Below are positions 1-64,000 of a stretch of 64,000 nucleotides of DNA, piece by piece. Numbering within the stretch: position 1 is the first letter of the stretch; each line of letters opens with the position of its first letter. Source of the stretch: Prasinococcaceae sp. CCMP 1430. Taxonomy: Eukaryota > Prasinodermophyta > Palmophyllophyceae > Prasinococcales > Prasinococcaceae. A program made the position numbers and the translations under genes. The stretch lies in the NCBI GenBank assembly GCA_013416795.1, contig RQSC01000008.1, positions 279,582 through 343,581 on the forward strand, read 5' to 3'. Under the pieces are notes generated by a model. It was not told where the DNA came from and ran no database searches. It saw nothing but the letters and a program-made list of their open reading frames with translations.

Positions 1-2
1 CA

Positions 3-3000
3 ACCATGAACCCTGGAGGCGACTTCGGCAAGAAAGAGCTTTCGCCCGCTCTACGCAACCGCTTCAGCGAGGTGTGGGCGCCGCCCATCAGCTCCGCGGA
101 CGACCTTGGCCTGATTTTGCGAGATCGACTTCTTGGTGGTGGCGACGGCGCCGATGCCGGCACGGATGCGGATGGTGTGCCGCTCGCGAGCCTCACGCAG
201 CCTCTCCTCGACTTCTGGGAGTGGTATGACGCATTCGAGGGACGCCCAGCGAGTGCCGTGCTCAGCGTGCGCGATCTACTCGCGTGGGCGGGTTACATCG
301 TTGCCGCCGCTTCAACGCTCGGTGCATGGGGTTCGCTGGTGCACGGAGCCTACCTCGTGCTGCTCGACGGCGTGGGTCTGGGAAGCGGCGCGGGCGACGC
401 AGCGATAGCTCGCCTGCGTACCGAAGCTCGGCGCAAGCTCTTCAGCCTGCTACCCGCTGATGTCGCCGAGGAGCTCGCGCGCGATCCAGCACTCATGGAG
501 GCCAGCGAGCACAGCGCGGCGGAGGATCGTCAGACAAGCGGGGGTGATGGTGATTGCATGGAAGTAGACGCGGACGGCGTTGGGGTGGGTCGCTCCCAGG
601 CGGCGGCAGTCACGCCTGCTGGTATGTTTGGCTCTGCGCCCTTCTTCATTCCGCTCGGTCCGCTCGCGCAGGCGGTGCAAGGCAACACCACGCGGACCGG
701 CGCAGATGCGGCCATGGAATCGGTGGCAGCGGATGCTGAGACGAGGGCGCGGCGGCGCGCGGCCGCGGCGGCGTTTGATATGGCGGCGCCCACGGCGGCG
801 CGTTGCGTGCGCCGGCTGCTGCGCGCGCTGCAGCTGCCGCGTGCGGTGCTCCTGGAGGGTTCGCCCGGCGTGGGCAAGAGCTCGCTCGTGGCGGCTGTTG
901 CAGCTGCAAGCGGCCACGAGCTTGTGCGCATCAACCTGAGTGAGCAGAGCGACATCATGGATCTTCTGGGCACCGATCTCCCAGTCGAGGGTGGAAAGCC
1001 CGGAGATTTCCGCTGGTGTGACGGCGTGCTCCTTCGCGCTGTGAAGCGCGGCAGTTGGGTGCTGCTCGATGAGCTCAACCTCGCACCGCAGGCGGTGCTG
1101 GAGGGCCTCAATGCGCTCCTCGATCACCGCGCCGAAGTGTACATTCCCGAATTGGGGCGCTCGTTTGCATGCGCTCCTGGATTTCGTATCTTCGCCGCAC
1201 AGAACCCGCTCCAGGAGGGCGGCGGTAGGCGCGGTCTGCCAAAGTCCTTCCTCAATCGCTACTCGAAGGTCGCTGTGGAGGCTTATAGCGCCGCCGACTT
1301 CCGCTTCATCGTTCGTTCACTGTTTCCGCAGCTGAGCCACGCGCTCGTGGCCCGCATGGTCGACTTCAACTCAGAACTGCTGCGCGCCACCATGGTGGAG
1401 CGGAGATTTGGCCTGGAGGGCGCGCCGTGGGAGTTCAATCTGCGCGACCTGCTGCGGTGGGGGGAACTCGCCACAGGGTGCCGAGCGGGGCAGGGAGCGC
1501 CTGGCGCTGACGCCGAGTGCGCCGACGAAACAGGTCACGCCACGGGTGTCGACGTCGAGACGAGTGGCACAAAACTCGAGGCTGCGCTTCGATTGAGCTT
1601 GCTGCACGCAGCGCCGCTGATCTACCTCGAACGCTTCAGGAACGCGCGCGACAGACATGCCGCGCGCATGCTGCTGGACGCGGCCTTTGACGCGAGCAGC
1701 TCGGGTGGTGCGCTGGCGCAGAGTGCCTGCATCACCGTGGGTCCAAACGCGGTGTGCACAGGGCCTGTGTCGCTTCCACGCCGCGCGGCCTCGGAACGCC
1801 TCTCGCCGCCAACGGCTGCCTCGCAGGCCGCTGCACGGGCACTGCTGCCGCTGTCGTGCCAGGCAGGTGCGCTGCGCGCCAGCATGTGCGCGCTGCGGGA
1901 GGGCTGGATGGTGCTGTTGGTGGGAGGCTCGGCGGTCGGAAAGACCGCGCTCGCGCGCTCGTGCGCGGCGCTCGCTGGCCGTCGGCTGCACGAGCTGAGC
2001 CTCACGGCATCGACGGATACCACTGAGCTGCTGGGATGTTTCGAGCAGGCCGACGTATCTGTCAACCGTGCAAGGCTCGCCGAGCGCGTGCGGCGACTGG
2101 CGCACGGGCTCGCCGACGCTTCTGCAGCAGCTCTTGCTGATGCTGGCACTCAAGACGCACGTCTCGATGTCGATGCGTGCCTGCGAGCGCTCGCTGAGGC
2201 AGAGAGTGCGCTGCTTGCAATTGCTCGCGCGGATTCGAATGCGGACAGCGTCAGCACGGTGCATGCAAAGCCCGCGAGGACTGCCACCCAGCAGGCAGCC
2301 CAGCACGCGGCCGCGCTTTGCACGCTCGAGAGCGCCATTGCATCTATGCGTGCTGGTGTATCGCCGGCACTTTGGGGGGATGAAGCCACCGCCGAGGCGG
2401 TCGCAGTAGCTGGTGATGCTGCGAAACTGCGCGCAACCCTTGAGGCCTCGAAGGGTGCCGCCGCTTCGGGAGCCGGGCGATTCGAGTGGGTTGACGGCGC
2501 AGTGGTGCGTGCGGCTGTCGACGGCGACTGGCTGCTCCTCGACAATGCCAACCTGTGCAACGCCGCCGTTCTCGACCGCCTCAACCCATTGTTCGAGCCC
2601 AACGGTGAGCTCCTCCTACCCGAGCGTGGCCTCGTCAACGGTGAGGTCGTGCGCGTGCGACCGCACAGTGCCTTCCGCGTGCTGCTTACGGCCGACCCCT
2701 ATGTGGGTGAGCCAAGCCGCGCGATGCGCAATCGAGGGCTTGAGGTGTGTGTGCTGCCCGCTGTAGGCACCATTGGGGACGACAGGACGGGCGCGAGAGA
2801 TGCCGGAGCCGAACACGCCAACGTGTCCGCTCCAGGCGACGCGCAGCTGGACGCGGTGGCGCTGCTCATGGCTGCCGGCGTCCCGTCGCGTGTGCTTGCT
2901 GAGGCAATGCTGGACGCGCACGCCGCTGCACGACGGGCTTGCGTTCGCACGGCGGGCCTTTCGCGTGCGCCGGGACAGCGCTCGCTCCTTGCGTGGGCGG

Positions 3001-6000
3001 AGCTTCTTGGGGAGCTCGTGGCCCGAGGAGCGCGCGTGGCACAGGGCGTGCGATCAAGTTGGGAGCAGGTCTACGTACGCCCAGCGCCCAGCGTCACGCG
3101 CGCGGCGCTCCTTGAGGTGCTCAATGAATCGCGCCTCGCACGTGCGCTCGAGGCCCTCTCTGGCGACGAACAAAGCGGTGCCAACGGGATGCTTTCGTCA
3201 CCTGCTGCGTCGAGCGTGCTCGGCTGCCCTGTCACCGGCGGTTGCGCCTCCCTGTTTGCGCTGCTGCTTGGCAGTGGGCCAGGTGCAAGGATGGCGCACT
3301 GTGAGCGAATGCTGCCGCTGATGGACCCCGGTCGCTGGCCCTTCGCTTGGTCTATCGATGTTGCCTCCGAGGACGCACGCATGGCTGCGGTCGTGCGCGA
3401 CAGCTCATCGCTGCTCCGATTCGTCGCCCTCGCATGCAATGCCGACGGCCACGACCGTGGCTCCTGCGACAGCGGCGCGTTGACGCAACTATCACTGCCG
3501 ATGTGCGCTCGTGGAGATGATGCGTCGAGCTCCGTGCGTACGTGGGATCCACGCGCGTGCGCACACGCGGTGTCGGTGGCCGCGAAGCACTTCATGGAGC
3601 GTGCGTGCCGTGCAGACTTGCCGCTACGCCTCGCGTGGCTTGGTGTTCTTGCGAGCATTTTGGACACCGGCACCACTGGCGAAGCGCGGAACAGCTTGCC
3701 CGTCACAAGCGCCGACGCAGATGCGGCAACGGCGTGTGCCGAGTCGCTGTTGTGCCCGCACTCGGCGACTGCTGCCGCTGTGCGTGCTCTTCGCGACAGC
3801 GCTTTGGTTGAGGAGCGTCTCGGCGGCGTGCCCGATGCCGCCGCGAAGGTCGTCGAAAGTGTCACCGATGCGTTGAAGGTGATGGGCTTTTGGATGTCCG
3901 CGGAGGACGTACGGCTTGAGGTGCGCTCTGCTATCCAAGTCGATACAGAGCACGGAGGTGCTGGGGCGTCTGCGAGTGCAGTGTCTGGCGCCGCGCTCGC
4001 CGTACCCGTGCTCGCCCGCTTGGGTGTATACGAGCAGGCCGACTCGCTGTACGCTGCGGCGGAGGAGGCAGGCGCTGCCATGAGGATCGCCCGCGAAGCA
4101 GCGCGCATTGGGCTTGCCGAGGAGCGCGCGCTCGCAGAGTGTGGCGTGGCAAGCGAGGGTGCGCTCGCAGAGTGTGGACTCGCGCGTTCCGTGCGTGACA
4201 GTGCGACGAATCGTGGCAGCGCCAAGCGCAAGCGTGGCTTACCGAGCGCTACCGCCCTTGAGAAGCCGCTTGCGCCGCTCCTTCGCAGCGTGGCCGCCGT
4301 CGTCATTGAGGCCGCCGAGCACCTTGCACGCGACGAGACCCATGTATCCGCACGTGAGGGCATACATTCGCTCGCAAAGCTCAACGAATGGCGCGCTCTC
4401 CTTCTGGCATGCGCAGTGCGTGGACCGCTTGACGCGGAAAGCTTCGCGCCGCTGTGGGACCGCTACAGCTCAGCGCTCGTTGGCACGCTGGATGTCGCCT
4501 TCGGAGGAGGCACCCACGTGCGGGCGCAAACACGCGCGTCGCTTGAGGCGCGGGCGGCGGCCGCCGAAATTTCCACCGCATTGCGTGCTCTAGCACCCCC
4601 ATGGGACCCGCTGCTCCTGTTGCATGGTGGCAGACCCACGCCGCCGCGTAGTTTGGTTCTCGGAGAGAGCATCGCCGCTGCACGAGCGCACTGCGACGCT
4701 CTCGCGTTGTCGCTGGGTGACGCGGGCTATGCGTCCGCGGCTGGATCGGAGAGCGTTGGCGACGATGCGTCATTTGATATCAACGATGTCGCCGCGCGCG
4801 CGGCGGCACTGCAGCCGCGCGCAGCGCCGTGCTTTGCGGCCGACGCTGCACTGCGTGGCGCACTCGCGCGCGGGCTGTGCTTGGTGCGCCAGACGGCCAC
4901 GGCCAGCTCGTTGGACGATTTTGACGCCGCGGGTGAGAGCGCTGCCGCTACCGCCGACGCCGAAGTGCAAGTGTCGGAGCTTGTGCGCCTTCTCGGCGAG
5001 CAGGTCGCCGCCGCCTCCTCGCGCTTGTCGTCTGTCCCGAGCATCAGCACGTTGCCTCTCCAGGAGGAAGGTTGGGTGACGCGGGTGAGCGGACAGGCCG
5101 GCGGTGGTGGCCTGCCTCTCGCCGCGCGCGCCTTCCCCCCCGAGCTGCTGAGGTGGGGGGTATGCCGCGCGATGCAGCGCGATCTTCAGCCCCTCGCCGA
5201 CGGACTGGTGAGCGGCGAGGCGTTGCGCGTGCTCGCGCGTGCTAGCGACTGGCTCGCTACTGGCACGGACGTATGGTCGGAGGAGGGGCTGGCACGTGTT
5301 CGCGTGCTTGGCACTGCTGCCGAGCGTTTGGTGCGTGTGGCGCAGGAAGCGGCGACGCTGCCTCCGAGCGCGCTCGCGCCTGCTCAGCAACTTGCCTGGC
5401 TGTGCGCCATCTGCGTGGATACGCCCGCCCCAAGCGCAGGGAGTGACATCGCGCGCGAGCGTACCGAGCAGGCGGCCGAGGTTGTACACGATCTGTGGGT
5501 TGGCCTTTATCAGGCAGTATGGGGCAGCGCTTTGGCGGTGTTGCCAGCGAGTTCAGTGCGGCCGCCCTACGCGGGCGATGCGTGCACGCCTGAGGGAGCC
5601 TCGTGGGACCCCGCTGACTGGTCTGCCCGCCGATGTGCGGGTCCGCCGCGCGTGTACCTGTCCTGGGCGACGCTGTGTTTACGTCGCATACTTGGCGGAG
5701 GCAGTGACTCGGGGGCAGGTACCGCTGTGAGCAGCGCACGTGCCAAGGCTATGCAGCTGCGCCTTGCGGCGCGTTACCTCTGCGACGCACTCCAGAGCTG
5801 CGACGGCCTACAGGATGGCAGCGGAGCCCCCGACAGCTCGCCTGGCCCCCTTGATGTACCAGATCACGTGCGCCCAGGTGACTTTCGCGACCTGGGTGCA
5901 GATCTTTCGGCGTTGGGTGCACAACTCGCAGCAGTGTGTCGCGCCCACGCGACCGCCGTCGTCGAGGGGACAGGGAGTCGCGGGGTGCTCTTGCACGCTA

Positions 6001-9000
6001 TCAATGAGCTCGCGCACTTTGCGGCCATCGGCGTACGCGAGTGGGCGTCCGCTTCGTCTTCACAGGCGGCCGCGGCTGCGACAGGCCGCCTGCTAGGGGT
6101 GCTTGCCGACGACAGCGCGTGTACGCACCCTGGCATCGCTGAGGCAGCTCGCGAGGGCGGCGCACTGAAGCTCGCACTCGAGGCGTGGCACGCTGCCGCA
6201 GCAGCGTGCACACGCGGTGGAGACAGCGTGGCGGGAGCGATCCCCGAGGTTGATGCTTTCCAACCGCTGCTGCTTGCGGGCCGCTCGTGGGCCCTGCTCG
6301 GTGCTCTACGCCTCTCGCTGGTGGTGCCGCCCACGCCAGTGGACCCCGCCGCGAAGTACACACACGAGTGCTCAAGTCAATCTGCGCTCGAAGCGGACGC
6401 TGCTCGCGAGCTCGGTCTGCGTGACGCCATTGCCCGCGAGGGCGAGGGCGAGGCGGACGTCGCAACTATTGCGGAGCTGACCCTGCGACGATCGCAAGCG
6501 GAGGCGTGCGCAGTTGCGGCCGCGCGCGATCGCGCGCCGCGTCCGGCGAGCCCAAAGTATTCTGGCCTGCACGCGGATCTACGCCGCTTCTCGCAGAGCG
6601 TCGCGTCGCCAGCGGCTGTGGCTGCGGCAGTCGATGCTGGTGGCGTTGGTGCCGATGACGCTTCCGTGGCGTCCGCCTGCGCTCGCGCGGACGTGCTCGT
6701 GTCGAGCGCAACACAGCTCGTGGAGCGTGTCAGCCGCACGTACGCGACGCACTACGCAGACGTAGCAGCTCCCGCTGTTCGCGCGGCGCTGGAGCTGAGG
6801 CATGGCGTGGCGCTGTGGAGCTGTGCTGCGGCCGCGCAGCGCTCGGCTGAGCCTGCCTCGCGTGGCACGCTGGAACGGGCCGTTGTTTCGCTCATGAGCT
6901 ACCCTGCTGGCAGCACCAGCGCGTGCGCGCGCGCGCAGGGTTCCCTGCACCCGCTGGTGGAGCCGCTGGTGAGTGGGGAGCTGCACAAAGCCATCGCGCA
7001 GCTTCAGTCGCGCCGTGCGGAGACTGACGATGCGGATGCCGACATGGGGCTCGAGCTGGGTGCAAGTCGCGCCGCCGAGCGTCAAAGGCTCGATGAGGGT
7101 GTGCGGACCGCGCGTACCTCCCTCTCTTCGCGTGCTGGACTGCTTCAAGTAGCCCTCGAGCGCTGCTCGCACGCGCTGGGTTCAGCGCCCGCCGGCGGCG
7201 CGGATGCGTGTCTGGTCGGCGCGCATGTAGCGACGTCCAGACAACTCGTGTCCCTTTGGGAGGAGGCCAAGGACGCCGAGGCCCGTTTTGAAGCAGAGCG
7301 TGATTCGATCTACAAGAACAAGCCGGCGACGCATGCTGCTCCAGATGATGACGCCATGGCCGAAGCTCGCTTCCAGCGAATGTTCCCCGACCACACCGGC
7401 GATTTTGCTGACTTGCTGGATGCTCCCGACTCGCTCGAGGCCTCTGGTGCGCCGCAGCAGCTGAGCGGGCGGGCGGCCGCAGAGGCGGCAGCGCGCAAGG
7501 CGGCGGTGGCAGCCGCGGCCGCCGAGATGGATGAGCGCGCCGGCCGTCTCCGGGCCTCGATTGAGGACGGCGAGGCGCTGCGCGCGGTCGTACGCATGCA
7601 TGCCACTGTCTTTGGCGGCCTCGCAGACGGAGATGAGCACGATGCTGGCGCTAGTAGCGGGGAGCCTGATGTCAAGCACAAGGCGGGCGCTGCGCCTCGT
7701 ACCAGCGGCGCTGGGCGGGATGGGGGCAGTGGCGATTCTGATGGTGGTGTCGACGGCGGCGGTGCGCGCTCAGAGGACGAGTCTTTCGTTGCGGCGTACG
7801 ATGCGGCTGCATCGCTGCTGCCGCTCCTGGGAGACGCGCTGCCACCCGCCCTCGATGTGCGAGTGGCCGACGGCCACGTCGTTCGCGCGTGTCTCGAGCA
7901 CCGCCGCGTGCTGCGCGGATATTACACGCAAGCTGCGGAGGACGCAGCGCGCTTGGACACGAGCGCGGGCGCGGCGGCCAAGACGCGCGTGCACAAGGGC
8001 AAGCGTGGCATGCTCAGCGTCGGGTTGCCCACCATGAACATCAACACCGACAGCAACCCGTCAGAGGCGGCCATGCTCGGTCCGATGGTGGTCTCAGTAC
8101 AAGAGCGCGCCGTCGAGCTGCTTGAGGAATTCGAGGAGCACGCTGTACTGCAGCAACTCGTGGCCATTTGTGTTCGCGTGGCGGACCTGCCGTTGTCTGC
8201 TCCGCTCGCCAAGCTGCTCACCGGCGCCGAGCTGTTGCTTGCGCGCGCACAGCTATGGGAGGAGCTCGCCGCGCGTCACGTTTCAATTGCGGAGCGGCTC
8301 AAGCCAATCGAATTGCTAGTGAAGAGGTGGCGATCCATCGAGCTCAAATCGTGGCCGGGACTGCTGGACACTCGTGAAGCTGCGGCATCCCATGGGACTG
8401 CGAAGTGGTGGCTCCATATGTGGAGCCTGTTTCACACGTACGTGTCTGGCACGGAGAGCAGCGACTCGGTCAGCCTCGAGGAGGTATCACACTCAGTCGA
8501 GGAGTTTGCACAGCGCGCGACGTTGGGAGATTTCGGCTCGCGCGTGGAATTGCTGCGCGCTTTCGAGGCGGAGATGCGCGTGCTTGCGCGCATGCCGGGG
8601 GCGGCTAGCGCGGAAGCCACGGGGGAGCACAAGCACAGCTCGGGGCGCGCGGCCACGCTCGCTGCCGTGCTTGGCAATGCAGCAAGGTACTACGAGCGCA
8701 TGGCCGACGGCGTTGCGGCCGCGATCAGCGAGGCACGTGCGCCCATTGAGGACGAGCTGAAGGGCTTTTGCAAGCTGGCACGCTGGGAGGATCGGAACTT
8801 CTACGCGCTGAAGGCAAGTGCCGATCGCGCGCACTACACGCTGCACAAGTTTACGCGCAAGTACGACGAGGCACTAGCGGAGCCTGCTGCCGCGGCTCTA
8901 AACAAGACGCTGGAAGCAGTGGGTGCGCAGGGGCTTGCGGCTGTCGCAGATGAGGCCCGCGCGGGCCTTAGCGGTGCAGCCGTTCGCGTGGTCTCAGAGG

Positions 9001-12000
9001 AGGAGCTCGCCACGCGCGCGCGCGAGGCCACGGACGGCGCATGGCGCTCATTTGCAGCGGACAATGCCAGCGTGCTTTCGCGCCTGGCGGGCGCCGGAAC
9101 CACACGGAGCACGGATTCGAGCGAGGCCCTTTACCAGCACCGCCTGCCGCACGTGCTCAAAACCGCGCAGCGGCTCATGCTCACAAGTGCAGGTGGCAGC
9201 GCGACAGGGTCGTCGGCATCAACGGATAACGCATCGGCCGCGCGCGCGGGCGCGCCCATCGCAGTAGGCGCAGTGGCCATGGATGGCCTTGCTACCGCCG
9301 TCATCGAGCGCGCTGCCTCCTTGCGTGCAATGGGTGAGGCAGAATCGGACGGGCAGAAGCGCATCGCGCGCTCGGCCAAGCGCAAGGCGCTCGCGGATCT
9401 GCTGCGTCGCCTGGGCGAGGTCGGTCTCGGCCGCCGCAAGGGCGGCGCGCGTGACCCACTCGCGCATTGGACGGCGCGCCCCGTGCCCGACACGGAACGC
9501 GCCCTCGGATGGTGTGGTGAGGCGCTTGTGGCCACTGGCGCGCTCTCACGCGAGGAGGCTGTGCGCGCCAAGGGGGCCGCCACCAAGGGCACGAGGTACT
9601 ACTACGCGGCCATCGCCAACATGCAGGCGTTGCGAGCTGCGTACGACGGTGGGCACCACCCCGAGCTCAGCGGGCGTGAGGCCGCAGCGGGCATCTCTGC
9701 CGCTGAGGGGCTGCTCGAGCGTATGCAGGAGCAGCGCAGCGCCATGGTTGAGGAGCTCGGCGAGTTCGCACAACTCGACGAGGCGCTCGCGCTCGCGCAT
9801 CGCGTCGGCGAGCACGATTGCGTCGTTGGTGGGGCGGGCGCGGCTAGGGCGTGTGTTGTTTCGGCCACGAGCACGGCGCAGGCGTGCGCGCGGGCACGGG
9901 CGTGCGCGCGCGCATGTGTGCGCGCATGTGGCGCGCTGATCGCCACGGACGGCGAGGCCGCTTCCGGTGGCGTCGCAGCCAGAGCGTCCGAGGACGCACG
10001 CGCCATCGGCGGTGCCCTCGAGGATGCTGGTGACGCGCTGCGCTACGCCCTTCGTGCTGATGGTGTGCGCTACATCGGCGACAACTTCAGCAACACCCCC
10101 GACGTTGTCAGCCGCGCTCTCCATTCCGCCGCAGAAGGAGCGCGCGCCGCGCTGTCGAAAGCACGCGATCGCGCCCGCGCGGTACCGCAGAGCTATGCCG
10201 CAGCGCCGTGTTGGTCGGCGCTGGCATGTGCGCTCAATGATGCCTTTGCCGACAGCACGTGCGACGTGGGCGCTGTGAAAGCCGAGGTGCACGACCCCGC
10301 AGACGGCGGCGATGGCGCGGTCGAGTGCGTGGAGGAGTGCGTCAAGCAGGTGATGCTCGCGACACAGGCAGTTGCAGCGCATCGCGCGCGCGGGGCGGCG
10401 GCGCACTCGCGCCGCCAGCGGGCGGCAGACGCGCGCGCGCGGGCTGCCCAGGCGCGCGAGAGAGCACGCGCCGCGGCTGAGGCCAAGGCCAAGGGCGCCG
10501 AGGCTGACGTGGCGGGCAGCGACGAGCCCGCCAACGCGAGCGACGAGGATGAGCAGGCAGAGAGTGTGGGCACTGTGCAGGAGTGGGACGCCGACGCGCT
10601 GGCACTCTGGTCTGCGCTACGCCCCGCGCGCGTGGCGACATCCGCGCGCCGCGCGCTGCGTGCGATCGCCTCGGACGTCTCACTGTCTCCGAACGCGCGA
10701 TCGGAGCGCGCGGCGCAGCTCGCATGCTTGCTCGCGCCGGTGCGTGCGTGCGCGTTCGGCGCACTCGCGGACTTCATGGCCGCGCACAAGGCTGCTGGCA
10801 AGCTGAGCTATGTGTTGTGCAACCTTTTTGTGTCGCTCTGCAAGGAGGGCTTCTGCACGCCGCAGGAGCAGGCGGAGGGTGACGGCGCGGACGGTAAGAT
10901 GGTCGAGGGCGATGGGACGGGCATGGCCGACGGCACCGGCACCAAGGATGTGGGCGATGAGATCGACAACGAGGATCAGCTCATGGGTACCAAAGATCAG
11001 GAGAAGCAAGACCAACCCGAGCAGCAGGAGCGCGATAAGGACGAGGAGGACAAGGGCGTTGAAATGCAGCAGGACTTCGAGGGCGCCATGGAAGACATTT
11101 CTGAGGATGAGCAAGAGGATGCCGACGATGACCAGGAGGACGGCGACGATGAGGACCGGCTTGACGACATCGTGGGCGAGGCGGGGGAGGACGCCGAGGT
11201 CGTCGATGAGAAGCTTTGGGACGAGAAAGAGGACGAGCGCACCAATCCGCAAGATGAGAAGTATGAGGAGGGCAAGACTGCGCAGGCAGGCGAGCAGGAG
11301 CTTGAGTACCGCGGCAAGGACGACCCGGACGCCGATGACGACGCCGACGAGAAAGGCGAGGATAAGGGTGAGGACAAGGAGAAAGACGAGCCGGAGGACA
11401 TTGACGTGGACGAACAGCAGGCTGGCGAAGAGGAGGGCGACGCGCCCGACCCAGATGGCCCTGGCGTTGAGCAGTCCCACGGCTTCAACCTCGAGCAGGA
11501 GGAAGAAATGGATTTGCCTGAAAACATGCAGCTCGATGGCGACGAAGCCGGGGAAGACGATGGTGACGATGCCGCGGATGGTGATGACGAGGCAGGTGAC
11601 GGCGGCGAGGAGGATGGGAAAGCCGGCGAGGACGACGGCGGCGCGGCGAGTGACGGTGGCGACGATATCAAGGAGGACGCAGCAGCGCTTGACGGCGAGG
11701 AGAAGGAGGAGGAGGCTGACGGAGAGGACCAAGAGAACGTCCAGACCGAGCCTGCCGCTGATGAGGCCGACCAGGAGGATGGGGAGGACGAGCAGCCAGA
11801 AGGTGATGAAGGCGGCCACGACGCGCGTGAAGCTGGCGGTGAGGACGAGGACGAGCCTGAGCCTGAAGGCGAAGACAATGGCGACGGAGTGACCGCAGCG
11901 GGGCGCGAGCGCGGAGAAGACGACCAGGAAAACGCGGCGGGAGCGGGCACCGTGGACGAGCTTCCCCAGGGTGTCGACCTGCCGAGCGCCCCGCAGCGCG

Positions 12001-14268
12001 CAGATGCCGCGAGCGCTGCGGTGGCCACGGCGAGCGGCGCACAGGCTGGCGACGGCCAGCGCGCGAGCGGCGACCAGGCCAAGGAGGCCGCGGGTGCGAA
12101 CGCAGAGATGCCTGAGGGGGACGCGGCAGGCGATGACGCAACTGGCGAGGATGACGCCAACGAGGGCCGCCGCGCACGTCTGCAGGACGATGCCGGCGCG
12201 CGTGAGGATGCTGGCGGCGAGCAATCGCAGCAGCGGCGGGATGCCGCGATGGCCTCCGAGGCCAATCCTTACCGCAGCCTGGGCGACGCTACTAAGCAGT
12301 GGCGCGACGCACTGCCTATGGTCGCGGACGCCGTCGAGGCCGGGGAGGACGAGCCGGAGGGCGCCGACGGCGATCCTGAGGCTGAGGGCGACGAATTTGA
12401 GTTCGCGGGTGCCGATGACAAGCGCGGGGGCAGGCAGGTGATGGCTGCTGCCACCGAGGAGCAAGCGGCTGCCCAGCTGAAGGACGCCGAGGACGGCGAG
12501 CAGGAGGATCGCATGGCCGTCGATGGCGAGGAGGATGGAGGCGCCGAGGACGCCGACGCCGCGATGGTCGATGCTGATGCTGAGCGCACGGACACTGACC
12601 CCGATGCTGACGGCGAGGCTGAGCGCGGCGAGGCGGTCAAACGCCGTGCGCAGCCAGCCACCGCCGCCGATGCTAACGCGCGTGACGCACCCGCGGGTGC
12701 CACCGATGCAGCGGGCGGCGTGGCCGAGGGCGAGGCTGAGGAGGGCGCCAAGTCTCTGCACGATCTCCTGCGCGAGGACGCCGAGCGCGAGGAGGATCAT
12801 GCGGCCGATGCGGCCGCCGCCGGGGACTTGGCGCTCGCGAAGGCCGTGTGCGAGCGCCTCGACCTGGACGCCGACGTGCCGGACGCCCTGGACCCCGACG
12901 CAGGCGCCGCTGCGCTCGCTGAGTACCGCCGCTCGCAGGCAGAGGGCGCGCTTCAGCGTGCTCAGGCTGGGGGCGAGCAATCTGAGGCCGACATGGAGCT
13001 TTGGCGTTCGGCTTGGCGAAAGGTGCGCTCGTTGCGCGGCCGTGCCCCGCGGCGCGCGCGCAAGTCTGGTCGCTCGCGTTTGCGCCTGGCCTGGAATCCA
13101 AAGTCCCGAGTTGAAACACATCGTGTACCCACAGCTCGCGTATGGTGCTGAACACACCGACTCTTGAACCTTGCCTAGAGGAAGCCCGCACTGCGGGCGC
13201 GGCCCCTCAGCTGTTTGACACGAGTGGCGGGTGTAATGCCCGCCGCGATGACCGCCAGACCGTTCAGGGGCCCTACATCGCGACGCACTGCGCTCGCGGA
13301 AACGAGCGCGCATGCGCTCGGATGTGCAGGTGCTGCCGCGCACTGCCTCCCGTGCCCCGTGCGTGACGCTGACCTGCGCGTGCGCTTCGCTCCCAATGCC
13401 ATTCTGCTGTCATCAGTACGAGAGTCTCACCGCGGGTGCGGCACAGGAGCTCACGGAGCAGTTGCGCCTCATCCTGGAGCCGACGCTCGCTGCTCGTCTG
13501 CAGGGCGACTTCCGCACGGGCAAGCGCATCTCAATGAAGAAGGTCATCCCTTACATTGCCTCGCAATTTCGCCGTGACAAGATTTGGCTGCGGCGCACGC
13601 GGCCATCCAAGCGCACATACCAGGTGGTGCTTGCGGTGGACGACTCGCGTTCCATGCGCGAGAACGCGTGCGCGCCGCGCGCAGTCGAAGCGCTCGTGAC
13701 GCTCGCGAAGGCAATGGCGGCGCTTGAGGTGGGCGAGGTGGGCCTGGTGGCTTATGGCGGGCCCGAGCGTGAGCAGGGCGTGCGCGAGCTGCACTCACTC
13801 GGCGCGCCGTGGAGCGATGAAGCAGGCGCGAGGGCGCTCAGCCAGCTCACCTTCGCCCAGGACAACACCATCGCCGACGAGCCTCTCGTGGCGCTCATGC
13901 GCCACCTGGGCACCATGTTGGACGACGCAGCGGCGCGGGCGCCGCGCAAGGGCGACAGCGCGCTGCACCAGCTCACGCTGGTGGTATCGGACGGGCAGGT
14001 TCACGAGCGCGGCGCACTTGCCGCGCTCATCCGCGAGGCGCAGGCCAAGGGACAGCTCATCATCCTCGTCATTCTAGACGCCAATCCAGAGCAGTCGCTG
14101 CTCGAGCAGAAGAGTGTGAGCTTCGAGCGCGGCGTGCCCGTCTTCAAGTCCTACCTGGACAGCTTCCCCTTTCCTTTTTACACGGTATGCAGGGACGCCA
14201 AGATGCTGCCAACGGTGCTCGCCAGCATCCTGCGCCAGGCGGTCGAGATGTCGACGTCCTCGATGTAG
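3..14268 (+). CDS. MDN1: Midasin (AAA+ ribosome-biogenesis ATPase), 5' partial
   Basis: Midasin/Rea1 is a dynein-like hexa-AAA ATPase that strips assembly factors from pre-60S particles in the nucleolus and nucleoplasm. The window opens inside an AAA module: the frame is open from base 3 with MNPGGDFGKKELSPALRNRF, a midasin signature, so the ATG at 6 is internal. Two further AAA modules follow. Their Walker A motifs are GSPGVGKSS (about nt 858-885, with INLSEQ downstream) and GGSAVGKTA (about nt 1923-1950); I read them as AAA5 and AAA6. A long linker follows, then an Asp/Glu-rich tract (about 10860-12640). The large exon ends at 13022 and an intron (GTGCGC...CATCAG) covers 13023-13416. The phase-0 join gives LWRSAWRK|YESLT. 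The last exon, 13417-14268, carries RTGKRISMKKVIPYIASQF and the MIDAS motif DDSRSM (about 13638-13655). About 4,620 residues are visible; roughly a thousand N-terminal residues lie outside the window. Confidence 0.96.
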
Positions 14269-14493
14269 GATATACAGTACATATATGTAAGCTAGTGTCG
14301 TGTTGTACCATCATTGCTAAGTATGTGCGGTATCTTGCGCTTTCGCGTGCGTGCGAGGGCGTGCCCGCGTCATGGGGCGCCCATTGGCTGGGTCGCAACG
14401 GCCGTCACGGCGGCGCAATCGGAGGCTATGGCAGCTCGCGCCCACGCACGTCGATCAGTGCCATCATGATGGCATGCGGCGCGGCCAGTCCTG

Positions 14494-16428
14494 TCAGCGA
14501 TGCGCACGCAATCGCGAGCGCGACGGTCGCGTCGATGCCGGGCTCCAGCCAGGCCGAGTGAACGCGTGCGGAGGCAGCGGAGGCAAAACATCGAGCTCAG
14601 GTGGTGGGCGCGCTCTCGACATTTGAGGGCGCTGACACGACGTACGAACGATCGGGTAGCCGCGCCTCTCGCGCGGAAAGTCGATGCCGTAGCACGAGAG
14701 TTGCCCGCCCGGCGCCACCCCGAGGGGGTTGTTGATCTCATCGTAGAGCAGCAAAGGAAGGATGAAGAAGAGCACGAGCAGAGAGACCAGGCCACCGACC
14801 AAGAGTGCCCACGTCTTCCAGCGCGGCATGGAGTGCACGCGCGTCAAGAAGAGGCTCGCTGGCACGAGCCCGCTCAGTAGTCCGCCCAGATGTGAGTACG
14901 ACGAGACCGCATCGTCCGTGATGAGCTCAACCGTCATGATGGCCACGGCTCCCAGGAATATGAGGATGCGTGGGATGGGCCTCAAGATCGAGTCGAAGTT
15001 AACGACGAGGTCGGCGATGAGCAAGGCCACCATGCCGTACACGCCGCCGCTGAGGCCCGAGTAGATGCTGCAATTGCTTTCGAAGAGCGTGGACAGGAGA
15101 TTGCCGCCGACTATCGTCAAGAGTACGGTGGGCGCCAGTCGCACGGCGCCGTAGCGCCGCTCAAGGAAGCCGCCAATGGCCGCGAAAGCGAAGCTGTTTG
15201 TTGCCAGATGCCAGAAGTCCACATGGACGAAGGCGCTGCTGGCGAGCGTCCACCAGCGGTTGCCTTCGGCGTACAGGAGCGGATCGAACCTGGCGCCCCA
15301 CATGCCAAGGTAGTCGGGATCGAGCTTGGTGAAGCACTTGCGCATGAGCACCCAGTTGAAGATGCCCGCCCCAACGCCAAACTCGCGCTCGTACTGCTCC
15401 TTGCACTGATCGTCCGCGTAGGACGCGCCTGGATCTAAGACGGTGCAAACGTCGAGGCGCCACGCCGGAAATTGCGCGACTGCCGCAATCCACAGGCCCA
15501 CACAGGCAAGAACGATGAGCGGGGTGAGCATCACGGCGTGCCCCCCAACGCGGTTGGGCGCGATCGCGCGCCAGGCCTTCTTGCACGCCAACATGGCGCC
15601 GCGGCAGTCAAGGCGGACGCTCACGCCACAGCCACCATGGACACCCCCCCTGGGTGATTTGTCTCCCACGGCGTCATCGCCCCTTGTCGTCCTGCTGGTG
15701 CCATCACTCGCGAACGTGGTCACGGCTGGAGGGTACTCTGTTGAGTGCCGCCGCGCGGGCTGGGGCGATTGCGCCCAGGCCTGGCTCGTCGTCGCTTGAG
15801 AGGCACCGGTGCTGCCTCCTCCTCCTTCCACGTCGAGGTCCGCGGGCGCAAGAACGCCGCGAGGTGTCGCATCCTGGCGCTGGCGCGCAGAGACGATCTC
15901 CCGCACCTCGGCTCCGTCTTGGGCCATGACGAGCTTCCTAGCGATCTGCAGCAGGGTGCGGGCGCCGTGCACGAGCGGGGAGAGGGGAGAACGAGGGGTC
16001 TTCTCGATTTCGAGGCCGTCGCCTCGAGCGGCTCGCCCGCCGCCGCGCCCGATCAATTCGGAGGGCGTCGAAGTCTGTTCGCGGGCATCGCGCAGGCCGT
16101 GTGTCCAGGCAGAGGCGAGGCGGTTGGCAAAGATTCCGCTGCCTTCGGCACCGCGGTGTGTGCTCCTGTCGTAGTCGCCCGAGCCCGTCACGCTGGCTGG
16201 CGTCCTGACCGATGTCACCTCGAGCAGCTCCGGACGGGCTAAGCCCGCTGTCCTAATTGGTGGCACCGGGCCGCGGCGGCGGCCGGCCTGGCTCGCGTCC
16301 CGCGCCGAGGGCAGCAGCGGCGGCGGCGCGCGCGCCGGCTCCGAAGGGGAGGGCGACGGCGGCGGCACGAACGCGAACACCTCCTCTCCGTCCGAGTCGG
16401 CGCGAACTGGCCCGGCGGCGTGCGCCAT
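14494..16428 (-). CDS. Rhomboid intramembrane serine protease
   Basis: Rhomboids cleave transmembrane helices inside the bilayer. The first reasonable start is the ATG at 16428 (protein begins MAHAAGPVRADSDGEEVF), giving about 644 residues; an in-frame ATG at 16560 also exists. The N-terminal half is a disordered Ser/Pro/Gly-rich cytosolic region. The C-terminal half has about seven hydrophobic segments. Catalytic features are present: HLATN in TM2; GLSGG with its serine codon at 15049-15051 (about residue 460); and SHLGG with its histidine codon near 14890 (about residue 513). The loop after TM1 holds several cysteines, as in secretase-type rhomboids. The pattern predicts an active enzyme rather than an iRhom. 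The gene is convergent with midasin, with 225 bp between the stop codons. Substrate and compartment are unknown. Confidence 0.88.
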   Translation of the reverse strand: MAHAAGPVRADSDGEEVFAFVPPPSPSPSEPARAPPPLLPSARDASQAGRRRGPVPPIRTAGLARPELLEVTSVRTPASVTGSGDYDRSTHRGAEGSGIFANRLASAWTHGLRDAREQTSTPSELIGRGGGRAARGDGLEIEKTPRSPLSPLVHGARTLLQIARKLVMAQDGAEVREIVSARQRQDATPRGVLAPADLDVEGGGGSTGASQATTSQAWAQSPQPARRHSTEYPPAVTTFASDGTSRTTRGDDAVGDKSPRGGVHGGCGVSVRLDCRGAMLACKKAWRAIAPNRVGGHAVMLTPLIVLACVGLWIAAVAQFPAWRLDVCTVLDPGASYADDQCKEQYEREFGVGAGIFNWVLMRKCFTKLDPDYLGMWGARFDPLLYAEGNRWWTLASSAFVHVDFWHLATNSFAFAAIGGFLERRYGAVRLAPTVLLTIVGGNLLSTLFESNCSIYSGLSGGVYGMVALLIADLVVNFDSILRPIPRILIFLGAVAIMTVELITDDAVSSYSHLGGLLSGLVPASLFLTRVHSMPRWKTWALLVGGLVSLLVLFFILPLLLYDEINNPLGVAPGGQLSCYGIDFPRERRGYPIVRTSCQRPQMSRARPPPELDVLPPLPPHAFTRPGWSPASTRPSRSRLRAHR

Positions 16429-17013
16429 CGCGGCCGCGCGGCGCGAGGCCGGCAGGGGCAACACCGACCGGCGATGCCAGTGGCCTGTCGGCTCTCGCCG
16501 CCGGGAGGGGCAGAGGAGGGCGCGACGCTGAGTACGTGCGAGTGGAGGGAGGACGCGCACACCACTCCGCGCACGCTATGGCAGCAGGTCGCCTTCGCCC
16601 CCAACACCTGCCGCCCGTGAGTGCGCGCCCGCGCGCGCGCCCGCGCGCGGTGCTTCGTCCCGCGCGCGCGACGGCCGGCAGCGCTGCCCCGCCGCCGATC
16701 CGGATCCGGCAGGGCCGAAGCGGCGGAGCGCGCGCGAGTCCGAGTCGGCCGCGTTCGCGCGCCGCGTTCAACACCCCGCCTCGCCGCACAAATGCAATGC
16801 GTTTTGACGTATTTTCACTCGCCCGTGGGCGAGTTTTGGCGCGCGCGCGTGCCACGCAGGGGCAGACCTTCCGGAGAATCTCCCATCTGATCGCATCGGA
16901 CCGCGGCGTGATACGAAAAGGCGTTCAAAAAATGTGATGGACCTCGCCTCGCAACTTGCACTATGGTCGGTGGGGAACGCGTGCCGTGTGTGATTCGGTT
17001 CGGGGCAAAGTGT

Positions 17014-17069
17014 GTGTGCGTTGTTTGTTTGTTTGTTTGTTTTGTTTGTTTGTTTGTTTGTTTGTTTGC
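17014..17069. repeat. (TTTG)n microsatellite
   Basis: About twelve copies of a TTTG tetranucleotide with one TTTTG interruption. It lies just upstream of the putative first exon of the membrane-protein gene ending at 18850 and is probably in its 5' UTR or promoter. Confidence 0.9.
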
Positions 17070-17088
17070 GGGGCGCTGAGGCCGCTGT

Positions 17089-18850
17089 GTGGGGCCGTGG
17101 CGCCGCGCGTGGCGCGCGCGGGCCGCAGGAGGGCGGGAGGGCGCGGGGGCAGGGTGCGGGCGGCACTTGCAGTCGAAGCGCGCGCGCGACGGCGGCGAGG
17201 GCGGTGGCGCTGGGAGCGCGGACGCCCCCGCGACCGAGGATGTGTCCGCCAATAAAGCGACCGCAGAGGCCGCAATCGCAGCGGGCGTGTGGCTGAGGCA
17301 GCGATACGGCGTCAAGGTGAGTGCTGAGAGTCTCACACCCAGACCGACGCGTCGCCGCCGTGATTGCCAGTCGAGGTTGTTCGCAGAAGGCATTGTGCGC
17401 TATTTTTTGTCTCGTGCGAGGCCACGCATCATTTGTGCAGCGGAGCCGAAGATTGTCCCGCTGACGCGCGCATTCCCACACAGGGCACCGCGGCGCTGTA
17501 CGGGGATCAAGATGACGTTGAAGAGGGCGTGTGCAAGGCGCCGGATCCCGAGGATGGCGCGGCCGGAGCGACGATAGGCTCGATATTGCACTGCGCTGCG
17601 TGGCAGAGCCGTCTCTACGGCGCCATGGCGTTGCCGGAGGGCGTCGAGCACGTGTGCGAGGGGCCGCTGTGTGGGACGTTCATCACTCGCGTCGTCGAAG
17701 AGGGCGAAGAGGAGGCGGGTGTAATCGTCGAGTGGGAGCGCCGCAGGCAGCGAAAGCGTCGACTCATGAAGCACGAGGCTGCCCTGCTCGCGGAGCGAGG
17801 CGAAACGCCGCCGCTTGACCTGTGGGCGTGGTTTCGCTTCTGGGAGTATCTGGGCCCGCTCTTCGGCGGCACGCAGAGCGCCCAGACGTGTGTCGCGTAC
17901 TGGATAGGCTACACGTTCTTCTGGGGCTCCATACTCTTCATCGTTGGCGCCGCCGGCAGCGTGAGCTCGTACGTGCTCGCCGACGCCACGCGCACCCAAC
18001 TTGCGTCAAACCTGCCGTATTTGGTGGGTTCACTCTTCTTCGACGTCGGCTGCCTCGGGCTATTGATCGAAGCCGAGAATGAGGACCAACACCACGAGGC
18101 GCATCAGTGGCACCATCGCCGCTTCGAATTGTGCCAAAAGTTGGTGCTCACGCGCGCCGCCACGGCGGCCCGCGAGCGCCTCCGCGATGAGTCTGTCAAG
18201 GTCGATGCCCAGGAGCAGGTGAGCGACGACAGCTCCGCGGACGACTCCACGGCGCGCCTTCTGAAGGAGCACGATGCATCCCCGCCGCATTACCGTTGGG
18301 TGCCGCGTCCGTGGCCGAACGTCCTACTCACGCGGCCGGCGATGCTCGGTGCGGTGATTTTCATGCTTGGCGCCCTCGGGTTCACGGCAGGCGTCATCGG
18401 CAGCATCTGTGAGACGGCGGGCGTCGTGCTGACCGAAACGCAGTCAGAGTGGTGGATCAACTTCTCGTGAGTAGTTTGCGCAGCGAATGCACCTTCAAGG
18501 CAATGCTCTTGGCGCTGACGTCTGTTCGCTCGATTCGCAGGTACACCTTCGGCGGAGCCGGCTTCGTCGCGGGAGGTTTCGTGTACGCAGCCGAGGCGAG
18601 CCACAGCGTCATCAAGGGCATCGTTCCTCTCAGCTGCAAGAGCTTCAGCTCCATCTCGTGGTGGATAAACATTCTGAACTTCTACGGTGGCGTCGGCTTT
18701 CTCATTGCAGGCGGCCTTTTCTACGCAGACCTGAGCTTTCGTGCATACCAGATCCAGACTGTGTTCAACTATCTCTTCGCCAGCGTGCTTTATCTCGTGG
18801 CATCCTACCTGACGGTCATCGAGGCGACCAACCCCGGGCGCCAGTTCTGA
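17089..18850 (+). CDS. Multi-pass membrane protein of unknown function (YrhK-like hydrophobic pairs)
   Basis: The well-supported exons are 17484-18466 and 18541-18850. They join over a 74-nt intron (GTGAGT...TCGCAG) in phase 2, giving WWINFS|YTFGGAG. A 5' exon ending at 17313 is likely: AAG|GTGAGT joins an acceptor ACACAG at 17483, giving RQRYGVK|GTAALYG in frame. No in-frame ATG is visible in that exon; the open frame only reaches back to a GTG at 17089. The true start may therefore lie in an unseen exon, or translation may begin at the ATG of MALPEGVEHV (about 17625). The protein has an acidic N-terminal part, a basic stretch (ERRRQRKRRLMKH), at least six hydrophobic segments, and a repeated W...N...GG..F pattern that resembles YrhK-like domains. 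That resemblance is weak and I assign no function. Confidence 0.7.
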
Positions 18851-19078
18851 ATGTGGCTGGCTGGGCCTTTGATGACGCTTTTCCTCGCCTACAGCCGCGT
18901 GCTTCCCAGCTCCCTGCAGCGCTGTTGCAGCGCACGTTTCGCAGCTTTGCTGCCGTAGCCACCGTGGGAAGCGACGACTCTGTCGACCTCTTTTTGCAAA
19001 TCGCGACGAAGGAGTCTGTCAGAGCACTGTCCGCACGCGACCGTTGAAGCTCAATCTAGCCGTGGCATTTGCACGAAG

Positions 19079-19693
19079 CTATGCAATGGGGGCGCCGAAT
19101 TGCGTGGCAGACGCTCGCGCGGACAGCCAGGCAGACGGCTGGCGTGGCGCACCGTTGGTGGCAAAATTCTGCCGCTCGTGTGCGGTGGTCCCTTGCCATT
19201 CGTCGTGCCTCGACAACAGCATGCACACGTACTTGATGCACGAGCTGCGCTTAAGCACAGGATGCTCCACCTGGAGCGCAACTCCGGACGCAACGAGTTC
19301 ATCCCGCGCGGCAGTCTCCCATTTGAACTTATGGGACTTCTTGCTCGCGATGTCCAGAGCGACCTTGTCTATGAATTCCCTGTGGGCGTCTAGGTCGACC
19401 CCAAAGGCCTTGCTCAGGTCCTTGCGCAGGCGCTTGACGCTGACGGTTTCGATGTCGGCATCTTTCAAGTACGCACGCACGGCGGTGAGCAGCTCGCCCA
19501 GCGAGGGCATGTGTGCGTCGCGGTTGCGAAGGGCGTACTGCGGGCTCGCCGTGTCCTCATTACCGGCCGCCGCCTCATGCCCCGTCGCCCCTCTCGCCTT
19601 CTTCCTTTTGCGACCATCCACGGTGGCAAGCTGCACGCGCGCGGGGCGCTTTCGCGAGGTCTCCTGCTCCACCGCTGCTGCCGCCGGTGCCAT
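19079..19693 (-). CDS. DEK C-terminal-domain chromatin protein
   Basis: This encodes about 204 residues from an ATG at 19693. Residues 20-35 include a Lys/Arg cluster (DGRKRKKAR) that looks like a nuclear localisation signal. Residues of about 65-120 match the DEK_C fold (SLGELLTAVRAYL, IETVSVKRLRKDLSKAFGVD), a small helical DNA-binding domain found in DEK and some chromatin and SWI/SNF-associated proteins. The tail is unremarkable and could include read-through of an unrecognised intron. The ATG immediately follows the stop of an upstream in-frame ORF (minus strand, 19927-19694; TTTAAATGG). That upstream ORF may be a uORF or a 5' exon joined by splicing. A role in chromatin is inferred from the domain only. 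Confidence 0.72.
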   Translation of the reverse strand: MAPAAAAVEQETSRKRPARVQLATVDGRKRKKARGATGHEAAAGNEDTASPQYALRNRDAHMPSLGELLTAVRAYLKDADIETVSVKRLRKDLSKAFGVDLDAHREFIDKVALDIASKKSHKFKWETAARDELVASGVALQVEHPVLKRSSCIKYVCMLLSRHDEWQGTTAHERQNFATNGAPRQPSAWLSARASATQFGAPIA

Positions 19694-20325
19694 TTAAAGC
19701 CTCCCGCCAGCGATCTCATCTCCCTCGGCCTCCTCGCCCAGCTCGACACGGACGGCGGCAACATCCCGCTCGGCGAGGGCATAGCCGTGCGCAACACCAG
19801 CCTCAGTCATCACGCCATCACCAACATCCGCGCCCGCACCCTCGACGACCCCCTGCGATCCCTCGCGCATGGCGACGGCGGCGGTGGCGTCGCGCTCGGT
19901 GGCGGGGACGCCGTCCCCGCCCGTCATCTTTCAGCCGCCCCCAGCAGGGGTGGGCAGGGCGGGGGGCGGGAGGGGGGGGTACAGCGCGGGGGCGGCGCTC
20001 CGGACCGCGCGCGCAGACTGCCCGCATCGCAGCGCGCTGCTGCGGCGCGCGTTCAGTGGGACTTAATTTGGGCGCCCGTTTCTTTTTCGTTTCGGGGTTC
20101 GCGCGGGCGGGGGCCATCACATTGTGTCTTGGCATTTCAACATTCTGAACATTCTGAGTGGGGTGTCCTTCCCAGTGCGTTTTGATGGCGAAGGCTGTTG
20201 GCGTGTGTGTTTGCCCACGCGGGCGCGCGCGCCATCGGCCGGCGGGCACAGCGCGGCGCGGCAGGGGCCAGACGGTGTGCGTGCGGCGGGGGCTTCCCGC
20301 CGGCCAGAGTCGACAGCTCGCGCAG

Positions 20326-21372
20326 ATGGCACGCGCCCGGATTGTGAGGCGGCTCGTCGCGGCGGCCGGTGTGGCCGTCGCAGCGAGCCCCACGGCGTGG
20401 CTCTCGTTGCTTGGGGGGGCGCTCGCCCACGGCGACGAAGATGCCTCGCAGGCTGCCCTGCGCTGCCTCTCTCTCGCGCGTGCAGACACTTCGGGTGGGC
20501 GGGCCGCGGTGGCGTGCATCGTGCCCGTGCCGTCCGACACTGATGCTGATGTGGTGGATCTGTACGCCGCGTTCGATGCTGAGGCGCTCGGTGCGACGAT
20601 ATCAGTGAACAAATTGGAGCTGACCGCAGTCTCGGAGAGTGGCGAGCTCTGCGGTGGCGGCGCTGCCGCGGGATTCTTCAGCGACCGCACGAAGAGTGGC
20701 GAGAGCAGCCAAAACGGGGACGGGCCGGACTCCCAATGCGATCCGGTCGCGGGGGCGGGCGTCTTGGGCGGGCTTGTTCCCAAGCAGTTGCTGCAGCGCC
20801 CCGTTTCAGATGCTGACATCGTCACGTGGTTTGTTTGGGAGGACAAGGCGGTCGCCGTAAACGCAACCCAGCTGGCCACCAGCAGCAGCTCAACCGCGCG
20901 CGCGGGCGACTCGGACGCTGGCGGGGCGGGCGCAGTGCATCTCGCTTCGTTCCGCGCAGCCGCTTCGACCGTGTGCTCCTTTTACGACCTCTTCTTTGTT
21001 TCGTTCGATCTCGTATCGCCAGACACGGACGCCTCTGCCAACGGAACCCAGCAGGAGACAGAGACGACCCTCGGTGGCGATGGCGGTCCGCCCGTAGTGG
21101 TCGACATGGACGAGTTCTTCGCTCGGCGCTATCGGGAGGGCGGCGCGTGCGAGAGCTACGATGCGGCAAGGGAGGCGGCAGGGGTGGGAAGCGCTGATGT
21201 TCTTGACGGGCCGGGTTTCGCTGGCTACGCCGTCCCTCTTGGAGGCTTCTTTTTCGTGGTGGCCCTCGCTGCCGCGCTGCGCACGATGCTCTCAGGCGGC
21301 TCGCAGCTCGCGAATCGTGGCGGCTTCCGCCGACTCGGGGCACAAGCCGCTGCGCCCCAAGGGGCGGTGTGA
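20326..21372 (+). CDS. Putative type I membrane glycoprotein, unknown function
   Basis: This encodes about 348 residues from an ATG at 20326 (MARARIVRRLVAAAG). The start is chosen because it places a signal-peptide-like basic plus hydrophobic stretch ending near GALAHG at the N-terminus. An upstream in-frame ATG (20185) would bury that stretch. The body carries several cysteines and N-glycosylation sequons (NAT, NGT), as expected of a lumenal or extracellular domain. A single C-terminal membrane helix follows (GYAVPLGGFFFVVALAAAL), then a short basic tail. I do not recognise a domain. The gene is complete in one exon. Confidence 0.6.
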   Translation: MARARIVRRLVAAAGVAVAASPTAWLSLLGGALAHGDEDASQAALRCLSLARADTSGGRAAVACIVPVPSDTDADVVDLYAAFDAEALGATISVNKLELTAVSESGELCGGGAAAGFFSDRTKSGESSQNGDGPDSQCDPVAGAGVLGGLVPKQLLQRPVSDADIVTWFVWEDKAVAVNATQLATSSSSTARAGDSDAGGAGAVHLASFRAAASTVCSFYDLFFVSFDLVSPDTDASANGTQQETETTLGGDGGPPVVVDMDEFFARRYREGGACESYDAAREAAGVGSADVLDGPGFAGYAVPLGGFFFVVALAAALRTMLSGGSQLANRGGFRRLGAQAAAPQGAV

Positions 21373-21667
21373 TGAAGGCGATGGCAGGTAGACTCAGCCC
21401 AGCGCCACAGGTTGCTGTACTCCAGTGTGCATGGCGATGGCGACCAGGGCAAGCGCGCCGGGGATGCATCTCGACTAGCTTTAGTCCTGCCGCGCTGTCT
21501 TGGCCACTTTCATGTACTGTACGTAAGCACAGGTAGCACACCCCGCGAAGCGCGCGAGCCCTCGGCTCGGTCGACCCAAACGCTCGAGCTCAGCAACGCC
21601 GACCACATCTGTGCAACTCGCGATGCGCTTATTAGTCTAGTGGCGCGTCAGATGGATGACTACGCAC

Positions 21668-21685
21668 GTCACGTGACAGTATAAT
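21668..21685. promoter_or_regulatory. Palindromic G-box/E-box and TATA-like element upstream of the carotenoid oxygenase gene
   Basis: The perfect 10-bp palindrome GTCACGTGAC (21668-21677) contains the CACGTG core bound by bHLH and bZIP factors in plants and algae. It is followed by TATAAT (about 21680-21685). It sits about 95 bp before the ATG at 21771 and 350 bp before the ATG at 22017. Function is inferred from position and sequence only. Confidence 0.35.
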
Positions 21686-21770
21686 GCACGACGCTCATCG
21701 CAAACGAACGATTGCATCAGACCGCCATTGAAATGAACGAACACAATCCTAAACCCCATATTGGCAATGC

Positions 21771-23860
21771 ATGGATGGGACAGGAAGTCATCAAAGCGCA
21801 TTGAGGGGCCGCGCGGGAAGCGTACTGCTGAGCGCCGCAGCGGCGCAGTCTTGCGGCTGTCTGGCCGCGGCACTCGTCGCGCGCACGGCGTCGCGCCGCC
21901 GGTCGAAGCGCGCCAGAGGCACCTCCTCGAGTGGCGCTTTCCCACGCGAGCGCACGACGAGCCGCGGTCTGACTTGGTCCCATCTGCCGCGGTCGCGCAC
22001 CGCCGCGGCCGCAGGCATGCAGCCGCAGGGCGTGCTCCGCGTCGCTGCCGCCGCCGCCGCCGTGTGGGTGCTGCGCGGGCGGATGCTCGACGTGCTCGAG
22101 GGAGTCCTGCAGGCGCTCACGGGGCAGCGCGCCAAGGGCAAACTCAACTCATTCCTTCGCGGCAACTTTGCTCCCGTGAGAGAGGAGAGGGGGCCGCTGG
22201 AGTGCGAGGTTGTCGAAGGCGAGCTGCCCGAGGAGCTCGATGGCGTGTTCGTGCGCACCGGGCCCAATCCAGCCGTGGAGCCCACCGGGGACGCGCATTG
22301 GTTCGACGGCGACGGCATGCTTCATTGCATGCGTCTGAAGGCGCGGCGCGCGCCGCTCTACACCAACCGCTACGTGCAGACCCCGCGGTATTCGCTCGAG
22401 TCGAAGGCAGGCCATCCGCTCTTCACCAAGGTTGGTGACATGGTGGGGGGGTTTGGCATAGCGCGCATCCTGCTCGGGCTGGTGCGCGCCCTTGTACGCG
22501 ACAGAGGCCTCACGCCGGGGACGTCCGGCTCGACGGCAAACACCGCGCTGGAGTTCCATCCCGGCAGCGGCTTGCTCGCGTTAAATGAAGGCGCGGCACC
22601 GTTCGCGCTGCGCCTCGACGAGCGCACGGGTGAACCGGCCACCGCTGGCGAGGCCACGTGGCGAGGCGCCCTCACGGGCCCATTCACCGCGCACCCGAAG
22701 GCGTGCCCGTCCACCGGGGAGATGTGGACCTTCGGCTACGCGGGCAGGGAGAGCAAGGCACTGGGCGGCGCCCTCGTGCAAGTCGCCTGCGTGGATGCGA
22801 AGGGTCACGTCACTCGCCAGATACCCATCCATGACGTGACGCAGGCTGTGATGATGCACGATTGTGCGCTCACCGAGAAGCACTTCATCCTGATGGACCA
22901 CCCGCTGGTCTTTGACCCGAAGCGCATGATGGAAAGTGTTGACGGACTGCCCATCGCGTTCGACGAGACGCGCCCGAGCCGTTACGGGCTCCTGAGCCGC
23001 GAGGCGGTGGACGACAGCGACATTGTATGGTTCGCCCTGCCCGCGCACATGGTCTTCCACACGCTGTGCGCCTGGGAGGAAGGGGATGAAACCACTCTCT
23101 TTGCCTGCGTCGCAGACCGCGCCGAGCTTGCCGATGCCATGGCCAAGGTCCAGAAAGGGCAGCGCTATGCTGAATTCTACTCGAACCCCGCGACGCGCCC
23201 GAGACTCAGCTGCATCCGCATGAACAGGTGCACGGGGGAAGCGACCGTCGAGGACGTCCTGTCGCGCGACTACATCGTTGACTTCCCTCGCACACATCCC
23301 GCGCGCACGGGGCGCAAGATGCAGCACGGGTACCTGACTCGATTCAGGCAGCGCGGCGGGCTTCTCGTCCAGGGCTGCGTCAAGGTCTGCCTGAGCTCTG
23401 GCACAGTTTCCGGCGAAGTAGCTTTCGATAAGGACGAGCATGGCGGCGAGGTCCTCTTTGTCCCCCGCAGCCTCGACCCGGATGCGGCCGATGACGACGG
23501 CTGGCTCATGGTGCGTAGCCTGTCAACTAGAAGTGCCCGACAGCAGTCGCTCTGCCCCTCTCTCCCCCCCCTTCCCCGCCCCGCGCGCGCGCACAGCGCG
23601 TCTGCTTTCGCCCGCAGGTGCGCGTACGCGCGTGCGCGCTGACGAGCGCCGGGCCCTCTCCCCCGCGAATGGGAACTGCGTCGCAGTGCTTCACGCACGA
23701 CGAAAACCGGGGTGTCGACTTCCTGCGAGTGTACGACGCGACCAAGATGGAGCCGACGGCACGCATTCTGGTCCCATGCCGTGTCCCGTACGGTTTCCAC
23801 TCGCATTTTGTTCGCAGTGATCAGCTCGAGCACGTGAACGCCGCGCCCGCGACGCCGTGA
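21771..23860 (+). CDS. Carotenoid cleavage oxygenase (RPE65/CCD family)
   Basis: The enzyme uses Fe(II) and O2 to cleave carotenoid polyene chains. Exon 1 ends at 23510 and exon 2 is 23687-23860. The intron (GTGCGT...TCGCAG) is phase 0 and the join gives DGWLM|CFTHDENRG, matching the family's conserved C-terminal block. The four iron-binding histidines are visible: TAHPK (codon about 22692), MHDC (about 22857), VFHTL (about 23058) and one of GFHSHF (about 23798). ELPEELDGVFVRTGPNP and HWFDGDGMLH are strong family motifs near the N-terminus. Starting at the ATG at 22017 gives about 555 residues with a hydrophobic N-terminus. The in-frame ATG at 21771 adds 82 Ser/Ala/Arg-rich residues that could be plastid-targeting. 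The choice of start is unresolved. Substrate cannot be told from sequence. Confidence 0.93.
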
Positions 23861-24960
23861 TGTGATGGCACAACAACCTCACACGTTCGCCGTGCGGCGC
23901 GCCATGCCCGCGGTCTGAGAGAGAGCGGCGACAGTGGGGACTCAGGACATCGCATCTATAAGCGGATGCGCGCGCCAAGGCAAATGTGCGGCGCGCGCGC
24001 GGAGGAGAGCGAAGGCCCACCTGCGAGTGGCAAGCGTGCGCGGCGCAGAACAAGACACGAGGCGGCGAGCGTATAGTGTACCATCGTTGCATGCCAAGGA
24101 GCTGCACTTAAATGTATGTACATGTGTTTGTAGCGGGTTCCCAGGCCGTGCCGTGGCGCCGCGAGGCGGACGCAGACAGGGGCGCGTATGCGGCGAGGAG
24201 CTCAGCGGCTGCTTTCCTCCGTCCTCCAGCTCCGAGTCGCGGGTGCGCGCCCCCCCCGCGCCTCTGGACGGCCCGCGCCGCCTTCGCGCCCGTCGCCGTT
24301 TCCACGGAGGTCACACAATTCGGATGCGCAAATCCGCGAATTCGTGGCAGTTCGGCTGGCACTGCGCGCAATTCAGCCCATTCTGCAATTCAACCTAATT
24401 TTAGATCCGTCGTTTCGATCTCGCTCGCTGCGGCACGCGATCGCCCATCAGGCGTGAGGATAAAATGCGGATGCGCGCTCGAGCCGCGCCGGCCACGTGC
24501 GGCTCTCACACCGTCACGCGCGGCGGCAGCGGCAGGGCAGCGACGGCGCCACACGCACCACGAGAGAGGGGGGCGGAGGCGGCGGTGGAGCGGGCCGCAG
24601 TTGGGACCCATCGGCGGGCAGGTGGGTGGGAGAAGGCCCTCTGGCGGCTGCCGGCAGTCGCGCGTGCGCCATACAGTGAGAGAGGGAGGGAGGGCGAGGG
24701 AGGGAAGGTGCCGCGCAGACCGCCGGTTGGGCCCGCGGCCGCGCTGGCGGAAACAGCCGGGGCGCGGCCGGCGGGCCGCCGCCTCGAGCTCGCGCGCGGC
24801 GCGGACCTGCTCGTGGCGCTGGCGCGCGCACTCGTGGAGATGATACGATGGGCGGCATCGTGCTGCGGCGCCGGTGGTGGGGACGGCGGTTTGGGAGGCG
24901 GCGGCGGCCGCTTGCGCAGAGCGGCGGCGTTGCCGGCGCTGGCTAGTGCTGGCGCACACC
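23861..24960. other. Intergenic, about 1.1 kb, no gene recognised
   Basis: The first 250 bp hold AT-richer patches with TGTACC and ATGTATGTACATG, probably the 3' region of the carotenoid oxygenase gene. The rest is GC-rich, with a purine-rich run (GAGAGAGGGAGGGAGGG near 24680). Open frames here look like compositional shadows. It may include the promoter and 5' UTR of the patatin gene. Confidence 0.5.
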
Positions 24961-26233
24961 ATGCCGGCAACGGCAGCAGGCGCGGCCGCGACGGCTCGAA
25001 GGCGCGCGGAGGCCTCCCGGAGGTACGCACGCGCGCGCACGCGCATGCGTGCGCAGGTTCGAGCACGCGTGCGCGCGTATGCGCTTGCGTGCATTGCTCA
25101 TGGCACCTTTGCGATGGGAAGTGTGCTGACAGCAAAACACTCTCGGCAGGTGTGCTACTTCCCCGGCGCGGGCGCTTTCTTCTTCTGGCAGCTTGGGTTT
25201 GCCCAGGAGCTCGAGGCTCGGTGCGCGCGAAAACACCTGCGCACCACGCGCCTCATCGGGTGCTCCGCCGGTGCGCTTGTCGCGGCGCTCGCGACAGCTG
25301 AGGTGTCGCCACAGCGCGCGCTCGACCTGGCTGCAAAGCTGTCCATTGACAACGGCATCAAGCTGGGCAGCGCCTATGGAATCACTAACCTGGGTGGCAT
25401 CCTCCACGAATGGCTCGAGGTGCGAGATTTCAGAGCACTCTTGCCCCTAGCGAGCTTGTCAACCGACAAGCTCTCTCAGACTACCTCTCGCCGGTGCACG
25501 TGCTGACACGAAGGTTCCGCGACGCACCCTCGTCCGATGCGCTCAATCACAGGAACTCCTACCGGAAGATGCGGGCGAGCGGCTGAGCGGCCGTTGCGGC
25601 ATCGTCGTGCGCGACGTGCGCTCGCGCAAATCGTACATCGTGACTCACTACAGCTCAAAACAGGACGTCATCGACGCGCTTGCTGCAAGCGTGCACATAC
25701 CGCTGCTCTCGAGGGGCAAGCCCGCATATGACTTCCGAGGGCGGCCCTGCGCTGACGCATGCTTCTTCGACCCGCGCGAGGGGCTCACGGACGCAATCGC
25801 TTCTTCGCTGGGCGTGCGGGACGCCGCTGCCGCGCGCGATTCGATGTGGGAGTGCACTTTTTCTTTGGATGTGCGCAACAAGGCCTACAAAGCCCTCAGT
25901 CTTCCGACGAAGGAGGAGGCCACTACATGGATGGGGTGGGGGAGGGAGAGCGCGGCCGCGCACTTGAATAAACAGGGAGGTGCCGTGCGCAACTCAAGAG
26001 ATGAGGCGGATTGGCTGAGCAAGGCCGTGTTCAGGGTGTCGATCGCAGGGGCAGGCGCGCTCGGATCGCTCGCACGCGCGCTGGTCACAGTTGACGAGTG
26101 GTGCGGCAATGGACGCAGGCGAAGGACGGAGAGGGAACGGCAGCGCAGTCTCAAACGGGAAACCTCCTCCACCCACGTCGCCAAGGCAGGCGATGTCGAC
26201 GGCGCCGGCGATGCCCCAGCGGCATCGGCCTGA
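24961..26233 (+). CDS. Patatin-like phospholipase / acyl hydrolase
   Basis: Patatin-fold lipases hydrolyse acyl esters with a Ser-Asp dyad. The frame contains the oxyanion-loop region CYFPGAGAFFFWQLG and the nucleophile elbow GCSAG (about 25258-25272). The exon ends at 25419 and an intron (25420-25552, GTGCGA...TCACAG) is removed in phase 0, giving LHEWLE|ELLPEDAGERLSGR. The second exon, 25553-26233, holds VVRDVRSRKSYIVTHYSS and ADACFFDP, where the Asp aligns with the family's DG(G/A). The start is uncertain: an ATG at 25114 (MGSVLTAKHSRQVCYF) gives a compact protein, while 24961 is the farthest plausible in-frame ATG upstream. The C-terminal 60 residues are basic and low-complexity. Membrane lipid or storage lipid turnover is the likely role. 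Confidence 0.8.
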
Positions 26234-26494
26234 ACGTGGACACGCACGCACGCACACATCGCCACCCAGTGGTTGCGCGCGCCGCAGCGGCCATGCGGCG
26301 ATAAATGCATGCATGGATCATGGCTCGTGCCAACTCAATGCACGGCCGCATTGTCACCCGCCAGTCGCACGCCCGGCCACTTCGCAAGGATGCACCGCGC
26401 GCGGTGCGATTAGCGCGCTCGCGAATGGGGTAATCGCAATCGTCGTCACGGCTTGCGAAGGGTGGGCCTACGCGCGACGCGCGACTTGCTCTTC

Positions 26495-27245
26495 TTACTT
26501 GAGCTTCTTCATGGTCTTGTCCAGAGCCGCCTTCACCTGCTTCATATCAGCGCCCTCGACGGTCTCGGGAGCGTCCTTGGTACCCTTTGCGTAAACCTTG
26601 AATGTGGGCATGCACTGGACCTCAGCATACTGCATGGCGTCGCGCGCCTTGTCCACGTTGACCTTGAGGAAGATCGCGCGTTTGTACGCTCCCTCCTCAC
26701 TGAGGCGCGCGTAGTCAGGCGCAATTTGCTTGCACGGGCCGCACCAGTCGGCGTAGAAGTCAACGACCGCTGCCTTCTTCTCCTTCGCTGCGCTCTCGAG
26801 CGCCGCGACGAGCTCTTCCTTGGAGTTAATGGCCTGGACGTTTCCGCCGTGGTCAGGAATCGGCCGTGTTGAGGTGTAGAGGCGGTACATCATCATGCCC
26901 AGGGACAAGAGCAGCGCTGCGCGTGCGCGCGCGAGGAAAGTGGCGACGAGCCGGCGCGCGTCAGCGATAACGCGCAGGCGGGCGAGACTGAGCGCCCTGG
27001 CCGGATGCGGGCGCTCGGCGCGATTCAGGGCTCGCGCGTGGCGTCCGGCGGGCGGACACGACACATGCTCCGCGCCACGCCCGTTCTCGCCGTCCGCCCG
27101 CGCGGCCACCGCGCGCGCGGCGGCGCGCGCGCCACGCACTCGGCCGCTTCCTGAAGAAGTCGACCCAGGACTGGAGGTACTCCTGCAAGTCTTCGAAGTC
27201 CGCCGACATGATCGCCTCGAGCCTGTAGCCGATCTCCTCGAACAT
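26495..27245 (-). CDS. Membrane-anchored thioredoxin
   Basis: Exon 1 is 27245-27140 (MFEEIGYRLEAIMSADFEDL...), exon 2 is 26916-26495. The 223-nt intron (GTGCGT...GCGCAG) joins in phase 1 to give FFRKRP|TLLLSLGMMMYRLY. The protein is about 175 residues. It has an acidic amphipathic N-terminus, then a short hydrophobic segment that could be a membrane anchor, then a full thioredoxin fold. That fold carries the dithiol site WCGPC (codons near 26733-26747), FYADWCGPCKQIAPDYARL, the cis-proline loop QCMPTFKVY and a Lys-rich C-terminal helix. It should reduce disulfides at a membrane surface. The compartment is not clear from sequence. The anchor-thioredoxin join depends on the intron model, which restores a continuous frame. 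Confidence 0.85.
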
Positions 27246-27725
27246 GGTGGCTGCCCCCCCACAGCCCGCCCGCCCCGCCCGCAGCGGCGCGCCCGTGTGG
27301 CGCCCGCCCACCGCCCGCCGCCCCGCACCGATCGCCGGCGGACGGAACCGAACTCACTTTGACCTTCCTTTCGAGACAGACAGAGTCTCCCCTTTCGTTT
27401 TTGATATTGGACGAGCTACGTCAAAACGCACGTGATCGCGCGGGGCGCCGACGGCGACGGCCTGCCCGCCCGCCGCCCGCGGGGGCACACAACCCGAACC
27501 GGTAAAAGGGTGGGGAAGAGGGTTTGATTCAAGCATCGAGCACAGCGCAGCGCGGCAGGCGGAGCACGCGGGCAGCGACGCTGGCGGAGCGGGACGGGGG
27601 CGGAACGAGCGCGCGACTGCGAAGCGGAGCGGGGCCACGCGAGGGTCGCGTTGGGCGAGCGACGCCACGGCCCGCGCCGGCGCACGCGAATCGGGCGGGG
27701 GAATGAGGGTCGGCGCGCTGGTGCT
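27246..27725. other. Intergenic region between two minus-strand genes
   Basis: About 480 bp of GC-rich sequence covering the 5' side of the thioredoxin gene and the 3' side of the membrane-protein gene that ends at 27726. One AT-rich patch (about 27400-27425) may belong to the thioredoxin promoter. No coding signal was recognised. Confidence 0.5.
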
Positions 27726-28463
27726 TTACTCGGCCTTTGCCCTCTGCCCGCGCATCCCAGTGTAGCGGTCCATGGCCCGAAGGTGAAAGACCCGCCACTT
27801 GTGCACGCCCGCCTGGCGCATGTCCTCCCAGAGTCGAATGAGGTCAGCCACTAGGCTGATGCGATGCGCGACCGCGAGCTGCACTACGAGCGCGGCGCTC
27901 CTCTTGATCGCGAGAAACCCTCTCCACACTTGCTTGTAGACCATGGGAAAGGTGCTCAGCTCGCGCAGCCCTTGCCGGAGGCTCGGCACCCACAACACAC
28001 ACGACCAGAACAACCCAGTCGCGGAGAATTCCGACAAGTCGGACTTGAGATCCGCGACCGTGCCGCGCACCCACTCGCGCGCGCTGGGCAGGTGCGCGTG
28101 CAGATCGGCAAGCCCGAGCAGCAGGCTGAGGAGCGAAAGCAGCATGACGGCTCGACGTAGGAATGTCCTCAGCCAGGGCCTGTACGGCAGCCCGTATGAA
28201 CCGGCGAGGATGGCCCAGATGGGGACGCCTGTCTCATACAAGCGCAGGAGTCTGCGATCGCCGCGCACCATGGGCTCCAGGACGTCGACGATATTGGCCT
28301 GCTCGTTGGTGAAGAATGCAACGACTGTGGCGCTCCTGATGACGGCAGGGTCGGAGGTGGCATTAGGAGTCGATGACGTACCGCTGTGGCGACGCGCGGG
28401 AGACACTCGCCGAGCGAGCAGCTCGCTCTAGGGGGTGCAAGGGGGGGGGGGGGGGGGGGGCGC

Positions 28464-28518
<55 letters not shown>

Positions 28519-29773
28519 CTAGCGCCGTCAGCACCGCACGGCAGCGGCCATGCCACTAGAGACAAGAAGTTGGCGGGCGGCCGCGAGAGCGCCTCAGAGC
28601 ACGCGCGCAACGGACCCACGACGCCGTCTTCGAGGACTTTTGGGCGAACGAATCGTTTGCGCGCCGCCTGTAGTCCTCGAGCATGTCGGCTGCACTCGCG
28701 TACCGGCGCTGCTCGATTCGTCTGGCCTCCACCGTCAAGCGGCCATCAAGACACAAGGGGTTGGTGTAGTCAAGCCCAACGATTGAGTCGAGAGGGATTT
28801 CGAACACGACCACGAGCTCGCTCTCGCGATTGTCTGGCAGGCGTAAGCGCTCCGTGAGGTCGGCGACCATCTTTCGTGGCGACCAAGGCTGGTGGTCCGA
28901 GCATCTGCCCCCGCGTCTGTTCCGACCCTGCGACGGAACCTCACTGCACGTGCTGCGGTCGCCTTGCTCCTCGCCGCCGCTGTCGAGCTCAGGCCCTCCT
29001 TTGCATGCACCATCCCGGACCACCTGCGCCTCAGTGCTGCACGCGCTCTTCGCCTTTCGTCGCAGGGATGCCTCGCTCCCAGGGCACGCCACGCTCTTCA
29101 CTCGCTGGATTGGCGTCGGCCCCGCCGAGCCCGAAGGCACCAGTGGCAGCGGCGTCCTGCGCCGCGAGCGAGGGGAAAACGGCGAGCCGAGGACTACGCC
29201 GCCCGCGTGGCTCGCCGCTCTGAGGAACGAGCGCGGGCCGGTCGTGACCCTGCCGCTGCTCGCACCGGCGGCTGCGGCCGCCTGCATCGAGTAGTCCGCG
29301 ATGAACAAGACAGCATCCAAATTCGGGGCGGCGCCGACGTATGCAGCTGCTTCGCTCGGACTGCGATGGATACCGACGGAGAAGGACTTGACGCGCCGCA
29401 GCCAAGGCTGTGCCACGAGGGCTTCCCGCCGCGGCGACGACGGGGAGCTCGGCGAGCTCGGCGACGGCGTGCGCGGCGAGCTGTCGTCCGTTGGGGCCTT
29501 CGAGCGATAGCCCGCGTCGCGGCCTCCTTCGCCCAATCCTACAGCGCCGGCCGCCTCGCCCCCGGTTCGCTCCACGCGTGGGCCGCCTTGCTGCTCGCCC
29601 ACGAGCCTCAACTTGGGCACTCTGGCGCGCGCCCCAACCGGCGCGCCTCCCGCTTCGCCCGCGCCGCGCTCATCGCCCGCACCACGGTCGCCGCGCTCGC
29701 CCTCGCGCCGCCCCTCTTCCCCTCCGTCGGCCCCATCCTGGGAGGCGGCAGCGACCTCGGGCGCGCGCGGCAT
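27726..29773 (-). CDS. Unknown integral membrane protein, two exons split by a poly-C intron tract
   Basis: Exon 1 starts at an ATG at 29773 (MPRAPEVAAASQDG) and runs to about 28616. It encodes a disordered Gly/Ser/Pro-rich N-terminus and then an ordered block (ELVVVFEIPLDSIVGLDYTN; RYASAADMLEDYRRR). Exon 2 is 28427-27726, beginning after an acceptor CCCCTAG and read in phase 0 as SELLARRVSPARRHS. Its hydrophobic segments include TFLRRAVMLLSLLSLLLGL and a tryptophan-rich stretch near LFWSCVLWVPSL, and it ends in a basic tail. The donor (GTCCGT after a TGG codon at 28616) is the weakest part of the model. No domain was recognised. Two to four membrane passes are likely. Confidence 0.6.
28441..28518. 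repeat. Poly-G tract (20 G, CGCGA, 53 G); poly-C pyrimidine tract of a minus-strand intron
   Basis: Twenty G, a five-base interruption, then 53 uninterrupted G on the + strand. On the transcribed minus strand it is a run of C ending about 13 nt before the intron's CCCCTAG acceptor, so it occupies the position of a polypyrimidine tract. Its exact length is likely unreliable in any assembly. Confidence 0.9.
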
Positions 29774-30130
29774 GGCACGCTCCGGTCGGCGCCGTTCCGG
29801 TCGGCTCCGGACCGACCCCCTCGGCCCTGCGAGAGCAGCAGCACCTTGTCAAGCGACGCGTAGATGCTGCTCCGTGAGCCGCGCTGCGCTCGCGACGCTC
29901 CCTCGCGGCTGGCTCGACGGCGGCGGGCCGCGGCACAGCGCGCGTGCCGGTGCAAGGAGGAAGGGTTGGGATGCGGTGGAGAGGAGGTGTGTGTGTGTGG
30001 GGGGGGGAGGACAGACTCACTCGGTACACAATATGCAACATTTAACGATAAATGGCGCGCCGCGGGCCAGCTTTGCTGCTGGGGCCAGCGGGATCTTCGC
30101 GCTTGTTTGTACTGTACATGTGGTGGTCAA
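29774..30130. other. Intergenic between two minus-strand genes
   Basis: This stretch includes a short GT/G-rich run (about 29988-30010), an AT-richer patch, and TGTACTGTACATG about 10-25 bp 3' of the KEA stop codon, probably part of its 3' UTR. No gene was recognised. Confidence 0.5.
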
Positions 30131-32581
30131 TCAGACGCCACCCTTCTCGTGCTTGAGTGCCTTCGCGCTCCCGTACTCCTCGTCCACTTGCGAGGCCGCG
30201 CGCGAGGACCACGCACCTGGCGCGCTCACGAGAGCTGCAAGTCGAGGCGCCAGCCAAACGATGGCCGGGCTCGAGAGCAAGCTCAGACCGCAGATGCCCA
30301 GCCCGAGAAGAAACATCTCGCGCGGAAGAGCACCGGCGTCGGAGAGCTTCCCAAGCAGGACGAACGAAAACTCGCCAGCGTGCGCCAGTGCGCCCGCGGC
30401 GCACACCGCGACGGGCAGCGGCTCTCTCCAGGCGAGCGTCGTGAGGGCCACGATGATCGCCTTGACAATCGTCACCACCAGCGTCGCAATCGTGAGCAGC
30501 AACGCATGGCTTGCCAAGAACCGCGGGGGCATGCACATGCCCACGGCCGTCAGGAAAAGCGCTTGGAAGCAGTCCATGATGGGGCGCATCGCGTCCTCCG
30601 CGAGAGCTGCGACGGCGGGTGTTGATGCTGACGCTGCTGCGCCCGCCATGTACGCGCCGAGCTCGAGCGAGAGGCCCAGCCACTCAGCAGTGCAGGCGAT
30701 TCCCATAGCGAGCCCGAACACAACAACACGATTTCGCGTCGTCTCCGCTGGGGATGTGGCCGGCGCCACGAGGCGCGGGAACACGAATCTGCCGAGGGCA
30801 AGCGTCACCGCTGCAAAGGCGAGCAGCAGGCACACGAGCACTCCCGCAGCTAGCGAAGCCCCGCCAGCGCCCGCGTGCCGTTGTCCAAGCAGCGGCGCGG
30901 CGGCCGCGCAGATTCCCACCAGCATGTCCTGGCCCACCAGAATCCCCACGACGACGGTCCCCGCGCGGCGCGGGAGGGCTCCCGACGGCAGCTCGAGCCC
31001 GACGGAAACCACGGACGTGCTTGACATCGACATCAGCAGCCCGAACGATGCTCCCTGGGCCGGTGGCAGGCCGATGGCGTAGGCGGACGCTCCTCCCAGG
31101 ACGGTGATCCCCACGACCTGCAGAACCGCACCGCCAAGCGCCACACCCTTGACTGCTCCCAGGCGCGCGGGCGAGAAGTCGGCTCCCAGGCAGAACAGTA
31201 GACCCACGACACCGAGCTGAACGACAGTCTCGACCTGGACTAGTTGCTCGACAATTGCAACGCCCCCGGGGCCTACACACGCGCCGGCCACGAGGTAGAG
31301 CGCCGCGGGGGATGACAGCCGCAGGGCAGACGACAGGAGGGCGGCAATCATGGCGGCGAATGCCACCGCCGTAAGCCCACGCAGCAGGACAGAGTCGGAG
31401 TGGAGCTCCAGCGCCCCGCCCGCCGGTCTGCTCAGGGTGTACACATTGCCTTTGCCGTCCACCACCACGCCCGTCGCACCCTTGCCGCCAGCCGGAGCGC
31501 CGTCCTTTGCAGAGCCGCCGAGGCTCTGCACAGCCTCCTTCTCGTCGCGCTCGCTGACTTTCGCCCCAGTGACAGCATTCACAGCGTCCACCGCGGCGTG
31601 CACCAGCCCCGACGCGTCGATCTTGTCGCTCTCTGCCACGCGCACCATCGTTTCGGTCTGCATGTTCTCCTGGTCGGGCCCACAGTCGGTCGAGTTAGAG
31701 CCTGCAGGATCGCAGGCCGCGGCCGGCATCGATGCCCGCGCCTTCGAGCCTGCTTCGCCTGCGTCCTCTTTTGTGGTCTTGGGGCTCGCGGCCGTTTTGG
31801 ACGAGGGCATGAGCGCCTCGATGTCGCCGATGATGCCCGCGTACTTGGGTGTCCGCTCCTCCTCGTCGACGCTCGCCTCTGCGGCAGCCTCGCCTTCGGC
31901 TTCGGCCGCGGCCTTCTGGGAGGCGACATTGCTGGCGTTCGCGGCCGACGCCGCGGCCTCGAAGACGGTCTCCGCCCCCGATGGGTCCAGCTCCCCGCCG
32001 ACGCCCTTGAATTCGGTGCGAAGACCAGAGATCGCCTTCTGGCCGATCGAGCCACTCCTGGCGGCCTCTTCGTCCACCGTCCGTGCCTCGGCCGGCGGGG
32101 GTGGTGGCGGTCCCGTCGCCTCGCCTGCACCGGTCTCCACTTGCCCGGAGGTGTCGGATGGCTTGCTCGTCCGTCCGTGCGGAACAATGCCGTCCTTCAG
32201 GCGATGCAGCATGGCGGAGAAGCCGCCTTTGGAGCTCTTCGTGGGCGCGCCGTCCTCGGCCGCCGGTGGGGGCGTAGGCGGCGGCGGCGGTGGCGGCGAC
32301 GGCGGTGGCAGCGACGGCGCGTCTACATGGCGTTCGCCGAACACTGCTCCAACTACGCGGTCGAATAGCTTCGACGGGCCGCTCTTGTCCCGGCGAGCCT
32401 GCACGTCGAGCACATTCCTGCGCGCGTGCGCGGCGCCTGCAGCCGCCGCCGGCGCTGCGGCCCGCAGCAGCAGCGCGAACACAGCGGCGAGGAGCAGAGC
32501 AGGCCGCGCTCGCGCCCGTAGCGCCCGCGCCCGTAGCGCCCGCCGATGCCGCTCATGGGGCTGCCCCTCGCCTCCCTCCAT
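30131..32581 (-). CDS. KEA/Kef-type cation:proton antiporter (CPA2)
   Basis: This is a K+/H+ exchanger of the CPA2 superfamily, most like plant KEA4-6 or bacterial KefB/C without the RCK domain. The start is set at the ATG at 32581 (MEGGEGQPHERH), giving about 816 residues. An upstream in-frame ATG (32833) would translate a (CTCAAA)n repeat as Phe-Glu repeats and is rejected. A basic plus hydrophobic leader (RPALLLAAVFALLLRAAA) suggests a signal or transit peptide. A long Pro/Ser/Glu-rich disordered lumenal or stromal segment follows to about residue 390. The transport domain then has about twelve helices, with GPGGVAIV, GLLFCLGADFSP, VGILVGQDMLVG (QD being the ion-site pair), LELGAYMAG and HAGEFSFVLLG. 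The tail is short and there is no TrkA-N domain. It is divergent from the ABC-F gene. Confidence 0.92.
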   Translation of the reverse strand: MEGGEGQPHERHRRALRARALRARARPALLLAAVFALLLRAAAPAAAAGAAHARRNVLDVQARRDKSGPSKLFDRVVGAVFGERHVDAPSLPPPSPPPPPPPTPPPAAEDGAPTKSSKGGFSAMLHRLKDGIVPHGRTSKPSDTSGQVETGAGEATGPPPPPPAEARTVDEEAARSGSIGQKAISGLRTEFKGVGGELDPSGAETVFEAAASAANASNVASQKAAAEAEGEAAAEASVDEEERTPKYAGIIGDIEALMPSSKTAASPKTTKEDAGEAGSKARASMPAAACDPAGSNSTDCGPDQENMQTETMVRVAESDKIDASGLVHAAVDAVNAVTGAKVSERDEKEAVQSLGGSAKDGAPAGGKGATGVVVDGKGNVYTLSRPAGGALELHSDSVLLRGLTAVAFAAMIAALLSSALRLSSPAALYLVAGACVGPGGVAIVEQLVQVETVVQLGVVGLLFCLGADFSPARLGAVKGVALGGAVLQVVGITVLGGASAYAIGLPPAQGASFGLLMSMSSTSVVSVGLELPSGALPRRAGTVVVGILVGQDMLVGICAAAAPLLGQRHAGAGGASLAAGVLVCLLLAFAAVTLALGRFVFPRLVAPATSPAETTRNRVVVFGLAMGIACTAEWLGLSLELGAYMAGAAASASTPAVAALAEDAMRPIMDCFQALFLTAVGMCMPPRFLASHALLLTIATLVVTIVKAIIVALTTLAWREPLPVAVCAAGALAHAGEFSFVLLGKLSDAGALPREMFLLGLGICGLSLLSSPAIVWLAPRLAALVSAPGAWSSRAASQVDEEYGSAKALKHEKGGV

Positions 32582-32990
32582 CCCGCGCGCCTTCCAGCGG
32601 TCCGTGCGAGGGGCGGCGGGATGGAGCCGCGCCCGCGCCCGCGCCCGCACGCCGCCCGCGCGCGCGCCGCCCGGCAGCGCACCGCCCCGCCCCGCCCGCG
32701 GTGGAACTCGGAACTTCAACTCAAACTCAAACTCAAACTCAAACTCAAACTCAAACTCGAGAGCCAGGCCAAACAGAGCCCCAGCCGGTGGTCGAGCACA
32801 AGTACTGTTGAAATTTATAAATCGAATATACAAACGGGAGAGTCATCGCCTGTGGCAGGCGGCAGCGCGCGCCGCGAGCGCGTGTGTGCGGGCCGAGGGC
32901 TTCGGGAGGCCACAGCGCGCACCAGCGCGGCAGAGAAGGGGGACCGGCCGCCGCGGGCGCCGAGGTGGGCGCGGGCCGGCCGCTGGTGAC
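32582..32990. promoter_or_regulatory. Bidirectional promoter region between KEA and ABC-F genes
   Basis: About 300-400 bp separate the KEA start (minus) from the first ABC-F coding sequence (plus). It holds the (CTCAAA)n repeat (about 32717-32758) and the only AT-rich island nearby, AAATTTATAAATCGAATATA (32811-32830), which is TATA-like on either strand. Assignment as promoter is inferred from position and base composition. Confidence 0.4.
32717..32758. repeat. (CTCAAA)n hexanucleotide repeat
   Basis: Six to seven tandem copies of CTCAAA. It lies in the KEA 5' region and gives rise to artefactual Phe-Glu or Leu-Lys repeat ORFs on the two strands. Confidence 0.9.
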
Positions 32991-34977
32991 GCTGCGCGGC
33001 GTGTCCAAGTCGCACGATGGGGAGCGCCAGCTGTGGGACGCCTTCGACTTCACGCTGTGCGAGGGCATGCGCGTGGCGCTCGTGGGCGAGAACGGCAGCG
33101 GAAAGAGCACCATGCTGCGCATCATCGGCGGGCGCGATGCGGCCGACGCGGGCGCTGTTGACGTGGCCGCGGCCGCGCAGGTGTGCTACCTCCCGCAGAC
33201 GCCGGAGTTCGACCCCGGGGAGAGCGTCATGGGCGCGGTAATGGGCTCGAGCACGCCCGCCACTGATGCATGGTCGGCCTACCAGGCGGCGGCGGCCGCG
33301 GGTGACGCGGACGCGCTCGCCGTGGCGGCGGGACGCATGGACGAGCTGGGCGCCTGGGATGCCGAGGCGCGCGCGGCAGCTGCGCTCGAGGACCTTGGTG
33401 TGCTGCATCTCGCCGAGGAGCCGGTGGGCGCGCTCAGCGGGGGGCAGCAGAAGCGCGTCGCGCTGGCGGCAGCGCTCCAGGCCGCAGAGGATGCCGCGGC
33501 GCCGGTGCTCGTTCTCGACGAGCCCACCAACCACCTCGACGTGGAGGGCATCGAGTGGCTCGAGGCGCGACTCCGGCGCACGCCGTCACTCGCGCTGTTG
33601 CTTGTCACGCACGACAAGCAGATGCTGGAGCGGACTTGCGATCACATTTTGGAGCTAGACCAGGGGGGCGCCGCGTACATGCACGCAGGGTGCGACTATG
33701 CCGCTTTCCTGCGACGCCGAGAGGAGCGCATCAGCGCCGAGGCTGCCGCGGCGGGGCGCGCCAAGACACTCCTCCGCACCGAGACCGAGTGGATGCGGCG
33801 CCAGCCGAAAGCGCGCGAATCCAAGAGCCGCGCTCGCGAGGCACGCTTCTACGACCTCGTCGAGGCGGCGAACAAGCGCCGCGTCGAGCGCGAGGTGGAC
33901 CTCGGCAAGGGCCGCGCCGGGCGCCTGGGGAGCACGCTGGTCGCGCTGGAGGACGTCAGCGCCGAATGGAAGGGCGAGGTGCTTTTCGAGCGCGTCAGCT
34001 ACGAGTTCGGGAGGCGCGAGAGGCTCGGCATAGTTGGCCCCAATGGTGCGGGCAAGAGCACCCTGCTGCGTGCCATCGCCGGCGAGGAGGCCCACGGCGG
34101 TGAGATCACGCGCGGCGAGACGGTTGCGGTGGGGCACTACGCGCAGATGACTCCCGATATCCCCGCGGAGACGCAGCTCATCGAGTGGGTACTCGATCAG
34201 CTCGACCTCGAGGGCGCCAGCTCGCTCTCCCAGGACCAGGCCCGTGTGCGCGATACGGAGCTGATGCTGCGCCGCTTCGGCTTTCGGCGGCAGCAGTGCT
34301 ACGCACCCGCCAAGGGGCTGTCGGGCGGCGAGCGCCGTCGGGCGTACTTGGTGTCCGTGCTGCTGAAGAAGCCCAATCTGCTGTTGCTGGATGAGCCCAC
34401 CAATGACCTCGATTTGGCGACGATCGCCTGCCTGGAGGACTACGTGGAAAATTTCGAGGGCATGGTGGTCATGACGAGCCACGACCGCGCCTTCATGCAG
34501 CAGTGCGCCGACACGCTGCTGGTGCTCGGCGGTAGCGGCCGGGGCAAGCGCGCACGGGTGTGGGAGGGCTCCTTCAATGAGTACGCAGTCGCGGCGAGGG
34601 AAGAGGCGGCGGCAGCGGCGGCAGAGCGAGCGGCGGGTGAGGGCTCAATCTCCGCGGCCGGGTCGAAGGCGGCTGGCGGGCGGACGGCGGGGGGTGATGG
34701 CAGCGACGGGCACGAGGCGCCCGTGGAGCTCACCAAGGCCGAGAAGCAGGCGGCGTACGAGGCGCAAAAGCGCGTTGCGCAGGCCGGAAAGAGGATAAAG
34801 ACCATTGCCGCCAAGCTCGAGTCGCTCGAGGAGGCGCAGCTGGAGGTGGCCGCCGAGATGGAAGCCTGCGGTGCAGACGCGGGAGCGCTGGCCGAGATCA
34901 CGCCGCGCGCCGAGGAGCTCCAGGCCAAGGTGGACGCTCTCTACCTTGAGTGGGAGGAGCTTGAGGAGCTCGCGTAA
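32884..34977 (+). CDS. ABC-F family ATPase (Uup/GCN20-like translation factor)
   Basis: This soluble twin-ATPase ABC protein has no membrane domain; ABC-F proteins act on ribosomes. Domain 1 has Walker A GENGSGKST (about 33088-33114), signature LSGGQQKR and Walker B LVLDEPTNHLD. Domain 2 has GPNGAGKST (about 34039-34065), LSGGERRR and LLLDEPTNDLD. A basic linker (ESKSRAREARFYDLVEAANK) lies between, as in Uup. A C-terminal Ala-rich segment and coiled coil (KTIAAKLESLEEAQLEV...) ends the protein. The length is about 698 residues if the frame is read from its farthest point. No in-frame ATG exists before 33066, which is already inside domain 1; 32884 is a GTG. The start is therefore either in an unseen 5' exon or non-AUG. 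The coding start is effectively unresolved within 32884-32990. Confidence 0.9.
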   Translation: MCGPRASGGHSAHQRGREGGPAAAGAEVGAGRPLVTLRGVSKSHDGERQLWDAFDFTLCEGMRVALVGENGSGKSTMLRIIGGRDAADAGAVDVAAAAQVCYLPQTPEFDPGESVMGAVMGSSTPATDAWSAYQAAAAAGDADALAVAAGRMDELGAWDAEARAAAALEDLGVLHLAEEPVGALSGGQQKRVALAAALQAAEDAAAPVLVLDEPTNHLDVEGIEWLEARLRRTPSLALLLVTHDKQMLERTCDHILELDQGGAAYMHAGCDYAAFLRRREERISAEAAAAGRAKTLLRTETEWMRRQPKARESKSRAREARFYDLVEAANKRRVEREVDLGKGRAGRLGSTLVALEDVSAEWKGEVLFERVSYEFGRRERLGIVGPNGAGKSTLLRAIAGEEAHGGEITRGETVAVGHYAQMTPDIPAETQLIEWVLDQLDLEGASSLSQDQARVRDTELMLRRFGFRRQQCYAPAKGLSGGERRRAYLVSVLLKKPNLLLLDEPTNDLDLATIACLEDYVENFEGMVVMTSHDRAFMQQCADTLLVLGGSGRGKRARVWEGSFNEYAVAAREEAAAAAAERAAGEGSISAAGSKAAGGRTAGGDGSDGHEAPVELTKAEKQAAYEAQKRVAQAGKRIKTIAAKLESLEEAQLEVAAEMEACGADAGALAEITPRAEELQAKVDALYLEWEELEELA

Positions 34978-35567
34978 CGAAGTACCGCGTTCGTGTCCAG
35001 TGCCGGCACTGCAGGGCCCGACAGAGCGGCGCGCGGTGCCTCGCGCGGGCGCAGACAGGCGGGGCGGCATTGTATTACGGTTTATCTCAATTATTAGGGT
35101 TTCGAGTGAAACGCGCGCCGCAGCGGCGAAACGGCGCGTTCCTCTCAGATTTCTGATCATACCATCGATGGGACTGTACTGTGTCTCCCTCTCAGATGCT
35201 GCCGCGCAGGCGGGGCGAAGAGACTTTGCGCATCCCCCCCAGCGCCACGCGCGCGCCACAAGGCGTGCGGGCGCCCCCACGAGGCACCCAGCGAGGGAAC
35301 GGGGCGGGGGTGGTTGGGTTGGCCTGGGGGCGGAAGGGGGGCGCGCACCGTGCTCCGCAGCCCCGCGCGCCTCGACAGGCGTGGGGAGGTCGCGCGCGCA
35401 CAGGAGTGTACGCGCGCTCCGGCTCGAACACCCGCGCGTGGAGCGCTCGAGACGCCGTGCCCGTGCGCGTGCGCCTACTCGCGCACGGCGCTCGCGCACG
35501 ATAACGGGGCACGGGAGGAGAGGAAACGCTGCTCTATGTTCGACAGCGGCGCGTTGAGTGGGTGAGG
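34978..35567. other. Intergenic, about 590 bp
   Basis: The 3' part of the ABC-F transcript and the promoter of the next gene. It contains an AT-rich patch (about 35070-35160) and GGACTGTACTGTGTC (about 35170). The ORFs seen here look like GC-driven shadows. No RNA gene was recognised. Confidence 0.5.
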
Positions 35568-35838
35568 ATGCCCGCCATCACCATTTCGCTGGAATCATCC
35601 TCGAGCGACGAGGGTGAACAGCAGCTGCGCGACGACGAGGCGTTCGCGCGGCGACTGCAGGCTGAGGAGGATGCCGCGTACGCGGCGGAGCTTCAAGGCG
35701 CTGATGCCCCCGCGGGGATTCTTCCCTTTGGACTCTTCCCATCTGCCAGCGCGTTACAGCCAAAGAGCGCGGACGAGGCACGTGGCGGAACTGGCCCGTC
35801 TGAATCGACGGCGGCCGAGGACGATGCGCGCAGTGCAC

Positions 35839-35869
<31 letters not shown>

Positions 35870-36519
35870 TGGGCCTGCACCTGAGCCCCAGCCGCAGCCG
35901 CAAGAGGGGGAACAGGAGGTAGCAGGCGCAGACTCGGACTGCCTGGTACTGGAGTGGGCGACAGGCGGATGCGAAGACGACGTCGTTGAGATTGCAAAGC
36001 CCGAGACATCGGAGACTTGCGAGGACAGCCACGGTGACTCCGACCTCCAAATCACAGGCAGGGCGGGACTCGCCGTGATCCGCGACTGCCCTCACCAACG
36101 CTTTTGTTGCGAGGTCGAGCCGTTCACGAAGGGTGCGTCGCATCAGCCTGCGCGCGCTGGGACACTTTTGTCCGAGCGGATCGTGCGACTCCTCTGACAC
36201 CGAAGCCGAGCGCTGCGCTTGCCTCTGCTGCCTCGAAGGAAACGAGCACGCCTTTTGCCCCAATTGCTATTGCGTCAAGTGTCAAGTCCCTGCAAGCGAG
36301 TGCAAGGAGTGGGCAGAACACGCAACGATCGCGAAGAAGAAGAAGCCGTTGAAGACGTACAGAACAGATCGACAACTGCTCCGCGAGTCGCGAGCCTATG
36401 GCATCGGCGCGGACACGGCCGAGCGCTCGAAACGAGCTCGAAAGGCCCCTGGTCGGTACGACCCCAACGTCGACGGGCTGAGCGACCGCCAGCGCAATGC
36501 GCGCGCGCGCAATTTGTAG
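35568..36519 (+). CDS. RIN13-like Cys-rich protein, with apparent frameshift
   Basis: The first frame starts at the ATG at 35568 (MPAITISLESSSSDEGEQQ). It carries an acidic/UIM-like stretch (RRLQAEEDAAYAAELQ), a Glu-Pro repeat, and a block DLQITGRAGLAVIRDCPHQR. A second frame, shifted +1 near 36130-36135, continues with CPNCYCVKCQVPASECKEW and ends at 36519 with a Lys/Arg-rich tail. Plant proteins of the RIN13 type carry the same two blocks in this order (a DLxIxGxxG...PHxRH segment then a CYCYVCD...C..W..H cluster), so both frames belong to one gene. No GT-AG intron of usable size separates them. Dropping one G from GGG at about 36131-36133 restores a single reading frame (FTKVRRISLRAL). It is either a sequencing/assembly indel or a real frameshift. 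The Cys/His cluster is likely zinc-binding. The molecular function of the family is unknown to me. Confidence 0.65.
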
Positions 36520-37256
36520 AGTGTGTACACGAACTCACGAGCCATTGACTGCTCTTGCAAGGCAGAGCCACACGCCGGTCGTATAAATTTTGTGCTGGCG
36601 TTTTGTAACCTCTCTCCGTGTGCTCGCCCTCGAGCGCTGCGTGCCGGCGCCGCGCTCCGGTCTGGAGGCGCTCGAGGCGCTTGACCTTCCCCCGGGCGCG
36701 CGCGTCTGTTTGAGCGTTGGCAGCTGCGACAGCATGTGTGTGCAGCGTGCTCGTCGCCGGGGCGTGCGTGGCCGGCCGCATGGTGCTGCCGGTCGGTACG
36801 GGCGGCATGCCAAATGCGTCACATCACTGTTTCTTCGCAATTTTTGACTTCTCTGAGGCGCAGAAAGGAGGGAAGAAAAATCAGAAGGCGGACAAAACAT
36901 AGATCAAAATTCATGTGATTTGGTCTAGGTCAAGTTGAATGATACTCCCTCCCGTCGCATCAACGCGCGCAGGCGAGCGAGCGAGCCCGCACTCGTCGCC
37001 TGCCTGCTACCACTGCGCGCGTCCGGGACGCGCGGCAGGCGCACGCGCGCGTGCGCGCCATAAGCGCGCGCCCTCGAGCGCCATCCCGCCGGCACCTCCT
37101 GTCGGCCTGCTGCCAGCGTGCTCGCCTGCCTGGCGCCACCGCCGGCGTCGCATCGGCCGTTTACGGACGCGCGGGCACGACGCAGCGCGCCGCGCGCCGC
37201 GCGCGCGCACGCTGTCAGTCGACTGCGCGCGCTCTGGGGCGGCGCAGCGCGGCGCG
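36520..37256. other. Intergenic between RIN13-like and HEN1 genes
   Basis: This contains AT-richer sequence (about 36570-36600, TATAAATTTTG; about 36835-36950). The latter is A-rich and may be promoter or 5' UTR of HEN1. An in-frame ATG at 36939 would extend the HEN1 protein by 106 basic, low-complexity residues; that is possible but not favoured. Confidence 0.45.
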
Positions 37257-39035
37257 ATGTCTGCAGACGCCGGCGATCTCGGTCGCAGCGGAGGTGGCAA
37301 CGAGCGTGCTCGCGAACAGCTGTTCTTCCCACCGTTGGCGCAGCAGCGCACCGAGCTGCTCGCGCGAGTCCTCCGCCGCAGCGGCGCAACTGCGGTGGTG
37401 GACCTCGGCTGCGGCGAGCGCGCGTCGACGCTGCGCCGCCTCGCAACGGGCAGCGTGCGAGGGGAGCGCCGCACTGACGAGCAAATGAGAGCAGCGCGCG
37501 CGGCGCGCGATGGCGCCGAGCCATTCAAATTCGCGCCGCCACCGTTTCGCTCCCTGCGGCTCGCTGAGCTGTTGGGTGTCGAGCTGCGTGAACAGGCGGC
37601 CGAGCAGGCAGTGGAGGCAATCAAGACCCGCTCGGCCGCGCTGGCAGAAAAGGCGCCACGCACACGCATCTACCTAGGAGACATGCTTGACGCCCCACCG
37701 CCCGAGCTGCGCGACATCATCCGCGGGGAGAACGACGATGGTGGCGCCAACGGCCTGGTGTGGGCGAGTGAGGTCGTGGAACACCTCGACCCAGAGCCAC
37801 TCGACCGGTTTCCTGCCGCACTTCTCGGCGGTCACCCGCAAGTCGCCGTTGTGACCACGCCAAACGCGGACTACAACGTGCACCTGCCCGGAGTTCGACG
37901 TCCGTGCGATGGCGCCGAGCGTCCTTTTCGTGACCCCGACCACAGGTTCGAGTGGACGCGCGCACAATTCCAGGAATGGGCGAAGGCTGCGGCATTCACT
38001 CATGGCTACGAGGTTGAGTTCGCCGGCGTAGGATCGCTCCCCAACAGCGACCTGCTCAAGGCCCTGAAGAAGCGCCTGCACCAGTCGCTCGCGCTCTTCT
38101 ACTCCGCTAGCACTTTAGACATCGAGCGCCCGAAACCGGAGGGTCTGCCGCCCGGCGCGGGTGCCCTGCGTCACCTCTTACACGAGGGTAGCGACGCGTC
38201 GATGCCGCCATTGGAGGAAGGACTCACGCTCGACGAGCTCGAAGCAGATGTCGATGCTGCACTCGGGGCATTGTCGACATCTGTCATTTTCGACTCGCTG
38301 AGCACCTTGCTGCTTGCGCAGACTGGCCCGAAATTCGAGCAGCTGAGAGCAGCGGTCGAGTCCGATGGGTTCGGCTTGCGGCACGTGCGCTTCGTCGTAA
38401 GCTGGAGGCAGCTCGAAAAGGCGACTGGGTTGCAGGGGCCCAAGGACAGATGCAGCTTGCATGCAAAGAACGCGTCTGCGTGCATCCAAGTGTGTCGAAA
38501 CGATTCAACTTGGTGCACCGTGAGCATGGGCAAGCTCAAGCTGGGCGGAACCTCATCAGCCACTCGGGCAGCGTCCAAACATGCAACCGAGTCGGGATGC
38601 GCAGGAGAAGGGGGCGAAGGACAAGACCGCGCGCTGGTCACTTGCGGTGACGATGCCAGCGACGGTGAGCGGGGTTGCACGCGTTGTCGGTGCCTGTGGT
38701 CTCAGGGCAAGCGCCTTGACTGCTGGAACTGCTCAAAAGATAGCGCAGCACGTCTTGGGTGGAAGGCCGGATGGATTACGGAGATTTGCCGCCCGGCACA
38801 GCAAGTGGAAGGATTCTGCACACAAGTGGCCGTTTTCTATCGACGCAGCGATGGCGATAACTTCGACGATGTTCGCGGTAACACGCACGCGGAACTCGAC
38901 AGCAGGAAAGGATGGACGCTTGTATGGGATGCAGGCTCTTCACATGAGCGAATGGAGGCGGCCGCTAAGCGAAGGGCTGAGAGAGAGTTGTTCGGGCCCG
39001 CAAAACGGTATCGAAGGAGCGAAGGAGATCCGTAA
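37257..39035 (+). CDS. HEN1: HEN1-type small-RNA 2'-O-methyltransferase
   Basis: HEN1 adds a 2'-O-methyl group to the 3' end of small RNAs, protecting miRNA, siRNA or piRNA from tailing and decay. Starting at the ATG at 37257 (MSADAGDLGRSGG) gives about 592 residues. The family signatures are in order: FFPPLAQQR; VVDLGCGE (SAM site); the metal-binding EVVEH; VTTPNADYN; DPDHRFEWTRAQFQEWA, with the second metal-site histidine; and YEVEFAGVG. The E-x-x-E-H plus distal H set that binds Mg2+ is intact, so catalysis is expected. No dsRNA-binding, La or FKBP-like domains precede it, as in animal/bacterial short forms rather than plant HEN1. The C-terminal third is novel: an acidic helix-rich region and a Cys cluster (CTRCRCLWSQGKRLDCWNC) that could bind zinc. 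It is convergent with the DNA methyltransferase gene. Confidence 0.92.
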   Translation: MSADAGDLGRSGGGNERAREQLFFPPLAQQRTELLARVLRRSGATAVVDLGCGERASTLRRLATGSVRGERRTDEQMRAARAARDGAEPFKFAPPPFRSLRLAELLGVELREQAAEQAVEAIKTRSAALAEKAPRTRIYLGDMLDAPPPELRDIIRGENDDGGANGLVWASEVVEHLDPEPLDRFPAALLGGHPQVAVVTTPNADYNVHLPGVRRPCDGAERPFRDPDHRFEWTRAQFQEWAKAAAFTHGYEVEFAGVGSLPNSDLLKALKKRLHQSLALFYSASTLDIERPKPEGLPPGAGALRHLLHEGSDASMPPLEEGLTLDELEADVDAALGALSTSVIFDSLSTLLLAQTGPKFEQLRAAVESDGFGLRHVRFVVSWRQLEKATGLQGPKDRCSLHAKNASACIQVCRNDSTWCTVSMGKLKLGGTSSATRAASKHATESGCAGEGGEGQDRALVTCGDDASDGERGCTRCRCLWSQGKRLDCWNCSKDSAARLGWKAGWITEICRPAQQVEGFCTQVAVFYRRSDGDNFDDVRGNTHAELDSRKGWTLVWDAGSSHERMEAAAKRRAERELFGPAKRYRRSEGDP

Positions 39036-39327
39036 GGAGTTCTCCTTGCGCGCCCTGCCACGCGTACCGACCCCGCGCCTGCGAACAAGTCGTGGTAGGG
39101 AGCACGCGCCTCGCTTCCAATCCTCGACAAGCTCACCGCGGTTAACTGCGTCCTCGATGGGGCTCTGCTCACCGTGGGCGACTGCAAGGCGGTGGTCGCC
39201 TAGCGCGACCACTTCGGCGGCACGTCCACTCGCCCCGTGGACAGACGCGATGGCCGCGCGAAGGCCCCTCGGAGCGATGTGTAAGCAACGAAGAGCCGAC
39301 GGCACGTCCTTGCAGCGCCACATGCCA

Positions 39328-39609
39328 CATCCGCCACCTCTTCACTAACCGGGTCAAGCAGGCGGACCCAAGCCGCTGGCCGACGGGCAAGGTCTTTCGG
39401 GTCCTTGCCGACGGCCTGCACAGTTCATCGTCGGCATGCGTTCTCCGCGCGTGCGGCGTGCACACACACGACCGCCCCAGGCGCCGCTCTCGCGGCAGCG
39501 CTGCGGGCGGATAGCTAGCTTTCACTCATGCCCTTACTTCTTAGACACACGCGCGCTACGCAACTTCGCGCTTGCGTCTTCTCGTACTGTAATCGCACCC
39601 TTTGCAGCG
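39328..39609 (+). repeat. Diverged direct repeat, copy A
   Basis: About 280 bp similar to 40311-40590 (offset 983). Both copies share long exact stretches, including GACGGCCTGCACAGTTCATC and GTGCGGCGTGCACACA, and end in ACTGTAATCGCACCCTTTGC. In one frame both copies encode a related peptide (HLFT...QAD...WPT.KV.RVLADGLHSSS), which suggests an ancestral coding exon. I do not recognise the family. Confidence 0.8.
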
Positions 39610-39769
39610 CTGCTGCTCGAAGCGTTGCTGACTGCCTTGCGAGCCAGCCGTTGCCGCCGCCCGCCGCTCCAACTTGGGCTCCTCAGCCGCCAGTAGCGAG
39701 TTGAACGCCCAAAGTTCGTCGACGGAATAGAGCGCTCTAGGGGCGTCTCACTCCCTCACACTCCCCTCA

Positions 39770-40198
39770 TTGGTGGAGATCAGCCGGGTGTGCGCAGCGC
39801 GCGCTGCACACGCACCCCATGGCGGGCAGCTCGTCGCGCTGCGCGAGGAGCTGCAGCAGCAGCGGCAGGACCTGCAGGAGCTCCAGCCGCTCATGCAGCA
39901 GCTGCAGCAGGCGCTCACGCGCCTGCCCCCTGCGCCGCCCACCGACGCAGCCCCTGCGCCGCCCGGCGACGCAATGGCTTCTGGGGCTGTCCCGTCCGCC
40001 CCTCCGATCGCCCCCTGCCAACAGTTTCGCCTCGGTCGCAGCGGTGGCGAGCTCGACGTGTGCTTCGTTGTGGAGCAGTTCCCAGTTGGCGGAGTCGTCG
40101 AGGACAGTGTGAGACCCACGCAGTCCCCGAAGAGGGCCGCGGAAGGCTTGCTGGGGAAGTCGTCCAGAGCCATGCGGCCCCCCGGCGCCTGGAGGTGA
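39770..40198 (+). CDS. Possible small ORF in repeat region, unknown
   Basis: This open frame of about 142 residues begins at an in-frame ATG or near-cognate codon close to 39770. It includes a Gln/Leu-rich coiled-coil-like stretch (REELQQQRQDLQELQ) and a Pro/Ala-rich region. It lies between the two diverged repeat copies and may be part of a decayed mobile element or a fragmented gene together with copy B. The coding status is doubtful. Confidence 0.25.
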   Translation: MVEISRVCAARAAHAPHGGQLVALREELQQQRQDLQELQPLMQQLQQALTRLPPAPPTDAAPAPPGDAMASGAVPSAPPIAPCQQFRLGRSGGELDVCFVVEQFPVGGVVEDSVRPTQSPKRAAEGLLGKSSRAMRPPGAWR

Positions 40199-40310
40199 TC
40201 GCTTGGGTCGACGTCCAGCGCTACGCGCACATCTGCGCGCACCACACCATCCAGTTCCACACGCTGGCGTTCGACACCCTGGGCCGTGCGCACAGGTCCA
40301 CCATGGGGGA

Positions 40311-40590
40311 CATCCTTCACCTCTTCACCCAGCGGGACACGCAGGCGGACTCAAGCTGCTGGCCGACGCACAAGGTCCTTCGAGTCCTTGCAGACGGCCT
40401 GCACAGTTCATCGTCGGCATGCGTGCTCCGCGCGTGCGGCGTGCACACACGCGACCACCCAAGGCGCCGCTCTCGCAGCCGCGCTGCGGGAGGATGGCTC
40501 GCTCTCACACACGAACCTAGATCTTACACACGCGCGCTACGCAACCTTGCGCTTGCGTCTTCTTGCACTGTAATCGCACCCTTTGCAGCA
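40311..40590 (+). repeat. Diverged direct repeat, copy B
   Basis: The second copy of the about 280-bp segment at 39328-39609. It is followed by a (GCA)n run (about 40587-40605). The open frame through this copy extends from about 40199 (VIAWVDVQRYAHICAHH...) and keeps the shared peptide. Confidence 0.8.
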
Positions 40591-40642
40591 GCAGCAGCAG
40601 CAGCAGCGTCAGCGCGTTTCCGGAGTCCTGGCTGCTCAGTTG

Positions 40643-40671
40643 CTGCTAAGGGTGCGATTACAGTACGAGAA
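40643..40671 (-). repeat. Inverted copy of the repeat terminus
   Basis: This reads, on the minus strand, TCTCGTACTGTAATCGCACC and onward. It matches about 29 bp at the end of copy A (39579-39608) in inverted orientation with one or two mismatches. The pair brackets about 1.06 kb. It ends 5 bp from the stop codon of the DNA methyltransferase gene. Confidence 0.75.
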
Positions 40672-40675
40672 CAGC

Positions 40676-43600
40676 TCAGTTGTATGGCATCATCTCGTCC
40701 TGAACTTCCTTGAGCCTAGCGACGAAGCTTCCAAACGTTACGACCAGATGTGAGTCGCTCCCGCTGAATCTTGTACCTGAACGCCCAGTCACCGTGTCAC
40801 TGGAACCCCTGTTTTGCCGACTGAGCTGCTTGCATGGTGGCCTAGGCGATTCGTGAACACATGCTCCAGTGCGGTCAGCTCCAGCCAAAGCGAGTAGCAG
40901 TCATCGCTGCGACAGCAAGCAGCGCACGCGCTGTCGCAACATCTACTCACCCGCCGACCGTCGCATGAGGAAATCCGTGCCTCTTGCACAGCTTGATCAT
41001 TTCGTTGCGGTTGTGATACGCCTCACAGGTTGTGAGGGATCCCTCGTTAACGAAGTTTCTGACGGGCTTCTTGAGAACGTCAGTCCACCAGTGCTTTACA
41101 CACTCGGTCCTATCCTCGTCGATTTCCCACACCACCAGCTTGCGGATCCCCTCGTAGCTTTCATCTGCACGAGTAAGGACATTCTGGATCGCGAGAGGAA
41201 TTCCACCGATGCCATCGCACACGGAGAAGACGGTGATGCCGACGCCTCGGGCCATCGCCTGCTGAACACGAGGATACGTCGGCAATGGGCTCAGGAGGTA
41301 TTCGATGGTTCTCACGTCGACCGAGTTCCCGAGCGCTTCGCGTCTGGCCTTTGGACGCCCGCAGTACAGCGTGTGGCCGTCGGGAAAGCCCATCACACGC
41401 TCCGCAAGCTTTGCCGGCATGACCTCCACCTGGTTCACTCTCGCTCCAACGGGGACAAGATTGAAGCCCTTGATTTGGGCAATAGCTTTCGAGCCCTTCT
41501 TGACTTCGTCATTGATACTCTTCGCGCGCAGCACCGCCTCGTACACCTTGGGTGACTCGTACTCTTTCGTCGAAATCATGGAGAAGCGATGAACGACAGA
41601 AGCGTACCACATCGGCATGGCTTCAAGTCTCAAGACGTCCTTCATCATCTCGTGCATCTGGTCCCGCCGCTGAATCGCCGCTTGCTCGTGCGTGGCGGTC
41701 GGTTTCACGTGTCCGCGCAAGTTCGTGATGTAAACACGATCGCGAAGGGCTGTGCTCCACTGCGGCCAGCTGTTGAGCCTGACCCAAGGCAACGTCAGCA
41801 TCGCGGCGCTGAAATTGTTGAGCTCTCTCTTCTCCGTTGGGTACACGTTCTCAAATAGCAGTGCAAACTTTATCCCCGAGACTTCGTCTTCTGGGAGCTC
41901 CCACAGCATCTTGTCTCCCTGGCCGCCAGACGGCCGGGGCGGTGGCAGCATTGAGGGAAGTCTGATCGACTGCCGCCTCTCGGAAGCACGCTCGCGCACG
42001 CCTGCGCTTGTCTGCCGCCCCAGTCCAGGCAGTGCGTCGTGTTGGTGGTCACCGGACGCCCCGCCGATTCCCCCAATGCAACTCTCGCTATGGCTGATGA
42101 CCATACCTTCGCCGTTCGTGTCTTCGCTGGGCGGGGGGTCCGGGTATGCCACGTGCCGCGAACCTTGGATGAGCCTTCCGCGAGCCCGCCCCGGGAAGCG
42201 CGCCGCAACTTGGCGATTCTCAGGCAGCCAGAAGTCTCGGCAGACGTCATCAGCAGGGGCGTTGAAGTTCGAAAGTGGCTGCCAATCGTCGTGGGAACGA
42301 CCGTAGTGCATCCAACTTACCTTCAGGTATCTGATGCCCCTAATCAGGGTGTCGTCGATGATTGCCTCGATATGGTACTCCCTGCCCGGCTCGTTGGCCT
42401 CTTGCTCCTCGTCGCCATCGCCCTCGTCGCTGCTGCTGACTTGGAGTGCAGTCGATGGGGTCCCGCTCGCTTGCCGCACACAAGGACTCGCGCTTCTTTT
42501 CTCCATGGACCTCGTGCACATGCGCCGTGGCCTCGGGGGCAGTGCTCCGCTTTCTTGGTCCTCTTTCTCCAGTCGCCTAGCCAGCTCCTCCGAGCTTTTC
42601 ATCTGCCGCTCGTGGCGTTCGAGCCAACGCTGGTTGGCCTCGACTTCGCCTGGCTTCAGCATCGCCATCGTCAGGCGCTCCTCTTCTCTGCGCCGCTTGT
42701 TCGCTTCCAGGGTTTCCATCGCCAACAATTTGAGCGATGCCCGCTCCTCTTCCTCCCGGGCTCGCTTCCGACGCACCTCTTGTTTCCGTTCCTCCTCCTG
42801 CATCGACTCGGCCAATTGCGCGTCCTTCTCCGCTTGCTCGTCCCACTGAAGGCGTGCGCGTGCGCGTGCCGCCTCCTCTTCAATGAGCGCCGCAGCGAAC
42901 TCTGCGTCGCGCCTAGCTTGCTCCGCACGAGACGTGTCCTGCTCGGCGGCCATTCGCAGCATGTCTTGGGCAAGCGATGCGTCGGCATCTACCTGCGCAT
43001 CCGTGCGGAGTGCGCGTTGTTCGGCGATCACAGGGGCGTCGGCCACGCCTTGTACCTCTGTGGCTTGCGTGGGCGCGGGCGCCTCGATCGTCGCGGCCGC
43101 ACTTGCGAAACCGCCAGCGAGGGCGGGCGCGTCTGCGACTGCGAGCCCGACGGTGTGGTCGTCGTCTGTCGTATGTTCAGCGATCACAGGGGCGTCGGCC
43201 ACGCCTTGTACCTCTGTGGCTTGCGTGGGCGCGGGCGCCTCGATCGTCGCGGCCGCACTTGCGAAACCGCCAGCGAGGGCGGGCGCGTCTGCGGCTGCGA
43301 GCCCGACGGTGTGGTCGGGCGCGTCTGCGACTGCGAGCCCGACGGTGTGGTCGTCGGAGCGTACCAGCGCTGGCCCCTCAGCAAGTGTAGCAGATGGCTC
43401 GGGGTGCGCAAGAGCTACAGCACGCGCCGGTGGCTCGTGTCCTAGCTCAGCTTCATCGAGCTCTCCTGGCTCGCACTCGCTGGCTGTTCTCACCGCCGCC
43501 GTGCCATCGCCCGGCTGCGGTGCCGGCTCGGGGTCATCGTCGGAGCCAAGTAGCGCTGGCGCGTCGGCAAGTGCGGATGTCTCGGGGTGCGCAGGAGCTA

Positions 43601-43769
43601 GAGCGCGCGTCGGTGGCTCGCGTCCCGGCTCAGCTGCGTCGAGGAGCTCGCCGGGCTCGGCATCATCGATGCTGAGCCCTAGCTCCCTCGCGATGTCGTC
43701 CACGCGGCGTGCCGCAGCGGAGCGCGCCGCCTCGATGGAGCGACGAGCGGCTGCGGCCGGCTCGTCCAT
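40676..43769 (-). CDS. Chromodomain + rearranged (DRM/DNMT3-like) DNA cytosine-5 methyltransferase
   Basis: Exon 1 is 43769-40951 and exon 2 is 40841-40676. The 109-nt intron (GTGAGT...GCCTAG) joins in phase 2 and restores the catalytic motif IV as HATVGG|PPCKQLS, where the Cys is the nucleophile. The protein is about 994 residues. It has an Asp/Glu/Pro-rich N-terminus with a 52-residue tandem repeat, then a charged coiled coil (about residues 290-430). A chromodomain follows (EYHIEAIIDDTL, YLKVSWMHYGRSHDDWQP; about residues 463-520). The catalytic domain is in permuted order: motif VI-like LLFENV (about 636), IX-X ERVMGFPDGHT and ALGNSV (about 790-825), then motif I FSVCDGIGG (about 850), II VVWEIDED and IV at the C-terminus. 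This order is that of plant DRM and close to DNMT3. An upstream in-frame ATG (43976) adds 69 Arg/Ala-rich residues and is less likely. Confidence 0.9.
43018..43329 (-). repeat. 156-bp in-frame tandem duplication in the methyltransferase gene
   Basis: Two nearly identical 156-bp units (43018-43173 and 43174-43329) encode 52-residue repeats containing TIEAPAPTQATEVQGVADAP. A shorter partial copy (DHTVGLA.ADAP) follows. The near-identity implies recent expansion. Confidence 0.9.
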
Positions 43770-43813
43770 GCGGGCGTCACACGCTGATTTTCCTGCCCGC
43801 GCTGCGCGGGCAG

Positions 43814-43846
<33 letters not shown>

Positions 43847-44433
43847 TTGGTGCCCGCGCTGAGGCCGGTCTGCCCCGCGCGTGAGGGCGTGCGAGGCGCA
43901 GTGGCGGCGGCCTGAGGGGATTCTCCTCTTCACCGGCGCCCCGCGTTGACGGGGGAGGGTGCGCGCGCTCTGGCATTTGGTCGCGCGCGCAAAAAGCGCC
44001 GCGCGCGACGCGCGGCAGGCTGTCGCTGACAGCGACAGCGCAACGAAAGCGAGATCAGCCCGGACGCGCGCTCTCGCTTTGATCTGACCTGATCGCATGC
44101 ACTTTCAGGACGTCATTTGACCTTGCACGTTTAGCATTAAGGTTGATGTGCACTTGACCGATTTGCGATCGCCGTCAACTTCAACGTGACACGCGCGCGG
44201 ACGCACTCGAAGAAGGCAATGCAAACGCAAGCGGCGGTGGTGGGCTGATGGCCGTGATGGTGTTTCGCACGCATATTTCCTGCATGCATTTTCAGAGGAC
44301 CGAACCATTCGCATGCTCCTATACGCAGCTTAGATGAAACGCAACCGTAACCGCTGCGGTCTCGTTTTGATACGCGCGCGCGCGCGGCGGCGGCGGCGCC
44401 ACTGCGCGCGCAGCAGCGTGAGCTGCGGCGGGG
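43770..44433. other. Divergent intergenic region between methyltransferase and F-box genes
   Basis: About 660 bp. It includes a (CGCCCG)n run (about 43815-43846) close to the methyltransferase start and an AT-richer stretch (about 44095-44340) with no coding signal. It probably holds both promoters. Confidence 0.5.
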
Positions 44434-46155
44434 ATGGCGCCCCCGGCGCAAGAGGACCCCTCGCTGCTGACCGACCTCTCGGCCCACGCCCTCCAGACGG
44501 CGTGCGCCTTCCTGCCCGCGCGCGACGCCGCGCGCGCGGCGTGCGTGTGCCGCGCGCTGCGAGTGGCGAGCGCTGGCGAGGCCGCGTGGGAGGCGCGCTG
44601 CCGCGCGGACCTCGCCCTCGACGACCCGACCGACACGGGATGCGAGGCCGCTGTGGGTGCGGGGGAATGGCGGCGCGCGTATGCCGCCGTCGCGAACGAG
44701 GCTCACCTGCGGAGCGGCGGCCTTGACGCTGCGGCCCGCGCTCGGCGCGCCGTCGCCGGGCTGCGCGCGTGGTGTGCGGAGCACGCGCCCGCCATCGGCG
44801 CGAGCCTCCGCCGCGGCGCGACGCAGGTCCAGGTGGAAGCGTTCGAGCGGGAGCACTACGTGCTGCCACCGGGCGTTGCACACCTCTACCGCGCGTGCGA
44901 CGGGCAGGAACTCACCTTCGACACCGACTTTCTCGACCGGCAGCTCGCCGAGGACGAGCGGGAGAGAGGGGAAGAGGAGGCCGACGCCGGCCCGCCCGGC
45001 GGCACCCCGGCGGCCCCTGACGGCTCGCTCTTCCACGGTCTTTTTGGCTCCTACGTCGTGTACGACCACGTTGTGAGCGTCCGCTGGCTGCCCCTGCGCC
45101 GCGCACGCCGCATCACACGCATGCTGCGCATGCACGCGGCCCTGCCGGAGGCGCGCGCCCCCGGCCCCACGTGGCGGGACGAGCACGTCATGTTCGCGTC
45201 GTTCCGCCTCGACAAGCGCTTCGTGGTCGGCCACGACGGCGCGCTGCGCGTGAACAATCGCCTCGGCGAGTACATGCACGCCGCGCCACCGCCGGCCGGT
45301 GGTGCAGCGGGCCGCTCCTCCCTGCCCGTGCTCGGCTGGCTGGAGGACTACGCGGTGCGTGCCGCATGCGCGGACGGCCCGCAATGCGCTCGCAGGCTCG
45401 CGGAGTGCTGACCAGCGGCGCGCCCTGCCACCCCCGAATCCCCCAACACATCTCGACTCGACGCTGCTTGCGAGACGCGCAGCGCGCTGTCGCCGATCTG
45501 GGCAATTTCGCGGCGCGCACTTTGGGCGAGGAGGCGGTCGGCCCGCTGCGCGGTGGCGAGCCGACGTGCATTTCGCTCTTCCCGACGGGCGGGCAGGCGA
45601 CCTCTGACGCGACCACGGACGGCGTGCGCGTGCGCTGCGCTGCGCTCTTTCTGCCGGAGCACTCCGACCCTCAGGGAGGCGCATACGTGTTTGCGTACAA
45701 CATCAGATTCAGCAGGGTACCCACGGCACCTGACACCGCGCAGCTGCGATCGCGGAGGTGGCTCTTTTGGGACGCCAACGGAGACAAGCAGGAGGCGCAG
45801 GTGAGACGCCGTGCGGTCGCGAAGAGAGGGGGAAAGGGAAGAGGCAGAAAGGGGGCTTTGTAGAGCACGCGCGCCCTTTACGCTCTGCGAGCGCGTGGCC
45901 GTTGACCAGCAGGTGCTGACAGCCGCCCTCCCGCTGCCCCCGCATCAGGGCCCGGGCGTGATCGGCATGTATCCCCTGCTGCGCCCGGGCGACGAGCCCG
46001 TCGACTACTGCTCGCAGTGCCGGCTTCGCACGCCGTCCGGCACGATGGAGGGCGGCTTCGAGTTCGTTCGCGGGAGCAACGACGCTCCGTTGGGGGCGCC
46101 CTTCGAAGCCACGTGCGCGAGGGCCCAACTCGCCGTGCCTGCGTACATCTTCTAG
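44434..46155 (+). CDS. F-box protein with SUKH/SMI1-KNR4 and ApaG domains (SKIP16-like)
   Basis: Three exons (44434-45354, 45483-45800, 45949-46155) give about 481 residues. Both introns are phase 0: GTGCGT...GCGCAG and GTGAGA...CATCAG. The joins read WLEDYA|RAVADLG and GDKQEAQ|GPGVIGMYPL. The N-terminal F-box (LSAHALQTACAFLPARDAARAACVCRA pattern) should bind Skp1 of an SCF ubiquitin ligase. The middle region (QVEAFEREHYVLPPGVAHLYRACDG) is a SUKH/SMI1-KNR4 fold. The C-terminal ApaG domain has RCAALFLPEHS, YVFAYNIRFSRV, RRWLFWDANGD and CRLRTPSGTMEGGFEFV. The same three-domain order occurs in plant SKIP16, and ApaG also occurs in animal FBXO3. Substrates are unknown. Confidence 0.92.
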
Positions 46156-46337
46156 CTACAATGCGTGTGCGGTGGATTCGGCATTAGCAACGCTCGATGT
46201 GATTGCGTCGGTGCCACGTTTGAGGTCCTCACGAAAAGGTGGATCTTGGACGAGCATAAGCTACTGTAGTCTACGTATAGTTATGTGCGTGGCGGGCGCG
46301 GCGGCGCTGACCAGCTCGCAGAGGGGCACTAGGGCCA

Positions 46338-47120
46338 CTAGCCGGAGTGCTCAATTGTCGAGCTCGGCGACTCGGCCTCGGGCACAGCCAGATCCCACGT
46401 CTTCACGTGCTCGAGACTCAGTACCTTTTCCTTCCCTGTCGGAGACTCATTAGGGGTTGCCTTCTGCTTCTTATTGCCTTGCCGCTCCCGGCGCTTGGCC
46501 TCGGCACGCTCCGCAGACGCGAGCGCCACCTCGAGCGCCTTTGCCGCCTGCCGACGCTTATTGCTGGTGGCATCCGCAGCGGACTGCATCGGTCCGCGCG
46601 TGCGGTCGATCGCCTCGCGAATCGTTGCCATTCCCCGACCATCCTCACCCTTGCCACCGAGGCTCCGGAAGGCCGTCTGCACATCTTTGAGATCCGCGTC
46701 GGTGGCATCCTCGGCGAGCGCACCCTCGATCAGCTCTGCCAGACCGTCGGGGTCACCCACGTACAACTCACGCCACTCGCTGCGCTCGCGGATGGTGTCT
46801 TTGCGCTTCATTCCTGCGGCGTACTTTTCGAATTGTTTCAGGTCATCGCTGTTTGGCGCCACTACTACGGTGGGCTTATCCTCATCGCTGTCTGTCGCCA
46901 CTGCGGTGGGCTTATCCTCATCGCTGTCTGTCGCCACTGCGGTGGGCTTATCCTCATCGCTGTCTGTCGCCACTGCGGTGGGCTTGTTGTGCGCCATCAC
47001 CACCTGGCAGACGCCGTTCACGACAACGAGTTCAACCGGCGCTTCCTCCTGGAAAGGGAGCTCTGTCGATGTACCACCGGGCGGCGCTTGCGCCGCGCCC
47101 CCCTTCATGCCAGTTGCCAT
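46338..47120 (-). CDS. Unknown charged protein with 12-residue tandem repeats
   Basis: This encodes about 260 residues from an ATG at 47120 (MATGMKGGAAQAPPGG). Residues of about 46-85 are three perfect 12-residue repeats (KPTAVATDSDED), encoded by 36-bp units. The rest is hydrophilic and helix-rich, with a basic region (KRREROGNKKQK-like, near the C-terminus) that could be nuclear-targeting. No domain was recognised. It is convergent with the ApaG gene (182 bp between stops) and divergent from the glutaredoxin gene, with which it shares a short promoter region. Confidence 0.5.
   Translation of the reverse strand: MATGMKGGAAQAPPGGTSTELPFQEEAPVELVVVNGVCQVVMAHNKPTAVATDSDEDKPTAVATDSDEDKPTAVATDSDEDKPTVVVAPNSDDLKQFEKYAAGMKRKDTIRERSEWRELYVGDPDGLAELIEGALAEDATDADLKDVQTAFRSLGGKGEDGRGMATIREAIDRTRGPMQSAADATSNKRRQAAKALEVALASAERAEAKRRERQGNKKQKATPNESPTGKEKVLSLEHVKTWDLAVPEAESPSSTIEHSG
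46869..46986 (-). repeat. 36-bp tandem repeat, 3.3 copies
   Basis: Identical 36-bp units at 46869-46904, 46905-46940 and 46941-46976, plus a partial unit. All are in frame within the unknown minus-strand gene. Confidence 0.95.
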
Positions 47121-47205
47121 GGCGCCCTGAAGGGCTGCTGTGCGCGCGCGGGAGAAGGTGCGTCGCGGCGTCAGGCGCAGAAGCAGCGCCAGAGGGAGGA
47201 CTCTC

Positions 47206-47206
<1 letters not shown>

Positions 47207-47258
<52 letters not shown>
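47207..47258. repeat. (TCTG)n / (TC)n microsatellite
   Basis: About ten TCTG units followed by TC repeats, immediately 5' of the glutaredoxin coding sequence. It is pyrimidine-rich on the + strand and may be 5' UTR or the polypyrimidine tract of an upstream intron, as it ends in CTCTAG. Confidence 0.9.
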
Positions 47259-47260
47259 AG

Positions 47261-47812
47261 CGCGCGCGCCGCGCGCGCGGCCACCGTGGCGGCCGCGGCG
47301 ACGCCCGAGGAGATCCGCGCGTTCGTCGAGGCGGCCACGCAGAAGCACAAGGTCTGCGTGTTCTCCAAGTCCTGGTGCCCGTTCTGCGTGCAGGTCAAGC
47401 AGGTCTTTGGCGCGTACGAGCTCGCCGACGAGGAGCTCGCCATCTTCGAGCTCGACGAAATCAGTGCGTGTGCGCGGCGGATGCGCTCGCGCGCGAGACA
47501 GGGAGTGAGAGAGAGCCCGGGCACGCGCCTCGCTGCGGCACCCACGCGCATGCCAGAGCGTGCAGGCATCGACCCCACAGGATAAAAAGCAATGATCCGC
47601 ACAGCGCTGCGATCTGCGTCGCTGACCCGCTCTGCCGCCCCCCCGCTGCGCGCTCTGTAGCCGAGGGCGCCGCGCTGCAGGCGGTGCTGGAGGACATGAC
47701 AGGGCAGCGCACGGTGCCCAACGTCTTCGTTCGTGGCGAGCACGTGGGCGGCTGCGATGACACCATGCGCCTGCAGCAGCAGGGTGCACTTGCGGGCATG
47801 CTCGAGGGCTGA
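47261..47812 (+). CDS. Dithiol glutaredoxin
   Basis: Exon 1 ends at 47463 and exon 2 is 47661-47812. The intron (GTGCGT...CTGTAG) joins in phase 1 as FELDEI|T|EGAALQ. The visible protein is about 115 residues: TPEEIRAFVEAATQKHKV, active site SWCPFCVQVKQVF, the cis-Pro motif TVPNVFV and the glutathione-site GGCDD. This is a class I CPFC glutaredoxin that reduces protein or GSH mixed disulfides. No in-frame ATG precedes the domain nearby. The frame runs back through the (TCTG)n tract, which ends CTCTAG. The simplest reading is that coding exon 1 here starts just after that acceptor-like site at 47260, with the initiator in an upstream exon. Alternatively a non-AUG start is used. Confidence 0.88.
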   Translation, partial: RARRARGHRGGRGDARGDPRVRRGGHAEAQGLRVLQVLVPVLRAGQAGLWRVRARRRGARHLRARRNQCVCAADALARETGSEREPGHAPRCGTHAHARACRHRPHRIKSNDPHSAAICVADPLCRPPAARSVAEGAALQAVLEDMTGQRTVPNVFVRGEHVGGCDDTMRLQQQGALAGMLEG

Positions 47813-48170
47813 GTCAACGTCGCGGCGGACGTGCGGCTGCTGCAGCGGCTGGCGAGACGCTCGGTGCGAGCTTCAGCGAGCACTGTGGAGAACTCGCGCC
47901 GGAGGAGCGCGCTCTAACACAGGCGCAAACGCCATCGATCGCTCACCTGCTCGCTGTCGCGTAGCGTGGGCAGTCCTGTGTGTACGCATGCTCGTCGTGC
48001 GCGCTTGCGCGGGCGCGCGGGCGGCACGAGCTGATGCACAGCGCGCGGCGGCAGTGGCACGCGCGGAGGGTCTCGTAAGGACACGCCTACAAGTTATTAC
48101 AGCGGCACCGCGCGCATGAGAATGGACGCACGCGGGCGCACACGGGTGCGCGAGCGAGCGCGCCGGCGGC
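47813..48170. other. Intergenic after glutaredoxin
   Basis: About 360 bp of GC-rich sequence. A short AT patch (about 48083-48105, ACAAGTTATTACAG) may be 3' UTR of the convergent genes. Nothing else was recognised. Confidence 0.4.
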
Positions 48171-48311
48171 TTACTCGGCAGCCGCGGGCACCGCGACGTC
48201 GGTGATCTCGGTCACCTTGGTGGTGGGAGCATCGAAGACAATCTGCGTCGGCGCATCGGCGTACACGTCCGGGAAGACAGGCGGCGTGCGGTTGCGGTCC
48301 GAGGGCGTGAG
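48171..48311 (-). CDS. Possible terminal exon of an unidentified gene
   Basis: On the minus strand a good acceptor (CCCCTTGCAG) at about 48312 is followed by an open frame of about 46 codons (LTPSDRNRTPPVFPDVYADA..., ending VPAAAE) and a TAA at 48171-48173. The composition looks like real protein. No upstream exon was identified between here and the pyrophosphatase start at 48930, where the sequence is GC-rich and structurally uninformative. It could be a small two-exon gene divergent from the pyrophosphatase. Confidence 0.35.
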   Translation of the reverse strand, partial: LTPSDRNRTPPVFPDVYADAPTQIVFDAPTTKVTEITDVAVPAAAE

Positions 48312-48929
48312 CTGCAAGGGGCAAATGCCGGGAGCGGGCGAGGAGTTGGGTGCGCACAGGCGATGACACGCACGTACGTGGCGAGCGCGCAGCGAGGGGT
48401 ATGGCCATGTGCACGAGGGCAGCGGTGCCGAAGGGAGCCAATCGCGGTGCCGTCAGCACATGTCTCGCAACACGTCACAGGATGCGCCGCGTCGTGGAGC
48501 GCCCCCGCCGCTGCCAGCATCGCGCGCTCGTAGCGCAAGCAAGTGCGCTGCGCAATGCCCTGCCGTGCTGCGCAATGCCTCGCGGCGGGGCGGACGCCCG
48601 CAGGCGCACGCGCGCAGCCCGAGGGGCGGCGCCGTGCTGGCGCGACGCCGCGCCCCTCCGAGCGCACGGCCGTTCGCGGAATGGCGCAGGCGAGGCCTAC
48701 CGCATGTGCGCATGCGCATGCCTGGGCGCGCGCGCTCTCCAAGCACTCGTGCACGCCCCCCGAACACCACGGCCCCGACAGGCGCCGAAGGAGGGAGCGG
48801 AGGGGCGTCGGGACGGGCGGGAGAGGGGCACGGGCCGGCCCGCGCGCGCCGCGCAGCACATTGTATCGGCGCCCACAGGCAGCTCCCGGCGGCGGGAGTG
48901 GGCGGGGGCGCGAGGGCCCGCCGGTCACC

Positions 48930-49838
48930 ATGGGCGCCGTCGTCGCGCCCGCGCTGATCATCGCCGCCTCGGCGTGCGCGATGGTGTTTGCGATCATGCT
49001 GTGGAAGAAGGTCGCCGCCGTGTCGCTCGACTACCGCGGGTCGCATTCCACCATGGACATGGACAACGAGCTCGCCGATGTCGACGCGGAGCGCGGCAAC
49101 GCCCTCAGCCCGCTGGCCGAGTCCTTCCAGAAGCTCCGCACGATCTACTCCGACATCCGGACGGGCGCGCGCGCCTTCCTGTACGCCGAGTACCTCATGT
49201 GCGCGGCCTTCCTGCTGGCGTTCGGCCTGCTGCTGTTCGTGCTCGTGTCGCGGCTCGAGAGCGGCTGGGACTTCCAGGTGGGGCTCCTCACTGCGCTGGC
49301 CTTCTGCGTCGGCGGCGTCACCTCCATGGTCGCGGGATATGTGGGCATGATGGTTGCCGTCTTCGCCAACGCGCGCACCACGGTGAGCGCCATGGAGAGG
49401 CCCGACAGCCGCGCATGGACGGCGAGCTTCAACTGCGCCTTCCGCGCCGGCGGCGTGATGGGGTACGCCCTCGCCGGCGTGGGTCTGCTCACACTCTACG
49501 TTCTCATCTCCGTGTACGCCGCGATTTTCGACGTGAGCCTCGGGACGGAGGAGGCGCTGCGCCTCTTCGAGTGCGTCGCAGGATTCGGGCTCGGAGGCAG
49601 CGCCATCGCGCTCTTCGGACGCGTCGGGTGAGCCGCGCGAGCGCAAACAGCCGCCGATCACGCAGTGGCTCTGCGCGACGTGACCGCTGCCGCTCCCCCC
49701 TTCGCGGCGTACGTGCCGCTGTGACCGCTGACACCAGGCTGCTACTGCTGCGCGCCACCTTGGGCGTAACGAACGCGCGCGCGATGCACGCGCGCCGCGC
49801 TCGCGCCACGCGCGCGCACGCGCGCATGCTGCAGCGGT

Positions 49839-49873
<35 letters not shown>

Positions 49874-51586
49874 CCTCGCGGGCAAGGTGTGCGCGGGCAT
49901 TCCCGAGGACGACCCGCGAAACCCCGCCACCATCGCCGACAACGTCGGCGACAACGTCGGCGATGTCGCCGGCATGGGATCGGACCTCTTCGGCTCGCTG
50001 GGCGAGGCCACATGCGCGGCGCTCGTGATCGGCGCCCAGAGTGCCGACCTGGTGGGAGCCGGGTGGGACGCCATGCTCGTTCCCTTGTGCGTCACGGCCG
50101 CGGGCATCTTCTGCTCTCTGGTGGTGTCGTTCGTCGCTACGGACATCTCCCCCGTCAGGCGCGAGGCGGACGTTGAGCGCGTGCTCAAGGTGCAGCTTTT
50201 CCTATCCACTGCGTTGATGACCGCGGTCATGTACCCGGTTCTCCTCGTGCTGCCCGACAATTTGTACCTGGGCCCCGAAGGATCCTTCGAGGTGATGTGC
50301 CCCACGCCCGAGGCAGTGGCGGCGAACTCGCGCTGTGTGAGTGGCGCGCCGCTCGCGGCATTCGCGTGCGTTGCCGCCGGCCTGTGGGGCGGGTGCGTGA
50401 TCGGGTTCGTGACGGAGTACTACACCTCCCACTCGTACAGGCCGGTGAGGGAGGTGGCCGCCTCGACGGAGACTGGGGCTGCCACGAACATCATCTACGG
50501 GTTGGCGCTAGGGTACAAGAGCACGATAGTCCCCGTGGGTGTGCTCGCGGCGGTCGTGTACGTCGCGTCGCGCTACATGTCCATGTACGGCGTCGCGCTC
50601 TCCGCGCTGGGCATGCTCGGCACGCTCGCCACCTGCCTAAGCATCGATGTGTACGGCCCGGTGTGCGACAATGCGGGCGGCATCGCCGAGATGTCCGAGC
50701 TGCCTGAGAGCGTCCGCGATAAAACCGACGCGCTGGACGCGGCGGGAAACACCACCGCCGCCATCGGCAAGGGCTTTGCCATCGGGTCGGCGGCGCTGGT
50801 GTCGCTCGCGCTCACCTCCGCTTTCGTCACGCGCACGGGCGTGCTGCAGAGCGGCGTGGACATGCTCGCCCCGACCGTCTTCGCCGCGCTGCTTGTTGGA
50901 GCGATGCTGCCGTACTGGTTCTCCGCTCTCACCATGAAGAGCGTCGGCCTCGCCGCCATGGAGATGGTGAAGGAAGTGAAGCGTCAGTTCGACACCATCC
51001 CTGGGCTCCTGGAGGGCACGCCCGGCCACGGCCCGCCCGATCACGCCAAGTGCATCAAGATCAGCACCGACGCGAGCCTTCGCGAGATGGTCGCGCCCGG
51101 TTTGCTCGTCATTCTCACCCCGATCATTACTGGCACGCTCTTCGGTGTCGAGGCAGTTGCAGGTCTCCTCGCGGGAGGGCTGCTGTCCGGCGTCCAGCTG
51201 GCGATCTCCGCATCCAACACTGGCGGAGCGTGGGACAACGCCAAGAAATACGTGCGTGCGCGCGCGGATCGGCATGATGATATTAGAATGAATATTACAA
51301 TGACGCGCACGCGCACGCGCGCTGACACGTCCGCTCTCTTGCCACGCATCGACAGGTCGAGAAGGGCAGCCTCGTGGTCGGCGGGGCCATCCAGCGGAAG
51401 GGGAGCGAGTGCCACAAAGCGGCCGTGGTGGGCGACACCGTCGGCGATCCGCTCAAGGACACCTCGGGGCCAGCTCTCAACATTCTCATGAAGCTGATGG
51501 CCATCGTTAGCTTGGTGTTCTGCGACTTCTTCCTCGGCATCAATGAGGGCAGAGGCCTCTTCAACATGGGTTCCACCGGGAACTGA
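48930..51586 (+). CDS. K+-dependent vacuolar-type H+-translocating pyrophosphatase
   Basis: The membrane enzyme couples PPi hydrolysis to proton pumping into vacuoles or acidocalcisomes. Three exons (48930-49628, 49833-51251, 51356-51586) give about 782 residues, the normal length. Intron 1 (GTGAGC...CTGCAG, phase 2) restores [20 protein letters not shown]. Intron 2 (GTGCGT...CGACAG, phase 0) gives NAKKY|VEKGSL. Diagnostic motifs are [30 protein letters not shown] and a C-terminal [35 protein letters not shown] has Ala, not Lys, at the position that distinguishes potassium-dependent (plant AVP1-type) from independent enzymes. The start at 48930 ([10 protein letters not shown]) leads directly into the first membrane helix. 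Intron DNA is unusually rich in CG dinucleotides. Confidence 0.97.
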
Positions 51587-51722
51587 TTTAGCGTGCGAGA
51601 TTGAGAGAGGTGAGCCAAGCCGGCGACGAAATGCAGCACCTTCCTGCATGCCCGTGCGCTGTGCGCGTAAGATGATAAGGGTCACATACACGCGCGCGAT
51701 CGACCACTGCGACCGCAGCGAA

Positions 51723-53852
51723 TCACCTTTGAGCCTCCCCGAGCACGTCCCACATTTCCGCGAGCTCAAGGCAGCGCTCGGCTCGCGTGCAGGCCGGCAC
51801 GTCCGCCCCGTCCACCGCCATCTGCACGCGGTGTATCAGCAGCTGCCCCACGAAGATGTGCGTGGGTCGCCCGCCGACGTGGTAGCCATTAGTGAGCAGC
51901 GGAAACGAGCTGCGGAACATGACGAGCAGCTCATCCGCGGACGCCAACAGCAGGTAGTCCAGCAGCGTGCGTGTGGAGGCCGACGAGTGATCGAACTCGC
52001 ACGTGGAAGATGACGCGCCGCTGCACGCCTGGCCCACGCTCGCGGGAAAGGAGACGTGGCCGAAAGGCATGTCGGCAGTACTCACCACCAGCGCGTGCTC
52101 TCGCTCGGGAGCGAAGCGCCGCACGGCTGCGGTCATCGCCGACAGCACCACTGGAGAGTCAGACGAGAGCACGTAGCCAATCGGCCCCTTGGCCTCACCC
52201 CCGCTGGCCTGTGCGACTGCCTGTCGTGCCAGGCGACCAGCCGCGCGCTCCACGCACGCCATGAACTCAGTCAGCGTCGGGGCACTGCTGCCGTCGCAGT
52301 GCCCCTTGTCAGCGCCCTCATCTCCGTCCTGTTTGGTGTGCTTGACCCAGAACTCGACGTGCTTCTGCAGAAACGCGTCCAAGACTGCCGCGTCGTCGCT
52401 CGTGACCCCGACCGCGCCCGCCGCGCGCGGAAATCGCTCCAGCGATGGGCGCGGCTTGCGCTGCACGTCGGCGAAACCAGTGCGCACCTGCACGGCCACG
52501 ACGCGCGCAGCGCCTCGCAATCGCTCCGCGAGTTCGGCCAGCGCCTCCGAGAGCGACGGAGCGGGAGAGAGCACGGAGCGTAGGAAGCACCCGTTCGCTT
52601 CACATGCTCGGCCGCAGCGGCGCTCGAGCTCCGGTGCTCTCCGCTCGGCCACCTCGGACCCATGCTCGCTGGCGCCCACCGCAAGATTGTAGCTGATGCA
52701 CAGGCTCTGCTCCGGCTGATTGGGATGGCACCAGTGTCCCCAGTCGAAACCACCCTGGGCTGGCACACCCAGCGAGAGGCGGATCCAGGGGTGCGCCCGC
52801 CACTCGGGCGTTGCTCGCAGGGCGCCAATGACGTCCCCCTCCGCCTGGACGAGCACCTTGCCCTCCGGCGTGACAATGCCCCCGGGCGTCCAGCGCAAGA
52901 CGTACTCATCAGCGTCGCCCCAGCCAGTCGCTTCGAGGACGCGCGCGCGCTCTGACGGCGTCCAGCCCCAGCGCGCCAGCGCGCCGCTCTCCCCGCTGCG
53001 TATGCCAAAGTGGTCGGCCAGGTCGAAGATGCACTCGTGGGCGTCGCGCTGCGCGAACGCGCTCTGGCCCACCTGGTGGGCCCGCCCGCCCGCCACCGCG
53101 CCAGTCTCGCTACCACGCGCGCACGCGTCCGTCTGCGTGCGCACGAATGCCGCTCGGCCCGTGTCGAGGCCGAGCGTCAGCAGCTGGACATAGTGGAGCA
53201 GTTCGTCGCCCAGCCCGTTGAAAAACGGTCGGTCGCTCCAGTCCAGCACGAACACGCCCGCCGAGCGCAGCGCAGCGCCGCCGTACCGCGCGGCGGCTGC
53301 ACCCGCATACGCCGACGCTGCGCCGCATTGCGCCTTGTACGCGGCCTCTTGTCGCTCAATGGGAGTGATGCCTGCTCGTGCCAGCGCTGCGCTCGTGCTC
53401 TCCGGGGGCTCCAGCGGCTCTCCGCCGCGCTCCGCCGGCGCGGCGGCATCCCCGAGCTCAGCCCCACCCGCCGCTGAGGGCGACTGCACGCGAACCCGTT
53501 GTTCTGTCTGCACTGCGATGGACCCTGCGGCAGCCGCACTCGCTCGCTCGCCGCCGGCTTGTTGGGCATCAACGCCGGCCGTGCTCGCCCCGCCCGCGGC
53601 CCGTCGCCCGGCTGCGCCCATCCGGACGCCGCGCGCGTGCGCCCCGGCCGACGCCCCGCCCGCCACCGCAGCTGCTGCGCGCACGAGCCCCGCATCCAGA
53701 TACACCTCAGCGAAGGTCACCAGCGCCAGCGCCGTGACCAGCGCGAGCAGCCACGCCCGACCGCGATGCGGACTTACCCCCGTGCTGCCGGATGACGCCA
53801 CCGGCGCCATCGCCGAGGCGGCCTCCGAAAGGAAGGATGCCAGCCCCCCCAT
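51723..53852 (-). CDS. Type II membrane glycosyltransferase-like protein (fucosyltransferase-like)
   Basis: This encodes about 709 residues from an ATG at 53852 (MGGLASFLSEAASAM). A short cytosolic N-terminus precedes one membrane helix (RAWLLALVTALALVTFAEVYL) and an Ala/Gly-rich stem, the usual Golgi type II layout. The lumenal domain has paired tryptophans and cysteines, and VVAVQVRTGF, comparable to the H-x-R-x-G region of O-/N-fucosyltransferases. It also has YVLSSDSPVVL and a final LLDYLLLASADELLVMFRSSFP, typical of the nucleotide-sugar side of GT-B fucosyltransferase folds. No exact family (GT23, GT37, GT65 or GT68) can be set by eye. The long upstream extension of the frame to 54209 overlaps the divergent phosphate-transporter promoter and is rejected. 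Confidence 0.6.
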   Translation of the reverse strand: MGGLASFLSEAASAMAPVASSGSTGVSPHRGRAWLLALVTALALVTFAEVYLDAGLVRAAAAVAGGASAGAHARGVRMGAAGRRAAGGASTAGVDAQQAGGERASAAAAGSIAVQTEQRVRVQSPSAAGGAELGDAAAPAERGGEPLEPPESTSAALARAGITPIERQEAAYKAQCGAASAYAGAAAARYGGAALRSAGVFVLDWSDRPFFNGLGDELLHYVQLLTLGLDTGRAAFVRTQTDACARGSETGAVAGGRAHQVGQSAFAQRDAHECIFDLADHFGIRSGESGALARWGWTPSERARVLEATGWGDADEYVLRWTPGGIVTPEGKVLVQAEGDVIGALRATPEWRAHPWIRLSLGVPAQGGFDWGHWCHPNQPEQSLCISYNLAVGASEHGSEVAERRAPELERRCGRACEANGCFLRSVLSPAPSLSEALAELAERLRGAARVVAVQVRTGFADVQRKPRPSLERFPRAAGAVGVTSDDAAVLDAFLQKHVEFWVKHTKQDGDEGADKGHCDGSSAPTLTEFMACVERAAGRLARQAVAQASGGEAKGPIGYVLSSDSPVVLSAMTAAVRRFAPEREHALVVSTADMPFGHVSFPASVGQACSGASSSTCEFDHSSASTRTLLDYLLLASADELLVMFRSSFPLLTNGYHVGGRPTHIFVGQLLIHRVQMAVDGADVPACTRAERCLELAEMWDVLGEAQR

Positions 53853-54214
53853 CCTTCTCCTCCCCCGCCCTCCCCTCTCCACGCGCCCGCGCGGACGCGC
53901 GGACGGCGCAGCAGGCGGCCCCCGGCGGGGCGGGGTGGTGTTCCGGGGGAACACGTCCCCATCAGGCTCCATTTGGTTTGACAGAGCACCCACCATTCCG
54001 TGCTTCGAATCCACCCAAAGCTCCCGGTGCGCGCGCGCGCGGCGAAGCGGGCGCTCGCAGCAGCGGCTCGTGCCCGCGCGCCGCATCTGCCGATTGGCGG
54101 GCGTTTGCATCCGCATCCGGGCGTGAGGCGTCGGCGCGGGCGCCCGGTGCGGTGCGGTGCGGTGCGGTTCGTTGGCGGCGCCGTCCGTTCGATTTCGGCT
54201 ACCGCCCACCCGCC
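53853..54214. promoter_or_regulatory. Divergent promoter region, glycosyltransferase-like / PiT
   Basis: A 362-bp region between the start codons of two diverging genes. It contains the only AT-richer patch nearby (about 53965-54000) and a GGTGC tandem (GCGGTGCGGTGCGGTGCGGT, near 54150-54170). No defined promoter element was recognised. Confidence 0.4.
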
Positions 54215-54399
54215 ATGGCGGAAGGCACCTACGACCTCGACTCGTACACCTGGATCGTCGTCCTCGGCGGCATCCTCTCGGTGTGCGCCGCGTTCGGCAT
54301 CGGCGCCAACGATGTGGCCAACGCGTACGCCACCTCGGTGGGCTCGGGCGCGCTGAGCATCAAGTCGGCCGTCATCCTGGCGGGCATCTTCGAGTTCCT
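54215..54399 (+). CDS. PiT-family phosphate transporter, N-terminal fragment cut at an N
   Basis: From the ATG at 54215 the protein reads MAEGTYDLDSYTWIVVLGG. It continues through the PiT signature GANDVANAYATSVGSGAL and KSAVILAGIFEF, then stops at the ambiguous base 54400. PiT proteins (PF01384) are Na+ or H+-coupled phosphate symporters of 400-600 residues whose first helix carries exactly this GANDVAN motif. Only about 61 residues are present. The sequence beyond the N is unrelated, so the remainder was lost in assembly. Confidence 0.88.
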
Positions 54400-54400
54400 N
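54400..54400. other. Single ambiguous base (N), probable collapsed scaffold gap
   Basis: The only ambiguity in several kilobases. The left flank encodes a canonical PiT N-terminus and the right flank an unrelated coiled-coil protein in an open frame. Confidence 0.8.
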
Positions 54401-56806
54401 CGGATCGCCGCCGCCGCCAGCGCCGGCGACAGCGATGGCGCGGGCGCGTTCGGCAGGCTCACAGCGGCGATGGCAGGCGGGGGGCCCAGCAGCGACAGCG
54501 ACAGCGACAGCGACGACAGCGCGGGCGCGCTTGCGCGCGGCGAGAGCGTGCCCGACGCCATGCTCGCGGCGGAGCGCGCGCTCGGCGAGACGTACCTCGC
54601 CGCGCAGCGTGGCATCGCCGCCAGCCGCGCCGCCAAGGAGACCGCCTTGCTCGCGCGCGCGGGCGCCGCGCCGACAGCGGAGTACCGCACCCCGACCAAG
54701 GCGCCGCGGCCCCCGAGCGCTTTGCACACGCCATTGCCAACGTCGAGGGGCTTCTACGCATTCGATGCGGCCGGGATGGCGCGCTCCGCAGACATCGCCA
54801 TGGCGTCTGCAAACGCGGCCGCGGCGCAGGCAGCGAGCGACGCCAGCGCCGCCGCGGGCGAGGCGCGCGCCGCCGCGGGTGCCGCGTCGCGCGTGGCGGA
54901 TGGAGTCGAGGCTCTGCGCGACGAGAACTCGCGGCGCATGGAGCGCATCGAGACGAGCGTCAAGCGCGTCGCTGAGGCCGTCGCCAAGGCCGTCACGCCA
55001 GAGAGAGCGCCGCGCACCCACGCGGGGACGCGCTCGGACGCCGAAGGCACCGCAGCCGCCCTCGCGGCCGCTGAGGGCGTCGAGGCGCTTCGCCGCACGC
55101 TTGACGAGCGCCTCGACGAGAGCGCGCGCCGCGCCGAGGAGGCGCAGGCGCGCATGGAGCGCCTGGAGAGCTGCGTGCAGACGGTGGCCGACACGGTCGC
55201 CAAGTCGCCCTCGCTCGCGCCCGCAGGTGCCGCAGATGTGCGCGTGGCCCCTGCGTCGCCCGCGGCCGCCCGCCCCACTCAAGGGGAGCTCGATGCTCTT
55301 GAGATTCAGGAGCGACTCTCGCAGCAGCTGGCTGACCAGGCGCGAGCGGGTGAGGAGGCGCGCACGCGCCTCGCGAGCCTCGAGCAGAAGATCGACGGCA
55401 TGACCGCGGTGGTCAGCGAGACCGCCACAGTCGTGGCGCTCTCCCCGGCTTCCTCTACGCCGCCCCCCGCTCCCGCCAGCGCCGGCGCGCGCGAACCCCC
55501 CGCGGGCCCGAGCGAAGAAAGACGCGCGGAGTGGCACGCAGAAGAGACGTGGTCGCGCCTGCAGCGCTTGGAAGACGGCCTCTCGGCGGTGGCCGCCAGC
55601 GTCGAGCAGGCGCTGACGCCGCAGCGCGAGAGCGCGCAGGCAGCGCTCGAGGTGACCCGCGACGCCGAAAACAGAGACGATGCGGAGACCACAGAGGATC
55701 GAGCGCGCTGGCGCGCCGAGGAGACGTGGAGCCGACTGGACAAGCTCGAGGAGAGCGTGGCGCGCGTCGAGGGCGCTCTCTCCGTCGAGGCTCGTGCGGA
55801 GGAGCGCGCGCGGGATGCGGAACTCGCGCAGGCGAGATTCGACAAACTCGAGGCAGCGGTGGGTGCGGTGGCTTCGGGAGCGTCGCCGCCGCCTGCCCAG
55901 GGTGCGCTCGTGCCGGAACCAGCTGAAGGCCAGGGCCGTCTCGACACTTTGGAGAGGACGGTCCTCGAGATGGCCGAAGCGGTGGCCAACACTCCTTTCA
56001 AGGCCGCCGAAGAAGGCGCAGCTGTGGCAGCCGAGGTCGGCGCCGCTGTGCGTGGGATGGAGGCCCTGCAGGAGCAGATGGTCAATCACATCGACGAGCA
56101 AATGCACCAATCGGCGGAGGAGCGCGAGCGCCTCACGCGCATCGAGTACGCGCTCGGTGCCCTGCAGGAGCAAACGGGCGTGCCGGCGCAGGCGGCCGAC
56201 GCGGTTGTCCTCGAGGACGATTCCGCAGGCGCGCGACTGGAGCTGGCCAAGCTCCAGGACGCACTCGTCAGCAACGTGTCCGCAGAGGTCGCTGCCGCTG
56301 TGGCTCCCGTTGCCGGCAGCGCCCTCGAGTCGGCAGCGCTCACGCGCCTCGAGACTAAATTGGAACAGGTCTCCTCGGCTGTCCTCAGCCCGCGCCTGTC
56401 GGCTGCGAAGGCCGCCGCCGCGCGCATCGAGAGGGCAGCGTCGTCTGCTCGTGGTGCAGGCGCTGCGGGCGATGGCGATGAGCCGACTCTGTCGCCACAG
56501 GTCCTCAGAGCCACCCTGGCCAACTTTCAGGAGCGCGTCGTCGAGGATTGCGCGGCGGAGCTGCGCGGGGCGCTCGATGGCGCCGCGGGCGAGCTGCGCG
56601 CGGCCGCAGCAGAGGGCGCTGTGCGCGCCGCCCACCCTGCCGCGCCGCCAGCAACAGGCAGCGCTGCTTGGTGGCTCGCTGGCCTCGCCTCCTGCCTGCT
56701 CGCCGCTTTGACGGCGCGCGCCTTCGCAGCCTTGCAAGCAGAGGGCGGATGGGCCGAGGCGCAGGGCGCGGGAGGGATGTTCAGGGGGGCGATGCCCCCA
56801 TCGTAG
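54401..56806 (+). CDS. Tail-anchored coiled-coil protein, 5' truncated
   Basis: About 800 residues are visible from the N to the stop at 56806; the true N-terminus is missing. After an acidic Ser-Asp run (SSDSDSDSDDS), the protein is a series of long Ala/Glu/Arg heptad-like segments, with recurring short units such as AEETWSRLQRLEDGLSAV and AEETWSRLDKLEESVARV. Near the C-terminus a single hydrophobic helix (SAAWWLAGLASCLLAALTA) is followed by about 35 residues. This is the plan of a tail-anchored tether or golgin-like protein. No specific family was recognised. Confidence 0.65.
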   Translation, partial: RIAAAASAGDSDGAGAFGRLTAAMAGGGPSSDSDSDSDDSAGALARGESVPDAMLAAERALGETYLAAQRGIAASRAAKETALLARAGAAPTAEYRTPTKAPRPPSALHTPLPTSRGFYAFDAAGMARSADIAMASANAAAAQAASDASAAAGEARAAAGAASRVADGVEALRDENSRRMERIETSVKRVAEAVAKAVTPERAPRTHAGTRSDAEGTAAALAAAEGVEALRRTLDERLDESARRAEEAQARMERLESCVQTVADTVAKSPSLAPAGAADVRVAPASPAAARPTQGELDALEIQERLSQQLADQARAGEEARTRLASLEQKIDGMTAVVSETATVVALSPASSTPPPAPASAGAREPPAGPSEERRAEWHAEETWSRLQRLEDGLSAVAASVEQALTPQRESAQAALEVTRDAENRDDAETTEDRARWRAEETWSRLDKLEESVARVEGALSVEARAEERARDAELAQARFDKLEAAVGAVASGASPPPAQGALVPEPAEGQGRLDTLERTVLEMAEAVANTPFKAAEEGAAVAAEVGAAVRGMEALQEQMVNHIDEQMHQSAEERERLTRIEYALGALQEQTGVPAQAADAVVLEDDSAGARLELAKLQDALVSNVSAEVAAAVAPVAGSALESAALTRLETKLEQVSSAVLSPRLSAAKAAAARIERAASSARGAGAAGDGDEPTLSPQVLRATLANFQERVVEDCAAELRGALDGAAGELRAAAAEGAVRAAHPAAPPATGSAAWWLAGLASCLLAALTARAFAALQAEGGWAEAQGAGGMFRGAMPPS

Positions 56807-57128
56807 CTCTTCCATCTACGGCTGGCCTGTGACCGCGCCACGACAGCAGACCCCGGCAGCACGGGCGAATGCACCTCGCGCCGCCAATGCACGATGCGCG
56901 CGCGCGTATTGTTTGTGAGGCCGCAATCGCTCATCAGCAAATAGATCAGCAAATTGGACACTCCTTCGTCATTACTTCGTCATTACTGTGGGCGTGTGCA
57001 GGCATGTATTCAGAATATAATCCGAAACGCCTTCTCCCCGTTGTGGGTGGGCGCGGCCTTGCGCCGCCGACTTGCGGCGCGCGCGTGCGCACCTACAGAC
57101 CTCGCGCGCTCCATCTGCCCGCCACCCG
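56807..57128. other. Intergenic between convergent coiled-coil and MiaB genes
   Basis: About 320 bp, with AT-rich patches (about 56935-57030) suited to the 3' ends of both genes. No coding signal was recognised. Confidence 0.5.
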
Positions 57129-58986
57129 TCAATCGACGACGCGCACGAAGTCGGCGATCAGCGTGAACTACCGAAACAGATGGGGCGGCGGCGGGTCAGC
57201 ATTGTGCAGGCAATGGATGCGTGATATGGGATCTCCACGCACGGTACATGCGCTCGTGAGACCGCATCGCCGCTGGTGCAAGCGCAATACAAAAACGTCA
57301 AGCTCAGGGAGGCGTGCTATCAGCGTCCCAAGACCGCCGTCAGTCTCACGTACCGCCCGTGTCTCCGTCACCCTTGCAACGATCGTCTTGCGCTTGAGCT
57401 CCTCGTAGCGCCCCGGGAAAAATATGAGGCGATTCGTGCGCGTCTTGCCAACGCAGCCACCCTCGGGGTCCTCTGGGTTGGGGCCCTCCACGAGGACCTC
57501 GAGCTCACGGCCCATGAAGCGCTCGGATCGCTTGCCCGCGTAGTAACGCACCATCTCGTTCAGGCGATTCAACCGATCGGCCTTGATCAAATCAGCGACC
57601 TGGTCCTCGCGCTCGGCCGCGGGCGTGTTGGGGCGCGGCGAGTACGCAGCCGTGAAGGCGTTGTCAAACTCAACCTCCTCATACAGACGCAGTGTGTTTT
57701 GAAACTGCTCCTCCGTCTCGCCTGGAAAGCCCACGATGATGTCCGTAGTGAGGGAAACGTCCGGAATCATCTCCTTGATGTCGTTGATGATACCGAGGTA
57801 CCGCTCGGCGGTGTAGCCGCGCTTCATCTCCTTGAGCACGTCGTCGTCGCCACTTTGGAACGGAAGGTGAACGTACTCGCACATCTTTGGCAGCTCAGCG
57901 ATGGCCTTAATGAGGCGCTTGGAGAAGTAGCGAGGGTGCGAGGTCGCAAACCTTTCAGTAGGAGAAGGGATGAGCGTGTCAGCACTCTGCTACCGGCGCG
58001 ACCATGTCGCGCGACCATGTCGCGCGACCACGTCGCGCGACCGTCGCCTCCGCGCCGCGCGGGCGCCGCGCGGACGAACCTGATCCTTTCGATGCCGGGC
58101 ACGTCGTGCACCTCGTACAGCAGGTCCGTCAGCGTGTTGGCGCGGCGTCCCGAGCCGTCGGCGGCCATGCCCGGCAGATCGCGGCCATAGGCGTCTATGT
58201 TCTGCCCGAGCAGCGTCACCTCCTTGTAGCCCGCCTCGCCCAGCGCGAGCATCTCGCGCTTGATGTCCTTGGGCAGGCGCGACTGCTCGCGGCCGCGCGT
58301 GCTCGGCACCACACAATACGAGCAGTGCTCGTTGCAGCCGTAGATGATGTTGACCCACGCGCTGAGGTCCGAGTCCCTGCGCGGCTGCGCGATGTCCTCC
58401 ATGATCTTGATGGGCTCGGTGGCGACGACCTGGTGCGCGTGGCGCTCCACCTGGCCCAGCAGCTCGTCGATGCGGTTAGCGTGCTGCGGACCCATCACCA
58501 GGTCCACTTCCGGCACCCGTCGCAACAGCGTTTCGCCCTCCTGCTGGGCCACGCATCCCGCCACCACGATGCGCAGGTCCGGGTTCTCGCGCTTGCGCTT
58601 CGCCTGCGTGCCCAGGATGCTGTACACCTTCTGCTCGCTCTTGTCGCGGATGGAGCACGTGTTGTAGACGAGGACGTCGGCATCGTCGGCGTTTGTCGTG
58701 CTGCTGTAGCCCATGGTCTCTAGCGAGCCCGCCATGCGCTCGCTGTCGCTGCTGTTCATCTGGCAGCCGAACACGTGCATGTAGTAGCGCTTGCCTTTGC
58801 CCATGTCTGCGAGCTCGCCCTTGGCCGCCGTCGCGCCGGTCGGCGGCGCGCGGTCAACGACGGTGCCGTCGGGGCCGTTGTAGTTGCTCGCATCTTCGAG
58901 GCCACCCTCAGGCGGCGACTCGGAGGCGGGGTAGGTCTGTGGGAGCGCCGCCGCGGCCGCCCCGCGCCGCGAGCGCCGGCCCGCGG
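57129..58986 (-). CDS. miaB: tRNA-2-methylthio-N6-isopentenyladenosine synthase MiaB, cyanobacterial type, 5' truncated
   Basis: This radical-SAM methylthiotransferase thiolates A37 of tRNAs. Three exons are visible: 58986-58080, 57951-57354 and a 39-nt terminal exon 57167-57129. Intron 1 (GTTCGT...GAAAG, phase 2) restores [16 protein letters not shown]. Intron 2 (GTACGT...CGGTAG, phase 0) gives [18 protein letters not shown]. The first [4Fe-4S] ligands are in [14 protein letters not shown] and GCVAQQEG; the radical-SAM cluster is [14 protein letters not shown] region ([12 protein letters not shown]...NRLIFFPG) closes the protein. FATSHPRYF and [13 protein letters not shown] resemble cyanobacterial MiaB more than CDK5RAP1, so a plastid enzyme is likely. 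The N-terminus ([14 protein letters not shown]-like, low complexity) is cut by the N at 58987, so any transit peptide is missing. Confidence 0.93.
57995..58046. repeat. 13-bp tandem repeat in MiaB intron
   Basis: Three to four copies of CGCGCGACCATGT (third copy CGCGCGACCACGT) lie inside the first MiaB intron. Confidence 0.85.
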
Positions 58987-58987
58987 N
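58987..58987. other. Single ambiguous base (N), probable collapsed scaffold gap
   Basis: It interrupts the MiaB frame just after what appears as an ATG on the far side; that ATG may be coincidental. The 280 bp beyond it (58988-59268) contain no recognised gene. Confidence 0.7.
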
Positions 58988-59268
58988 CATGCAGCGTGAA
59001 TTGCGTTTTAGAAGAGGTGTATCGCCACGGCCTGGGGCATGGAGAAGGAAAAGAAACTTTATGTGAGACGCCCTCGCATTTATGCGTCTCTAGTGTGCAT
59101 TGCTCTCGCAATGATTCAGCACCGGTCGGCGCGCGCCCCCTCTCTTGTGCCTCGCGTAGCCTCAGAAGGTACGAGGCGCGCGACACCACGGCAGCCTGGC
59201 TCGCGACGCGAGCACACTGTCGTGGCCTCGCCAAACACGAGCGAACGTTGCAGCGGCTGCTCGAGCTG

Positions 59269-59646
59269 CTAGATGTTCTCTTGGTTGTACCCGTACACGT
59301 TGGCCGCGTGCCTCTTGGCCGCCTGGCGCTTCTTGAAGTACGTGAAGCCGAAGTAGCCGCCCGCGAGCACAACCACGATAATGAGAAGGATGATGAAGAG
59401 CCTGCCGGCGGTGAACCAGCTCGAGCTCTCCTCGTCCTCCTCCTCCTGGCAGAGCGAGCTCGCGTTGATCTTGACTTCCATCTCACCACCAGTCGAGTTG
59501 AAAAAGTCGGCATGGTGAATGCACAGGTGCTTCACCAGAGTGGCGTTGGCGCCGGTGGGCTGCGTTACCTTGATCTGCGCCAAGACGCCAAGCGCGACCG
59601 CGTCGCAATGGCCGGCACCGCTGACGACTGGCGCGTCTCCCACTCC
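59269..59646 (-). CDS. C-terminal exon of a type I membrane glycoprotein, or extension of Hip
   Basis: This open frame runs to a TAG at 59269. It has three N-glycosylation sequons (NAT, NST, NAS), two cysteines, an acidic stretch, a strong membrane helix (RLFIILLIIVVVLAGGYFGF) and a basic tail ending YGYNQENI. It looks like the end of a secretory-pathway type I protein. Yet it lies directly behind the Hip stop codon, in the same frame, with no ATG before 59481. An acceptor-like site (GGTAACGCAG, about 59565) could begin a genuine exon whose partners are not on this side of Hip. As a stand-alone ORF from the ATG at 59481 it would be about 70 residues with one helix. Confidence 0.5.
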   Translation of the reverse strand, partial: GVGDAPVVSGAGHCDAVALGVLAQIKVTQPTGANATLVKHLCIHHADFFNSTGGEMEVKINASSLCQEEEDEESSSWFTAGRLFIILLIIVVVLAGGYFGFTYFKKRQAAKRHAANVYGYNQENI

Positions 59647-61102
59647 TCAGTCCAGCTCGTCCACGCCCGTGTCGCTCGCTTTGGGCTGCACGGGCTCCGG
59701 GTCGACGAGGTCGGGCAAGTCGTCGTCGTCGCTGACCTCCTCGACGGTGGCCGTGCTCTTGGGCGCTGCGGCAGGCGCACCCCCGAAGCCGCCAGGCATA
59801 CCGCCCATACCGCCCATGCCGCCCATGCCGCCCATGCCACCCATCACTGGAGTGGTCGCAAACCATGCGGTGCGTGTCAGCGACACATCGGGGCGCGCAC
59901 ACACGCATGCATGCGCACGCGCGCGCACGCGCATGCGCACGGGTGGGCTCGCGGCGCAATCGCGCTCGCGCCTGCGCGCGCGCTGACGCACTCGGGGCGA
60001 TTTTGGCCGCCAGCTTGGCGAACTTCGGATCGCCCATCATCGACATCGCCGCCGCTGGGTTGCTCTGCAGCTGCATGAGCTTCTGCATCATCTCGGGGTC
60101 CTGCATCATCGCCATGACCTCGGGGTCCTGCGAGCGGCCGCAAGGAGTCAGAGATGCACGCGCGCGCGTGCCAGCGAGCGCGCTCGCTCGCTCGCTCCCT
60201 CGCTCGCTCGCTCGCTCGCGCGCACACGGGCACTCTCGCGCACGCACCTGCATGATCTTGTCGAGTCCAGGCGGCATGCCACCCGGCGGCATGCCCGGCA
60301 TGCCGCCTGGGAAACCACCGGGGAAGCCGCCGCCGCCACCTGCGGCCTGCTGCGCCTCCTTTTCCTCCTGCTGTCTCTTGAGCCTCTCCTGCTGCTCCTT
60401 GAGCGCCGCCGCGCGCTTGGCGTCGCGCTCCTCCGCTTCCTTCTTGGCGCGCGCCTCGCGGATGGCGTGCCACTTCGCCTCGACGAGCTTCTGCACCTCC
60501 GCCGAATCCTCGTCGAAGTCGATGGACTGGCCCTGGCCAAGGTCGCGCGCGGCGGCCTCCCACGCGCCCAGGAGGCGGTGGGCCTTGCCGCGCACCTTGA
60601 GCGCCTTGGCGCTGTCAGGGTTGAGCTTGAGCGCGGCGTCGCAGTCGCGGATGGCCATGTTGGGCATTTCCATCCTCAGATACGCCTCGGCGCGCTTGGC
60701 GAGCGTCAGCGCGCTCGTCATGACGCAGATCGCCTCGGTGTACTTGGCGACGGCCCCCGCGTGGTCGCCGGCGGCAGCGAGCTCTGACGCGGCGCCCTTG
60801 GCGGCGATCATCGCGTCCTGCTGCGCCTCGGAGAGCTCGCCGCCGGCCGACGCGGGCCCCAGCGGCACCGAGTCGTCCACGGCGTCCGGAGCCACGCAGC
60901 CCTCCTCGAGCTCCACGGGCTCGGCCGCGGGCGCGTCTGCGTCGGCTTTGGGCTTGGGCGCGGGCAGCGTGGCGCCGCACTCGTCGAGGAAGTCCCTGAA
61001 GAAGGCGAGCTCGGGTGCGGCGAGCGCATCGGCGCCCCCAGCGCGCACGGCGTCGACGACGGCGCGCGCCGCGGCCAGCTGCTCCGCTGAGAACGCCGCC
61101 AT
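59647..61102 (-). CDS. ST13: Hsc70-interacting protein Hip (ST13-like co-chaperone)
   Basis: Hip binds the Hsp70 ATPase domain and slows ADP release. Three exons (61102-60248, 60127-59992, 59846-59647) give about 396 residues. Introns are GTGCGT...CTCGCAG (phase 0, DKIMQ|DPEVMAMM) and GTGCGT...CTCCAG (phase 1, AAKIAP|M|MGGMGG). The N-terminal helical domain (ELAFFRDFLDECGATLP) matches Hip_N dimerisation domains. Three TPR motifs follow (AAKGAASELAAAGDHAGAVA..., LTLAKRAEAYLRMEMPNMAI..., AKALKVRGKAHRLLGAWEAA). A charged helix, GGFPGG/GGMPGM repeats and an STI1/DP motif (DPEMMQKLMQLQSNPAAA) come next. The C-terminus ends ...TGVDELD, an EEVD-like acidic tail not usual in Hip. The first intron contains GAGC repeats. 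Confidence 0.93.
60178..60219. repeat. (GCTC)n repeat in Hip intron
   Basis: About ten GCTC tetranucleotides with one interruption, inside the first Hip intron (60128-60247). Confidence 0.85.
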
Positions 61103-61542
61103 CGCGGGCGGCGGAGCACAGCGCGCTCCGTACGACTCCTGACGCGCACGCCGACCTTGCCCGCTCGCCCACTCGCCGGGCCGGCGCCGCGCCCGGCTGC
61201 GCTCCTGCCGATCGCGATCGGCGCGCTCTTTGCCGGGCACGACCTGGTGCGGCCGGCCCTCCCCCAGCGGCCCCGCGCCCGCCCGCCCCGCGCCCCGGCG
61301 GAACCGGCGCGCGGCTCCCCGACCTCCACCAACAGGGGCGGCTCGCCGCCAGAGTCCGCGCACACTCTCATCGAACCGTGCGGGACGCGATGTGATCTCC
61401 CGTGGGTACATTATATGTGCTTATTATACAGTATTTTAAATCTTGAGGCGCTTGGCGTGTGGCATGTTGCTGAGTCAGCGGGGGTGCCTGCCCGCGGCGG
61501 AGCAGGGGCCTTCCCGCCGCCGCCGGGCGCCATCCGCATTGG
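61103..61542. other. Intergenic between Hip and GST genes
   Basis: About 440 bp. The Hip side is GC-rich. An AT-rich island (about 61405-61445) with TTATACAGTATTTTAAATC lies 3' of the GST gene and is probably its 3' UTR or polyadenylation region. Confidence 0.5.
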
Positions 61543-62286
61543 TCAGAGCCTGCTAGCCGAGGAGGACGCGCGCCGCTCCACGCGGCGCAGCATGTCCGTC
61601 GCGCGCGAGTAGTGCGGTTCGAGGCGCCGGCGGGTGCGCTCGGCCCACGCGGCGACAACGGGGTGCGGCCCGGCGACCAGCGCCTCGTACGCGCCGCCCA
61701 GCGTGCGGAGCTGGTCGAGCTCGCACAGCGCGCTCACGTCGGCGAAGCTCGCGTCCGCAAGGCCGCCGAGCCACTCGCGCCTCCCCCCCGCCAGGTGCGT
61801 CTCGCCCATTGCGCGCAGGGCCGCGTTGAGCGTCGACCGCGCCTGCTCGACGATAGCCGGCGGGACGGCCAACCCACGCCGCGGGCCGATCACCTCGGCG
61901 AAGACCAGCTTCGCCGCCCCTTGTCGCAGGTTCGTGTGCTGCCAGTCGAGCAGCGCGTCAACGCGCGCGCACGCGAGCGCGTCGCCCGTCGGGTACAGGT
62001 GGCGCGGGACGCGGCCACCGGACGCCGCTGCGAGGTAGCGCGCGATCGCATGGCTTTCGGTGAGCACGCGCTCGCCCGCGGGGTCCGAGAGCTCCAGGTA
62101 CGGCAACTTGCCAATCGGATTGCGCGCGCGCTCCTCCTCGCTCAGGTGCTGCGCCTTGTGGATGAGGACCGTCTTGCGCTCGACGAGGCCGCCGCCGCTG
62201 AGCGCATCGAGCAACACGAGCGCGCGGCAAGGCTGGCTCATCATGTCGACCGCGAGCACACCCAAGGTGCGGGCGGGCGCCTCCAT
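61543..62286 (-). CDS. Glutathione S-transferase, theta-like
   Basis: This encodes about 247 residues from an ATG at 62286 (MEAPARTLGVLAVDMMSQPCRA). The N-terminal thioredoxin-fold half has SQPCRAL (catalytic Ser/Cys region), NPIGKLPYLEL with the cis-Pro, and LTESHAIARYL, which binds the gamma-glutamyl of GSH and is typical of theta-class enzymes. The C-terminal all-alpha domain has ALLDWQHTNLRQGAAKLVF and the N-capping/hydrophobic staple region SFADVSALCELDQLR. It detoxifies electrophiles or peroxides. An earlier in-frame ATG (62394) would run through a poly-proline stretch caused by a poly-G tract and is rejected. The gene is a single exon. Confidence 0.92.
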   Translation of the reverse strand: MEAPARTLGVLAVDMMSQPCRALVLLDALSGGGLVERKTVLIHKAQHLSEEERARNPIGKLPYLELSDPAGERVLTESHAIARYLAAASGGRVPRHLYPTGDALACARVDALLDWQHTNLRQGAAKLVFAEVIGPRRGLAVPPAIVEQARSTLNAALRAMGETHLAGGRREWLGGLADASFADVSALCELDQLRTLGGAYEALVAGPHPVVAAWAERTRRRLEPHYSRATDMLRRVERRASSSASRL

Positions 62287-62949
62287 TGGCGCCGCGCCGC
62301 GGGCGCAGCGCGCGCGCAGTGGCGCCGCGCTCCAACAAAGCGCCGCGTGCCACGCCGGGGGGGGGGGGGGGGGGCAACGGAAACAACGGCGCAAACGAAA
62401 TTTCGCCCCTTCCGTGAAATCGCCGGCCGGGGGGTACTTTCGGATCCTTTTCGGGGCACCTGCCTGCCCCCGGACGGCGTTTCCTTCGTCGTTCGTGCGC
62501 GGGAATCTTCCGTGGATCTGCGCAAGGGCGCATGTCTACATTCACGCCGGGGGCGCGGCGCGCCGATGCGCGGAGATGCGGATCGGCGGCCCCCTTCCGG
62601 CCGGCGGCGCCCGCGCGCGTCGAATTGCATTTGTTTGAGGCAATCACCCACCCAACTACATCCATCCGCGCGTCCGTCCGTCCTTCCGCGCCCATCATCA
62701 TCATCATCGCAGGAGTCTCTCTCTCTCTCGGTCGTCCGCGGCGCTTCCGCCGGCCAGCCGGCCAGCCGCCGGCCCATCCGGCGGCCCCTTCCGCCCTGCC
62801 CGCAGCACCACATCCAGCAGCCAGCAGCCAGCAGCCGGCGCCTCGGCCGCGGCTGCGGGCGGCGGCGGCAGCCGCCGCTTTGCGAAAAGGGGCGAAAAGG
62901 GCGCAGAGCAGAGCAGATACAGAGCAGAGCAGAGCACTGCGGACGGAAG
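62287..62949. other. Divergent intergenic region between GST and WDR11-like genes
   Basis: About 660 bp. It contains an 18-G tract (62357-62374), a (CAT)n run near 62694-62708 and a TC-rich run. The last could mark a 3' splice region of the downstream gene (TCGCAG at about 62706-62711). No gene was recognised. Confidence 0.45.
62357..62374. repeat. Poly-G tract, 18 nt
   Basis: Eighteen G on the + strand, about 70 bp upstream of the GST start codon on its minus strand (so poly-C in the GST 5' UTR or promoter). Confidence 0.95.
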
Positions 62950-64000
62950 AGGGCCGACGGGAAGGGGGGGCTGGCTGGCGAAGGTGAGGGCCTGCTCGCG
63001 AAGGAGTTCCCCGCGCTCGTGGGTGTTGGCGGCGGCGCGCCGGGCGGAGGGGGTGGCGTGCGGCACGGTGCGCGGCTGGCGACGGGCGATGCGCGCGGCA
63101 CAGTCGTGGTGTGGGACGTGGCGCGAGCGCTGCCACTGCTCGCCGTGCGACGGCCGGGCGCCGTCGTGGCGCTGGAGTGGTGCGCCGGAGCGGGCGAGAC
63201 GCGCGGCGAGTGGCTCCTCGTGTCGTGCCACGCGGCACCGGGCGACCGCGAGGTGCTGCACGCGTGGGACACGGGTGCGCTCGCCGCGCGCGCGGCAGGC
63301 GGTGCGGACAACAGCGTGGGCGATGCCGCTCCCGTCGCGAGCGAGGCGCTCGAGGCAGGCGTGCGAGTAGCGCAGCTCGAGCGTGACCCGTGGGACGCCT
63401 CGCGACTCGCCGCGGCGGGCCCCGGCGGCGCGGGGGTTGTCACCCGCCTCGACGCGCGCGCGGGGCGCTTCGCGGGCACGCAGACGCTGCGCGTGCGCGC
63501 TGCAGGCGACGGCCAGCAGCACCGCGCCTCCGAGCAGCAGCAGGCTGGCGGTGGCGGCGGCGGTCTGGGTGGCGCCGTTGCTGCCGCGCTTGGCGGAGGC
63601 GCACGGCGCGACGGTGGTGCCGGAGGCAGCGCCGGCGCCTACCACGTCCATACGCCGCGCGGCGGAGCTCTGCGGGGCTTGGCCCCCGCAGACGTGGCGT
63701 GTGCGTGGTCACGCGCGCGGCGCGGCGTGCTGCACCTGCTGCGCCCGCGCGAGCTGCTCTCATTCGACCTCGCGCGCGGCGAGCTCGCCGCGCCGCCCAC
63801 AGTGCTGCCGGCGGGCGCGCCGCCGCTCGCCGGATGCCTCGCCGCGCAGCCGCGCGCGATGCTGCTGCTGCACGCCGATGGCAGCGCCAGCGAGTGGACG
63901 TACCGAGGGGGGCGCGGCGCGGCGGCGCCGCAGCCGCCGGTAGGCGTCGCAGATTCACCGGGCGCTCGAGTGGCGCTGGTGCCGCGCGCCGCCGGCGCGG
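62950..64000 (+). CDS. WDR11-like WD40 protein, 3' partial
   Basis: An open frame (codons in register with 63085) runs off the window. It reads ...LATGDARGTVVVWDVARAL, then a WLLVSCHAAPGDREVLHAWD blade. After that comes a long stretch matching the layout of the WDR11 N-terminal propeller: a (L/V)x(L/V)WDTG blade, a F.RDPWDAS.L segment, then VLHLLRPRELLSFDLARGE and LLLHADGSASEWTYR. WDR11 acts in endosome-to-TGN vesicle tethering with FAM91A1. Low-complexity Gly/Ala insertions (about 63535-63640) interrupt the blades. The exon start is uncertain; the frame is open from about 62920 and no initiator ATG is visible in it. Identification rests on blade order and spacing, not on a unique motif. Confidence 0.5.

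Follow-up and report, generated by a model that had tools for sequence, protein, structure and literature searches.

Does the meeting of a small-RNA methyltransferase gene and a DNA methyltransferase gene at one locus mark a linked silencing module, or are the two genes neighbours by chance? The locus lies in a window of 64,000 nucleotides (the whole stretch of DNA analysed here; GC content 67.9%). An earlier note on this sequence had described a HEN1-type gene on the forward strand and a DRM-type gene with a chromodomain on the reverse strand, facing each other across 1.6 kb of repeats, and had suggested that they form a linked unit for silencing. We find both genes. The novelty of the locus lies in a permuted DRM-type gene with a chromatin reader rather than in the HEN1-DRM neighbourhood, which is probably due to chance. 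The features are listed by their positions in the window.

37257-39035, + strand: HEN1-type small-RNA 3′-terminal 2′-O-methyltransferase gene, one exon, 592 aa, methyltransferase domain first
37767-37784, + strand: SEVVEH in HEN1, residues 171-176, presumed first three metal-binding residues (E-x-x-E-H)
37938-37961, + strand: DHRFEWTR in HEN1, residues 228-235, presumed fourth metal-binding residue (H)
39121-40671, no strand: patchwork of dispersed repeat fragments between both stop codons
40560-40671, no strand: the repeat's terminal motif as an inverted pair, with arms at 40560-40590 and 40641-40671; its end is 4 bp from the DRM stop codon
40676-40841, - strand: DRM exon 2, from the catalytic PPC motif (motif IV) to the stop codon
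40842-40950, - strand: DRM intron, 109 bp, GT-AG (GTGAGT...CCTAG), placed by splice consensus and restored homology
40951-43769, - strand: DRM-type cytosine methyltransferase exon 1, with a low-complexity N-terminus, a Glu/Arg-rich segment, the chromodomain, motifs VI-X and then I-III
42210-42383, - strand: chromodomain, about residues 463-520 of DRM, with aromatic cage Y-W-Y, placed by HP1/Clr4 matches and cage residues

The HEN1 gene

In a sequence search against solved structures, the 592-aa HEN1 frame matches the catalytic domain of plant (Arabidopsis) HEN1 (3htx, E 2e-19) and human HENMT1 (4xcx, E 7e-19), and bacterial Hen1 matches too. These matches, together with the SAM and metal motifs, confirm the identification made in the earlier note. 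The SAM-binding motif VVDLGCG lies at residue 47, and the frame carries the E-x-x-E-H...H metal site, the other feature of HEN1 membership, whose residues presumably play the role that they have in the HEN1/HENMT1 families. The terminal strand FCTQVAVFY is found at residue 520, after an insertion of about 250 aa. Since this strand and both motifs are present, the predicted catalytic domain is complete despite the insertion before its last strand. The N-terminal dsRNA-binding and PLD domains of the plant type were not found in the 592 aa, in which Pfam finds no domain. Ahead of the start codon the frame is short and of low complexity, and because the preceding gene ends at 36519 there is little space there for a dsRNA-binding domain. 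Given the missing Pfam match and the little upstream room, the predicted layout is that of animal HENMT1 and not that of plant HEN1.

A genome-wide search gave HEN1 as a single copy in 24.5 Mb. According to excerpts of published work, HEN1 has a patchy distribution among green algae and is otherwise a single-copy gene (PMC7994812), and of five siRNA-biogenesis genes examined it was the only one that turned up in algae (PMC6624907). Judging from its family membership, the enzyme most likely 2′-O-methylates the 3′ ends of Argonaute-bound small RNAs. Upstream of HEN1 we observed a small gene (35505-36519, +) with a Cys-rich C-terminal frame and no informative Pfam match; it carries a D-x-x-F-A-x-x-L-x-x-E-E motif that resembles two motifs in the DRM N-terminus. 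A contrast in GC3 between HEN1 and the DRMs (0.69-0.71) and the neighbouring ABC-F and F-box genes (0.87-0.88) was discarded because other frames of the window vary widely.

A permuted DRM-type methyltransferase with a chromodomain

In plants, RNA-directed DNA methylation ends with the DRM enzymes. The DRM-type gene of the window (43769-40676, -) has a predicted product of 994 aa encoded by two exons. The splice sites of this predicted model were set by eye: exon 1 ends in GG followed by GTGAGT, and with ...VGG spliced to PPCKQLSRQNRG... the predicted product regains catalytic motif IV. The start of this motif (GGPPCKQLSRQNRG, GGPPC, residue 939) falls at the exon junction, and exon 2 encodes most of it. 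The earlier description of the gene was right on family, but it stopped before exon 2, where the catalytic PPC motif lies.

Ahead of motif I (VFSVCDGIGG, residue 847) we found motifs VI (ENVYP, 640), VIII (RDRVYITN, 676), IX (MGFP, 793), and X (LGNS, 813), and motif IV comes after it. This permuted catalytic order, VI-X ahead of I-V, is that of DRM members, and it recurs in the genome's other DRM-type gene, on contig C108. The catalytic residues of cytosine-5 methyltransferases (PC, ENV, GxGG, LGN) are present in the window DRM, and the shared motifs are kept in an alignment of the window and C108 proteins with two plant DRMs. The best solved match of the window protein is DRM (4onq, E 1e-9), and phmmer aligns it collinearly with tobacco DRM and Arabidopsis DRM2 over motifs IX-X, then I-IV. 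Pairwise E-values favour DRM over DNMT3 for both algal genes (2e-19 versus 1e-9 for the C108 gene). The Pfam argument for permutation concerns which profile positions match where: positions 153-319 of the DNA_methylase profile match residues before motif I, while rotating the catalytic domain into canonical order gave a Pfam score that was no higher. A single-sequence model of the catalytic domain had low confidence (pLDDT 31) and was kept out of the evidence. No UBA domains, as in angiosperm DRM1/2, were found by Pfam at E<=1 on exon 1 or at E<=10 on the Glu-rich segment, and the gene is therefore filed as a DRM-type variant and not as a DRM2 orthologue.

The chromodomain falls below the Pfam cut-off (E 0.015) and matches HP1-alpha/CBX5 (8e-5) and Clr4 (1e-4). 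The role of the aromatic cage is well established for HP1, and all three cage aromatics are present here (EY, SW, HY). The domain would be expected to bind H3K9-methyl. A single-sequence AlphaFold2 model of it, with three strands and a helix, had low confidence (pLDDT 49) and was also kept out of the evidence; a fold search with this model gave nothing under E 0.2, with an HP1 chromodomain second at E 0.35. Altogether, the permuted motifs, the 4onq match, the HP1/Clr4 matches, and the cage residues bear out the earlier call of a DRM-type methyltransferase with a chromodomain.

The low-complexity N-terminus contains a 156-bp tandem duplication (43018-43317, 99% identity) that adds 52 aa. Additionally, it holds two D-x-x-[LF]-A-x-x-[LM]-x-x-E-E motifs, more than in shuffles, and Pfam sees no UIM there despite these ubiquitin-binding-like motifs. 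A 97% identical copy of part of the gene lies at C78:203142-203537 (L033) and is exact over 471 bp of exon 1 (window 41548-42018). We do not take it for a gene duplication, since it abuts a lone N beside a nucleotidase-like gene and is probably an assembly error; the genome assembly has gaps, and this fragment shows that misassembly is possible.

The repeat-rich gap and other silencing genes

The stop codons of the two convergent genes are 1640 bp apart (39036-40675), and the sequence between them has 117 matches genome-wide at 69-100% identity, in agreement with the arrangement first described. Pieces common to the repeat loci compared account for at least 77% of the gap, and they are ordered differently at each locus. 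The gap is mostly dispersed repeat, or transposon debris. Pfam found no transposase or reverse transcriptase in the repeat frames and ankyrin repeats in one of them, and a search of the window with Rfam gave no match.

Two further observations concern the repeats. One of the loci compared, a repeat cluster at C54:101610-106768 (L028:2611-7769), has a 1.9-kb inverted duplication with 99.9% identity, and palindromes of this type could yield hairpin RNA. For the motif CTGTAATCGCACCC we counted 58 genomic occurrences, at about 22 places, as against one occurrence of its reversed control. In 3 of the ~22 places it stands beside silencing genes: Argonaute (C31:118896), the second DRM (C108:55956 and 57754), and HEN1/DRM (C120:319168-320244, window 39587-40663). 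The observation is post hoc; by our estimate, ~0.05 such places would be expected near the nine other silencing genes. This placement could reflect a repeat-based feedback sensor or coincidence.

The light-harvesting (LHC) proteins of the host are of the chlorophyll a/b type, which makes it a green alga. Known streptophyte algal genomes are larger than 24.5 Mb, and the host probably stands outside the streptophytes. The earlier note had proposed looking for Argonaute and Dicer genes, and the former was found: one match on C31 (L032:4168-6894, -) with PAZ and Piwi domains. In alignment, two of its four slicer positions are lost, D to N (RNG versus RDG) and H to Q, as would fit an Argonaute that guides rather than cuts. 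An exon-wise search of the genome with two models found no Dicer-type RNase III; it likewise found no organellar or plastid RNase III, so the Dicer result reflects the search more than the alga. An RdRP gene on C79 (L042:1434-7499, -) combines a helicase, a PHD finger, and the RdRP domain with the catalytic DFDGD kept; to our knowledge, an RdRP with a chromatin-reader domain is unusual. With both an Argonaute and an RdRP in its genome, the host may plausibly have a small-RNA pathway.

The genome also encodes a DNMT5-like protein (DNMT and SNF2; C69) and two paralogous chromodomain-DNMT1-like proteins (C75, L037:1798-5982, +; C8, L038:2226-7010, -). The N-terminal chromodomains of the latter, one in the C75 gene and two in the C8 gene, lie outside the catalytic domain, unlike the layout of plant CMTs. 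Further DNA methyltransferase genes are found on C43 and C136 (DNMT2-like by its motifs), with a weaker match on C71.

Explanations for the locus and comparison with known enzymes

If the genome has ~7,100 genes, the number in Prasinoderma coloniale (PMC7455551), and about seven of them encode DNA methyltransferases, HEN1 would adjoin one of these at random with a probability of ~0.2%, a figure for this pair alone. The chance is far higher for any functionally related pair across a scan of many windows; since such a scan offers many noticeable related pairs, one adjacency of this kind is unsurprising and we take it as most likely chance. We consider it probable that these are two separate silencing genes, brought together by chance at a repeat-littered spot of this compact genome, with HEN1 capping small RNAs and the chromodomain-DRM methylating repeats. 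From its family membership, the DRM would most likely be a de novo cytosine-5 DNA methyltransferase, and its chromodomain may dock it on methylated histone H3, where repeats would become methylated. With this docking it would need no direct link to HEN1, and the two could be independent silencing factors, one acting on small-RNA ends and the other on methylation at methylated-histone chromatin. No relative of HEN1 or DRM was found on viral contigs, where an alignment query gave a 37-residue, motif-level match only.

If the pair were a functional module, small RNAs stabilised by HEN1 would direct the adjoining chromodomain-DRM to repeats. Selection would then have favoured the linkage, perhaps because siRNAs made from the inverted repeat between the 3′ ends repress both genes. 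The genome does encode Argonaute and RdRP, the Argonaute has lost slicer residues as expected of a guide, and the gap contains, next to the DRM stop codon, an inverted repeat; its motif recurs beside Argonaute (C31) and beside the other DRM (C108). However, the other silencing genes are scattered over different contigs (C31 for Argonaute, C79 for RdRP, C108 for the second DRM), HEN1 and DRM are convergent and so have no common promoter, no Dicer was found with two models, the gap is transposon debris, and the chromodomain already gives a targeting route that needs no small RNA. We found nothing that supports linkage and regard the module as unlikely. We also hold as rather unlikely a broader proposal in which the rearranged DRM domain predates streptophytes and here, guided by its chromodomain and genetically linked to HEN1, would work with HEN1-capped small RNAs and a non-slicing Argonaute as an early form of RNA-directed methylation where histone marks meet small RNAs.

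The repeats bear on the origin of the DRM gene as well. Repeat fragments come to within 4 bp of its stop codon, and the second DRM on C108 is flanked on both sides by the same motif and adjoined by a long ORF that looks gag-like by eye. The gene could therefore be, or have been, cargo of a mobile element whose parts are the adjoining repeats, like the DNMT3s in dinoflagellate and Klebsormidium retrotransposons, a precedent described in excerpts of PMC5890265. Yet the window gene is one full copy with an intron, has no reverse transcriptase, integrase, or gag inside, and has no repeat on its 5′ side; the exact 471-bp match on C78, bordered by a lone N, is probably an artefact of assembly, and the gag-like ORF has no Pfam match. 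This origin is quite unlikely. A DRM3-like gene that is decaying or inactive, and is retained or drifts with no catalytic role, could account for the long low-complexity N-terminus with its recent 156-bp tandem duplication, the divergent catalytic domain, and the short C-terminus, but it fits poorly with the long open frame, the retention of all of the ENV, PPC, GxGG, LGNS, and TNL motifs, and a predicted intron that splices in frame, and we consider it very improbable.

The more novel side of the locus is the DRM, with the permuted order directly seen in both DRM-type genes. According to excerpts of the broadest recent survey (PMC12344493, 2025), DRM occurs in streptophytes only and companion domains are absent from algal DNMT3s; the survey dates small-RNA-guided methylation from the streptophyte restriction of DRMs. 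A chromodomain-DRM in this alga would contradict the first two of these statements as excerpted. Plant DNMT3s are described, in excerpts of PMC6453930, as lacking a chromodomain. Among excerpts of the open-licence literature, we found neither a permuted DNMT3 that carries a chromodomain nor a permuted one from outside the streptophytes. Two DRM-type genes probably outside streptophytes would move the origin of the rearrangement back or mean that it arose twice. Additionally, a histone-mark reader on a DRM would show a direct chromatin-to-DRM targeting route.

The alga's HEN1 has in common with animal HENMT1 and plant HEN1 the catalytic domain, the E-x-x-E-H...H metal site, and the FF.PPL..QR domain start. 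It differs from plant HEN1 in having no dsRNA-binding or PLD domains, and its insertion of about 250 aa is seen in neither solved relative in the 3htx and 4xcx alignments. CMT2 and CMT3 are, like the window DRM, cytosine-5 methyltransferases with a chromodomain reader; however, they have an unpermuted DNMT1-type catalytic domain with the chromodomain inside it and a BAH domain. We ruled out a chromomethylase given the permuted order, the N-terminal chromodomain, and the lack of a BAH domain in Pfam. As described in excerpts of PMC5890265, SymbioDIRS-Dnmt3 and KnitGypsy-Dnmt3 are likewise DNMT3-clade methyltransferases beside mobile-element sequence in algae, but they are unpermuted, intronless, multi-copy, and fused in Pol frames, whereas the window DRM is permuted, intron-bearing, and single (one full copy, plus the partial one beside the N), with no reverse transcriptase or gag in frame. 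With Arabidopsis DRM2 and tobacco NtDRM it shares the permuted catalytic domain (VI-X before I-V) and DNMT3-like catalytic motifs, at ~30-32% identity over the aligned part. It differs from them in having PPC rather than SPC in motif IV, in its host, a green alga that is apparently no streptophyte, and in carrying a chromodomain where they have UBA domains.
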